Assembly: GCA_000310025.1 (NCBI GenBank)
Contig: FN649729.1
Location: 4,285,216 to 4,349,215 of the forward strand
Length of the DNA stretch: 64,000 nucleotides
Source: Ectocarpus siliculosus
Taxonomy: Eukaryota; Sar; Phaeophyceae; Ectocarpales; Ectocarpaceae
Reading direction: 5' to 3'
Position 1 is the first letter of the stretch. Every line of letters starts with the position of its first letter. Below are positions 1 through 64,000 of the stretch, piece by piece. The notes under the pieces are model-generated. The model was given only the letters and a program-made list of their open reading frames with translations. It searched no databases and was not told the DNA's origin. The position numbers were made by a program, and so were the translations under genes.

Positions 1-623
1 GTCTACACGGACGAAAGCGGGGAGTCGTACGGGTTGAGGTTTGAGGACATTTCCGCGATCACAGAAAAGGGCAAGGTGAGCCTTTACTAATTAGTAGTCA
101 AGGTTTGCTTCTTTAACTCTTGAATGTTCGAGGCGCCCACTTGATGGGCGAGGATCGCGGTATACATCTAGGTGAACGCAGAACGATGTTTTGGATACTT
201 TCGTCACTTCTCCGATAGGTGTGTGACTCCCGTTTAGATTAACGCATCCCTCAACGCATGTCATGCCTTACTTACCCTGGCAACGCTTTCGCTTCTTTCC
301 AGGTGTGCGTCGTTGACGCGGATATGGCCTTGGTAAAAGCGCTAACGAGCGTGGGTGACTTGGCGCTCATTGGCGTGTGGGTAAGCCTTGACTCGATAGA
401 AGCAATAGAGGAGCGGATACGGACAACACTCATCAGCGCCGGGGCTGCAAAAGACTCGCCGACCCTTGAGGCTGATGTGCGAGGGATGGTCAGACAAGCG
501 GTGGAAGACATTGAGTATGGTGTCATGAGCGGGGTGTTCGACTTCACCGTCATCAACAACAGCGACGAACAGGAGTCGATGGAGACTGTGCGCAGGGCTG
601 TCGAGTTTGCTACCGCTAAATAA
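1..623 (+). CDS. Guanylate-kinase-like domain protein, 3' end (partial)
   Basis: Two exons are visible: 1-75 (continuing from upstream of the window) and 303-623, joined in phase 0 across a GTGAGC...CAG intron; the stop is at 621-623. The 131 visible residues look like the second half of a guanylate kinase fold: YGLRFEDIS, a hydrophobic strand GKVCVVDAD, a strand ALIGVWVSL, a charged helical segment, and the typical late motif FDFTVINNSD ahead of a closing helix. Known guanylate kinases have the same order (Walker-A half first, then this half), so the nucleotide-binding loop should lie outside the window. The fit to LRGUK-type or plain GMP kinases cannot be separated here, and catalytic competence cannot be judged. 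It converges on RPS3, with 414 bp between stop codons. Confidence 0.72.
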
Positions 624-1037
624 ACAGCGCTACGTTTTATATTGTCTGTTTGGCGACGTTGGCAATGTTGGGTCAAGGTTTCACGGAGGAAGAGTAATGC
701 CAGTGCTTTTGGAATGGAGCAACAAAAAAAAATCCAGGAGGGCACAGAGATTGTTTGAGGGACGGCAAAATGCCTCCGTGTCCGGCTGCATCGCACAAGC
801 TCTCCTTGAGCATGCACATGCACTTTGGCCTCGCGGGGTCCCGGGTCGGCACGCTCAAATTGCGTTTCGACACTGTGGGTGGACACGTGCATATCATAAA
901 CCGGAGTCGTGGACAAAAAAAATCGAAAAACACATCCTTATAACCACTTCAGACGTGGTACGTCAATGCTTTTCAATCCCTCCCCTGGTAGGCAGCCCCT
1001 AGTCCACTACCCAAGCATGACACATGCTTTTGGTGGT
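624..1037. other. Convergent intergenic spacer, 414 bp
   Basis: This lies between the stops of the guanylate-kinase-like gene (+) and RPS3 (-). It should carry both 3' UTRs. I see A-rich runs near 722-731 and 915-930 but no gene, repeat or RNA that I can name. Confidence 0.6.
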
Positions 1038-4934
<3,897 letters not shown>

Positions 4935-5069
4935 ATGGCGAAGCGTAAGGCCGAAGGTGGCCAAAGAGGGGGAAAAGCGCCGGCACGACCGCCTCCGACG
5001 CGACAGCCGCCACCAGCTCAAGGCGATGATAGCGATGACAGCGACATCTGCGAGATCGTGAGCCCCCCC

Positions 5070-5106
<37 letters not shown>

Positions 5107-8100
5107 CAAGCAGTAAGAAGCCTCGGCGACAGCAGCCGCACCAGCCTGCTCCTCGACCTGCCATCGCTCCGCAAATCTCCCCAGGGCTAGGTACGAATCT
5201 TCCCTTCCTTCAGTCTCCAGCCGGGGCTGCTGCTGGATTGCTGTCGATGATGTCTGGGATTCCAGCCGGAGGGTTTGCGATGCCGGCAGGGCCAGGGGCC
5301 GGTTTTATGTTTCAGCAACAGGGCGCCTTCGCCCAGCACTTGCAAGCATCGGGTGGGGCAAATCCTTTCGTGTACGCGGCGGCGGCTCCGCAGGCCCTTC
5401 CTCACGCAGCCGGACTGAATGCGAGGTTTTTAGCGGGGTCAGCCATGGCTCATTCGGGCGCTTCGTCCGCCGGCGGGGCTTCAAGCGGGGCACCGCAGCG
5501 CGGTGAGATTTGAAATTGTAATCTATGCGTAACAGTGGGATACGGGCGTCTTCACACATGAGTAACTGCTAACTGCTCCAGTGGTGATATTGTCTGACCA
5601 TTCGCCCCCGGGGTGGTCTATCTAGTGGATAACCTTGTAAACCTTGAAGCAGCAGGTCGTGGGTTCGTTTTTCGTATCTCCGGCGGGGGTGAACTCTTTG
5701 CAATTCTGCGGTGTGGAAAGAGGCTTACTTACATCTAGAGCGGTGGTCTATTTATCATGGATGAACCCTTCACTCGTTAATCGTAGGCAAGCACGGGGAG
5801 GTTGGACGACAACAACCCAAATCCCTGATTTGCCTTCCTCCTGTGTGACGATGCCCCCGGCTGATACTCACTCAAATGTGTACGGAACGTGTAGGCTGGT
5901 GCCAGAATGGATGACGACAAAACACCCAGACATCCTTGTGAGTTGATACAGGTACAGTGCCGAAGTATCGTCGGAGAAACCTACCAAGTAATTGGAGTAG
6001 GAAGGATGCGCTTGTACTTCTTGAAATTGACAGCCAAACAACCGCATCGATGGACAGTAGTTGGACGTGTGTAATTTCCAAAAGATGAAGGTTTTGAGCA
6101 TATTTTCGCATCATCCGGTGATGGTAAACACCCTCTGTCACGGGGAACTTGCATCTCGTCTTCCAAATCGAAGTATCGGGGGTGGGGCGCAATGGGTGTA
6201 CTTGCCCACGGTGCTAAAGGAACAGCTCATGAGGTCTCAAACTTTCGTCTTGAGTGCACTCTCATGTGCGAACAAGCAACACTCGATCGTTTATCATGAC
6301 GTCAACACGTGTTCCTCATGTTTTGAGTAGAATCATCTCGGAGAATATCGGATGTTGTGTGCTTCATGATACACTTGAACGCTAAGTAAGTGTGTGCCTC
6401 AGAACACTTCACATGACATGAAGGAGTGATCCACCCACCATGAGGCGAGCGCCCAGGCATATAATCCAATGATGAGATGCGTGCCCTTCGGGAAGTCCTG
6501 CACGCTCATCCCCAAATCTCTGCAGATGAGTGTCAACACGGGTTACCTCAAATACCTTACCTCGGAGCTGCAGGGGGCTACAACAGTCTGCAGCAACGCC
6601 TCCCATTCAGTTCTTGCTCCCGGCGCGTTTGATACTAGCTTTCTAGACATTCTTCTGTTCACCCCTTGTTCGAGTCGCCTTGTTGTAAAGCCGTGGTTGC
6701 TGATGTCCTCCAATGCCGCTCTTCGTGCATGACGTGGATGTCGGGAAATTGTGTTTCAGCCTCGCCCCGCGCCCGGGTCCGCGAGGGTCCATCAGCCCAA
6801 GAGGTGAAAGAGGAACCAGAAGACCCTCTGCGCCCGAGACCCGAAGAGGTTGGGATGGTCGATATGCTTCGTAGGCATGGTGTGAACACGCCGGATGCCG
6901 TGCACTGTCTACGGCAAAGTGGAAACCGGGTGGATGTAGCCCTTCGCTACGCGATGGAGATGAAAAACACTCGTCACGAGAACCGGCAGACAGACATGGC
7001 TCGCGTGGAGTCCGAGAAGGAAAAGGATAGGGCCGCGGAACAGCAGCAAGAGGAGGACAAAATCCTGATGGTGCTGGGCGAAGTTATTCCACATTTTCCA
7101 AAGGTACTTACCAACCACGAGCTAAGTTACGAATTTGCCATATTTTTGTGATACCATCAACCTGGTTTTCACCCGTGTGGGTTATCTACCAAGCCCCCTG
7201 CAGAACTTGTCACTCGTTCGTCATATCGATTGTATACATATTCAGAACGGTGAGGTACTCTGCTGTATCGTTTCGTTTCGTGGCGGTGAAGGGTAAATCA
7301 CTACCCCCCCCCCCCCTAACGTGTGATGTCAACCCTCTACGTCCCCACAAACAGTCCATACTCCTGAATGCTGAGGATGGCTGCACGACCTTCCGACAAT
7401 TCGTAGAGAGGCTTTCCGCAGGAGATCCGAAGTTGTGCGACTTTCGCGAGACGGCCATTACTCTTCTTTTTCTGGAGCGAGACGCCTTCCGACACTATCC
7501 CGAGAACGATCGCCAGGTGAGGAGAGGGCCGTACGTTGTATAAATGGTTTCGTTTTTACTGTAGCCAACCTAGGGTCCAGGGCCCGCGATTTTACTGTGT
7601 GTGCCGTCGAGACACGAGAGAGGCGGAGGAATTGAGTATTTGTAAATTCACTGTGACACGCAAATTTTGTCAACCCAGCGGTTGTCCTCGAGATTTGACT
7701 CCGAGTATCGCGTGCCTGCTGCATGGCTCCACTGAGGGTACTGGAGTTTAAACCGTTGCTTGCAATATATCGTACCGGTACCGATATTCTATCAGGCGCT
7801 GGTGCATAGGATGCTGAAACCCATCGGACCGCCACACATAAAACACTCAGTCGCACACGATTCGTTCTTTGTGTGTCGAAAACAGATTCGAGAATACTTC
7901 GGTAAACTCATCGAACGAATACAGAACCACTTTACTGGGCGTCAAACGGAGGAGGTGGAGGGCGCGTCGTCACAGGGAGGCACGGAAACGGCCAAGAGAT
8001 CTAGCTCGTGCGAACGAGAACCAAGAGCTAATCGTTGTGGCGACAGCAGCGAGCGCGATGAAGAGACTGAAAGCCTAACAGCAAGGGTACGAGAGGAAGT

Positions 8101-8281
8101 CGAAGCCTTGCGTAGTATTTTGTATGGCTTCCCGAAGACGCCAGGTGGGGTTCCGGACGCGTTTCTAGACAAGCAAGCGGCACACAGTGCCACGTTAGAG
8201 AGGGATGGCGTGGAAGAGGACCATGATCACAGTCGCTCGGCTCGAAGCGAGGATCCCGTTGTCATCGACGTTGACGATTGA
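4935..8281 (+). CDS. UBA-like domain protein with SUMO-interaction-like motifs
   Basis: Four exons: 4935-5502, 6760-7103, 7355-7516, 7796-8281. The CDS is 1560 nt (519 aa) and phases agree at every junction. Order in the protein: basic start MAKRKAEGG; acidic stretch DDSDDSDICEIVS (31-43), which resembles a SUMO-interaction motif; an 11-Ala run encoded by a GCT repeat; an Ala/Pro/Gly-rich low-complexity segment; VKEEPED (205-211), a textbook psi-K-x-E sumoylation context; a UBA-like three-helix segment at about 218-257 (MVDMLRRHGVNTPDAV...NRVDVALRYAME); a charged coil; a globular part of about 90 residues I do not recognise; and a C-terminal DPVVIDVDD, again SIM-like. Family knowledge: UBA domains bind ubiquitin and SIMs bind SUMO. 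A nuclear ubiquitin/SUMO adaptor is my inference. Extra exons inside the 1257-bp first intron cannot be excluded. Confidence 0.72.
5068..5105 (+). repeat. (GCT)n trinucleotide repeat coding for poly-Ala
   Basis: A nearly pure CTG/GCT run follows a C8 tract inside the first exon of the UBA-like gene. It encodes a run of 11 alanines. Such tracts are length-variable between individuals, so the residue count may differ among strains. Confidence 0.9.
7305..7318 (+). repeat. Poly-C tract
   Basis: A run of about fourteen C residues in intron 2 of the UBA-like gene, 37 bp before the next exon. It may act as part of the polypyrimidine tract, and its length is prone to sequencing error. Confidence 0.85.
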
Positions 8282-8693
8282 GGGAAGGCGGGCTGCGCGG
8301 GCGGGCGACAGTAACGATCGATATGCGGTTGTGTTTTTACATCGAGGTTTGATGCGAGAGGAGCGTCAAGCGTTGTACATGACTACGGCTCCACGGAAAG
8401 TTCCCCGGTGCGTGATTAAGTTTTTAACGTCGGTCGGGCGTCGTATTTCATCCACAAGACTAAATACTGCAAGGCTGGGTCTACTACAAAAGGGCGCAAT
8501 TTGCATACTATGTCTATAATACATGCTAATTGGACCTTGCATATGGACACTTCGAGGTCATAACCATCCACAACAGCCATGTAATACTACGCCGTTAATG
8601 ACTCCTATCTGCGCTGCATTTCGAACATTTGTCAGCTGACGAATCGCTTAATTCCTTGAACCGCACACAACTACTTGTTGGATCGCTCCGTCA
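8282..8693. other. Convergent spacer, 412 bp
   Basis: This lies between the stops of the UBA-like gene (+) and the amine oxidase gene (-). It presumably holds both 3' UTRs. No repeat or RNA gene is recognised. Confidence 0.55.
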
Positions 8694-11600
8694 TCACGCC
8701 ACACCGCCGGCGAAGTAGTCTTGCCGCTCCTGCCTGCCTGAATCACGAACTGGGCTGCTCAAGGACCGCTTCTGCCGCTCGTCCGTATCTCTGAAACGAT
8801 CGCTCGTGGTTGACCGTTCTGATCGGCTGCGCTTGCCGTGGTGTTCCCCGTGACCCAAGCCAATCCTGGGCGATCGGCGGCAGTCAGTTCCGTCCGATTG
8901 TTTGCTAGGCCTGATGCGAACTTTTCTCGTGCCCCTCCTGACACCCTTCCGGGGCCGTCGTGCAACCCTAGTAGGATCGAACAGGACGCTTGTTTCGTAC
9001 ATGATATCTGGCGAGAAAATATCGTCGCGTTTGCCCTTCCGATGCCACCCAGCCCTGGCGTGGGAGTCTAGCCTTGTTGCCTCACGCAACCCAGTCAACC
9101 ACGCGCCGTGCACTGTTGAAGGGTGGTATTTCGTTGTATGTTCGCCGGCGAAAAGAACCCGTGGTTTGCCCCGCCGATCGGAGATGGGTTCTGCTAGGGC
9201 GTCATACTCTTCCGCGCTGTGATGTCAAGAGATTGAGCGGGGGGATGCAACAAGTGGCAGGTCCATTCGATTGGTCACCATGAAGCATGATTCTGTTGCG
9301 TTCACACGTGCGCCTCTTGACATGAGATCACCCGGTCGGGTGCTGGAAAGAGATAAGATTGGGAAACTGCCGATGTGGATTATTTGGTGTGCGTGTGATA
9401 CAGTATTTCTCACACAAGAGCAGGAGGATACTTTTGCTCAGAGTACTCCGCGACCACCCTTGGATGTCGGGATACTACTGGTGCGTATGCGACTTTCCAT
9501 ACGTTATCCCTGCCTGCCCTGGTTTGCAGGCTAAAGCTACCACGGACTTGGGACCCTTCAACCACGTCGTCGAGCATAATTACTCCAAGGTTCAAACTGT
9601 CGTAGAGCACACACAACGCGCGAAGGGTCACCTGCATCCTGGTGGGATAAAAGAGAAGCTCCCTCGTGAGAACTTGGACGTTTTCCATCGTGTCGTTTGC
9701 GAGGAAACAGGGTCAGGAGCGTCCGGGTATATCCGTCGGATGACGTCCATTGCCCGTCTTGTGATCTCCGCATCGCCTAACCTCTCTATCAACACAGCGA
9801 ACGGCCCGCCACTCATTGCCACCAAGATGGGGCGACCGGTCACTCGGCTCATGTCCATGAACAGGAGCCACTTTCGTCTGTCTTTGCCAGCGTGTCCGAG
9901 GAAATCAACTTGGTCCCAGAATATCCTTGGGAAGTGCAGCACTAGCTTGTTGAGCGTCCCCATCCCCATGCTACGAATGGCCGCCAGCTTGGAATCTTGA
10001 AGCGCAGGTTTGAACCTCACCTGCCGGTGGAGCAACGAACTCCGTTGTGAAACTTTACAACAATTGTAACCGCTACCGGTTGCCCACGAGGAATCATGCT
10101 TCAGCCCACAACGACGCAATTCTGCACATGGGGAATCTGAACATGTGCGGAGTTCGGCAAACAGCTCGTAGAGTTGCGAAAAATCGGCACCTTGTTACGT
10201 ACTCTGCACGTTTTCTTGCTGGACTTCGTAGTGGTGGACGAGTCGTGAGCGGGGTCTTCGAGGTACCACATGTACTGTAGCTCAAGGGGAACCGCTTTTC
10301 ATGTGCCTGATTTCACTTCCCTGCCATGGGGCAATAGAGCGCTCCAGGTACATTTGCGTACCCTGTGCCTTTGCTAAGGGTAGCGACCAATGAGTAAAGT
10401 GAAGAAATATTGGCGCCCGCAAAATAACCGGTTGGTTTTCGGGCTCACCACGGGCTGTGCCGAGCTCTAAAATTATCGACTCACAGCAATCCCAGAGCCA
10501 TCCTGCATGGAGTGCTTCTCCGCACCGCACAAAGGTTGCTTGCTCAAACGCCACGGCCTTCGGCCACTACTCTCAACTCGGCCACAGCTTTCGCACGATG
10601 TGACGTCAAACCGGAGTGTCAGCAAAACGCAACCCACACACAGAAACTGAATTCACTACTGGCGTCTCGCTGACTTTGATCGCAGCTGACTCTCATGTGT
10701 GGCTTGTTTGGTGCATGCCCCCACGAGGCTCCTCAGATATCGCAATGTCTCGGTGCTGGATCATACAGCTAGCGATTTGCCGCCCCCGGCATTTGAACAC
10801 TCTAACATGATACTGTATCACCAGAGTTCATGTGATGGGATTCTAGAATATGACCGTGCAGTTCCGCGTTCCTGGGCTATTTGTTCTATGAGTGCCTTTG
10901 TCTTCCGCCACAAGCGTATACTTCGGAGTAGGAACTATGGAGAACGAAGTATGCATACGTTCCATCAGGGTTGTCTAAGGGTGACCGTTCCACTCACCAG
11001 CCGCGCCTTCAGCACACCCAGAGGCAGTGTAACCACAACGTAGCCGGCTCGGAGCGTCGTGTCCTTTCCTTCACTGTTAACCACCACCTCCACGTTCGAC
11101 TGGGCGTCATCGAGGCGAATCATCTTCACTTCGGTGTTGAGCCGGATGTCGAGCGTCGCCGCAACTCTCGACGAAAGCGCCGCGTACCCCTCCTTGATGA
11201 TCACATGGTCCCCGTCGAAATCGTACTCGTCGTCCTGATTCCAGTGAAGGTGGTCTAGCTCATTCAGGTCCTGCCAGGTGTGAGAGAAGCGGTGAGGGAA
11301 AAACGGCGCGAAAAGCTCGTACCCTTGAGAGGGTTCCGTCGAAGGTGTGCGCCAGAGGTCGCCGGCAACACTCTCGCTAGTGCCGTTGCTGTATCATGCC
11401 GGAGTACGCAGTGTTGATGTGAACAATAATCGAGACGAGATGGACTCCCCGTGATGTGGCAGGAGAAATGGGCAGTCGTGCAAAATTTCTTTTCTCGAAA
11501 GGAGCATGAAGCTTCGTACGTCGGGGACGTGAAGGGTGCATAAAAATGTGTTCTTGCGTGTTGCATAGTACGCAAGCGATCTAGACCGCGACAACAAACT

Positions 11601-13228
11601 TAACGTTATCAATCTGCCATTGGAGAAGGCACCGTTCAAGCTAGGCGACCACACCCGGCGGTCTGCATCATTCGGAGCACCACCGCCAATGCACAAGCTG
11701 GAGTTACTCACCGCGCCACACGAAATCTCCAAGTTTCCCCGGTGCCAATCCCAAACCTCCATTTCCGACTTGGAGAAGCTGGCGAGGTGCACGCGAGCTG
11801 TTTCTTCCAGCACCTTGCCGAGGCTCGCCGGCGCCGTGGAGTCCGTGCCATGTGCAGGTCTCTGCAGCACCACCCTATCCACCGATCCACCAACCCTCCC
11901 ACTACCGACTGGCCCTTTCGATTCTTGGGCTGCGTCTATCGGTACCGCCTTGTGTGTGCCATCTCCATCAGGCTCTTGCGCGTGGTCTCTGTTCGTTCCC
12001 TCGTGCTCCACCGGCTCGCTTTCCGCGCCACTGGTGCCCTCGCCATGTGATTCTTCGCTTGTCTCGCCGCGCGAATCGTCACCCGCCGACCCCATACCGG
12101 AAGGGGGAAGGGTGTTGTTGTTATTGTTGCTATGTTTCTGTTTCTCAGCGCATTCGTCCAATACCCGGTTCCAAAGCCTCTGGATGCGTTGGTCCATGGC
12201 TTCCGGAACGGGTTGACCGTCGTTGCCCAACAGCGTACAATCGTCCATCGGCACCAGGGTGAGGCCGAGCTCTTGCGCAAGCGCCGCCACTGGGTTGTCT
12301 TCGATCCCATGGATAAACGCCTGAAAGGGTGATTGGCAGCGAAAGCAAGACAGGTTTAATATACATCAAACGATGCGATCAATCGTCTCGTGTTCGGGAT
12401 CTTTGCGAACAACGATCATGAATCAAGGCCCTCTGAGCTACGCCGACTGCCTCTCAACGACGCCAAAAGATAACCCCCGACGGACTTGATCCAGAAATGC
12501 ATGCCTGGAAACATGCGGTTCCCATACAGCAGCTGTAGTACTGTTATTACCCTGGAATGCCCTGTAGCACTCACTGCTGCCTCTCTCACTTACGCTTCTG
12601 GCCCGCTAGATTCTACTCGGTAGCTGGGTGCCTCTTTCAGCAATGCGCCCGGAGTCCTGTGGTGTAGGTTGGTTGAAACAAAGCCGTCATGCTATGTCGA
12701 ACACCTGTTGGAATCGCAAAGGTAGCCAAGGTGCGAAAACTGCTACCATATCTACCGTAGAAAATAGAAAACAATATTGTACAACAGCATGCCCACAGGA
12801 GCGAACAAGGTTGTTGGAGGTACGGGGTACATGGGGCGTCCGGAACGGAGGAGCATTGAATTTTGCTAAAAATCCCGTGAAGGACCTCTCGGTTAAGCGA
12901 AAAAAAAAAACTCGCGGCATATGGTCCTCGCCAACATGTAAAAAAAGGAGTGTGGCCACCAATAAACCGAAAAGAAGCGCTAGTATCAGTGACGTACTGC
13001 AGATATTCGCCGAGGTTCGCGTGGGGAACGATAGCCCCAGATTCTTTCTCTTACCGCGCCAAGGTCAATGGCCGCTCCTCCTGTTTCGGCCACTTTGGCA
13101 GAGAGAAGGCGCCCACCGACTCTGGATGTTGCTTCTAAAACTATCACGTCATAGCCGCGATGCGATAGCTCACGGGCAGCACTGAGGCCTGCAAGCCCTG
13201 CTCCTACGACCAGCACCTTGCTCTCCAT
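8694..13228 (-). CDS. Flavin-containing amine oxidase (polyamine oxidase / LSD1-like)
   Basis: Five exons on the minus strand: 13228-13055, 12320-11712, 11270-10998, 10020-9632, 9216-8694. The CDS is 1968 nt (655 aa) with phases consistent throughout. The family oxidises C-N bonds of polyamines or methyl-lysine using FAD. Visible evidence: N-terminal dinucleotide fold [16 protein letters not shown] with [41 protein letters not shown], containing the lysine conserved in PAO and LSD1; [29 protein letters not shown]; and C-terminal FAD contact [25 protein letters not shown] is closer to PAO (SWIHG) than to LSD1, and no SWIRM domain precedes the FAD fold. Oddities: an insert of about 110 low-complexity residues (N5 run, Glu/Ser/Gly-rich) in exon 2, and a basic Arg-rich C-terminal tail of about 110 residues. 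Substrate and location are not decided by sequence. Confidence 0.92.
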
Positions 13229-15044
13229 CGTGTACAGCGGGGGGGGAAGGAGGACATGAGAAGGGAGATCAACACAATGCGGCGCAATCAGCTCAGCAGT
13301 CCTCACCTACCACCCCCCCCTCTCTCTCCAATCTGTGCGGTGAAACATGGGAAGCTACTTATGCATAGGTGTCACCTTCACACCGCCCACCAGTACCCGC
13401 TACACAGAACGGATGGTGTCCGTCTCTCGACCTCTGCTGGCTTTCGCTGCTGCAAGGGCACAAGGTACAGCAGGTTCGACGGTAGAATGAAATGGAGTGC
13501 TGCTGCGCACAACGCCGCTGGTCCGTACTTGTCGGGTACATGTCACATGATGTGAACGGAACATGTTACAAACGCGGTCCGTGTTTCGGTTGGATTATTT
13601 CGTTATTCCTAAACTACGCAACAGCAGTGGACGGGTTGCTTTACACGATGTGTGGAGAACTATGCTTTCTACAGCGCACTTATTTTGAACATCTGATCGG
13701 GGATATTACCTGGCATCATCCAATCACTTGTTATCGAGTATTTTTGGAGGTATAACTTCACAGTATTGCCCCTCACTTCGCTGCTGTGTGTGGCCATGTT
13801 TACCAGAACCCCCTTGCGAGCGTAGACTGCGCCGGGTCTCCAAGCTCGATTTTTCCACAAAAGGAGAAGTTCCGGTGCCGAAAAGGGCGGCACTGCGAAG
13901 ATTATGTCATCAAGAGCTTCCCGAAGACGTCTTGTTTGGCATTGGCATCCCTGGACCAAGCGACTTCAGTACGTGCCTCCGCTACTCTACTCGAAGAAGG
14001 GGAAGACACGCGCGCCACAACACGTGGAAAAGGAACGAGTGTACTACAGTAGTCTACATTCTCTCTCTCATGCAAGTCTGGAAGGAACCTTACCGAAGTA
14101 CCAAGGAAATGCCGACACCTCGTTGGTCTCGCTCATCTAGTACCCAAGTTTCCCTCCATGCCAGTAATGCCGTTTTCATCTACTCTGTATTATTAAGCGA
14201 GACCCCCATTGGAAATTCACGTCCATGGAGACTGCCCAATTACCTGGAATCACTACCTGCCTTTTTTACGATCTGGCGACCGGCCTGTGGACCTTGTTGT
14301 GCCCCCGCCACTTCCCTTGTTGCTGCACCGAAAGGAAGAATGGGGCCAGCCCTCTCAGGCAAGGAAAGTTCATTCTCCGTTCCAAGCAACTCTGCTACGG
14401 CCCCGCTCCCGCCCCAGCCTCAGGGTGCTTGCCTCGTGCAACGTATCGGACGCGTGCATGACAACACCCGTTCTCAGACAGGCCGCCGTTGTGACCTCGA
14501 AATATTTTGCTGCCATTGAAGGAAATGTGGTTAGGCTCTACTTCGGATGTTGTCAGTCCGCCATATGCCAATTAAAATACTGAGTGAACTCGCGCCGCCG
14601 ACGAGACGAACATGTCATCTGACCGTGCCACTACGAAGTACGTCAGCCGTAGGAGTAACGATAGATGATCCGATCGATTATTTTCCACGTGGAACGCATT
14701 GGTTGACCCCCGACAAAACATTGCCTAGGCAGCGAAGCACGGAACTCTTCGAAGATGGTAAAGACACCCGTGCTACAGCACGTGGCAATAACCTCTACCA
14801 TGGTATGTTTTTCCTATCTCCACACCGAGTCATGAATTCACAAACCCCAGATATCATTCCTACAGGAACGACTGTAGTGGTTCGCTTGTGACCTCTGTAA
14901 ATGCATCCCACTTTAATTCCAGCTTTGGCGAAGTACACGTAATGCACATGATAACCACGGACAGATCCGCAATACCTATCCATTGCTTGAAAATCCCTGC
15001 TGTTGTTCAAGCCGGTGGGTGCGAAATGTAAATGTAAAACCAAT

Positions 15045-15095
<51 letters not shown>

Positions 15096-15369
15096 AACGT
15101 GCGCTAGCACATCATCTTCTGGGTTTGGGCGTATCATTTCCCATCTCCAGGGACTTTGATTCCCTTGTTTCTTCCATGTGCGCATTCAACGAATCCCACC
15201 TACATATTTATCAGACCTCATATTTTCCCGGAGTTCAGCCGAAAACGGGCGGCGGGTCATGTCTTTCTTTTCCGCGTCGGAAGATGCCGACACATCGTCA
15301 TCTGCGCCAGATAGGTCGCACAATTATTGACAATCGCGGTCCTCACCAGACATGCTCTGAACTTTGGTG
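13229..15369. other. Divergent intergenic region, amine oxidase / NUDIX
   Basis: 2.1 kb between two divergent starts. It holds a purine microsatellite near 15044-15093 and two short diverged segments (13981-14033 and 14737-14792) that resemble each other and read similarly as peptide (LLEEGEDTRATTRG versus LFEDGKDTRATARG). Several open frames of 80-260 codons cross the region, but none has a recognisable domain. Upstream non-coding exons of the NUDIX gene could lie here. Confidence 0.5.
15044..15093 (+). repeat. (GA)n microsatellite
   Basis: About 50 bp of almost uninterrupted AG dinucleotides, with one AAAG interruption near the left edge. It lies between genes, roughly 280 bp before the proposed NUDIX start. 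Confidence 0.95.
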
Positions 15370-17250
15370 ATGCCATTGTTAGTCCGAGGCTGTCTATCTT
15401 GGGCACTTGTTTCCATATCCAGTACATATGGAACTCGAGAATGCGGCGTCTTGACTGCTGTTGATGGAAGCCCACACCCTTCCCTCGCAACGGATGCTTT
15501 GCTTGTGTCGCCAGGGCGTCTTTTTTCCTTCGGGACGGCACGACATTGCGCTGGCTTCAGCAGCCCGGTTGGGGAGGGCAAGCCACAGCATGACTTCAAA
15601 GTGTTGAACCGTGACTTGGCGTATTCGGGATGGCGGAAGATTGTGAAGAAGACGGTTCGTGTCGAGGACGAGAAAGACTACGTGTTCGATGTTGTCCATC
15701 AGGTGAATTTGATGTGCATCTATCTATGTAGGCAGACTGCTTGTGGCCCTAGAGATATCTTGGGCTGAAGAAGACACAAGAACAACGGCGTAGTGCTATA
15801 CCTCTACGCCATGTCTTCATCGTGGTATTGCTTTTTGCTGAACGGCGGGTCCGATCCCCTCTCTCGAGATGTGACGCCACTGCTGTACTCGGCACGTACA
15901 TGTGCAGGAACGCCACATTTTTCTGTACTTGGAACTATGTGATATCTTGTAGTTGCTAACACCAACTTGATCGTCCTTGCCGCTTGCCCAATCAAGGAGG
16001 AACCATCGGTGGCAGTTTTTGTTTGGCACACCCAAACCAATACTTTGACGCTGATCAAGGAATTCGCTCCCGGGCGTGAGGAGGTGGCGCACGGGGTTGT
16101 GGCTGGCATGTACGAGAAGAACAAGCATGACTCCCCCCTCCAGGCGGCCAAGTATGAGGTGAGTGAGGGCTCTCGATTGTATCAAACCGATAGCATAGAC
16201 CGCCCCTTGTGTTTTTTTTACTCGCGCTCGATGACAAAACGATACCCGCAAAGCATCGGCATGTGGAATCCAGGCATGTATTTTCTTAGTTGCACTGACA
16301 CACATGCATTCTGCAGAGATCTGGAGACCTGCCGGACAGATGTCCTTTGGTCTGAGGATTTTACGAAGAATCATCAGCCGAATACCGTCCTCATTTGAAT
16401 GAGTCGTGGATGCTGCAAGTGTGTTCAAGAAGACACACTCTCATCTTCACTCTTTCTGAGTCTAGCTATTTTGTCTGGGTATCCTCGGCCACGCTTGGCA
16501 TTCTTCGCCACTTTTCACGAGGAAACAAACTCCGCTGGTAGACAGTTGATCAATCTCTTCACGAAACTGTGACTCAAGCACATGTGTGTTCCGCACTGTA
16601 CGCCTCGGCATATCTTTGTTTGGTAGAAATACAAAAACATCTACTGTAGACTGTATGTGTACCTCTAGCTTCAAAAAGGTTCAGACGAGTTTCAGGGAGT
16701 TGAAGGGCCATTTGACCTACAAGCCTCTACCAATCGTGGCATTAAACACAGCAGCGCCCCAATGTTGTATTCTCTCCGTAACAGTAGCTCCAAGAAGACA
16801 GCTGTAGTTGGTGGTCGTCTTGTGTACCAGCATCTAGTCGTGAATTTCGTGAGGGCACGCGCTGTAGTATGTTTGGTAGCAGAACCCATTCCGGCCACCT
16901 TCAAACTGTTGTTCCTTTGTTGCATTCGTTTTTCCGTTGCGCAGCTTGAAGAGGAGGCTCATCTGCTGGGTGGAACATGGCACACGCTCTGTGAAGATGA
17001 TGAAACCACGATAAACGCTGACAAATACAGCTCCAACGAGTTCTACTGTTGGCTGGTCGTCGATCCTTACGTGACTCCGACTCCGAAGCCCATGGACGAC
17101 GAGGAGTTTATCGAGATCAGGAGAGGCGTATCCATGCAAGAGTGCATGAGAATGGTAGGAAGGGGTGAACTTTCGATTGTGTCGAGTTTTGTTGTTCTTA
17201 TGGGCGCCCGAAAATTGCGGCAACTAGGTCTGCTGGAGGGCGATTTCTAG
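15370..17250 (+). CDS. NUDIX hydrolase-like protein, probably organelle-targeted
   Basis: Three exons: 15370-15702, 15997-16158, 16945-17250. The CDS is 801 nt (266 aa), phase 0 throughout. NUDIX enzymes split nucleoside-diphosphate-X compounds. Visible parts: FKVLNRDLAYSGWRKIV; KDYVFDVVHQ; strand PSVAVFVWHTQTNTLTLIKE; then EFAPG...VVAGMYEK and QAAKYELEEEAHLLGGTW, aligning with the family pattern (P/V)AG-x-hE...AA-x-EL-x-EE-x-G. The metal-binding glutamates of the box are kept, but the usual Arg is Tyr and the late Gly is His, with two extra residues before the helix. ADP-sugar pyrophosphatases are the closest type I can name. The first 40 residues (MPLLVRGCLSWALVSISS...) look like a signal or transit peptide, but the start ATG is uncertain. 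The exon 2 acceptor is an unusual AAG, chosen because it keeps the frame and family alignment. Confidence 0.75.
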
Positions 17251-18943
17251 TCTACTGACCAACGGTCTATCATGCTATTTGAGAGCGGATGGTGGCTTCG
17301 AAGAAGTAGACAGACAGCGCACGGTTATTTCGCTGGAGCCTTGTACATAAACGAGCTTACAACCCCTCAACCCCTCAACTCGGGCCGCGCTGGAAATGGA
17401 TCTTACGACCTTCACCAGGCCGTGGTTCCATATGGTGGTGTACCCCACAACTTGTTGCAAGCTTTGATTGTGAACGGACAAAGTCAGAAGGTTCAACACA
17501 GTTGGGTGTCCGAAGCGTTTGACCTGTTGAGCGGTCAATTCATGCTTCTTGCTCCCTACGCAGCGCCCTGAGTGCACCCCTATTTTCCTGGCAAGAGAAG
17601 AAGGGGGTTGCGGGCTGTGCCTTTTGCGCGTGCCCGCCCCCTTCCATGTCTCATGGGCTGGTTGTTCTCTTGTTGTTATGGCGGTATGATTTCCCCGTCT
17701 GAGTAGGGCTGTCTGGAGTCTAGGCTCAGCCTCCGTAGGCCGTCATCCCGACGGTGATTGTTTGTATAGGGCAAGGAAGGGAAGACGTCTGAAGTGTATC
17801 TTGAATTTGGATTTGAGAAATTTAGTGTCGTTTGCAGAGATTTTTTTGTTCCATCCTTCCTTGCCCTTGCGTGCTGTTAGCTTAACCTCCATACACTATT
17901 CATAGGCATAGGGATGTTAGTTTTAGTTCCCTCGCGAATATTGTGATTTGCTCGTCTTGGGGCTATTTCAATTTTGGCAACCTCTCTTTGAGAAGCTTGA
18001 GTAGCAGCGCCGTAGCCTGCCACACGTGGGTACTGTAATGGTTTGGGGAGGGGGGTTGAACCGAGGGCAAGAGATAGGAAGATGGTCGCTCGACACAACG
18101 GGAATTACTACGCACATGCAGCTTCAACCCCCTTTTTGATGGAAATCGCGACACGAAGCCCGCCCGTAAGAAGGCAGAGAGGTTAAAACATGCATTACTA
18201 TTTGCCAAAGAAGGTGTTCCATCGTCCATTATGCTTCGCACCATAAGAAATTTTCACAACATGGAGACGTGCCGAAGGGTTGCAGTGGGATTGAGTGACG
18301 CCTCTGCTTTGGTTGTGTGGGTCTCTGATGGAAGGGGATGCACCATCATTACAATATATGATTGAGGTTCTGTATTATATTTTCTACTTGTACTCTTGGT
18401 GTTTTACAAGTGTGTGTCGTTTTGAGGTAATCGCCCTGTGATCACGGAAGGCGTCCGCGTCAGCTGGCAGATGTTCGAAGGTATATACTGACCAGAGACC
18501 GGGGAAGGGCTAAGAAGATGACACACGAGGAGATCTTCCGCGCAGCACAGTCTATGCGTATGTACATTTAAGATTTGGTCACTTGCTGTATCCTTTTTTC
18601 TTTTTTCCTGAACATGACTGCTTCAGTTCGCTGTTGCATGACTTTGTTGCGTTTCTCAAACCAGCCACGCAGCGTGCTTCCACACAAAGGCTTGATCGGC
18701 GCTGATCGTTCAGTGTGTTGCAGCGTGACACCAACAAGTCACGCACCATAACTGGCACCCTCCAACCAGCACCATCCAATGTCCAATATCGGCCCAGAAA
18801 TACGGCGGGCAGGGGGGGGGAGGGGGAGACGCGGTTTGCACACCTTCCATTTCAGATCTCGCAGCAGCTCTGATGATCTGGCCACATGGCCACATCGGAC
18901 GAAAAACACCACACGGCATCGAGCTGGTGACCCCCTTGTCAAC
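17251..18943. other. Intergenic, NUDIX to Rab (same strand)
   Basis: 1.7 kb in tandem orientation, expected to hold the NUDIX 3' UTR and the Rab promoter. It contains part of a 25-bp sequence (18560-18584) that recurs at 41738-41762 with one mismatch. Open frames on both strands near 17272-17577 are unrecognisable and overlap each other, so I do not call a gene. Confidence 0.5.
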
Positions 18944-21900
18944 ATGGCTTCACGCTCTTCTCTCGAGTACGACTACCTCTTCAAAATTGTCCTTGTTGGA
19001 GATGCGGCAGTAGGAAAAACGAACCTATTGGCCTGCTATACCTCACAGGTGTGTGAGATGCTGTTGCGTGTCTGAGAGAGGGAGAACGAGAGAGAGCGGA
19101 AAAGCGGTTGAATTGTACCATGGTAGTGTTTGATGGCGCTGCTGTGCTGCTGCTGAGCCTCGGCACGACGTACGAAGGTAACAGCAAAGTATGTTTCCCG
19201 TGACCCTATATGTACAAATGAATGTAGACGTCGTGCACTCCTGTCCTGTGTAAAAGTTGCCAAGCCCCAAACGACCCCTGTCTGCGTACCCGATTTATTT
19301 GTGCGCTAGGACAAGCGCCAAAGACCAGACGGGACTGTTCCAAGTTTTCGATCCGACCGCAAGACTACGGTCGGAGTGGAGTTCGCGACTATGGTGGTGA
19401 CTCACCCTGATGGCAAGCGCATCAAAGCTCAGATTTGGGATACTGGTGAGCACCCAAAGCGCCGCGCCCCCTTGGCTGACGGCGGTGACTTCGTTCGATT
19501 CAGCGATGATTCCGTTCCGACCGACCAATCGAGAGCAAGGAGCAATGAGTTACATGACAACTGCAGCCTGTCCCCGTTTGTTTTGGGCGAGTTGTTCGGC
19601 TGCGACCGACCTTGATCTGGGAAATAACATGGAAGGTCGAGGTTTTGATACAAATATTCCGTATGTGGGGCTTCGTTCGATTCAGCGATGATTCCGTTCC
19701 GACCGACCAATCGAGAGAGCAAGGAGCAATGAGTTACATGACAACTGCAGCCTGTCCCCGTTTGTTTTGGGCGAGTTGTTCGGCTGCGACCGACCTTGAT
19801 CTGGGAAATAACATAGAAGGTTGAGGTTTTGATACAAATATTCCCTATGTGGGGCATGTACGCTGTAACCTGACAAACCACGCCGTCTACCAGCATTCAA
19901 CATTCGTCTGACGAAGCTGGTGCTTACCACCTACTACGCAGCTCACAGCCTCTCGCCGAATCAGGCGATGGCAATTTTCATGCCTCGAAGACCACGGCCC
20001 AAATACGGACAGCCGGAGTTTAGCTCGCCGATCGTTTGGCCACATGTGGCGTGGACTGCTTACGGAACGATATCTCTCATAGCACGCATAGACGGAATGT
20101 GTTTCGTATGTGGCCGAGCACGCCTACACATGTTCTCCCGCACATGCGGCGTAACTACGCTGTACTTGCTTCAAGCCGGGTCTCTTGACTGCTGCTCTGG
20201 ACTACTGTGTTGTGAATCACATAGACTTACTGCTGGGGAGTTTATTGGTCAAATCAAACACATGTCTTAAGAGTAGAGCCAGGGGTTCGCACAGCAGCAG
20301 CGGTGTTGGAACGGATGAGAAGAATCAACAAGCAAACGATGTTGTACGCGTTTACCCAGCGACGTGCAGCACAAGTTTTTTCATGTCCCTTTTCTTCCTT
20401 TTTTTTAAATGACGGTACATAACAGCATGAGTTGTAACTTCCGCAGCGTATCGGGTGTACACGCATAGACTACACCGGCATGGCGCAATCCCGACCAAAT
20501 GTCCAAATTGACACTCTTTTTTGCGCTGCCTGGTGGTACAAGTCATGAGGACACCCCTCCTCGTTTTGTTTTTGATGCCCACGGCTACCGTCTGCTTCAT
20601 CTGACGCTCACCCAAACATTGGGAGTGTGGCCCAGTGCGGTGAGCTGTGATTGCTCGCGACCACCGAAAGATTCCGTCACTAGTTCCAAAGTTCAAAGCG
20701 TGCGAGGAGCATTTGCTGAAACAGGCGTTTGAACGGCGCGGTGTCGACGTTGAATCGTACCTCTGTGGAGGAGGAATGAATTCACCCCCAAGCGCTTGCA
20801 ACTCTTACAGTAGCGCAGGTAGAATACAGGTTGATGTAGTCGACAAATATGCGCAGTATTGAAAGTTGTTGCCGGGAGTTCGGATGCAAATGACAACAGA
20901 AGTGCGTGGGCAGCCGTTCAGGAACAGCGTTCACCTACCTGTTTCCCCGTGTATGTCTCTCCCACCCCGTGTTTGCACTTGTCGCTCCGCCCGTGCGATT
21001 CACTCATGTGTCTGTCTCACCAGCGGGCCAGGAGAGATACAGGGCCATCACCAGCTCGTGAGTGCCCTCTGTGTGCTTCAGTTTCGTGCATCAGAGTGTG
21101 GCTGTATGTTGGAGTCGCAATGTTAATGTCGCCAGCGGCTTGATTGACTTGGTGCTGGACGGTCGTGTTCGGGTGCAGTACGTAGTGAACGAACGTCGAG
21201 AAAGTGCCTCCCGCGCTCGCTCTTACAACACGAATACATGCATTCGCTCACGAACAGGCACTACAAGCGGGCGTCTGGAGCACTGCTGGTGTACGATGTG
21301 ACGAGTAGGTCCAGCTTCGAGAACGCCGAGAAAGTGTGGCTTCGTGAGCTCAAGAACGCGGCGGATTCCAACAGCAGCCTTCTTGACAGCCTGGTGCTCG
21401 TCGGCAACAAAGTCGGTACGTCTTGACGTTGTGAGCGTGAGCCAGGAGCAGCCTGTCGATATCACGCTTCCTTGTCTCCATTCCCATCCAACGCACTGCC
21501 AGTGGTTACAATTGCTGCCTGTTTGTGTGTATTTTTTATTATTTTGCATCAACTAACCGGCTGACCAATGAAAAGACGTCAGTCTCAGTGCGGTGGAAAA
21601 CACAAAATGCTTCCATAGGCCACGATCTGGGACCCTGTGACCGGAGGAGTCTACGCTACTCTCCGGATGCGTGTGTGTGTTCGTCCCATCTATTCTGGCG
21701 ACGGTTTACAGGTCTTTCGGCGTATATACCTGACGTATCAGCCGGTTACTGTCTGGTGCTATATAAATAGGCCACGGAATAAACTTGCCTTCCTCGCTGT
21801 GTCGCGCGATTTGAACTAGAAAACACAGAGTAGATATATGGCCATATTTTTGGATGCATTCCCCCCTTGATTAGTGTGCTTGGTTCCAATTTGGGTGTGC

Positions 21901-22316
21901 CCCTAGTTCGGAGTGCGTAAGTACATATCTGCAATGGATGAACGCGTTGCGCTTCAATACTTGCACCTCGAGGCGTGTATCCGATGTTAGAGACGTACTG
22001 TACTGTACGGAAGTCCCTCGGCTGTGCTGATTCCTCGTCAACACTCGCACCTATTGCAGATCTGCCAAACGCCGACGTAACGGAGGCCGAGCAAGAATCC
22101 AGCGCCATGAGGATGGGACTGGCATCGTCTGCTCGAGTATCTGCAAAGACTGGGCAGGGCGTGGATAAGGCGTTCGAGCGCCTCATATTGCGGGTTTACG
22201 AGGTCGAGCATGGTCGTGGACAGCAGGCCGCACCACCGAAGGAGGCAGCTCCGAAGGGTATCGTCTTGGCGACACCGAAACCTCGGGCGGAAGAAGATAA
22301 ACTGGAGTGCTGCTGA
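18944..22316 (+). CDS. Rab-family small GTPase
   Basis: Five exons: 18944-19048, 19310-19445, 21024-21057, 21258-21415, 22060-22316. This gives 690 nt (229 aa). Rab GTPases direct vesicle traffic. Motifs in order: P-loop GDAAVGKT (19-26), TTVGVEFAT after switch I, WDTAGQERYRAIT (switch II), LVGNKVDL (NKxD), and SARVSAKTG (the SAK guanine loop). The terminal LECC is a double-Cys geranylgeranylation signal, so the protein should be membrane-anchored. The body is nearest to the Rab11/Rab2/Rab4 type; I cannot name the subfamily. The exon 1/2 border is ambiguous: an alternative pair (18944-19050 with 19345-19445) removes 11 residues before FRSDRK and matches the usual family spacing exactly, giving 218 aa. 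The second intron carries a direct duplication. Confidence 0.95.
19489..19855 (+). repeat. Tandem duplication (about 183 bp x 2) in Rab intron
   Basis: The segment starting CTTCGTTCGATTCAGCGATG at 19489 is repeated head-to-tail from 19671. The copies differ by only a few substitutions and one 2-bp insertion (GAGAGC versus GAGAGAGC), so the duplication is recent. It lies wholly inside intron 2. Confidence 0.93.
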
Positions 22317-23578
22317 TTCGGAGCGACGATGCCCGGAAGCGTACAGTACGTATCTTCCTTTACCGTGGGTGGAGGAACACGGACATATTTCACGTAGGAC
22401 GGAGGACATCCCGGCTCCGTTCTTGATTGTGCCCTTTCAGAAAAGAGAGGAAGGGGTGTGCTTGGCAATTCAAGCCCGCCGTCGAAGAAACGTCGGAGTT
22501 ACTCTTTTTTAATGCCAGGTTAAATTGCCGGGGATTGGGTGGAGTACTGCCGGGGCGTTTCCAATAGCACCGGTAACCTGGACTTCTGCTGGGTACGTTG
22601 CTCTTGCCCTGGTGACAAACAAACAGGCAGCCTGGCACCGAACTTATTGCATTAATTTTGCTGTGTTGTTCAGGAGGGAAGCAAGGCTTGACAACGCAGT
22701 ATTGGTTGTACAGCAGTCATTTTTGTCGTTCTCTGTTTGCGAGTCCTTGTACTACGTAGTTGCTTTAAAATGCTACAGGATTGTTGAGGGAAATTGCCGC
22801 ATTTATACCAAGGCAAGCGTTTCAACAGGTTGCGTTGGATTCAGGTGTTGATTTGCTGGGCGGCATAGAGGTATCATGCGTTGGCCTGTGGACGTGAGTT
22901 GGCCTGTGGACATGAACCTAGTTTGTACCGGCCGAAAGCTACGACACTTTGCATGCGTACGGCGGCAGATTTCCGAAACACCAGATCTAGGGTCCATGCG
23001 AATATGCACAGGTAAACAGTCTGTAAACCTGGAACGCTCTAAGAAGTCTCCCAACTCCCGGCGTACTGCTTCAGGTGGATGTTTTTTCGCTCGGGGCGCG
23101 AGTTAGACTTGAGCACGTTCCGTTCAACACAATGCGCGTCTGTTGACGCTCCCCCCTATATTATTGGCTTGTCGTTTGTGTTAACAACGAAGTGTTCCAT
23201 ATGATGGTCGCGCTGAAGCCAAGAGTTTTCCTCGGCCACGAGCCAAGCTCACTTGACACAAGAGTATCTGTCAGCGTGCAACATCCTCACCGAAACTGAA
23301 CAAATACTATAGCATGCGTGTTGCCCTCGCATCAATACTGCACGACAGGTTACGACTTTCCATGAAAACTATCACCCCATGGTCCTCCTTGCCAAGACCC
23401 CGCTGGTCACACGAATCACAACCCTTGTTTTTTTGTTTTCTTGCTTTGGCTCCATGGACAGAGACAGGAGATACGTCCAACACACAAAAATCCGAAAGTA
23501 GCCAGCAAAGCTCTTTTATCTACATCGTCTCGGTGCAAGCTTGTCGCGGCAACGAAAAACACTAAAAGCCTTGGGTCA
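22317..23578. other. Convergent spacer, Rab / DEK-C-like gene
   Basis: 1.26 kb between two stop codons. It holds no recognised gene. A half-palindrome TGTACAGCAGT occurs near 22707. Long 3' UTRs probably fill part of it. Confidence 0.5.
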
Positions 23579-25800
23579 CTAAAGCTCAAACTCCTCTTCA
23601 GACTCATCGTCATGACTCTTCGAACAATCTCCACCGTCAGAGGTCCCTTCCTGTTCGTTCACACTGCGCCGTTTCTTCTTGGGAGGAGAGCCGTGGTCTT
23701 CTGACCTTTCTCTTCGCCGCGATCCCTGGACGACGTTGCCAAGGTCCATGCCGTCCAGGTCGTTCTTCGTTTCGGTTCTTCGCCGTGCTTGCGCGATCTG
23801 CCGAGTGACAAAAGAGCTTAGACTATGGCTGTGGTGGTGGTGCGGATTCGCGTCATGTGTAACCTTCTGTACAAGCGCACGTGCAGTAAGGTGCGCCGAC
23901 GACTGCGGGTCGGGAGCAGAGGGCGGAATCAAACAAAAGGCTGCCTGTATGTTGGGGTTAAGTTCACCAGATCGGTGAATTGTACTTGAGATTTGGATTT
24001 AGATACACGTTATAGCTTACAAGTATTCAACAACAGTTGTGTGCTACTTGCCATACCTCTTTGGATGACGGGAATAAGCCCTTGAACTGTGCGCCAGAAG
24101 AGATGAGCCTCTCCCGAAGTGTTCTCTCCGCATCGCGCCTCTTCATCTGCTTCAAACCTTGGAGCGGTCTGGGTCTGCAACGAGCAACGAGGCAAGAAAG
24201 GATGACGGCGGTTGGTTGGTTGAGCGAAGGTCAGGACGTGCAAACCTTGATCTTGCAACAGCTGCGTTGGACCGCCCAAAGGAGGGGACTACCTGTACAG
24301 GACAATCCCGAGAGAGGGCCCCTCTTGCAAACCAGTTCCCATGGCATGCATGCATAGCTGAAACAAAGTTGTCCGCAGATAAAATGGTGCTGGGGCCAAC
24401 TAACTCATATCGATAACCAATAATTTTTCTGGAAACCACAGAATCAGGAGGAAATTCCCAGGCCAACAGAGAGCAGCTGCGATTATTGAGATCAACCCTT
24501 ACGGTCGAAAAAAGGAAAAACACTGGCTTTGACTCGACAGACCACCAGCCGATGGTTGGTTCCTTTCGAACCACCACACACGACAGGCATCAACAGCGGC
24601 TATTGTCATAAGATCGAGAAGGATACACGACCTGCTCCGTGTTGAGCAGCGCCACATCATCAGCGCACAACAAGCAAATAAGGAACGGCCGGTTGTGTAC
24701 TTGAAAAGAGTAAGAACCATGATCTGCGCTCTTTTTTTCCTTCTAAGATCGATCTCTGAAGGATTGTCCTCCTTGCCTCTCTCCAATAAATGCTCCCCAT
24801 ATAATCCTGGCTGGTGGACATGTTGTCGATTGGTGGTGTATTCAAGATGCTCAGCAGAGAGTCGACACACAAGCAATCATCTGATCTGTACATATCATCA
24901 CCATACAAACGCCGCGACACGTTCCTACACACCAACAAGCTAGCACACGGGTGCCGTGCAAAGTGCAAACAAACGTGCAATTAGTGCCGCGTGCGCGCAA
25001 CAACGCCTCCACAACGACCTCACACCTAAATCCCGGCCAAAAAATCTCGCTGGGATTTGGCCCTCGAAATCCCAGCGCAGGAAATGCGATCTCGGGGTGA
25101 TTGGAATTTGAAAGCTCGGTTTTCCAGCAAATACAGTAACAGCACCATCAGGGGGTACAGTATGTCCTGTCGTCCTGTCGGCCTCACCCCAAACCCTAAT
25201 CTGAGGAACTGCTGCAGACCTTCCACAAGAGTTGGCCTGACAACACAGCAGATATGCATACCTATAGTATATCTTCGATGCCTGCTGGGCGTAATAAAAA
25301 TGGCCGTTGATACTTTTTTGATAAAGTGTGAAATTGGAAATTGGGGAAGCTACGAATGTAACTGCCGTTGTCGCTCTTCTTGGATCTTGGAAAAACATGC
25401 ATCGACCACCAAATGCTGTTACTCTCGTGATATGTTACACCCACCCAAGGTTCATCGCCCTGGCCAAATCCCTCATTGCTGGCATGGCATCGCCTTGATC
25501 ATTGTCATCTGATGACGAAGATCCACACTCGTTGCGATCATCCTCGTCACCATCCTCGTCATCAACCCCTTCCTCCGTGTGGTCGTCTTCGTTGCCGTTG
25601 GCCCCTTCTTCGCCTTCCTGTGCGATGAGCGCCTGAAGCGCGACTTTATGTTGTGTGAGTTCCTTAACGGGGACATGAATAGTGGCCGCAATCGTTGTCT
25701 TGAACTCCTTCCATGTTTGCGTCTTCCATATTTTGTGCTTCATAACCTCCTTCGCCCCTTGCTCGACATCCTCCCAGGAGACAATCGATGGCACGACCAT
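23579..25800 (-). CDS. Nuclear-type charged protein, possible DEK-C-like domain
   Basis: Three exons on the minus strand: 25800-25445, 24174-24057, 23944-23579. The CDS is 840 nt (279 aa), with phases matching (2, then 0). Residues about 5-60 (SWEDVEQGAKEVMKHKIW...TWKEFKTTIAATIHVPVKEL) form a helical domain whose spacing recalls the DEK C-terminal DNA-binding fold; this is a weak resemblance, not a firm match. An acidic tract (EDDHTEEGVDDEDGDEDD) follows, then a basic helix GLKQMKRRDAERTLRERLI, a His-rich patch, a nuclear-localisation-like PPKKKRRS, and an acidic end (DDESEEEFEL). Acidic and basic blocks with an NLS suggest a chromatin or RNA-associated protein. That is inference. I do not recognise an orthologue. 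Confidence 0.68.
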
Positions 25801-27554
25801 CGCTCTCCCTCTCTCTCTCGCTGTCTCGTCTCCAGCTGCGTACGACAGCTAGAAGTGGTGTTGAAATCTAGGCACTTCCCAATCCTCTAGACGTGGGCGG
25901 GTGGCGTTTTGGTGAGATGTGATGTCGACTTCCCGAAGCAAGACCTGGTGTGCAAGGCGGCCAGTGCGAGTGGCACACCCAAGACGTACATCAATCTGCA
26001 CAGACACTTCATTTCGGGGCTCCGTGTATCAATCGGTGGGGGGTCGATCATCGCAAAGCACATGATGATTCATTTTTGTCTTGAATACTACACCACACGC
26101 CAGCAGAGGGACAGAGAGGAGATAGAAGGGGAGTAGAGAGACGAGAGGAGCGACAGAGAGGAGATATAAGGTTGCCGTTGTTTGTAGTCCAGCAATGCGG
26201 GACGGAAATCCTAGACGGCGTACCGCTCGAACAAAGGTTCAAACAGAGGTAAGTGGACTATTGTACAGCAGTAGTTGCTGTGAAAGTGGTCGTGCTGCTT
26301 ACTCCACAAATCATGACATGATGAATCGAACTAATAGACACGGGGGCTCTTACGTAGGAGAATTCTCGATGTACAGTAGTATAGCATGAACAAACACCTC
26401 CCCAGTGACATTGTGTAGAGAACTTATGGACTTTCCGCTGCAAGAAGAGCTTCGGGAGGAAGTCGGAGCCTTTTTGGCCAAAACTGGTCTTTTGCGAATT
26501 TCTGAATGAAAAGAGCACAGGCGCCTGCTGATTGGATGATGCGGACAGTCCAGATCTGGGTTCCAGGTGCAAGGCTGCCTCCCCACTCCCCACCTGAGCC
26601 GTGTCTTATCAACAGCCTTACATGCATCGAATGGGCCAATTGATACGGATTACAGACAACACCTTTGCAGGAACGCGTCGTAAACGGGACACGAACAGGT
26701 TGTAAGATTTACTCCTAGACTTGTAGTGTATGTATATTTAGGGAGAAAGCGAGACCTCTACTACTGTAGGTCCAAGCTCTAGTTTGCCCGGTGACTCCTT
26801 CTCATTTCATCGGTGGGTACGGTTTTCTTGCACGCTTGCCGCTGGTAGCTCTTCCAACAGTGCACTGATAGACGCGGAGCAACTTCGCTGCTGAACCTGC
26901 GGTATCGTCCCGCGATTCGCCTTCCACTAACTACTTACTCCCGTCTACGTAACACCCGCACCCACACTACTGCTGTTGTAGTGAAAGCAACGCCAACAAG
27001 CCGCTTTGACGGGTACAAACAGGGATGTGATTTGGTGCCGTACCAGGGATACCACATTTAAATCCCGCAGTACGTGTAGTGCGTCCCCGGGAACGGGGAA
27101 AAGCCTCTGCAATTCTGCCCTCCTTATGTCGACTAACCGCAAACATTACGGTGAGATACGAAAAGGCAGGTAAAACTATGTAACTTCCCGCCCCCTACAA
27201 CGGCAAGCACAACCTCAAACGAACATCAGTGGATTAAACTGGAACTGTTTATATTGTTCATGCGCACAATTGAGGAAATGTTGAACCCTTCTTGCGTAAA
27301 GAACCAAAGTCATGCACCGTAGAGGAGTTCTCCCGTGCGAATTCCGACTACGGGACCCCGGATCGGAGCTCGTCTGTTAGCGAGGGCCACCGCACGGTGG
27401 GAACAATTATTAATATAAGCGGCGGGTAATTAACAAGATGGCAAGAAAAAGAACGCGCACATGCTGTTGTCCCGATTCGATTGAAATGCTATCGTATGAG
27501 CTGTTGTTGATTATGGTGTCGATTTCGTTGTTGCTGTTGTCTTCACAGTTTTCA
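25801..27554. other. Gene-poor region upstream of the DEK-C-like gene
   Basis: 1.75 kb. A 76-codon open stretch from 25909 reads VDFPKQDLVCKAASASGTPKT and then YINLHRHF, which faintly recalls a BED zinc finger of hAT transposases; it is too short to claim. A GA-rich patch lies near 26103-26165, and a TTGTACAGCAGTAG half-palindrome near 26261. The rest shows nothing I can name. Confidence 0.45.
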
Positions 27555-28247
27555 CCCTTATGTGGCTACAGGCCGATTCAGCTCGGTTCTCACTCCGATC
27601 ACTTTGCGTGCCGAAAGATCGCCGTTGTGCCTCGGCTAAGAGCAAAAAACATACATAGAGACCAGCAGGGAGACACGGGCAGCCCACCCCAAAAGCACGC
27701 TTATCAGCAATGCGCACAGGACTCACACAGTACAATACTATTCACCCATGCCTAATCTCTCTGACGTGGGGCAGATATCCTTTCCAGATCCAATCTACTG
27801 CCTACCAGCTGTCAAGATTCAAACGCAAAATACCACCACTGAAGGGGACATACAGCACCCTGAACATGTGATCAACCCGGTGCCGCATCCGCGTGGGAGA
27901 GCAGAGAAAGCGCACACCGGAGCCGATGCTAACGTACTGCCTCGGTGCTTGATGTTGTTGTGATTGCGGTGCGTGTGGTTCCCAATATTGGGAGTGAAGG
28001 GTGGTTCGTCTGCTGTGTGCAAAATTTCGCTCAAAGGCAAGGGTTTTCGGGACTACAGCTCCGATCACAGCGCCGATCACAGCTCTCTATTTGTAGTACA
28101 GAATAGTTAAATTTATCACGATTTTTATGCATTTTGTGCGATAGTGGATGATGGTCTCGATTCTCTGATGAGCGGGCCGTTTTTTTGTCGATCTGGCGCT
28201 TCTGTGAGGCGGTTTCCCGTCAGCGTCTTCGCATCTAGCGCCGCTAG

Positions 28248-28304
28248 CATTTGCGCTTGCCGTATGCTCTGTCCAAGGATGAGGTGGAGAAGATGTGCCA
28301 ACAG
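28248..28304 (+). other. Exon-like 57-bp segment inside transposon copy 1
   Basis: Bounded by CTAG on the left and CAG/GTATTG on the right, it reads openly as HLRLPYALSKDEVEKMCQQ, a sequence with real-protein character and an amphipathic look. It lies in the middle part that is not shared with copy 2. It may be a captured host exon or chance. No neighbouring exons were found. Confidence 0.25.
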
Positions 28305-28423
28305 GTATTGCTTGCACAGGTACATCCTCTGTGCGCATGGTTGCTGTCGGAGACAGGCATGCACACCTGCTCAGAAACTACTGCTGCTGCTGTACAGCAG
28401 CCTATTTCTCTCCGCGTAGCTGC

Positions 28424-28441
28424 TACTGCTGTACAGCAGTA
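28424..28441. repeat. Perfect 18-bp palindrome TACTGCTGTACAGCAGTA
   Basis: This palindrome lies in the subterminal block of transposon copy 1, beside a second related hairpin (CTGCTGTACAGCAG) at about 28383-28401. Copy 2 holds the matching GCTGTACAGCAGTACAGCAG near 40847. Shorter versions recur elsewhere in the window. It could be a protein-binding or hairpin site of the element. Confidence 0.85.
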
Positions 28442-28642
28442 GTACTACTGTACTCCTGTTCCGTCACCCTTACATATACCGCGTCCCCATCCCTGTGAGC
28501 CCCACACATGGACCCACTGCTGCACCATCCTTGCCGCCGTGATTTATGGGTGTACACGCATGCTTGGAAGATCTTTGAACGCAGAGAGCCAGTTGTGGGG
28601 AAAAAAACAAAAAAAAATCAAATCAACCCAGTCACGTAAGGG

Positions 28643-30175
28643 TTAAGCGGTTGGGATCTCTATTCAGTACCCTCTCCCGCCCCTGTCAAGGGTCATACGC
28701 GTTCTCGTCAAGGGACATATGCATATTTTTTTTGTCAGTCGTCACAAGCTGACCCAAATATATGGTGGTCCCGGAGTAAGTCCCGGAAAGTGAAAATAAA
28801 GCAGCTTGGAGCAAGTCCAGAAAAGCAACAACTTACAGTAGCAGGGTAGAACAAGGAAAAAATCCACCAAATTTATTGGGACTACAGCAAGAGCGCTCAT
28901 TGCTCTGACTCGGACTGTGAGCCACAAGACATTTCAGTACATTACAAGTTAGCAAAGACCCGAGGACTGTTCATCGTCGGGATTCCGACCGGCCAGGCCA
29001 TCCCCATTCAACGCCCTGGAGGTGTAAGAAGGGACAACAACAAATCGAATGTAAACAAGCGCACCTGAACGTAGAACGCTCTGTCTTACAATGTATAATC
29101 TAAACGCGAGAGGGGGAATGGACGCCTTAGAAAAACCGAGAGAAGTGGATTTCTTTCTGGCTGATGAGCGAACTCTTGTTTTTGCTCCGAGTACTTCATT
29201 AGGTTTTCTTTATTTTTGGAGGTCAAGGATGGCACAGAACCAAGCTAACAAATGCTGCTGTTGTACAACGTAGGTTGTATTTTCTTGCGTTCATCGGGGT
29301 CAAGTGAACCTGGATGGTGTCGTAGCATACAATGCGTGCTTCAAAAATTGCACGTTCGTGTCAATGCTCCAAGATAGTTCTTGCCGTCCCTTTCCGACTG
29401 TATATCTGATATTTTAGGATGGAATCCAACGACCAAGGCCCGGGGAAATCGCACACTTGCTGCACATGGACATGGCTGCTCATCAAAAGAAGACAGCCGA
29501 CTTCAACAATGGGTGGAAGGTGATTCCTTGTTGAGTGAATACGATACTGTAGCGCTTGCCACCGGAGCCTACATTATGTGTACACGTTGTAGAAGTTCCA
29601 TCACTCTCTCATCGTTACGGTGTTGCCCACAGTTGGCCTCACACAACCGCTACTCTAATTGGCTCGTGAGTGTCATGAGTAGCGTTTTTCTTCAACTGAA
29701 GTCGAAAATCCTTGCCGCGAATCAAATCCAAATATCACTTTTATTCAATGGTTGGTATTTTTACCATACAGCCCGTGGATAATCTCTGACGGGGAGAGTT
29801 CCACATGTGTGAGTTGTCACCCCTGCGATTTCGGGCGTCAATTTGTACGCGTTGAAGTATGTTTGGACCCACCAGTTGGAGCACACTGGAGACGGCCATG
29901 CAGTTTATATTCTTTGTCACCTCCCTTCTGCTTTGCTGGCCATCGCGACAGGGATGCAGCCGTTCCTTTTCCTGGTCGACCATGAAGTTGAATTATGTGT
30001 GCACACGAATCTATCGTTATCTACCTTGTTGTGTGGGGAAAGTACGTACTTGAAGTAGAGAAACGATCCCGAATCATGTAACTGCTGCCGAGATTCGAGC
30101 TCCCAAACGTCAACCGTCAGAAAGTTGCAAGAATACCTCTAAACCTGGTGCGACTGGTAGCAGGACAAACCATCG
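28643..30175. other. Upstream region of the membrane-protein gene
   Basis: 1.5 kb following transposon copy 1. An A/T-rich part occurs around 28605-28740. Scattered open frames of 60-130 codons (such as 29381-29782) show no domain. The promoter of the gene at 30176 should lie at the right end. Confidence 0.45.
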
Positions 30176-30763
30176 ATGTCCCTCAATGTGAAGAAATACG
30201 TGGATAGCATCGGAACATGTTTTGCTCTTGCTCAACAGCAGTGCTCCTCAACGTTCATCGTGCTTGCCTCAAAATTTGAGCTTGACTGGCCTCTCTTTTT
30301 TTTTGCCTCGCTCTTTATCTGTCATTGGTGGCCCTCTCTATCTCTTGCTACTGTTGCACTTTCGCTCCAGCGAGCCCTCTTGTTTGCTTCGATTGGGCTA
30401 GCGGCCGTAAGCTTGCTTAAGGCGGTCGAGAAGGCCAGAGAAGGAGACTTGGGCTGGTTGGAGCGTGGCCTGACGTCGGCCAACGCTGGCCTCATTGGGT
30501 TTTGGGTGTCGCAGGTTGACCTTCAGACGGACAAGGCGTCTCTACTTTATTGCAAGATTGCGGCTTTCGCGGTGTCCCTGTACCAGCTGGTGTCGTGGTG
30601 GACTAGTCGACAAAGTGAAATCCACGTGGACTTTCCAGTAGCTGTTATTCTGCTCATCGTAGTTGTGGCCTCTGTCGCGTCGATGAAATCAGCTCTCAAT
30701 GAGGCGGACAACGCCTTCCGAGCAAGCGAAGCTCTTGCCGAGAAGGTAGATAGAAGACGTTAA
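30176..30763 (+). CDS. Intronless multi-pass membrane protein, unknown family
   Basis: A single exon of 195 codons from ATG to stop. It has four or five strongly hydrophobic segments: WPLFFFASLFICHWW (about 42-56), LQRALLFASIGLAAVSLL (about 64-81), NAGLIGFWVSQV (about 101-112), KIAAFAVSLYQLVSWW (about 126-141) and FPVAVILLIVVVASVASM (about 152-169). Charged, probably amphipathic linkers separate them. The C-terminus is a charged helix (EADNAFRASEALAEKVDRRR), as in proteins with a cytosolic tail. No signal peptide is evident. I do not recognise the family; peroxin-11-like organelle proteins have a similar size and layout, but no diagnostic motif is seen. The stop lies 93 bp from the kinesin stop on the other strand. 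Upstream exons cannot be ruled out. Confidence 0.65.
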   Translation: MSLNVKKYVDSIGTCFALAQQQCSSTFIVLASKFELDWPLFFFASLFICHWWPSLSLATVALSLQRALLFASIGLAAVSLLKAVEKAREGDLGWLERGLTSANAGLIGFWVSQVDLQTDKASLLYCKIAAFAVSLYQLVSWWTSRQSEIHVDFPVAVILLIVVVASVASMKSALNEADNAFRASEALAEKVDRRR

Positions 30764-30856
30764 GGAGATTTTCCCTCTCCTCGCTAGCAAGCTTCGTTGT
30801 CTTTGCGGTTGCGCTGCTCTTGCCCGATGGCCGTGATAGTGGCGGCAAAGGCTACC

Positions 30857-33800
30857 TTAGACGGCGGCGGTATCAGCTTCCCTCGAGTTAGCAGGGGACT
30901 GTGGTGTCCCTTGCATCAATTCTTGGTCACGCTGCTCTGCCTCCTTTGTTGCCTCCAACTGTACGGTCTCGTAGAACCTGCCGTATAGAATAGTATAGTA
31001 ATAGCATAAGTAGGGGTTCCGTGCCTACCGCGCGAGGTTGACGTCAAGAACAGCCGGATTGCTTGCTAGTGGATAACGGTTGTTCACATCAAGGGACGGC
31101 GCAAGTTCTCCACTCCACTAGCACACGCTAGAGGTCGCTTTCGAGTCGTACAGTACTAAGCCGGCGCCAGGTGTAGTTGGTGCCCTCGAAACCTCTCTAA
31201 ATGGTATGAATTGGGATCCCGAATCTGGGCGAAGCGATCTCTTTCCGAGTAGTTGTAGAGAGCGCTCTTGATTGTGACTACTTGGAAGCACAAGATACAA
31301 GTAGGAAGTACCTTTCTCGCCTGAAATACGGGCTTGTCTCTTTGGATAGAGATGACTTCGTTTCGTTTTTTGTAAGAGAAAAACGGCATGCGCCAGTTTG
31401 TTCTGTGTCACCCCGAATCTACCTCTTAGTGAAAGAGAATGACCGAAGCCTAAAATAAGAGTATTTTCTCGGTAAGTAGAATTGCGGATGGAAACAAACG
31501 TCAAACCTCCAACTATTGCCGAGTTAATGGTGTGGTGTTCACGGTTCACGATTTTTATACACGTGAGTGCACCTTTTCCCGGGAATGCGCCGCCGTCTTT
31601 GGGCAACCAACCTTCAACCTGCGTACGAACGAGTCACACTGGATGTATGCATGTAGTCGATGTACGATGTACGGCCCGCCCACAGAGGAGAGGGGAAGAT
31701 TAGGGGCGCATGATGCGAGATTCGATCCACAGGGATAGCTCCACGCTCTATCTCCATATCTCCACCCTAGGATTCCAGCCACTGCGGTTTGCCAGTAGCT
31801 CATGTCGGAATGCGTAACGAATTGTGCTGTGTTGCTCTGCAAGACCAAGGTCACGCGTGTGACAGGATACGCAGCAACCTTCCTTTACAGTACCTCTTCA
31901 GCTTAGCTTTCTGCTTCGCGGCTCGTCGTAGAAATTCTTCATCTTTTCTTCGTCGATCTCGATCAAGTTCGTCCCGTTTCTCCGATTCGCTTTTGAGCAT
32001 CTCTATTTCCCGCTGTTCCTTCTGCAACAGCCATGCCTGCAGCTGGATGTTCTTCTTCATTCGTTCCTGAAGTTGTGGATAGCATAACATTGGGTTCGGA
32101 AGACGTGAGTCTGATAGGCGACCTTGGCAGTGCTGCAGCTCCGAAGGAAGAGCAATCCCAGACGAAATATGGTATTACTGTAAGATGAGAACGATACGGA
32201 GAATGGCAGATCAAGCAGACGTAGAAAGCCATATATTTGTGTAGTGGTTCCACCGAATCGTGTCAACGACCACGGGCACAAGTATGATTCAAACGCTGTC
32301 CGGCGGTGCACGCCATTACGAACTACAGTAAGACATCGCTAACTTCGTCATTTCGTCATTTCAGAGGGGAAGGATGTTGTGGCGAGAAACGTCCAAATAA
32401 GCCGAAGTGTTCCGTACTCCTGAATTACCTTAGCCAGCCTTAGTTCTTTTCGAAGTTGCAGCTCCTCGTCCTTTTCCGTGATCTCCTTCTTCATCACTAC
32501 CACCATCTCATCTGCGTGCTTTCCACGAAGACGATAAGCCAACTTCTCCGACGTGTGGTCTTTCTTTGGCGTGACTGGGGGCAACGCAACGTGTTCGCTT
32601 TGCGACTTTTCCTGGTGCAGCTGCCCCCCGGCTGCAACCCCTCCTTTCCACAGTTGACTCGCTGCGGGCAGCCCCCCCCGTGTTTCGCTCTGCGCCTCTC
32701 CGGGGGTGCTTTTCTCATGCGAGTTCGAGTGTTCTTGAGCGTCTATTCCTTGCCGAATCGTCTGCTGAGCGGCAGCCAACGCAGAGCAAGAGTTTGATGT
32801 CGACACGTTCAAACTGTTGCACCATCTCGCTCCCCCGGGAATACTACCGCTCAATTGAGTCAATAATTTGGCCAGATCAGCGCGCAGATCTTCTTCCTCG
32901 ATGTCGAATCGGAAGAAACGCCGAATATCGAGTACTATGTGCTCGATAGCGGTGGACAAAGCCCTATTCGCCGCTTGCAGGGTGGCGACGTCCGATTCCA
33001 TTTGCCCCGGCTTGTTATCACTTTTGTCAACTGCCTTGGGACCCTGATTTTCTCTGAGAGCTGTGTTTTCCCGACGCAACTGATCTATCGTCTCCTGGTA
33101 CCCTAGCCTCTGAGCTTCAGCAAGAGCCGTGAGAGCAGGAGGCCGAGTGGGCCCATCGGGTGCCTCTTCGCGGAGGCTCCGAGCCTCTGCGGTATCTTGG
33201 ACTAACCCACGCAGATGGTTCACCTCAGCCTGCAGGCGATGAACCAGCGCGTGGTCTACAGGGCGGCGCTCATTCACCCTGACAAAGGCCATGACTTGCT
33301 TTGCCCGATCAGCAAAGCGTAGCGTGCTGATAGTCTCATCCACAGACTGACTTGCCGGTGACAGTGTGGCGATGATCCTCGTCCTGGTGTTCCCTCCGAG
33401 AGAATCTTGAAGGAGTCGTGTGAGCTTGGAGTCTCGATATGGAACATGGCCCTTGCGCGCGCCCCCCTCGCCGTGGGAATTAGGGGTACTTAACGCGGCA
33501 ATCACGCGCCCGAGCGTGTACAAGGAGACGTTGATGTTCGTCATCTCGCTAACACGAACCTCTGCCATATCTTGCTTCACGTCCCACTTCTCGGAACTGT
33601 GGCCCAACAATGGGGGTCGGAATTCGACGGTTAAGAGTCAGGCGCATTTGCACATGAAATACTACATACTCTACGTGCGCCCCCGAAGAGGGCAATGCAC
33701 GTGTAAGTACATGGTTGTTTGGTTTCGTATTCCTCATCTCATTACTTCTTTGTGAAGCTCCTTTTGGGAAGTCGACTTTTCTCTCAAGTACAGAGTAACT

Positions 33801-35421
33801 CAGGGCGCTGTACGTACATGTCCGCATAGTACATGGAGTCAGCCGGGAGAGGAACACTATCACGACCACCGTCGAGATGCTTACCCCGCGAGATCAACAA
33901 GGTTGAACTTCGACCGAAGGATGCGCTCCCCGTCTTGCTCACTCCGGCGTTTTTGCTCTACGACGATCTGGAAGATACTATGACTCCGACTTGATGCCTG
34001 ATTCATGTGGGTTTCTCGAATCGCTCTGTCAACATCAGGTCAATCGGGCAACGACCGGATAAGTTTGTATTGGTGAAGAAGAGCACATATATATCAAGAA
34101 TGGCACAATTTGTTGTCTCCGTCCGCACGCATGCAGCTTTCCCCCGATCGAGCTCTTCCAAGGGTCACTGAAAACCCACACCTACCTGTGTTCTCTCCCG
34201 ACACGTAACAACTGAAGGCATTCCCGGGCGCTGCGGACCGCATACTCGCTCAGCCCTTGTACGTAAATCCCAGCTTCCGCTTGCTCGTGTATGGCGAGTG
34301 GATGAATTCTCTGAGGATCTCTCAGCATGTCGAAAAGTTGTTCGTTGTAGATCTGGACGCCGCTGCACCACACTGAAGACTCACCAGCGCCGCCCATTTC
34401 CTGCCTTAAACCCGCCTTTGTAATGCGAGCACGACACAGAGTGGTTGCGGGGCGCGATGCTTGTGAGGTGTTGGGTAGGGGTGTGCGAGAAGGGAAAACA
34501 TACAGCAGTGCTGGCCCGCACGTAAGAAACCAACTCAAGAAAAATGCCTGGAGAAATTGAGCATAGCGCCCGGCACTACAACAAGCAGCAGTAATTACTT
34601 GTAGTTGGTTCCTACAAGGGCGGCCGACGGCGACGATCGATGGAGCGACGGCGGGGCGATCGACGAAGGCGGCCCAAGGCCGCTCGACCGACCGACCGAC
34701 CGAACCAACCCTACCCAATCCTACCCTACCCTATCCAACCCCATTTGTTCTTGTAAGAAGCCTTTGCTCTGTGGGTGGGGACGTGGGGACAACATATGTT
34801 TGAGCCTCGTTCAAAATACTACATGTACTGCCTGTAGATGTATGCACAAGTACGGTGAATACGCGTAAATCGTACGTAGAGCAATGGACAAAGCAAACAC
34901 TACTATGTAGACGGTGCAACGCAACATACGCCTTTCCTTCTTACCAGCCCCTGGAACAGATCGGTGACCGCCAAAGGGATGATTCCCTTGCCATATCCCG
35001 GCGCCGTGCCTCCATTCGCGTCTAAATCGGGCCCAAACATCGTGTACGTCTTGCCCGACCCGGTTTGTCCGTATGCAAAAATGCTTGAGTTCTCGCCCTC
35101 AAGGACAGCCGACGTACATTCGCGAACATGCGAGAACACCCCCTCTTGGGACACTTCTGACCCAATCACGGCATCGTAGCGACATTGCAGTTGCCTCTGT
35201 GCTGTCGCCCCTTTCACGCGTATCGTGTTTCCCTCCCCTATCACGACGGCGACGGGTCCCGCCTCGTTGGGCAGCAGCGGGCGTATGCGCACCAGCACCT
35301 TGATGTTCTCCCGTCCACCGTGTCTTGTCGGAGCACCAGGCGCGCTCTCCTCTAATAACCCTCCAGAGGCTTCATTTTCCCCAGCATATTTCTGTTCTTC
35401 AACTATATCTGATCGTGACAT
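30857..35421 (-). CDS. Kinesin with N-terminal motor
   Basis: Six exons on the minus strand: 35421-34945, 34400-34186, 34025-33885, 33596-32429, 32066-31894, 30977-30857. The CDS is 2295 nt (764 aa), all phases consistent. Motor hallmarks: [12 protein letters not shown] (42-53), P-loop GQTGSGKT (118-125), FxxIYNE as [12 protein letters not shown], switch I NQASSRSH (239-246), switch II DLAGSE (275-280), and [18 protein letters not shown] followed by IATLSPAS and [11 protein letters not shown]. After the motor come a coiled-coil-type segment, a long low-complexity linker, and two charged helical stretches ([20 protein letters not shown] and a later Arg/Lys/Glu run). Microtubule motility is expected from the intact ATPase motifs. 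The VRVNE neck sequence does not let me place it in a numbered kinesin family. Short for a kinesin; cargo unknown. Confidence 0.94.
34660..34745 (+). repeat. CCGA/CCTACC simple repeats in kinesin intron 1
   Basis: (ACCG)n followed by CCTACCC-type words. Superficially telomere-like, but the unit is irregular and short. Confidence 0.7.
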
Positions 35422-37072
35422 CCTTCTTGTACGGGAGCCTCCCTGACAAACTCGATGGCCCCTGGTCGACGACGTACTGCAACATACCACTCAACTTTTG
35501 TAAGCCCTAGAAGTAGAGACGGCAACAACGAGCTGCTCGAAATCAAGCCATTTGCAGCGTACAGGTCAGCAATGTACTACAGAAACATATCGGGTAGAGG
35601 TTGGTTGGAGAGTCTGGTCCAGAGAGTCCTGCACCCAGATCAACGATGCAGGGATCAGAGGCGTGTGGTGTGTAAATCATATCCAGACTGTATGTAGAGA
35701 TAGATACTACGAAAAAAAAATATCCGTTGTATCCATATCTTTTTGTCCTCCCCGGGGTTTCCAAGGTGCGAAATTCGGCTGCAGCCGCGGCAGGGTTTAG
35801 AACCAGTCGACCCGATGCAGTCACCATGGATACGTGGGTATCAGAGCAACTCAGACACAGGCCTCCAAACTGACATAAGCGCACGATACAGCGCGTCGTT
35901 GGATGATAAACAGCGTCAGTTTTATCCGTTCTGATCAAGGTCCAGTACCCAGCCGGTTTTCCTCCACTCACTGAAAAGACTCCACCACATCCCGTTCGAC
36001 TGCTGTGGGTGTATGTCTCGAATGGGTACTATTTTTGTGCGTGTATTTATTTTTCCATAATACTTGATGTACAACAGCAGGAAGAGAATGTTGTCCCGCA
36101 TAAACTGCATGAGCCGAGGATATGGTCGATGTTGTTCTTGTCGCCTCGGCAGCAGCAAGAACACCGTTCAGATGAATATCCCTCCTGCCTGTTCTTCAGA
36201 GGCCGCAACAGATATTCATGGTTGTAAGCTGCCCAAAAAATAGACAACGAACGTAAAGCATGTAGCCTAACGTTCCACCACCCGGCGAGAGAGTAAATTT
36301 CGTAGCCGGGAAATACACGTTCGATGCTACATACCACACGCGTGATCTTGTGTACTACCGGATAGCACCAGAGAACCTGCTGCCAGGATTGCGCACCCAG
36401 GGTCCGGCAATCCAACGCAATAATTCGTGCGCTGTTTGAGAGAGGGAATGAAGACACACCAGTATGCTTCGAAGCACTGCATGCATTTTCGGGGGGTTAC
36501 ACGAAGTTGTGTGGGGCACCGCCCTCGTTGCGTCATCTAATATTATGCATTCGGTACGCATGCAACCATTTCGAAACTGTTCATCAAATCACCTACCTAT
36601 AGTGATGGTACGTAGCGCACAGACTCGGGGCTTGGGACAACGCTACACAACAAACCAACAGCACATGCTACAGGCACACTGCTACACCATGCACCTTCAG
36701 AGAGCATTTTCTGTGCTCACAACCAACCGTGCTGCGCCGAGCTGCATATGACTGCTCTGAGTGCATAACACACAAGAAACTTACACGGAGGATATTCACA
36801 GCCACGGCAACACCAAGGAGACCGTTACACACATAACCAAGCACAGGCAAAACGCAAAATACGTCGCTGTCAACACGCAACTTTGAGACATGCAAATGCT
36901 GAAGGAACAAATGGATGGTAAACCCACTTACGGATAACCCACCTACTTCCATAGCCACTCCACGCGACAATTAATCACAACTGACTAAAAAATTCCTACG
37001 CCTACACCAGGTACAAGGACAGCCTCCGGTATGCAAGCGTTCTCGAATGGCCGAACAGTGGGAACCTCGGAA
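35422..37072. other. Intergenic, kinesin promoter side and RING gene tail
   Basis: 1.65 kb between two minus-strand genes. It should hold the kinesin promoter at the left and the RING-gene 3' UTR at the right. Open frames near 35543-35971 and 36047-36457 show no family. No repeat stands out. Confidence 0.5.
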
Positions 37073-39532
37073 CTACCCGACTGGGGCCGATCCGTGACCG
37101 CCCGCGCTCGAAGTTGCCGCTCTAACAGCTTGCCCTTGCAGGATACAGCAATTCGACGTTACATCCAGATCTTCCACCGTGCAGCCCCGTGCAGTACGTG
37201 CTCCCATCTTCGAGAGGAGCGGCTTCCTGTTCGCTTGAGAACATCCAGACTCCCTGAGCAGTTTGGCCTCCTGCAGCTGCCAGCGCTCTTCGAGTTGCAC
37301 GCTTGGCATACCCCCCACACCTTGGCGACCGGTTGCCAGAGTCAGCCTTGGCGCAATCTCGCAGATTGGCATGTCTCCCACGTCGCTGAACTCCATCGCC
37401 TCGTGCCAGCGTTTCCGAAGACAGGCCGCGTCCAAGCCGCCCACATCGCTCTTTCCGAATGACAACGCATCCTCGCTCCACGTTGGCAGATCGGTTGCCA
37501 GAGTCAGCCTTCCAGCGAGCTCGCTCACCGGCATGTCTCCCACGTCGCTGAACTCCATCTCCTCGTGCCAGCGTTTCCGGAGACAGGCCGAGTCCAAGCC
37601 GCCCACATCGCTCTTTCCGAATGACAACGCATCCTCGCTGCATGTTGGCAGATCGGTTGCCAGAGTCAGCCTTCCAGCGAGCTCGCTCACCGGCATGTCT
37701 CCCACGTCCCCGTACTCCACCGCCTCGTGCCAGCGTTTCCGAAGACAGGCCACGTCCAAGCCGCCGACATCACTCGTTTCAAACGTCCCATCCTCTCCGC
37801 ACCTTGGCGAATCTGTTGCCAGAGTCAGCCTTCCAGCGAGCTCGCCCACCGGCATGTCTCCCACGTCCCCGTACTCCACCGCCTCGTGCCAGCGTTTCCG
37901 GAGACAGGCCACGTCCAAGCCGCCGACATCACTCGTTTCAAACGTCCCATCCTCTCTGCACCTTGGCGAATCTGTTGCCAGAGCCAGCCTTGCTGCGAGC
38001 TCGCCGACTGGCATGTCTCCCACATCACCGAACTCCATCGCCTCGAGCCAGAGCTTCCGGAGACAGGCCACGCCCAAGCTCCCGACATCGCTCCTTCCCA
38101 ATGACAACGCATCCTCAGTGCACGTTGGCAAACCGGTTGCCACAGCCAGCTTCCTCGCGAGCTCGCTGACCGGCATGTCTCCCACGTCGCCGGCCTCCAT
38201 GGCCTCGTGCCAGCGTTTCCGGAGACAGCCTGCGTCCAAGCCGCCGACATCGCTCGTTTCAAACGGTGTCGTTTTCTCCCCACGGGCTAGCAAATCGGCT
38301 GCCAGAGTGAGCCTTCCAGTGAGCTCGTTGACACGTTGGTCTCCCACGTCGCCGATCTCCATCGCCTCGTGCCAGCGCTTCCCGAGGCAGGCTGCATCTG
38401 AGCCACCGACGTCGCTTGTTTCAAATGGCGTCACATCCTCGCTGCACGTCCGCAGATCGGTTGCTAGAGTCAGCCTTCCAGCGAGCTCGCTCACCGGCAT
38501 GTCTCCCACGTCGCCGAACTCCATCGCCTCGTGCCGGCGTTTCCGGAGACAGGCCGCGTCCAAGCCGCCGACATCGCTTGTTTCAAACGGTGTCGTATTT
38601 TCCCCACGAGCTGGCAAAGCAGATGCGGATGCATCAATTCCAAAATTGCTAGGCGGGATCCTGAGCGAGCTGTGCCGTTCAAGACACATTGAGTTCACCC
38701 GGCCCCCTCCGGCGCATTGCGAGTCAGGGCTCCTGCGCGGGCTGGCACCTGTAAAATGACTGCCAATATCGGCGTGGCCGGAGCAGCTGAGGCTATCAGC
38801 TCCGTGCAACACCTGACAAGAAGTGCCGAAAAGGTCGCCCTCACTGTGGATGGGCATGGGAGAGCGCGATCTGTCGTGCGATTCCCGCCACGAAGAACGA
38901 AGCTCGGAAGACGATGCTGCTCCAGCGGTTGAACTTGCCGTTTGCACACCGCAGCTCCATCGACGGCGAAGATCGTCGGATGACATCGCTCCTACGTCTC
39001 CTCCCAGACCAAAAAGCACTTCACGCTGCGTCGTTGAGGTTGGGACAACCCCCACTCTGACCCGCACCTCCTTTTCTTCGCATGCCCCTTCGCTGGCGGA
39101 CATGGCGGCGCCTGTTGCGGTAGGGCGCGAGCGCACCGGCGGCGGCGGGATCGCCAGGCGCTGAGCGAGGTTCAGCATTCGTTGCTCATCGAATCGGGCG
39201 CGGAGTTGCTCTGGGTCGATCTCCTGCTCCCGTCGGCAGAGGGCGCATGAGGTCATGTTGTTCGCGGCCGACTGAATGAGGCACGAGCGACAGAAAGAAT
39301 GTCCACACTGGAGCTCGATGGACTTCGTGCACGAGTCTAAACATATAGGGCATCTGGTTTTTTCTTCCTTGCCTCCGAGTCCACGTGGGGGGCCAATTTG
39401 GATTCGGTACTTCTTGCAGAACCACGTGAAGAAGTAAGATGTCGTGTCGTTCAGCCGAGACAGTATAAAAACGTCGGCAGGGGCGATTCCGGTCCGAAGA
39501 GCACCGTCTGCAGCATCCAAAGAGCACGACAT
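37073..39532 (-). CDS. RING-finger protein with 53-residue tandem repeats (putative E3 ligase)
   Basis: A single exon of 819 codons. Residues 61-99 form a C3HC4 RING: C61-P-I-C64, C76, H78, C81, C84, C96, C99. RING domains recruit E2 enzymes, so an E3 ubiquitin ligase is likely. A Ser/Arg-rich linker follows, then eight units of about 53 residues from about residue 315 to 740, each containing CLRKRWHEAMEFGDVGDMPV, SELAGRLTLATDLP and a closing TPFETSDVGGLDA. Each unit looks like two related halves, each beginning DVG and ending L-x-x-R-W/L; a lone half, DVGAMSSDDLRRRW, lies near residue 180. Units 5 and 6 are almost identical in DNA, showing recent array turnover. The opposite strand is open for 498 codons only because of the repeat. 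The repeat is unknown to me; substrate binding is a guess. Introns appear absent, unlike most neighbours. Confidence 0.83.
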   Translation of the reverse strand: MSCSLDAADGALRTGIAPADVFILSRLNDTTSYFFTWFCKKYRIQIGPPRGLGGKEEKTRCPICLDSCTKSIELQCGHSFCRSCLIQSAANNMTSCALCRREQEIDPEQLRARFDEQRMLNLAQRLAIPPPPVRSRPTATGAAMSASEGACEEKEVRVRVGVVPTSTTQREVLFGLGGDVGAMSSDDLRRRWSCGVQTASSTAGAASSSELRSSWRESHDRSRSPMPIHSEGDLFGTSCQVLHGADSLSCSGHADIGSHFTGASPRRSPDSQCAGGGRVNSMCLERHSSLRIPPSNFGIDASASALPARGENTTPFETSDVGGLDAACLRKRRHEAMEFGDVGDMPVSELAGRLTLATDLRTCSEDVTPFETSDVGGSDAACLGKRWHEAMEIGDVGDQRVNELTGRLTLAADLLARGEKTTPFETSDVGGLDAGCLRKRWHEAMEAGDVGDMPVSELARKLAVATGLPTCTEDALSLGRSDVGSLGVACLRKLWLEAMEFGDVGDMPVGELAARLALATDSPRCREDGTFETSDVGGLDVACLRKRWHEAVEYGDVGDMPVGELAGRLTLATDSPRCGEDGTFETSDVGGLDVACLRKRWHEAVEYGDVGDMPVSELAGRLTLATDLPTCSEDALSFGKSDVGGLDSACLRKRWHEEMEFSDVGDMPVSELAGRLTLATDLPTWSEDALSFGKSDVGGLDAACLRKRWHEAMEFSDVGDMPICEIAPRLTLATGRQGVGGMPSVQLEERWQLQEAKLLRESGCSQANRKPLLSKMGARTARGCTVEDLDVTSNCCILQGQAVRAATSSAGGHGSAPVG
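37290..38600 (-). repeat. Eight-unit 159-bp coding tandem repeat
   Basis: Period about 159 bp, visible from the recurring CCATCGCCTCGTGCCAGCG (near 38520, 38361, 38202, 38038 and onward at the same spacing). It lies inside the RING gene. Copies around 37700-37960 are nearly identical; outer copies have drifted. Confidence 0.9.
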
Positions 39533-40668
39533 GGCGAACGAATGCGGTCAATAGTAAGCTCACGAAGGTTGCAGAATACATCAGTTCATGCGGCAGCCGT
39601 AGTTACCTTCGCTTCGGCACCTTGCGCTGCTGCCAAACTCGCAACAACGCCACCGAGACTCGTCCAGCGTCGCCCTATATATTGCCGCATTTAAGGCTAC
39701 GCCAGGCTCCACACAAGAACAAAAGCGTTGTAAAGAGGGGATGGCGCTTCGCAGAACCAAACGAAACAAATTGAATTTCGAGAAAGGGATTTGCACAAAA
39801 GCAGCTTTTTATGGGGGGGACAAAAAAAAACACATAAAAGCATGTTTAAATAACGTTTTGCGCCGTAGATCGAAAAATCAAAATGTGCCAAATCCAAAGC
39901 CTCTATATGTTTTTGTGTTTTGAGAACATCCGGTCATCCAGCTACATTCGCGTTCAACCCGTTTGTTGATCGGGTATACACACGTGGAGAACCGCGGCGA
40001 CGCGTAAAACGACCAACAAGATCGGGCGTCTTGGCCAAATTTCGGGCTGCTGCGTGCAACACATATGGTTCACGAGGACACCTCTAGATTGGTTTCTGGT
40101 TGTCTGTTGCTGCTGTCAAGTCATGCGACGCCACTCACACACCATATCGGTAGGCCCCAGCAGTTTCGAGCAGTGCGGTTGCTTGTGGCGTGCTGTAGCT
40201 GTCGGGGAAGCACACTTTGCTGCGCTGGTTCAACAAAAATCTCGGCGGGAAGATCGTGCTCAAATAATGAAATAGCCAGCCCCTCGATCTCGCGCTTCAA
40301 GGCCTAAACTGATATGTATGCGGCACATTCTTGCACGACGGGGTTGCTCAAGCTGGTATGCAATCTCCAAAAAGATGTAGAGGTTTGTGTCTCCTGAACC
40401 AAAGCGCCGGAGGGGATAATTGAGATTTTTCAGCAGCGGGCACCTCCCGGGATTTATTATCTAGCAGTTTGAGCTGTGATAAAAAAAAAAGTTAGGGAAA
40501 AAAACACCATCGGAGCCCCGGGGGCAGGGGACGGCGAGGAGCCTGGCGTAGCCTTAACTTGAGAGGAATCCCGCCAAGGGCACGCTTGAAATGGCGTCCC
40601 CCTCAATGATTCATAGGCTACACCAGGGCGCGAAACGAGCCCTGCTGTCACTGCTGGTGTCTTCATAA
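39533..40668. other. Upstream of the RING gene
   Basis: 1.1 kb before transposon copy 2. It contains A-rich runs near 39823-39835 and 40482-40503. No gene is supported; an open frame at 39741-39923 is low-complexity. The RING-gene promoter should lie at the left end. Confidence 0.45.
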
Positions 40669-43389
40669 CCCTTACGCCACTGGGCTCATTTGACTATTTT
40701 TTTACCTTCCCACGACTGGCTCTCTGTTCTCCAAGATCTTATAGCATGCGTTCATGCACACACATCACGGCGGCAAGGCACAGCAGTGAGAATGAACCCA
40801 TGTGTGGGGTTCACAGGGGTGGGGGCTGCACAGGAGTAGTACGATTGCTGTACAGCAGTACAGCAGTAATACATGAAGAGAGCATATTTTCAGCATGTGA
40901 GCATGTGCATGTCTCTCTCCGACAGCAACTTTCTTTGAGCGAGATCTGAGAGACAGAGTCATCGCCGCGAAATTATTTCTTTTCCAACGGCATCACTTTC
41001 AGCTTTCCTGCGCGACACGGGAGTATTCGATCACACGTTGCTGAGTTCGCAGCGTAACGGGGCGAGACCAAGACTTTCCAACCCGCCTGATCATCGCCGA
41101 CATCCGGCACTATCGCTCGCTGTGTGAGATGTCCTCCCTGTGACTCTCATGGTCATGGTGTTAATCACTTCACCGGACACTTTTCAGGCCTTTTTCGTGT
41201 CACCCAGGAGTTATTTCCACCATGTGTCCGAGTAGAGCCAACCCGAAATCGAAAATCGAAATCAAATTCGCACCGTAAGTTTCGAGTATCGTCTCCTAAA
41301 AAACGAAAATTGGTTAATTACTTGAGATTGTATGGATTAATTAAATTTGCCAGAGCAGTGGCAAGTGTGAGAGGGTTCGTAGAAGAACTGTTCCTCCGTA
41401 CACGATTTCGCTCATACAGAAGCCGGGCTGCACTGACTGACACCTGGCACCAGGGGTATTCGTTGTTTTTTGCTGTTGAGAAAAGAGTTTTTCACCACAT
41501 GTTGTAACGAAGAGTGGGCCGCGTGTGGGCTAGGGGACAGACTTCTATCCGTGAGCTTTCCCGCCTTATGTTCACTTCCCCCAAGTTTGGCGACTTTCGC
41601 CAATGGCCAAACAGCATCGCCGCAAAGTGCTTGCGTCCGAAAAAAATGATCTTGCCTCCATATCGTCTCCCCGAAACCAAAAACATTCCCCAAACCAAAA
41701 ACAATTAATTAATTAAATGAACACACCCCATATATATATGTACATATAAGATTTGGTCACTTTTCATGGTTCGGCGTTTCTTTCTCTCGCGGCAGCGAGT
41801 CTTTTATCGCAATTCCTTCTCAGGGGCACGCAGGAGGCTTGTCGGTACATTAACGCCCGTGCCCGGAGCTCGGTAGGCCTCCGTGGCGCGTGTGGATGAC
41901 GTCCAAAGTTGCGAAAACTGGCTCAAAAACCCGGTGACGCGTTCCGCGCTGAAAAAGCCTGGCGAACCAATTCTGAAACCAACCAAACCCATCAAATACG
42001 ACGGTTTGAAATATTTGCCTCTTGCCTCTCCACAATCTCGTTCTTTCATTCATTCATTCGATGATTCATGGCTGTGACTCTTCGTGTCATCGCGTTGTCC
42101 AACAGCAGTACCTACGTTTACTACACTTCGCAGCGGGCCAAGTGCAGACAAGTTTGAGAGCATGCATCCAGCCGCAGTGTTGAACACGTGCCATTTGTGG
42201 TGTTGTTTCGGCTTCAAATTCGGTTCTCATCGGAAATCTGCCATCATCAAAGACGTCATGGAAGTCTGAGTTTTCGCTGCCAAAATATTGTCCGCTCGAG
42301 CTGGCTTAAATGTAGAATAACAATGTGCGCAATGTTTAGTGCGGAAATACAAGCGTTGTAAGACACACAGTCCCTCTTCGGGCAATGCGCATGTGGTCTT
42401 GCGTCACCTGAGGGAGGGTAGACACCCACGTCCCGAAGCGAGACCGTGTGTATATATATCATTGTACTCAACAGTACTCAGATATTTCAGTGCTGCAACC
42501 TACCCGCCGCAACCCCTACCTGACGAGTATTCGAGTATTGACTATCGCTGGAGTCGCTAGTGGTGTACAGCAGTGTGTGGTGCGTGGCGGTGGAACACGC
42601 AAGACCCGCAGAAATTGCCCGGCACGAAGTGATGTCTTAATAATACTACCGGTCTGGGGGGGGGTTCACCGAGAATGAGTACCAGGGACACTCAACCATA
42701 CTCGAAGGCTATGAAGTATTTTCAAAGATGCATATATTCAACCATACTCCCGAGGTGAAGTAAGTGAGCGTCGAGTATCTCACTCTCGAGTACGTACTCA
42801 AAATACTCTTGAATGCATATGCATACGTGTAGTGCATACCAAATACAACCATTTGCAATTCTGTACCTGGTACAAGAACAAACGAACGGTGTCAGAAGTC
42901 TAAGTCTGATACTAGCGTAGTAGTGAACACGTCACCCTCTCCCACGTCGACAAATTGCACACAAGACGAACCTCCTTTCACTCCAAAAAACGGGAACCGC
43001 ACACATGGCAATCACAACAACAGCAACCGCGGCAGTACACATCACTGCTCTCTCTCGCCCACGCAGGACCGGGTTGATCACTACATAGTAGCCGCCATGG
43101 TATAATCGTGTTTTCCGATACATCGTAACAGCCCTACTGCTGTAGCGGTTCATTGGTTCTGAAAAGGGCATCTACCCCACATCAGAGAGCTTAGGCATGG
43201 CAAATCGTAGTGGGTGTGTGCACATTTGCTAAATGTACGTGCTTTTTGGAGTGGGGTACCTCTTTGTCTTGCTGCTGCTCTATGACTGCTGTATGAGTCG
43301 TTCTTGCGGCAGGCCGGCGATCTTTCCGCGCGCAAAGTGATGGGACATGAGAACACTGAGTCCGACCAGCAGTCACATACTAGTGAGGG
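40669..43389 (+). mobile_element. piggyBac-type DNA transposon, copy 2 (no transposase seen)
   Basis: The left end CCCTTACGCCACTGGG follows ATAA (40665-40668), one base from TTAA. The right end ...AGTGAGGG is followed by TTAA (43390-43393), and its complement CCCTCACT mirrors the left end. Blocks 40669-40975 and about 42955-43389 match the two ends of copy 1 (27555-28642) in inverted orientation. The 2-kb interior is different and holds an open frame at 41883-42077 (SCENWLKNPVTRSALKKPGE...) that I cannot assign. Superfamily placement rests on the TTAA target and CCC termini; a DDE transposase was looked for and not found, so it is non-autonomous or eroded. Confidence 0.7.
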
Positions 43390-44514
43390 TTAAGGAGCTG
43401 ACACAAGCGGTGATCGTTGCTTTGAAACCCTTCCTTCCCAAGAGCTGTAACGATACGGCTGAGGGGGTAAGAGCGGCTCGCGTTGGATGGGCTCGAATCT
43501 TACATTCGTTTGCTTTCGCTACCTTTAGGTGGCAACACATCATCGAGGGTCATGTCGGACAAATTTGCTGCGACGTTGGGAAATGTCAACCCCTATGACC
43601 CACCACAGCAGCAAAAGCACACAAGAAGCAGTTGGGGAAATGTCAGGCTTCTGTCCTTTCTCGCCTTGGCTCAAAAGTTTCAAACCCCGCGCAACCCTAT
43701 GGCACATCCTACTGCTGGGAGTTGGATTTTTCCAAGTTTCAACCACACCTGTTCGTGTGTGTGCCCGAGACTGCAGTGCTTTCAGGCGAGTCCAAGACCA
43801 GTGAGGGGAACCAAACAAACTTAACCTCCTGGCTCAATCATGCATGCTCTGCATGCATTGCCAAAATGGTCTTACCCCGACTCTCCTTACCGTCAAGACG
43901 GGGCGTACTGGAGCACTCGAGCGACAAAGACCTCGCCGGTTTCGGCTTGTTGAACTTCGAGTCGCCGCGCCCGCGACTTCCTCCTGGCCGAGACGCCATG
44001 TCAACATCGCCACCTTGATCCATGCTCCGCTTCACTCTCCACACAAGGAGATCCAATCCGCGGCGAGGGTAGAACACCTGTCGGAGAGTTCGGTCCTACA
44101 ACCGCCTGCTTGTTGAGAAGCTCCGAGGGAGCCCGCGCGTCACCTACAGCAGTTTACAGGAAACGTTGATGATCTTCTCTCCCTCCCCTCAGCACTTGGA
44201 TTTCCTCGCTAAAGCATGTATCCTGGATCGAAGAAGAGGCAGGCAGGTTCCGGCCTTGATGAGGGGCCGGTGACGGCCAGGATAGTAGTTATTGGCTAGT
44301 GCTGGTGTGATGGATGTGGACACGTCAACATGATGGTGAAGTGCTTGACATGCTTCAAACTGGTGAGGGGTCCCAGCCCGAGAGATTGAGCGAGCGCTGG
44401 GGAGGGGGGGGCACGCAATTTGCGATCTGGCAGTTGCGCCATTTGCGCCAGCTCATTTGTGCTGTGCATACACCGCGCGCAACGTACCGAGGGGCGGGCC
44501 CACACGCTCTTACG
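43390..44514. other. Upstream region of the sterol reductase gene
   Basis: 1.1 kb between transposon copy 2 and the reductase ATG. A frame starting at 43552 (MSDKFAATLGNVNPYDPPQQ) looks more protein-like than chance for 30 residues, ends near a possible donor, and could be an upstream exon of an unknown gene; no partner exon was found. A C-rich/G-rich patch lies near 44400-44410. Confidence 0.4.
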
Positions 44515-47500
44515 ATGAATGCCGCGTCCTCCGTACCGTCTTCCAAAGAACCCCACTACGAATTTGGTGGGCCGATTGGGGCAGGCTTGATCACCGTTTC
44601 TTTACCAATCGTGGTCCTTGGTCTCTGCTTCATTTGCGGGTGAGAACATTAGCCGGCGCACTCGAACACTGAAGTATTTTTAGAATGTACTCACAAAAAG
44701 AATGCCCGTTCGAGATATAACCTCAGTCGAAAGGGATGTGGTGAAGTCTTTTCAGTAAGTGGATTGAAAACTACTGGAGACTGGGCTTTGAGAAGTATTT
44801 TCAGTGTCACCAACTCCTCAATTCGCACGAGCTCTAGGCGTATGTGCGACGTAACGGTTACATCACTGCTGTGCGACGACAGGCCTCTGAACAGTGCAAA
44901 AATGTCGCAATTTACTACTGCTGTAGACCAGTCGGTGAAACACCCAACACATATTTTACCGAGGCCGTTCTTCCTGAACCAAAAGTAATGCAGAGTTTTT
45001 CACTCCTCACTTGTTCTACCTTTGTACATGTATTAGGATGTAGGATGTAGCAGAGCCAGGGGGTTAAAAGTGGGGGCAATACGCCAACGTGTCTACCAAC
45101 GTCGCCTTGGTGTCACCCTTTTCAGTTAAGACGTACTATAGACCAGTCATGTCTCTGTAGCACGATGCCTTCAACGGGCTTTGTCGCTTTGTTTCCCCTA
45201 GCATCTACTACTGTCCAGCGGCAGTCGATGCCTTGTGCCGTTCGTATGCATATGGCATATGGCGTATGCATATGATTCCGGCTGTGGTAGCAGGAGGAAG
45301 GTAACCACTGGAATTCATTCGTTCAATCCCTCGTCGACCTTGAAGGCGAACATCATATGCTCTTTAACTACCCTAACCGCTTCTCTATGCACATTGTAAG
45401 TAGACAAATCCCATTTGGGTACCGGCGTATTCGGGTGTTAGAAAGCGGGCACGTCGTGGAATGCACAAGGCCATGCCGTGTTTCTCACATGTGCTTATCG
45501 TTCAATTCTAGCTTACGGTAGCAAGCCAGGCACGAAAATAAGATAGGAAAACAAAGAAACTAAGCGGCGGACGGGTGTCAGATGTACTTGCAGCAGTATC
45601 TGATCTTCGGGATCTTGGGGTTTAATAGGTTGGGATTTTCGCGTGTTGTGGGGTATCACCGGTGAAACCACTGGACCCCTTTTGCGTGGATGCTGCGATG
45701 AGGTTTTTGCACTCGCGGCCCACTTCCTTTCTCTCTCTCCACCTCCACCTCGGTCTTTCTCTCCACCTCTCTCTCTCTCTCTCGACTGTACACGGCCGAC
45801 CACCACCAGCCCCAAGTAACGCCCAACACGTGCTTGCTGCACCCCGCGTAGTTTATCTTTCAACGGGTATCAATTTCCCCTCATCATACGTAGAAGTACA
45901 GAGGTCGAACAACTTTGAGGCAACCCCGGCTTGCGTCCAATCATGTCAAGGAGAGTTTTACCGTACGGACAGCAAACACGGGAGCACATGGGTAAAGCAG
46001 GATGCACGAACGGGAGAGAACGAAAACGCAAGCATCAACAGCGAACTACAACAACAGAAATTATCAGAACACTTGTTGGTTGTAATGCAGCCGCTGACGT
46101 AGCTCTTTGCAAATTACTCACGTGCGATATGCTTGCCGGGCTACGGCACAGGCACGCCGAACAAGCGTACCGGCCAAGTAATGTTTGTGTTTGGTACCCA
46201 ACAGTACATCAGTTCAAAACAACTTGTCCCCGGAGGGCAAAAAACAGTTATGTGGTTGAGGTATCAGCATCAGGTGCTGTGGCTGGCTTGTTGGAGTCTC
46301 ATCTCGGAGCCTTGGCATCGTCGGCAAGCACAGGTACATCAAGGCGTTGGCAACAATTTTACAATTCCATTGCTTCTCGGGACCAAACTACTTACTTCGC
46401 CTCTTCTCCACGGATCCAAGTGACAGACGCCACAAGATACACTTATGACTTCACCAACGTTCAACGCTAAGTTTGCGCAGCAGCAATGTTTGGGGTTACA
46501 CTCATGAGCAAAGCACTCTGCTGTTGCTCTCGTCAAGCCCTTTCGTTTGTGAGACACCACGCATGTAGTGCGAAAGGTGTCAGCTCAAGAAGAAGCACAC
46601 GATTTACAGTTTGTCTGGTGCGGCGTCCACGACATGACCACTCCGCTGCGCATCTTTGCCCTCTCTAAACGAGCCCTTTTGTTGATGTGAGTCTTGGGTA
46701 TTGCTGCAAAGGATCGCGCCGGAGTCCAACCACAATATCATGATCTTTGGTAGTGCTGCGCGCAAACAGATTTTCATGCGATGTCTATGAACTGAAGTGT
46801 TTCGTGTTCGTTTGCTCTTCAGCAAGGAATACTGCTTGCAAGGATTACGGTTCGACACACTCGGCGGAGCATTGGAACAACTTCCAGACAGCTTGGGCGA
46901 CCTCTTTTCTCCGGTTGCTTTCACGATTGTCTCTCAGTGGCTTCTGTTCCAAATTCTGCTGGACCGCGTTTTGCCAGGAAAGGTGAGCAAGAAGTCGAAT
47001 CTAGATTCTGATCCTACATCAAGCAGCGCGATCGCATACCCTGGCCCCGAACAGAACCGCACACCCGTGCTCTGAAATTGTGGAACAGTTGACGAGCGAC
47101 ACTGCTGTGCTTGAGAACCGCCACGCGTCTCTCGCCCTTCGGCTTGTGGGAATTAGGGGTCATGCTCCACCCCGTGTCGGAGGTTTCCTTAGAATCGACC
47201 CGTGTATCGTCTAGACTCGGGATGTGCAGACCTTCACAATTTATCATACAAGCCGGCCGCTCTTGTACGCCGACAAAGATGGAGATTTCCTCGCCTCTAC
47301 TGTTTGTGCCCAGACTGTGGAAGGAGTGGTTTTACAAGATGGCTCTCGTCTTCCGTACAAGATGAGTGGGCACGCAGCTTTCTGGACAACGTTAGTGGTC
47401 ACGTAAGTTCCGAAGTGTACCCGCCTTCGCCTTGCATCCCGGGTTTTAGGACATGGAATGCGATTGCCCAAGCATCCACTCCTGTGAAATTTACTGCATG

Positions 47501-48935
47501 CCTCGTTCGTGAGTGCCACCACTTGTCCCCGAAGTTTTACAGTGTTCTCCGTGCACGCGCGCGCCAACTCAAGACGTTCCAGTTCATTTATGTAAGCCCT
47601 ACTCTCGGCTTTTCCCAGGGCACTTGGGCTCTCGGAGCTCGGTGGTGTGGGGTCTACTAAGCTGAACTTATCTGCCCTGTATGATCTGTACGAGGAGCTT
47701 GCAGTTGCAACCGCCACGATTTCGTTCGCGTTAAGCGTTGGGCTGTTCGTCGCCTCTCATCGGAAAGGGGCTAAGCTTGCTGACGCTTCGGGAACAGTTG
47801 GACGGAGCGCCATCTATGACTTCTACATTGGCCGTGAGCTCAACCCACGGATTGGGCCTTTGGACCTGAAGTGCTTCTGCGAGCTGCGACCTGGTCTCCT
47901 GGGATGGGTGGTCATTAACTTGGGCATGCTGCTCAAGCAAAGAGAGCTTCAAGGATATGTATCAGCCTCCATGATCATGGTCAACGTCTTTCAGGGTTTA
48001 TACGTGTGGGATGGCCTCTTCTTTGAGAGGTCAATCCTGACCACAATGGATATCACCACCGAAGGCTTCGGTTTTATGCTGGCTTTTGGGGACCTGTGCT
48101 GGTTGCCCTTTACCTACTCCCTTCAAGCTCACTACCTGGTGACCAACGATCCCGGACTCCCCCTTTGGGCTGTTGCCGTCATCAGCTGCTTGTGCCTGGT
48201 TGGGTACGCTATATTCCGGTGAGACCTTGTTTTCGAATCGACCGCATCAGATGGTGGTGTGGCGTTGGATGAACGAACCCTCCCCCCTCGTTGTCCGCAT
48301 GTCACGAACGGTATACGAAGCGTAGTCCATCATGTACGAGCCTCGTTTCTCCCCGTGCTTCAGTACTTTTTCTACGGCCCAGATGACCCCGTGACCCCGT
48401 CTCTCCAGGCGATTCGGTTTGTGACGGAGACAGACGAAATTGTCGGCATTGTGGACTCCCCGACAGGCTCAACAAAAATGGGAATATGCCCAATGGCTTC
48501 AAAATACAAAGTCGATGTATCGCTGTGAGGAACGACTCTCTCCCACTTTCTAATATCCTGTCGACCCGATCCCATGTTTTTTGTAAAATTAGGGGCGCCA
48601 ATGGCCAGAAAGATGCCTTCCGAAGGGACCCCAACGCTAGTGCGGTGTCACACCTACAATGGATGCCAACTAAGCGAGGAACCAAGCTCCTCACATCGGG
48701 ATGGTGGGGGGCCGCTCGCAAGATTAACTACACGGGAGACTGGCTCATGGGTCTTGCCTGGTGTATGTTTGCAGGGTTTAGTTCTCCAGTGCCGTATTTC
48801 TACTGCATATACTTTGGGGTGCTTTTGGTGCATCGAGCCATGAGGGACGATCACGCCTGCGCAGCCAAATACGGCCCTGACTGGAGCGTGTATAAGCAGA
48901 AGGTTCCCAGCTTGTTCGTACCAGGTCTGTTTTAA
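44515..48935 (+). CDS. Delta(14)-sterol reductase (ERG24/FK family)
   Basis: Five exons: 44515-44639, 46823-46982, 47314-47402, 47619-48218, 48593-48935. The CDS is 1317 nt (438 aa), all phases matching. The enzyme uses NADPH to reduce the C14-C15 double bond left by sterol 14-demethylation, in the ER membrane. Family stretches: HYEFGGPIGAGLITVSLPIVV at the N-terminus (first membrane helix), AIYDFYIGRELNPRIGPLDL, CELRPGLLGWVVINLG, DITTEGFGFMLAFGDLCWLPF, FRGANGQKDAFRRDP, LTSGWWGAARKINYTGDWLM, and the C-terminal cofactor region LLVHRAMRDDHACAAKYGPDW, ending VPSLFVPGLF. This order and the FRGAN-QKD-FR motif fit C14 reductases better than DHCR7. The first intron (2.2 kb) holds unassigned open frames. 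The gene converges with a MAP kinase; the stops are 143 bp apart. Confidence 0.95.
45724..45785 (+). repeat. Pyrimidine-rich (CT)n/(CCACCT)n stretch
   Basis: CTCTCT runs alternate with CCACCT inside intron 1 of the sterol reductase gene. A simple-sequence tract with no other signal. Confidence 0.8.
45931..46470 (+). other. 179-codon open frame within sterol reductase intron 1
   Basis: This open frame lies entirely inside a 2183-bp intron on the gene's own strand. Its composition is plausible, but no motif, domain or splice partner is visible. It may be chance or an old insertion. I do not call it a gene. Confidence 0.15.
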
Positions 48936-49078
48936 TAACACCCGCCCCGCCTTCGACAGGTTGGATAGCGGAGATTGGCGGTCATTGAAAGGCAGTTGGA
49001 AAAGTAAAAGTCGCTTTAGCTGAAGAGTTGGTCCGTTGATTGCTCTCTCTTTTCTACAAAAATACAAGATAGTTTAAA

Positions 49079-52000
49079 CTATTTTCTATTTTTGGCGTCT
49101 TTTGGTCTAACTGCGTCCTCTTCTTTTCGATCGTCCTCCTTATCCCTCAACGATAAACTGTCGATCGCCTTGGCCACATCAGCTATGGGATCTTCGTGGC
49201 ATGTGGAGAAATGCCTCATGTCTTCAAACATGATCTGTTGTAGGTCCTCCTTCGGTATGTTCCCAGTCCCGAAGACACGCTCGTATTCGAAGTCAAATCG
49301 CTGCCCACACGTTGGCTCCGCCATCTGCTCGGGCGATCAAACAGGCACGAGTAGATCAAAAAGTTGAAAGTGAACCCATCCGTCAGCATTCTCAAACCAC
49401 CACAAAGCGCGACTATGCATCGGGAAGTCCAGCAGTGCTGGGTGCTTGGCATGTATGACATCGGACACAACGCCCACATTGCCCTTGATAGCTCCCACCA
49501 CCATTTATCGAACTAAAGAGCACGATGTACTTATTATAGTGAGAACGCCAGAACGGACTCCGAGGGACCATGGGCGTGCGGGCAGTACTCGGTGTATCCC
49601 TTCACGTATTATGTGGTGGTAGGAAGTAGCGGTAATTGATACATCCAACACGTCACTAGGAGTGTAGTGACGGAGACACAATCCACATTTTCAGCGAGTG
49701 GTCGTATTCAAGGTACAGTGGGCTCAAGCCGATCTCAGATCACCTGCCCGTGGAGGTCCGCAAGATACGAGTGCTCCAAGGCCTCGTCGACGGTGATACG
49801 ATGTTCTGGATGGAACACGAGCTGTGGGACGAACAAAGCCGCGGTATTGGTGACAAGATTAGTTAGTCTATGGGTTGCGCACAAGCTCAAGCTCTTTCTG
49901 GCTCCATGTGAGGGATCGTCGGAGGCATGCCAACAGCTGCTATTGGTTGCTGACAGATAGATGCAAAATGCCTTTCCAGCCGCTAGCCCATGCGAGAGAA
50001 GGAAACGCTATTCGAGGCACGAAGAACAAAAACGATTGTGTCCTGTCGCGGCACGCACCATTCGTCGCAGCAAGTCCAACGCCAATGGGCTCGCGTCCGC
50101 TGGAAAGTACGACTCCAGATCCTTCGGCTTGGCGTTTGCCTTCGACATGATGGCCTTTCGTGCAGCAGGGTGCGTGACGAACGACAGCTGCTCCTCCGGG
50201 GGCAGCCCGAGTACCGACACGATGGTCTCTAACTGATGATGCGGATTGTGCCCCTGGAAACAAGGACAACAAACCACGGGTTTCGGGCTGACTGCGCGTT
50301 GGCAACTGCGAGCTTGGACATTGCCGAAATTGACATGAGGTTGACTTGCGGGCAACAACAATAGACGACTCAACCGACGCTTCCTTAGAGAACGAAATTG
50401 GACTCCATCACAAACCTGGAAGAAAGGACGTCGGGACAGCATTTCGGCAAATATGCATCCAACGCTCCACACATCGACAGTTTTGCCGTAGTGCGTGGAG
50501 TCGCACAGAAGTTCAGGGGCCCGATACCACCGGGTCACCACGTATTCCGTCAATTCATCCTCGTACTCCAGTTCGACGCCTCGAGCGAGACCAAAATCGC
50601 AGATGGCGAGGTCGCAGTTCGCGTTGACCAGCAGATTTGATGGCTTCATATCCCGATGCAGCACGTTAGCGCTGTGGATGAACTTCAATCCACGCAGAAC
50701 CTGCACCAGCGGATTAGATCTTGTTAGAGGCCACTACAAAAGTTCCATGTGGGAATGCACGGCGCCGGTGCAACACACAGGACACATGGAACAATTTGCA
50801 ACTCGGTGTCCTGACGTGGGTCTCTAGCGTACTGCACCAAAATAGCACGGAAAAAAATCCCTTATACCCCGGCGAGGGAGAGTCTTCAAAGCCAACTATA
50901 AGAGACAAATATTTCGTTGGTTACGGCCATAAATGCCCACAGACTCGTCCCTTGAGCCAAGAGGAGGATTGCAGGCAATGTTGTGTGGGTGTTCGGCGGC
51001 GAATGTTCTCTTCGAAAGCTTCCCGAACCGATCCAATATGTCAGGAAACAGCTCCAAAACAAAACTCCACGTGTAAAAAACCCGAAAGGTTGGGACTAGT
51101 AGTGCCCACGATACGCACGGCCATCGGATATCTAGCAACGATGTAAACCAGCAACGATGTAAACCAGTGCAGTCCATCTGTTCACGAAACAGGAGCCGAC
51201 ATGTGGGCAAGGTTGAAAGCAAAGGCCGAATAATAAAACCCCGGTGAGACAGGACCGCTCATCGTGCGTTGGACACGCCCCCAGTAGCCCTACTCATGCC
51301 GCTCCACGGAAATTTCAACTGTACCAGCCCTCGACATTTGGCTACAAAAATACACTGTTTTCGAATATGTAGGTACGGGTAGGGCGCTTTCTGACCCACG
51401 TTCTGCGGCCAACTCGTCAAGGGCTAGCACAGAAAATACGTAGCTTCCGAGAACGAGCAAATCAGGAGGAGCGGAACGTGTTCTCATGATCGCCTGTGGT
51501 TGCTCTCGCAGGTCCTGCGATAGACCAAGCTCGAAAAAAAACTGTAGTTCGTTTTCATCGCCAGCAGCGCGAGGCACCTGTTTTGATAGGTGCTTTTTTT
51601 CTCTGCATGAACTGGGCCGATATCTGATCCATCGACGTGGGTATGTGAGTGATCCTGTGGTGGTGGAGGCGTGTGCGCTGAGGGGGAGGCGCTTCTGTTT
51701 GCGTTGGTTCTCTCTGGGGCGCCTTGGGGACATTCTTGCTCTACCTTGTGGCATCGTCCTGAAGCAACACGTGCCGGTACCGGGACAAGGAATACTTCTG
51801 CAGCTTCCAATTGAAGTTACATTGCTCGCAATGTCCACGTCGGAGATGGAACTTCACATTTCCACATGTTCGAGCAGCGTTAAACAAGTAACGACACAAT
51901 TTAAACGAGGACACCCGTGGCTCCAGTTCTAAAAAAAAAAAAAAAGTTGGTCGCTGAACCCAGAAAACGAAAACAAAATTGGACCATTCGCCGTGCTATT

Positions 52001-53887
52001 TGCTGGTCGATTGCTGGTTAACCTCGACGTCCAACCATGCTAGAGAAGTTACAGCTCCAAGCCCTTGAGTACTCATGCACCACCTGGTAGATGAAGTATT
52101 GGAAGTGTTGATCGGTGAGGGGCTGTCCAGAAGCGATAATGCGGTCCATGTCGGACTCCATGAGATTTGTCACGATGTACACGTCCTTGAAGTCAGTTGT
52201 GTCTGGAGGAATCGTCATGATGTCGGCAATCGCGATGATGTTCTCGTGGCCATCGAAATGCCGAAGTAGCTTGATTTCCCGCACGATTCGCTTGGCATCG
52301 ACCAGGTCGCTGAACACGTCGCCAACTTTCTTGATAGCCACCTGCCGTCCCTCAACCTGAAGTCAGTTGCAATCAATGTACCGTTTTCAGGTTGGGGTCA
52401 CAAATAAACTCAAACCAGGGACGGCGCTGAGAAATGCCTCAGTTGGAATGTTTCTTCATCTCAACCTGCCAATCATAGATGTCTTGCTCACGCTTCTTCA
52501 CCTTGAGCGAAGACACACCACACGAGCATCCTGAATATCACCCCATGTATCAGGTGCACGTTGTGTAAATTGACGCTTGCTTCAAATGAAGACAATGCAA
52601 CCTGGAAATAGCCATCCTTTCGATCCAATTTCGTACAACACATGCACGCCAAACATCATTACTGCCAGTCCTGGAGACCAGCAAGTACGGACGATGAACG
52701 TTGAACATTGTAACAAGGCAAGCACGCACGGCGTGGCGGAAACCTTCCGTGTACACTAGCATTAGCTTAGAAATCTTGTGCAAAAACCTCCGCGCACTCG
52801 GCTTCACCGGTACCCGATACTTTACGTTTTACTTCGTTTGCCCTCTCGTAAAACGCAGCAACGGTTGGTATAGTTTCGATGGTCGGCGTCATGTCCCCTT
52901 CTCTATCGTTGGTGTAGTGGTGACCATACAACCATGAACGATGGAGTATATGTCTGGGGAACCTTGCGTGAATAACGTACGGCCCTTAGTTGACCTTGAA
53001 AAATTGTCTCTGCAACACGATCTGCTACTGCTGCATTTCCTCTCCTCTCCGTCGTCGAGTACAAAAAAGAAGCCCTGTCGGGCGGCTCAAAAGACGGAAC
53101 AAGAGTTCCCGGCATACGCTGTTCAAAAAGTACGAAAAAATGCGAAAGAAATTGACCTTAGCCGCCGGCACCACACCCAATTCTCCATCGGCGCTTCGTA
53201 GCCGGTGCATGATCGTTGAAGTACGACAATAGGCTTTGCGCAAAAATATGCGCAGGTGGTTCTTGCGCGTGGGGCAGTACGACTTCCCATTGATAACTGC
53301 CGTACTCCTGTTCATTGTAGTATGTAGTACATCGAATGCTCGCTCACAGCGAGGACTTACGCACACCGCCATAAGTTACATCGATAAATCATGAACTTCG
53401 ACTATCGACAGGAAATCGGTAGTCACCTGTTTGACTGACGTAAAGTCTAAAACAAGAATGTGTGCGGATCCATATCTACAAGCAGCGCACCTTGCTATTT
53501 TAATTCTTCATGAGCATACACATCGTCTAGCCTTACTCACAGAATCCTCAGCGGAGCACACAAAACCATAACTCCCGTCGCCAATAGGCTTGAGATCCGT
53601 GTACCTAGGTCGGGGTGGATGTGTCACAGAGCATGGGCAGGTGGTGAGGGCACGAGCAGGAGCGATGACATGACATGATGATGTGGTCGAATACATTCAT
53701 GTGGACAACTTGATGTGGATATTGTACATCATTACAAATGTCTGCTGTTCTGCTGTAAAATATGCATGCATATATTGACCAGCAGATGGAAAGTTTAGGT
53801 TGTTACAAACGTACAAACTAACACAGACCTCGTGTCGATTTCAAAGCTCTCACGCCCCACAGAGAGCTTATGGTACTTCCTCCCCAT
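49079..53887 (-). CDS. MAP kinase with TEY activation loop
   Basis: Seven exons on the minus strand: 53887-53829, 53604-53541, 52356-52084, 50700-50416, 50253-50059, 49821-49744, 49324-49079. The CDS is 1200 nt (399 aa) with consistent phases. A Ser/Thr kinase of the ERK group, activated by MAPK kinases by double phosphorylation. Motifs: YTDLKPIGDGSYGFVCSAED (Gly loop), VAIKK (catalytic Lys), LHRDMKPSN (HRD at 147-149), CDFGLAR (167-172), [16 protein letters not shown] with TEY at 183-185, DVWSVGCIFAEML, GLPPEEQL, and FHPEHRITVDEALEHSYLADLH. The C-terminal FDFEYERVFG extension ends in an acidic/basic tail. The exon 1 donor GTCTGT is weak but gives the expected N-terminus MGRKYHKLSVGRESFEI. 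It shares a 189-bp divergent region with the NUP50-like gene. Confidence 0.95.
51931..51947 (+). repeat. Poly-A run
   Basis: A run of about 16 A residues in intron 3 of the TEY MAP kinase gene. No element can be tied to it. Confidence 0.8.
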
Positions 53888-54076
53888 CTTTGCAGCAGCT
53901 CTGGGTCTGCGGCCCGCCGTTGTGGTGGTCGCGGTTCTGTCTTTTGTCGTTAAGAGGATCACGCAGATGGGATAGTTGATGTATGTTCTTTCTTACGCTG
54001 TGTGTGCCCCCCGGCGCGGAGGGCAGCTCTCACCCGCATGCTCAATGATGCTGTGGGCCAACTGCTGCTGTACACT
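53888..54076. promoter_or_regulatory. Short bidirectional promoter, MAPK / NUP50-like
   Basis: Only 189 bp separate the two start codons. They must therefore share promoter or leader sequence, unless one start is further upstream. The left half is GC-rich (CTGCGGCCCGCCG) and no TATA box is clear. In-frame ATGs upstream of 54077 exist, so the real gap may be smaller still. Confidence 0.6.
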
Positions 54077-57000
54077 ATGCGGAAAAGAAGTGCCGATGGA
54101 GAAACGGACTCCCAAGAAGTCATTGCCAATCGGAGAAAGGCACGCGTATCTGGACGGTTTAGGTATGTGATTTGTCCTGCTTTCAATTCAGTTGTGGTTT
54201 TGCCCAATCAGCGCACGGCGGTGTGTGTCTCTTACAATACACCAGCAGCTGCGATACATGTAGTGGGCAACACCTACGATATTCTCTCTGCTACCCCGCC
54301 ATCTCTCGTTGCGGTGCTGAGAACAGACTGATGGTTGTTCGCTGAACTAATTTGATCCGGCCATCCACTCCAACCACAGCAAGGTAGTGAGTGTTGTTTA
54401 GGATTTCCTTCGCAGACCCAAGCAAGAAATTGCATTCAAATTTCAGTACAGCAGTACCAACCTTCGGCCTTTCTCCCTCGGGCAGGCAATCCCTCGAAGC
54501 CAAACCTGCCACGACTGCCCCTTCAGCATTCGCCGGGATGGCAGGGATTACCCCTAATCCCGGTTTCGATTACGGAGCGGGTGCGTCAGGCCGGCCCGCC
54601 AAAAACACGTTTTCTCTGGGCGCGGCACCAACCTCTGCCGCTGCGGGTAACTTTAAGTTTGGGTCAGGTGAACCCGCAGGAGGAGGTTCTACCGGAGTCG
54701 CTACGGCTGGGTTCTCCTTTCTGAACAAACCACCGGCGACCACCCTGGCAGCAGCTTTGTCTAAGCCGCCAGTGATGCCGAAGGCAAGCTCCCCGCCAGT
54801 CCCTGGTTCAGCATCTCCAGACACCGCTTCATCGACACTGGACAGCGCTCGCTGGGTTGGGGGGGCATTTGGCGAGGGCAAAACTGCTGTGCAAGGCGCC
54901 CGCTTGAACAAACGATTCTTGAGCTGGGTATCCAACCATCTCGCTGAGGGCGAGTTGTTCCTGGACAGCGGCATGAGGGAGTATGCGGCCTGCGCTGCCG
55001 AAATTCGTGATCGTGCCAACCACGCTGAGGCCGGAGCGGTGTCAACTACGGCGTTCCTTCACCCGCGTGGGTCTGCTGCGGCTGTACCTCCGCCTCAAAC
55101 CGTGCAGAAACCCTCGGAGGATTCAATATCTATGGCAGCTGAAGCGAGCGTTTCAACCGCCACCCCTTCCGTCACAGCCCCTGCTTCGGCGCCGGCTCCT
55201 GATGTGAAGTCAACGCCGGCCTTTTCCTTTTCAGCGCCGTCAGCTCTTCCGGCAGCTCCATCTGGGCAGCGGTTTTCTTTTACAGTTCCTTCAGCCCCTG
55301 CTCCCGGTTCTACCCCTGGAGCACTAACATCCGTCGCCCCGCCAGCGACATCACCACTGGGTGGATTCAAGTTTGACGGCGGGGGATTGGGTGCCGTTGG
55401 CTCATCTGCTGGTGCCTTCAACGGTGAGAGCGCGACGGCAGACAACATGATGCGTCACCTGTTCATGCCCACTACTGGTACTGCTATTGCATCTGAAACA
55501 CGCGGAAGGTTGAGAAAAATTACGAACTTCTTGTGTTGAGTTGCAAGAACATGCGAGTACTGTTGTTTTCAGTGTGCCGTTCGGTTGCTTTGGCCGAGGC
55601 GCTCATGCGGTGTCCTTCCTGATCGTCTTCCTTATTTCTCGACAACGCTCATTGTCGGTCGCCCCATACAGGCTTCAAAGTACCTTCCGGAGTAGCAATC
55701 CCACCACCGGTAGCTGCGGGGAGCTCTGCGGCCGACGCAGAAGAGGACGGGATGCCAAAGGAAGACCCGTCAAAGCTGGAGAGAGCACCCGGAGAAGAGA
55801 ACGAAGAGGTGCGGAAAAAAGAAAACCGCTCAGAAGTTCCGCCGCGTTGCCTTATATTTTTTGCGGAACGGGCGCATGTCGGAACTACTCCAATATTCGA
55901 TGGCAGGGCGATCACCTGGACCACCCAGCCCAGGAATGTTCTCTTCCCGCCATATCTCTCGTATCGAACACCAGCAAGGAATATCAAGTACACGAAGACA
56001 TGGCTTGGGGCGTGCTTTTTCAACGATGGCCCCTCACGAAATTTGAAATTTAGCGCTTGTTGTCATACCGGAGGCGTTGATCACGGAGCTGAGCATAGAA
56101 CCGAATAACATGGAGTTGTTAAACGGTTTAGTCGTTTTGCCCATTGGTGGAATCATCGGGCTATCAGTATCTATTCCTTTGTTGAGGGCCTCGTGCGCCC
56201 ATGTGGATGACAATCCCTGTTGCCCTATTTTGTTGCATCTGTACTCCGGCTTCTAAATTTTCCTTGCCCACGCTGCGTGTTGTACTTCCTCCCGCAGGTA
56301 GTAGGGACTTTCCGGGCGAAGCTTTTCCGCTTCAAGATGGAAGACAAGACATGGGGCGACATGGGAGTGGGGATGTTGCGTCTGATGAAGCATACGACTA
56401 ATGATTCCCGGCGACTTGTTCTCCGAAACGATATGGGCAAGGTGAGGTTGTAGCTTGTTTTGTGCAGTGCCAACGAGTGTTATGAGCATTCCCGTGTAAG
56501 ATAACGGTTTACGCGAGAATGTGGTGTGGCGTGGTCTAGAGAGGAACAAACACGCACAGACCCCCATGGTCATTTCGATGATTTCGACCTGCCGAGATGA
56601 GCGCTCAACTCAGACAGACAGCTACCACACGTGGGTTCCTTCAATATCAAGGACTTGGTTTTTCCTCGTATAGAGCTTGTATTTGGATGTACAAGCTAGC
56701 ATGAGAATGCGAGTCATGCACATATTGGGGTCATCGCACATGGGTGCATGAAAATAGTAAGAACCAAATGGTGCAGTTCTATTTTCGTAAGTGGGTGTAT
56801 CGGAATCATCGCGCAGTGCTGCGACAACCCCAGAAAAAGAAATTGGGCGTGAAGTTGTGTGCTACCGCGAGCGTCATTGCGCTGTATTCGTCGCAGTGCT
56901 GACATTTTGCCAACTCATCGGGAGCGAGCTCCACTCCTGCTTTGGAGTATGACCGTCGCAGGCCACACGTGAAAATGGAGAAAGTGTTGTCATTGAATCG

Positions 57001-57769
57001 GTTAGCGGTATCCATCACCAAGCAAAGACGCCAAGAATCTGGCGTACTTTCACCTGCATCTAGCCTGTTGGCACTAAGCACTCGTGACGGAAGGGTCGAA
57101 CGAGGGAAACGTAGCAGCAACCAAGAACACGGTCTTCGTTCATGGCACCTGACCGAGCTTATTTACCTTGTTTGTCACACTACAGTACGCGCTGTACATA
57201 ACCTTAGCGCCTCATCTATGTTGGTATGCATCTTCCATTGTGCACCGCACACACCGAAGTTGTCGCATAGGTTTGCGAGTTTTAAAGCACCCTGTATCGC
57301 GGCTGCCGGGGACTAAGATCAGTATCGCACGGATATGGAGTTGTCGCACATGGGTGTGCGTTGAGAAGAAGCGGGTATCAGAGTCATCGCACGGCAGTGG
57401 GATAAAACGTCAAGAATCGAAATATTTCAAGAGCCTTTCACAAGGTCGCGATGAGTCACATCGGTGCGTCGATCTCCTTGACTTTCAGGCGTCAGTCACG
57501 TTGTGCGCAAAGCCACGAACACCGAATATCGCGATAGTCAGCGTGGAAACACATTCCAATCCCAAAGAATGATATCCTTCCCGCCCCTCGCCTGCCAGGT
57601 GCTTCTCAACGCAGCAGTGTACAAAGGAATGTCGGTGACCAGGGCAAAGAAGATGATCAAGTTCGCGGCCAATGTCGGTGATGGGCTTACATCTTTTATG
57701 GTGAAGGTTACCGCTGACGAAGTTGACGATCTCCACACCCGCGTGGTGGGGCTGGTGCCTCGGTCATGA
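54077..57769 (+). CDS. NUP50-like nucleoporin (FG-type repeats, Ran-binding domain)
   Basis: Five exons: 54077-54162, 54447-55423, 55672-55808, 56298-56441, 57599-57769. The CDS is 1515 nt (504 aa), phases matching. NUP50 works at the nuclear basket and helps recycle importin-alpha with Ran-GTP. The basic N-terminus (MRKRSADGETDSQEVIANRR) resembles the importin-binding segment. The middle is Ala/Pro/Ser-rich with degenerate F-G-like motifs (PTFGLSP, NTFSLG, FKFGSG, GFSFLNKP, FSFSAPSA, FSFTVPSA, FKFDGG). From about residue 396 a Ran-binding domain follows: VVGTFRAKLFRFK...WGDMGVGMLRLMKH, RLVLRNDMGKVLLNAAVYKG, then KFAANVGDGLTSFMVKV. The start could be an in-frame ATG further upstream. Read with the TEY kinase on the far side of the shared promoter. 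Confidence 0.87.
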
Positions 57770-58733
57770 AGTATGAAGTGACTGTCCTTTCCTTGAGGGT
57801 GCATGAGAGTGTACCGTGATAGACTGGCTCCTAGTCACAGGTGCGGGTGGTTTTATTTGTGGTACTTTATGTAGCTGTGAGACGTCAAAGGAACGTAAAA
57901 TCCTTGGAGATAAGTTAGAGACGGGTGTGAAGCCATTGGAAGGGAAGGTTTGCTCCAGGTGTGGCTATTTAGTGGTTTGGTGCTTTTTTTCTTGATGCGC
58001 CTTGGTGATTTTGTGTTGGTGCTTGGGCCTCAAAGACACCTGTCACAGCAGCATAGTACTAAGTATCGGACCGTGCACTCACGCAGCTGTTCAAGCGTCG
58101 ATGAGTCACGATAGCCATGCTGCCGGCTGCCTTTGTTGCGACTACAATACAATGTCCAATCCAAAGACTCGCATGATAGTACTTGCTCTGGGAGACTTCA
58201 AGGCATGTAGATGACAGTAAATGTGGCGTGGACCTCTCCACGCGCCTGAGCGCCCAAACTCCTGTAAATTGGACTATTTTGATCTCGGTCTGAGCACAAG
58301 AATTTGAAGTATTGAACCTATATCGCCACCACGCAAGAAGTAGTACCGAACCTCTTCCCACCTCCGCAAATTCTGCGTCCTGTTGACATAATCATCGAGC
58401 GCCAATTTGTTTTTGTTCCATTGCTTTCGTCTACACACCATGGAGTATACGGGTATTCGATATTTCTAGAACCAGGGGCACACGAAACGCTCATCGTTCC
58501 GTCAATAGGAGCTCCACTACACATTTCCCCCGTCTTCCTCGCCCTCAACACTCCGCAACCCCGGACTGTGCGGGCAGTTGGCCGGAACTCAGGTTGCACG
58601 GACCGAAATCATCACAATATTCCATTTCCACGCTGTACATGCCATGCCTTTGTTCCAACGTTGAACTCATGCACATGCTGCAAAGGGGCAACCAATCTCA
58701 AAATTAGACGAGCATATTTCGCGTAATAAGTGT
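57770..58733. other. Convergent spacer, NUP50-like / MAPK15-like
   Basis: 964 bp between stop codons. No recognised gene or repeat. Likely 3' UTRs from both sides. Confidence 0.5.
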
Positions 58734-61267
58734 TCACGCTGTCTTCTCGTTAACAGGTGCCGTGGCACGCCCGGATGATTGTCGAGCTTGTTCCGCGCGA
58801 CGAGCCTCCTTTCGCCTGTTGTTGATGTCTTTGTAAAGCATTTCTCGATAGTCAGCAGCAGACAACTTGGTGTTGTCGTCGACAACACCCTTGTCGATAG
58901 TAATCTGCACACGGAGCGAGGGAAAGAGGGAAATGTTACGGCAATTTTATGATCAGCGCCAAAGAGCCATGAAGGTGACGGAGGTGCGTACACCCAACCT
59001 CAGCAATAGTCTACAGACCGAATATCAGTACAACTTCACTATTTCGCGGCGTCAACAGGTACAGGGCGTTCCACGCCCACTAATATGTTGATAGGCGTTG
59101 TTCCCGCGTCAGAAACCCCTACCTGAATTGCCCCGTGTGGGTAGTCGGGCTCGTCGTCTGGGTTGTGAAACTCGGCAACGTACGGGTGCTTGAGGGCGTC
59201 AGCAGCACGGACGCGCTTGTCGGGGTTGAATTGCAGGCATTGGGACATCAAGTCCAGAGCCTGCGCCGACGCGCTAGAAAAAACCTCGTTCAAGGATATT
59301 TGTCGGGTTGGTGGGATGGATTCGAGCATGGTCCCGGCGAACGGAGATTTGATGGACTGGACATCCTCCGGTGAAGGCCGTCCGGTAGATTCCATTATTT
59401 TTTCCAGCTGAGACGGTCGATGCCAGCAGAAAACAAGACGCGCCAAATGGACCATGTTGGATTGGAGCCCCCAACACATTATCGTCAGCTTAGAAATTTG
59501 AGGTGATACCCAACGATTGATAATACATGCTTGGCAGTCGCTGAAACTAAAAGAGAGGCACGTACCGGAGGGGCCCAACAGCATGGACCTACATAGCATC
59601 GATATGTGTCTACGCAGCACTGCGTTGTCACACCTGATTCATCGTGGAAGTCCCAGGAAAAGTTGGCCTGCCACTCAACATTTCTCCCAGAATGCACCCA
59701 ACCGCCCACATGTCGACTCCTTTCGTGTAGCGAGGCGACCCGAGCAAAATCTCAGGGGCCCGATACCAACGAGTCGCGACATAATCCGTCAAGTGTGGTT
59801 GAGGCCCAGCTGTCTCGGCGATGTTTCTGCACAGACCGAAGTCGCACAACTTCACGTGGCAATCGCTATTAAGAAGCAGATTGCTAGGCTTGATATCTCG
59901 GTGCAGGAGATCAGCTGAGTGCATAAATTTAAGCGCTTTCACTAACTGGTAGATGATGTATTTCTTGTGGATCTCCTCCAGAATGTTGGCTCGAATGACG
60001 GCGTGGAGGTCTGTCTCTGTGTCGTCGGCAGGGCAATACGGGGTGATCGGAAGTGTAGGTATTGGTAGCGATCAGACTGTGAATGTTTGGACGACTCAGA
60101 CTTCTTTCGTGGACGTATCCACGGACATGTTCACCGCCCACTTCCATGTCCATGGGCATGTCTGCGGACAAGCCCCACCTCTCTGCTTGAATACTGAGAG
60201 TGTAGGTGAAATCAGAGGAGACCAACGCTAACCGTGACCCCAATCTTGACCACCAAGAGATGATGATTCAGTCGTAGTGGCGCCAAGGAAGGTTGAGGGA
60301 TGATCTGGCGTATATGTGTCCCTTGGTGAGGGAGGGTTGCGTGCATTGTGAAAGCGCTATATAGACTATACTGACGTTGGTGACTATTAGAACGCATCAG
60401 ACGCCACGACGCCGCAAGAATTTTGACGAGCCTTTCGGGTGGACAGTATAGTGTGGGGACAACCGACTCCCGCGGAATATTTTTGGTGGCCGTCGCTGGA
60501 ATTGGGTTCGTTCTATAGTTGACAGGGCTATGGACGTGTTAGTGAGTGTCTACGAAAAATCCTGATTTCAGCAAACAAAGCGGTATGATGCTATTTTCTT
60601 GTGAAGGTGGAAGATATGCTGCTTGATTGTCTGGCATATTATGTGGTAGCCTACAGTATGTGATTTACAATACTACAAGTTAAAAATGGCAGGCATCTTC
60701 TGCGAAGTACATTGGCGCATGTCTCTCGGTGCAATTCATGTGTTTCGGGTTTTACAGTGGAGCTCATGGGACTGTGTGTGTACTGCTGTAGACGGTAGTG
60801 TCCGAGCTCTGAACAGCAATTCCAAGGTGATCGGCAACAACAGCCTTTAGGTTACGTACATCACGCGTTGCCTCTCACCCATGTGGTCGAAGGTAAGGTA
60901 GATGTCTCGCCCATTTTCAGCCTTTACTACATGCTGGAGTCTAATTAGGTTGTCGTGTCCAGCCAGAGCTTGCAGGTACATGATCTCCCGGAACGTACGC
61001 TGAGCATCGGTGGCGTTTCTGAAGGCATCGAAGCACTTCTTCAGGGCCAGGACTTGACGAGTACGTTTTTCGATGGCCTTCCAGACGACGCCGTATGCCT
61101 GCAGGGAAAGCGCCATGACTCTTAGGAGGCCCAGAATAAATGAATGGCTCTAGGCATTGTATGCATAGGCATACGCGTTTGTAAAATATGGCAGAACTCA
61201 CCCCTTTGCCGAGTTTCTGGCAAATCTCGAACCGACGCAGCACATGCTTATCTATTTCTTCGCTCAT
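58734..61267 (-). CDS. ERK7/MAPK15-type MAP kinase (TDY loop)
   Basis: Five exons on the minus strand: 61267-61202, 61098-60879, 60016-59634, 59407-59123, 58904-58734. The CDS is 1125 nt (374 aa), phases consistent. Atypical MAP kinases of the ERK7/8 branch can autophosphorylate their loop and, in animals and protists, act on cilia, autophagy or secretion. Evidence: [39 protein letters not shown] (strongly diagnostic of this branch), [10 protein letters not shown] (HRD 134-136), [23 protein letters not shown] with TDY at 172-174, [18 protein letters not shown], and a C-lobe tail [16 protein letters not shown]. The end ([20 protein letters not shown]) is short; animal MAPK15 has a long disordered extension that is absent here. 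Brown algal flagellated spores would fit a ciliary role, but that is inference. Confidence 0.95.
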
Positions 61268-61621
61268 GAGGAGAGTGGGTTGCCGTTCCCGCCTCCGAAG
61301 TCCAGGAATGATGAATCGGGCTCGGTTTCGGTAGGGTGTTGAAGCAGAAGTTGCAATTGCCCTTGGAGTTGATATCTCCCACATGACACAACGTAACTGA
61401 TGTCTTTCTACTCTTTTCAAGGATTCTGGATTTCTACGCAATCTCGTCGAACAAAAAAAGCGAGATTTGTGTAACGGCGATCGCAGAAGGAACGCTTTGG
61501 TTGGAACTCCAATCGGGCGACTACGTCATCAAACACACACCAACACAACACAACACCTTCTTTTTCCTGTGCCTCACCACTCACCACCTCGCCTTTACAC
61601 TCTATCCGCGGACCGATTCAA
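61268..61621. promoter_or_regulatory. Divergent promoter, MAPK15-like / dehydrogenase
   Basis: 354 bp between the two start codons, on opposite strands. A CACAACACAAC-like pyrimidine/adenine-rich leader precedes 61622. No TATA box is evident. Limits are inferred from the gene starts. Confidence 0.45.
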
Positions 61622-64000
61622 ATGGAGTTGCCACCACTTTCGTGGGGAATTATGGGTGCCGGGCGAGTGTGTCATGATTTCGTCCAGGTGATCTCGCCAT
61701 TGCCATGTTATGTGCCGTTGTTGGATTTACCCGCACACACAGCGCAGACATAGGCATGTGAATCTTTGACTCATGTCACAGACCCGCCCCATGACATCGG
61801 CTTGTATTTGACTTTGGTCTTCACATTCCTGATTGTCTACAGGCCCTAAAGTCTATTCCCCATGCAGCCAAGGTCAAGACAGTGGGCTGCCGTGAGCTAG
61901 AACGATCGGTAGAATTCGCGGATCAGCATGGTGAGAAGCAAATCATACTGTAGGGTCACATCAACACTCAGCATGTCTACTCCATATCTTGCCGCAGCAA
62001 TGGGGGCGTTAGTGGCGCTAACGTTGAGTAGTGCCGAGCACCCGCTATAGTGCCCAGTGTATTTGGTGTGGTACAGACAGGACCCGGGAGTTGTACACGC
62101 ACTGCGTGAGTAAATTGATGTGCCAATTTGGTGCCTGCAGCTGGCTGCGGACCTTGTTTTTTCCTGTAGTCCGTCTGCTCTAGTCTAGCTAGAGAGCGCA
62201 CCGCGACAAGTGGTGATGCAAGAACATGCAAGGAGCAGACAGACGAAGTGTAAGTGGCGGTGCGTCCCATGGTACCAGGAGAGAGAGAGAGCGCGCGAAG
62301 AAGAAGAGACTACGGCTATAGTTCTACCTGACGAGGTTGTAAAAAATTCAAAAACCGTGAGATTCTTTCCTTGAGAAACACCGCTGCGCTCTCCGTGACA
62401 TGAACGAAAAAGGAAAAAACCGATACGCTCCGTGAGATTTCCCTCGGAAAAACCGCTCCGCGAGGCTTCCCAACAATCCGTACAAGCGGTTTTTTTACGG
62501 GGCGGTTTGAGCTACTCCGTCACATAATGCACGGGGTTAAAACCGCAATAAAATCACGGTTTATTCACGGGGTCACGGTTTTGGCACGGCACGGATATGA
62601 TATACAACACATACTCGTGCACACGTAGCTGCCACACATAGCTGTGCCCACACACGCAGTCCGCCAGTCCGCGCCACACAAAATCCGTGCACATCATTCC
62701 GTGTGCACGTCTGCGCCAATTACTGATTGAGTCGACACGTGACTCTGGCGACCGCCCTTCTGGCGGCCGCCCGCCTCGACGTGATGGTGCTGGTTGTTCC
62801 GTGTAACTCATGACTACAGCAGTAAGTTGCCAATCGGAGATAGAGTTTCGGGACTGGGATTCGTGCATAACAAGCTTCGGCAGTCAATGACGCCCGACCG
62901 TGTCGAGATGGTCATGTTCCTCAGATTTAACCCCGATCTTATTCCGAAGATCAAGATCTTGAACCACGTGTTGGGGAAGCTGTGCAGCTCAGTCTGTTGG
63001 GAAGACTAAAGCTGCATCTATCTGTCCAAGTTGCTCGTGCAGGAGAGCAAGTGGAGTGCAAACGTACAATATTTGGTTGAATACATGAGATAGATGTGTA
63101 GAATTACCAAAGTACTAGTAATGGCAAGTTTCAACAAGAGGCAAGTGAAGAAGCATCTGTTATTGTGCTTGTTGCAGGAAAGTATGAGTCGAGGATGTAT
63201 CGATGTGAGGAATGTGACTTTCCCTGAATAATTGATCAATTGACAGCTTTTGGGTTTGTTGTGGGCTGTCCTGGCGGCGAGTTGTCTAGACTCAGAGATT
63301 GGAGGGTTGAAACCACCCTCTCTACCGTAGCCACTAATTGGACGAAACTGGAAGGAACACTAACCTTGGTTGAAGTCCCGACCTTGCCGCTGAAAGGTTT
63401 GGAGGTCACGAACCACACCACTGAGCCGACCGGCGCTTACCACGGAGCACTATTCCGTGAGTTGGTTGTGTTGGTGGTTGTTCATTTCAAAGCCATCCTG
63501 ACTTCTTCCCCGTATTCGTCTTGTTGTGCGCAAGGAAGAGGGTTTCCGTGGCCCCAAGCTGACGCAAAGCAAGGTACAAACATTGTACGCAAGACCCTGA
63601 ACATCTCATGCCACCTACTCCAACAGTAGCACTTCTACAAACCTAGAGAGCAAACCTAAGTATATGCAAGGAACATCTCAACCCCTACCTACGGCGTTAG
63701 GGTGATACACAAAGCACGGACTTCCAATCCCGAAAGCCCCGGGAATCATCACTTGGTGCCTTTGAATTGACTCTTTTGTTTTCTTGTGTTTCTTGGTCGG
63801 CGACAGGAATTCCTAATCGGGTTGGGAGCTACGAAGACGTGGCCAAGGATCCAGAGGTGGACATCTGCTACATCGGCATGCTACACCCTTTTCACTACGA
63901 GAATGCCGTGACAGCACTGCAAAACGGCAAGCATGTGCTCGTGGAAAAGCCATCTACCTGCAGTGAATGTGACACTAAAGCGCTAGTACGACTGGTACGT
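61622..64000 (+). CDS. Gfo/Idh/MocA oxidoreductase, 5' part (dihydrodiol-dehydrogenase-like)
   Basis: Three exons are visible: 61622-61687, 61843-61930, 63807-63994, the last followed by a GTACGT donor at the window edge; the rest lies outside. The 114 visible residues start MELPPLSWGIMGAGRVCHDF, a Rossmann NAD(P)-binding turn (GxGxxx), then ALKSIPHAAKVKTVGCRELE, IPNRVGSYEDVAKDPEVDIC, YIGMLHPFHYENAVTALQNG and KHVLVEKPSTCS. The EKP motif is the conserved substrate/cofactor contact of this family. The closest group by motif is trans-1,2-dihydrobenzene-1,2-diol dehydrogenase; substrate cannot be read from this half. The 1.9-kb intron 2 contains a transposon remnant. Confidence 0.9.
62340..63050 (+). 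mobile_element. hAT-like DNA transposon remnant in intron
   Basis: A frame at 62794-63009 reads GLGFVHNKLRQSMTPDRVEM and then VMFLRFNPDLI, which resembles the C-terminal dimerisation tail of hAT transposases (GL...R..LSPERVE.LVFL.FN). No other transposase part is visible. To its left, 62340-62600 is filled with repeated ACGG/CCGTGA-type words, possibly from the same element. The resemblance is moderate; boundaries are rough, and no target duplication was found. Confidence 0.4.

Follow-up and report, generated by a model that had tools for sequence, protein, structure and literature searches.

Two piggyBac-type repeats in Ectocarpus siliculosus, the dispersed family of one of them and a large transposase-bearing element with matching ends

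Introduction

Are two related sequences that lie in opposite orientation on either side of a kinesin motor gene and a RING protein gene (both recognised by eye) the borders of one mobile unit, or did they insert separately, and which transposase would have moved them? This question is raised by a window of 64,000 nucleotides, i.e., the whole stretch of Ectocarpus siliculosus DNA that was analysed. A preliminary description of the window presented the two sequences as an inverted pair of piggyBac-type elements sharing both ends. They were compared here with each other and with the genome (189 Mb in 492 contigs), in which further copies and a transposase-bearing relative were sought. In keeping with an origin from Ectocarpus or a very close relative, one exon of the type III polyketide synthase of this genome agrees in 91 of 91 residues with PDB 4b0n, the E. 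siliculosus enzyme.

The two copies in the window

Copy 1 (27555-28642, minus strand) is a non-autonomous piggyBac-type element of 1088 bp. Coding capacity is not evident: the longest open reading frame in or overlapping it has 105 codons, and among the 12 frames of at least 50 codons nothing is convincing as coding and none is transposase-like. Its head carries the terminal inverted repeat (TIR) CCCTTACGTGACT, a GGG-type end (...ACTGGGTT; 28630-28642, minus strand). The tail TIR is CCCTTATGTGGCT, an ACA-type end (27555-27567, plus strand), where many other copies have CCCTTACGTGACT or CCCTTATGTGACT. A perfect TTAA adjoins the element on the right (28643-28646), and the target-site copy on the left has decayed to TTCA (27551-27554), a kind of one-base variant that is also seen at other copies of the family. 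Copy 2 (40669-43389, plus strand), an old relative of the copy-1 family that has been lengthened by nested repeats, shows the same arrangement, with a decayed ATAA on its left (40665-40668) and a perfect TTAA on its right (43390-43393). Reading the sequence thus bears out the coordinates and ends given for both copies in the preliminary description, as well as its statement that each has one perfect TTAA and one single-base variant. No structured RNA was matched between 27300 and 43700 at the Rfam gathering thresholds.

The likeness between the two copies is far above chance. Their heads are 72% identical over 217 aligned columns and 88% identical over 34 more (E 1e-23); their tails are 66% identical over 452 columns (E 4e-23). 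The common head of about 300 bp and tail of 430-480 bp described earlier are therefore real, if somewhat less continuous than was claimed.

The opposite orientation and the related ends would also suit a composite transposon in which both copies form the borders of a unit of about 15.8 kb that carries the membrane-protein, kinesin and RING genes with it when it moves. This reading was rejected and is extremely improbable: the copies are only 66-72% alike, a difference of about 30% that points to separate insertion times, each of them is bordered on both sides by TTAA or by a one-base variant of it, as expected of independent insertions, and the right terminus of copy 2 is degraded. As a pair, then, the two copies are related and inverted, as described, but they are two members, differing in age, of a dispersed family and give no sign of acting as a unit.

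The dispersed family of copy 1

Searching the genome with copy 1 gave 42 matches at no fewer than 40 loci, copy 1 included, among the best 40 of 242 candidates. The other 39 loci, which answer the proposal to look for more copies genome-wide, are 89-98% identical to copy 1, and most of them cover all 1088 bases. They were extracted with about 200 bases on either side for the analysis of ends and flanks. Homology stops at CCCTTACGTGACT...AGTCACRTAAGGG, and the same CCC/GGG border recurs in most extracted copies. On one side the border reads CCCTTACGTGACT and on the other AGTCACGTAAGGG or AGTCACATAAGGG, with variants; in many copies the 13-bp CCCTTACGTGACT is found at both ends.

When up to four errors were tolerated in locating the ends, left ends were found in 36 of the 40 copies and right ends were placed in all 40, a few of the latter having several errors and being doubtful (L057, L067). 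A perfect TTAA precedes 29 of the 36 left ends and adjoins 26 of the 40 right ends; 17 of the 40 copies have it on both sides, compared with a background frequency of TTAA of 0.13% of the positions in the window (0.00134 per position). The 11 copies without a perfect TTAA on the left consist of seven with variants, five of which differ by one base, and the four whose left end was not located. On the right there are 14 such copies, including nine one-base variants and several damaged ends. The preliminary description would have been contradicted by homology running past the CCC ends or by a target other than TTAA; the copies mostly stop at CCC/GGG and are mostly flanked by TTAA.

An all-against-all comparison of the flanks revealed a common flank only for the pair L041/L072. 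Median pairwise divergence is 5.6% among 38 copies (L074 and L075 were excluded for large extra insertions), and the divergence of each of the 38 from its nearest neighbour ranges from 1.1 to 8.1%. Typical miniature inverted-repeat transposable elements (MITEs) are shorter than the approximately 1.08 kb of this family.

A large element with a piggyBac-type transposase

The full-length relative with a DDE transposase that the preliminary description proposed to seek was found at C25:990827-1000772. This element (L076) measures 9,938 bp and has a TTAA on each side. It contains three stretches that match the profile PF13843 (DDE_Tnp_1_7), with E-values of 4.3e-5 and 3.5e-13, both over the curated cut-off, and of 0.02, which is below it. 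The central stretch also matches the piggyBat transposase (PDB 9c0f, E 1.2e-5). By eye, the motifs CYDEQMV, IAMDNYFTS and GGVDTADQ were recognised, together with a cysteine-rich C-terminal stretch. We take the three aspartate motifs to be those of D268, D346 and D447 in piggyBac, with a presumed correspondence for the first and third, and the cysteine-rich stretch is presumably the cysteine-rich domain of piggyBac transposases. Because the transposase stretches are separated by sequence with stops, introns or decay between them must be assumed. Taken together with the CCC/GGG ends and the mostly TTAA flanks, this transposase upholds the earlier assignment to the piggyBac superfamily.

Upstream of the transposase, L076:520-1401 had been considered as an accessory gene for an OTU-type protease, which its 'DGHCGF' presumably resembles. 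This candidate was dropped: Pfam, searched up to an E-value of 10, returned only PF17696 at 0.19, and a comparison with the PDB gave nothing significant (best E 0.89).

The element begins at its 5′ end with CCCTTACGTGACTACACC and, read inwards, at its 3′ end with CCCTTTCGTGACTGGGTT. Its termini start with CCCTTACGTGACT and CCCTTTCGTGACT and represent two unlike end types, ACTACA and ACTGGGTT. Ten further copies were studied. The 5′ end is present in all ten, with TTAA at nine; the 3′ end is present in nine, one of them degraded, with TTAA at eight of the nine, and in the tenth copy the corresponding stretch consists of Ns. Judged by the distances from end to DDE match, two of the ten (C241 and C456:126634) are internally shortened. 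With all 37 of 37 candidates considered, 16 places including the query itself match a whole 3-kb tail query at 99-100%, and such near-identical tails point to an element that was recently active or recently duplicated. Some of the insertions are, to judge from shared flanks, not independent, as the copies on C25, C162 and C23:3486967 have a like 5′ flank in common; the 3′ flanks of the C25 and C162 copies differ despite their like 5′ flanks. Past the 3′ end, at least 12 matches among the best 27 of 938 candidates start exactly at the TTAA (query position 620), which fits an insertion of the large element into another repeat.

In the genome as a whole, the PF13843 profile gave 29 matches, which were tallied as 25 places after four N-terminal matches had been merged into other places. 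Three of these lie 1.2-1.4 kb from their partner and the one on C16 lies 5.5 kb away; the latter could count as a separate place. Nine of the 25 places have an exact end on the strand of the DDE match, 4.9-5.0 kb upstream of it.

Empty sites of the large element

The large-element copies on C24, C53 and C456 (the shortened one) share one insertion site, a TTAA within a dispersed repeat. This repeat ends in an A-rich run. A query in which the C24 flanks were joined at one TTAA returned at least 41 matches among the best 40 of 1063 candidates. Forty of these matches continue across the junction and one, the occupied C24 copy, does not; C53 and C456 are not among them. The best 12 were read, and all 12 are uninterrupted at the site, ten as ATATTAAGA and two as ATACTAAGA, so that an exact single TTAA is present in 10 of the 12. 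The unoccupied repeats directly show the TTAA target, and this evidence concerns the large element and not the small family. Empty TTAA sites, which the preliminary description proposed to look for in other strains, are present for the large element within this genome.

Ends common to the small family and the large element

The small family, too, has two unlike ends, CCCTTACGTGACTGGGTT and CCCTTACGTGACTACA. Its head reads CCCTTACGTGACTGGGTT and its tail, read inwards, CCCTTACGTGACTACAGG or CCCTTATGTGACTACAGG. Both types have a counterpart in the large element, in reversed order, and match it over 16-18 terminal bases; the head of copy 1 agrees with the 3′ end of the large element in 17 of 18 bases. 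This agreement argues that the large element or a relative very probably moves the small family, which, with its many short, non-coding copies bearing the ends of the large element, can be classed as non-autonomous.

The likeness does not extend inwards. BLAST of copies 1 and 2 revealed no similarity to the large element over its first 9.4 kb; its last 619 bases yielded nothing but the 18-base end, for copy 1, and 17-base matches resembling simple repeats. Since convincing similarity is absent beyond the ends, in subterminal as well as in internal sequence, an origin of the small family as a simple internal deletion of the 9.94-kb element is not supported.

The unrelated interior could also be taken to mean that the small family is moved by the transposase of another superfamily targeting TTAA. 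Other DNA transposons, such as Kolobok, use this target as well. Such a transposase is very unlikely, since the correspondence to a piggyBac element over 16-18 terminal bases holds for each of the two unlike end types. A different alternative stays within piggyBac and replaces the 9.94-kb element by a closer relative that has been lost or was not found here. It would account for the missing interior similarity, and at 16 of the 25 PF13843 places an exact 5′ end is missing where it would be expected, although the 16 include copies of the 9.94-kb element itself, e.g., the one on C66, whose end is preceded by ggaa instead of TTAA. Set against this, both end types agree closely with the 9.94-kb element, the tails of which are 99-100% alike among copies, and the substitution of a closer relative is conceivable but somewhat doubtful.

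The reach of these ends was explored with the exact 17-mer TTAACCCTTACGTGACT, i.e., TTAA plus the head TIR, which occurs 96 times in the genome; its reversed control occurs 0 times. Of the 96, 31 belong to scored copies of the small family, 9 lie upstream of a DDE match and 3 precede parts of the large element's tail, which leaves 53 unassigned. Forty of these 53 were read (21 GGG-type, 18 ACA-type and 1 otherwise). At eight of the 40, on several contigs, the flank is cctagtagtc, and on account of this common flank they look like duplication copies of one insertion. By eye, the subterminal sequence at some of the 40 is unlike that of either family (e.g., L132, L142, L139), which suggests that additional families bear these ends. 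Tentatively, one brown-alga piggyBac transposase might serve several families that share little more than the unlike GGG- and ACA-type ends of 16-18 bp, the polarity of the ends itself being conserved, and the large element might carry an accessory gene at L076:520-1401; we regard this extended proposal as speculative.

Copy 2 as an older relative

Copy 2 differs from the dispersed family in its right end as well as in its length. Its right terminus is degraded, reading CCCTCACTAGTATGTGACTG inwards, and its last 10 bases do not align to the family. Two or more unrelated dispersed repeats lie in its interior, and other high-copy repeats make up much of its extra length. One of these, of about 430 bp, spans 41287-41718, where 41 of 45 matches cover only query 619-1050, at 77-97%. 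The second, of about 720 bp, spans approximately 41735-42449, its borders being approximate. Among the best 40 of 605 candidates in a genome search with the whole of copy 2, this stretch accounts for 40 other matches that cover most or all of it at 88-94%, two of which are neighbours on C456, and for seven further, shorter matches inside it; no match in that search fell outside it.

The tail alone gave 48 matches besides itself, at 65-82%, among the best 40 of 104 candidates; 26 fall within loci assigned to the family of copy 1 and the remaining 22 outside them, and a close family of copy 2 was not found among them. The first 204 bases match one place at 71% (C2:1086883), and for query 260-602 of the head two other places match at 76-79%. 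The most plausible view of copy 2 is that it belongs to a related subfamily, is old and later took up repeat insertions.

A joint explanation

We are confident that copies 1 and 2 alike are piggyBac-superfamily DNA transposons of the non-autonomous, MITE-like kind. Carrying no transposase themselves, they would depend on the DDD transposase supplied by the 9.94-kb element or a relative. This enzyme would recognise the two unlike ends, cut the element out and join it into a TTAA, which would leave TTAA on both sides; movement by cut and paste is assumed here by analogy with known piggyBac elements. Copy 2 would be the older insertion, from a related subfamily, into which other repeats arrived later, and the inverted arrangement of the two copies would be a coincidence.

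Comparison with known systems

The superfamily has already been catalogued in this genus. For Ectocarpus sp. 7 strain Ec32, PiggyBac is listed with four families, 1588 copies, of which 289 are intact, and 0.48% of the genome (Table 1 in PMC12477816, 2025); the giant elements named in the section in question are KDZ, EnSpm and Sola-1, not piggyBac, and that section gives no sequences or end motifs. The small family is likely one of these four, of the same genus and superfamily and known there by counts, not by sequence. The titles and abstracts of the open-licence PMC papers searched contain no description of the family in Ectocarpus, and in the relevant part of PMC3706591 Ectocarpus is mentioned only for Dada elements. 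Novelty may thus be limited to the individual description of the small family, which is real, well supported and ordinary in kind. What is now given is a non-autonomous piggyBac family of a brown alga with defined ends, target and likely partner. This leaves general ideas on transposons unchanged. It would serve annotation and strain markers, and an insertion tool for brown algae could possibly be developed from it.

In the animal piggyBac elements of PMC10813416, CCCTT is the most conserved TIR motif and lengths range from 1.23 to 9.51 kb. The elements described here are like them in the TTAA duplication, the short CCCTT-type TIR, the DDD domain and the one-base TTAA variants. They are unlike them in that the partner, at 9.94 kb, is slightly longer and has its domain in several stretches separated by stops.

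The coral CMITEs belong to another organism and can form tandem arrays, and between families their interior is more conserved than their TIRs (PMC2872659). They are non-coding, their spread seems related to piggyBac-like transposons and the origin of their interior is obscure (PMC2872659); in all three respects the small family of Ectocarpus, non-coding, linked to piggyBac and with an interior of obscure origin, is alike.

Large piggyBac element and its relatives

The 9.94-kb piggyBac element is represented on contig C25 by locus L076 (C25:990827-1000772), where a 293-codon ORF (L076:520-1401) lies upstream of the transposase stretches; this ORF has no significant relative in Pfam or PDB. The 5′ flank is alike (ending in GATGAATTTTTAA) in three copies of the element, namely L076, L080 on contig C162 and L131 (C23:3486967). 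However, the 3′ flanks of the copies on C25 and C162 are unlike, despite these like 5′ flanks. At least three copies have landed in one dispersed repeat, which ends in GTGTCATATTAAGAAAA and is found at genomic loci L099-L110, L085, L090 and L094.

The exact transposon end, TTAACCCTTACGTGACT, is absent at the expected distance in 16 of the 25 places that match the transposase domain PF13843, including those on contigs C234, C16 (at 664899), C187, C472, C474, C184, C137, C122, C91, C50 and C7, among others. Some of these places probably represent other piggyBac lineages, and some are probably damaged or contig-end copies of the lineage of the 9.94-kb element.

A RING-type ORF in the window and transposon ends with a shared flank

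Between the two piggyBac-type copies in the window, a large RING-type ORF of 824 codons, stop to stop, is located on the minus strand (37073-39547). By eye, the motif SDVGGLDAACLRKRWHEAMEFGDVGDMPVSELAGRLTLATDL recurs several times within it, in nearly identical copies.

Elsewhere in the genome, eight exact transposon ends (L114, L140, L143 and L144-L148) have the outer flank cctagtagtc in common. They are situated at C4:3726505 and on contigs C94, C120, C121 (three ends), C130 and C182, with seven of the eight on contigs shorter than 180 kb. Because their outer flank is identical, these ends seem to stem from a single small-family insertion that was multiplied by duplication.
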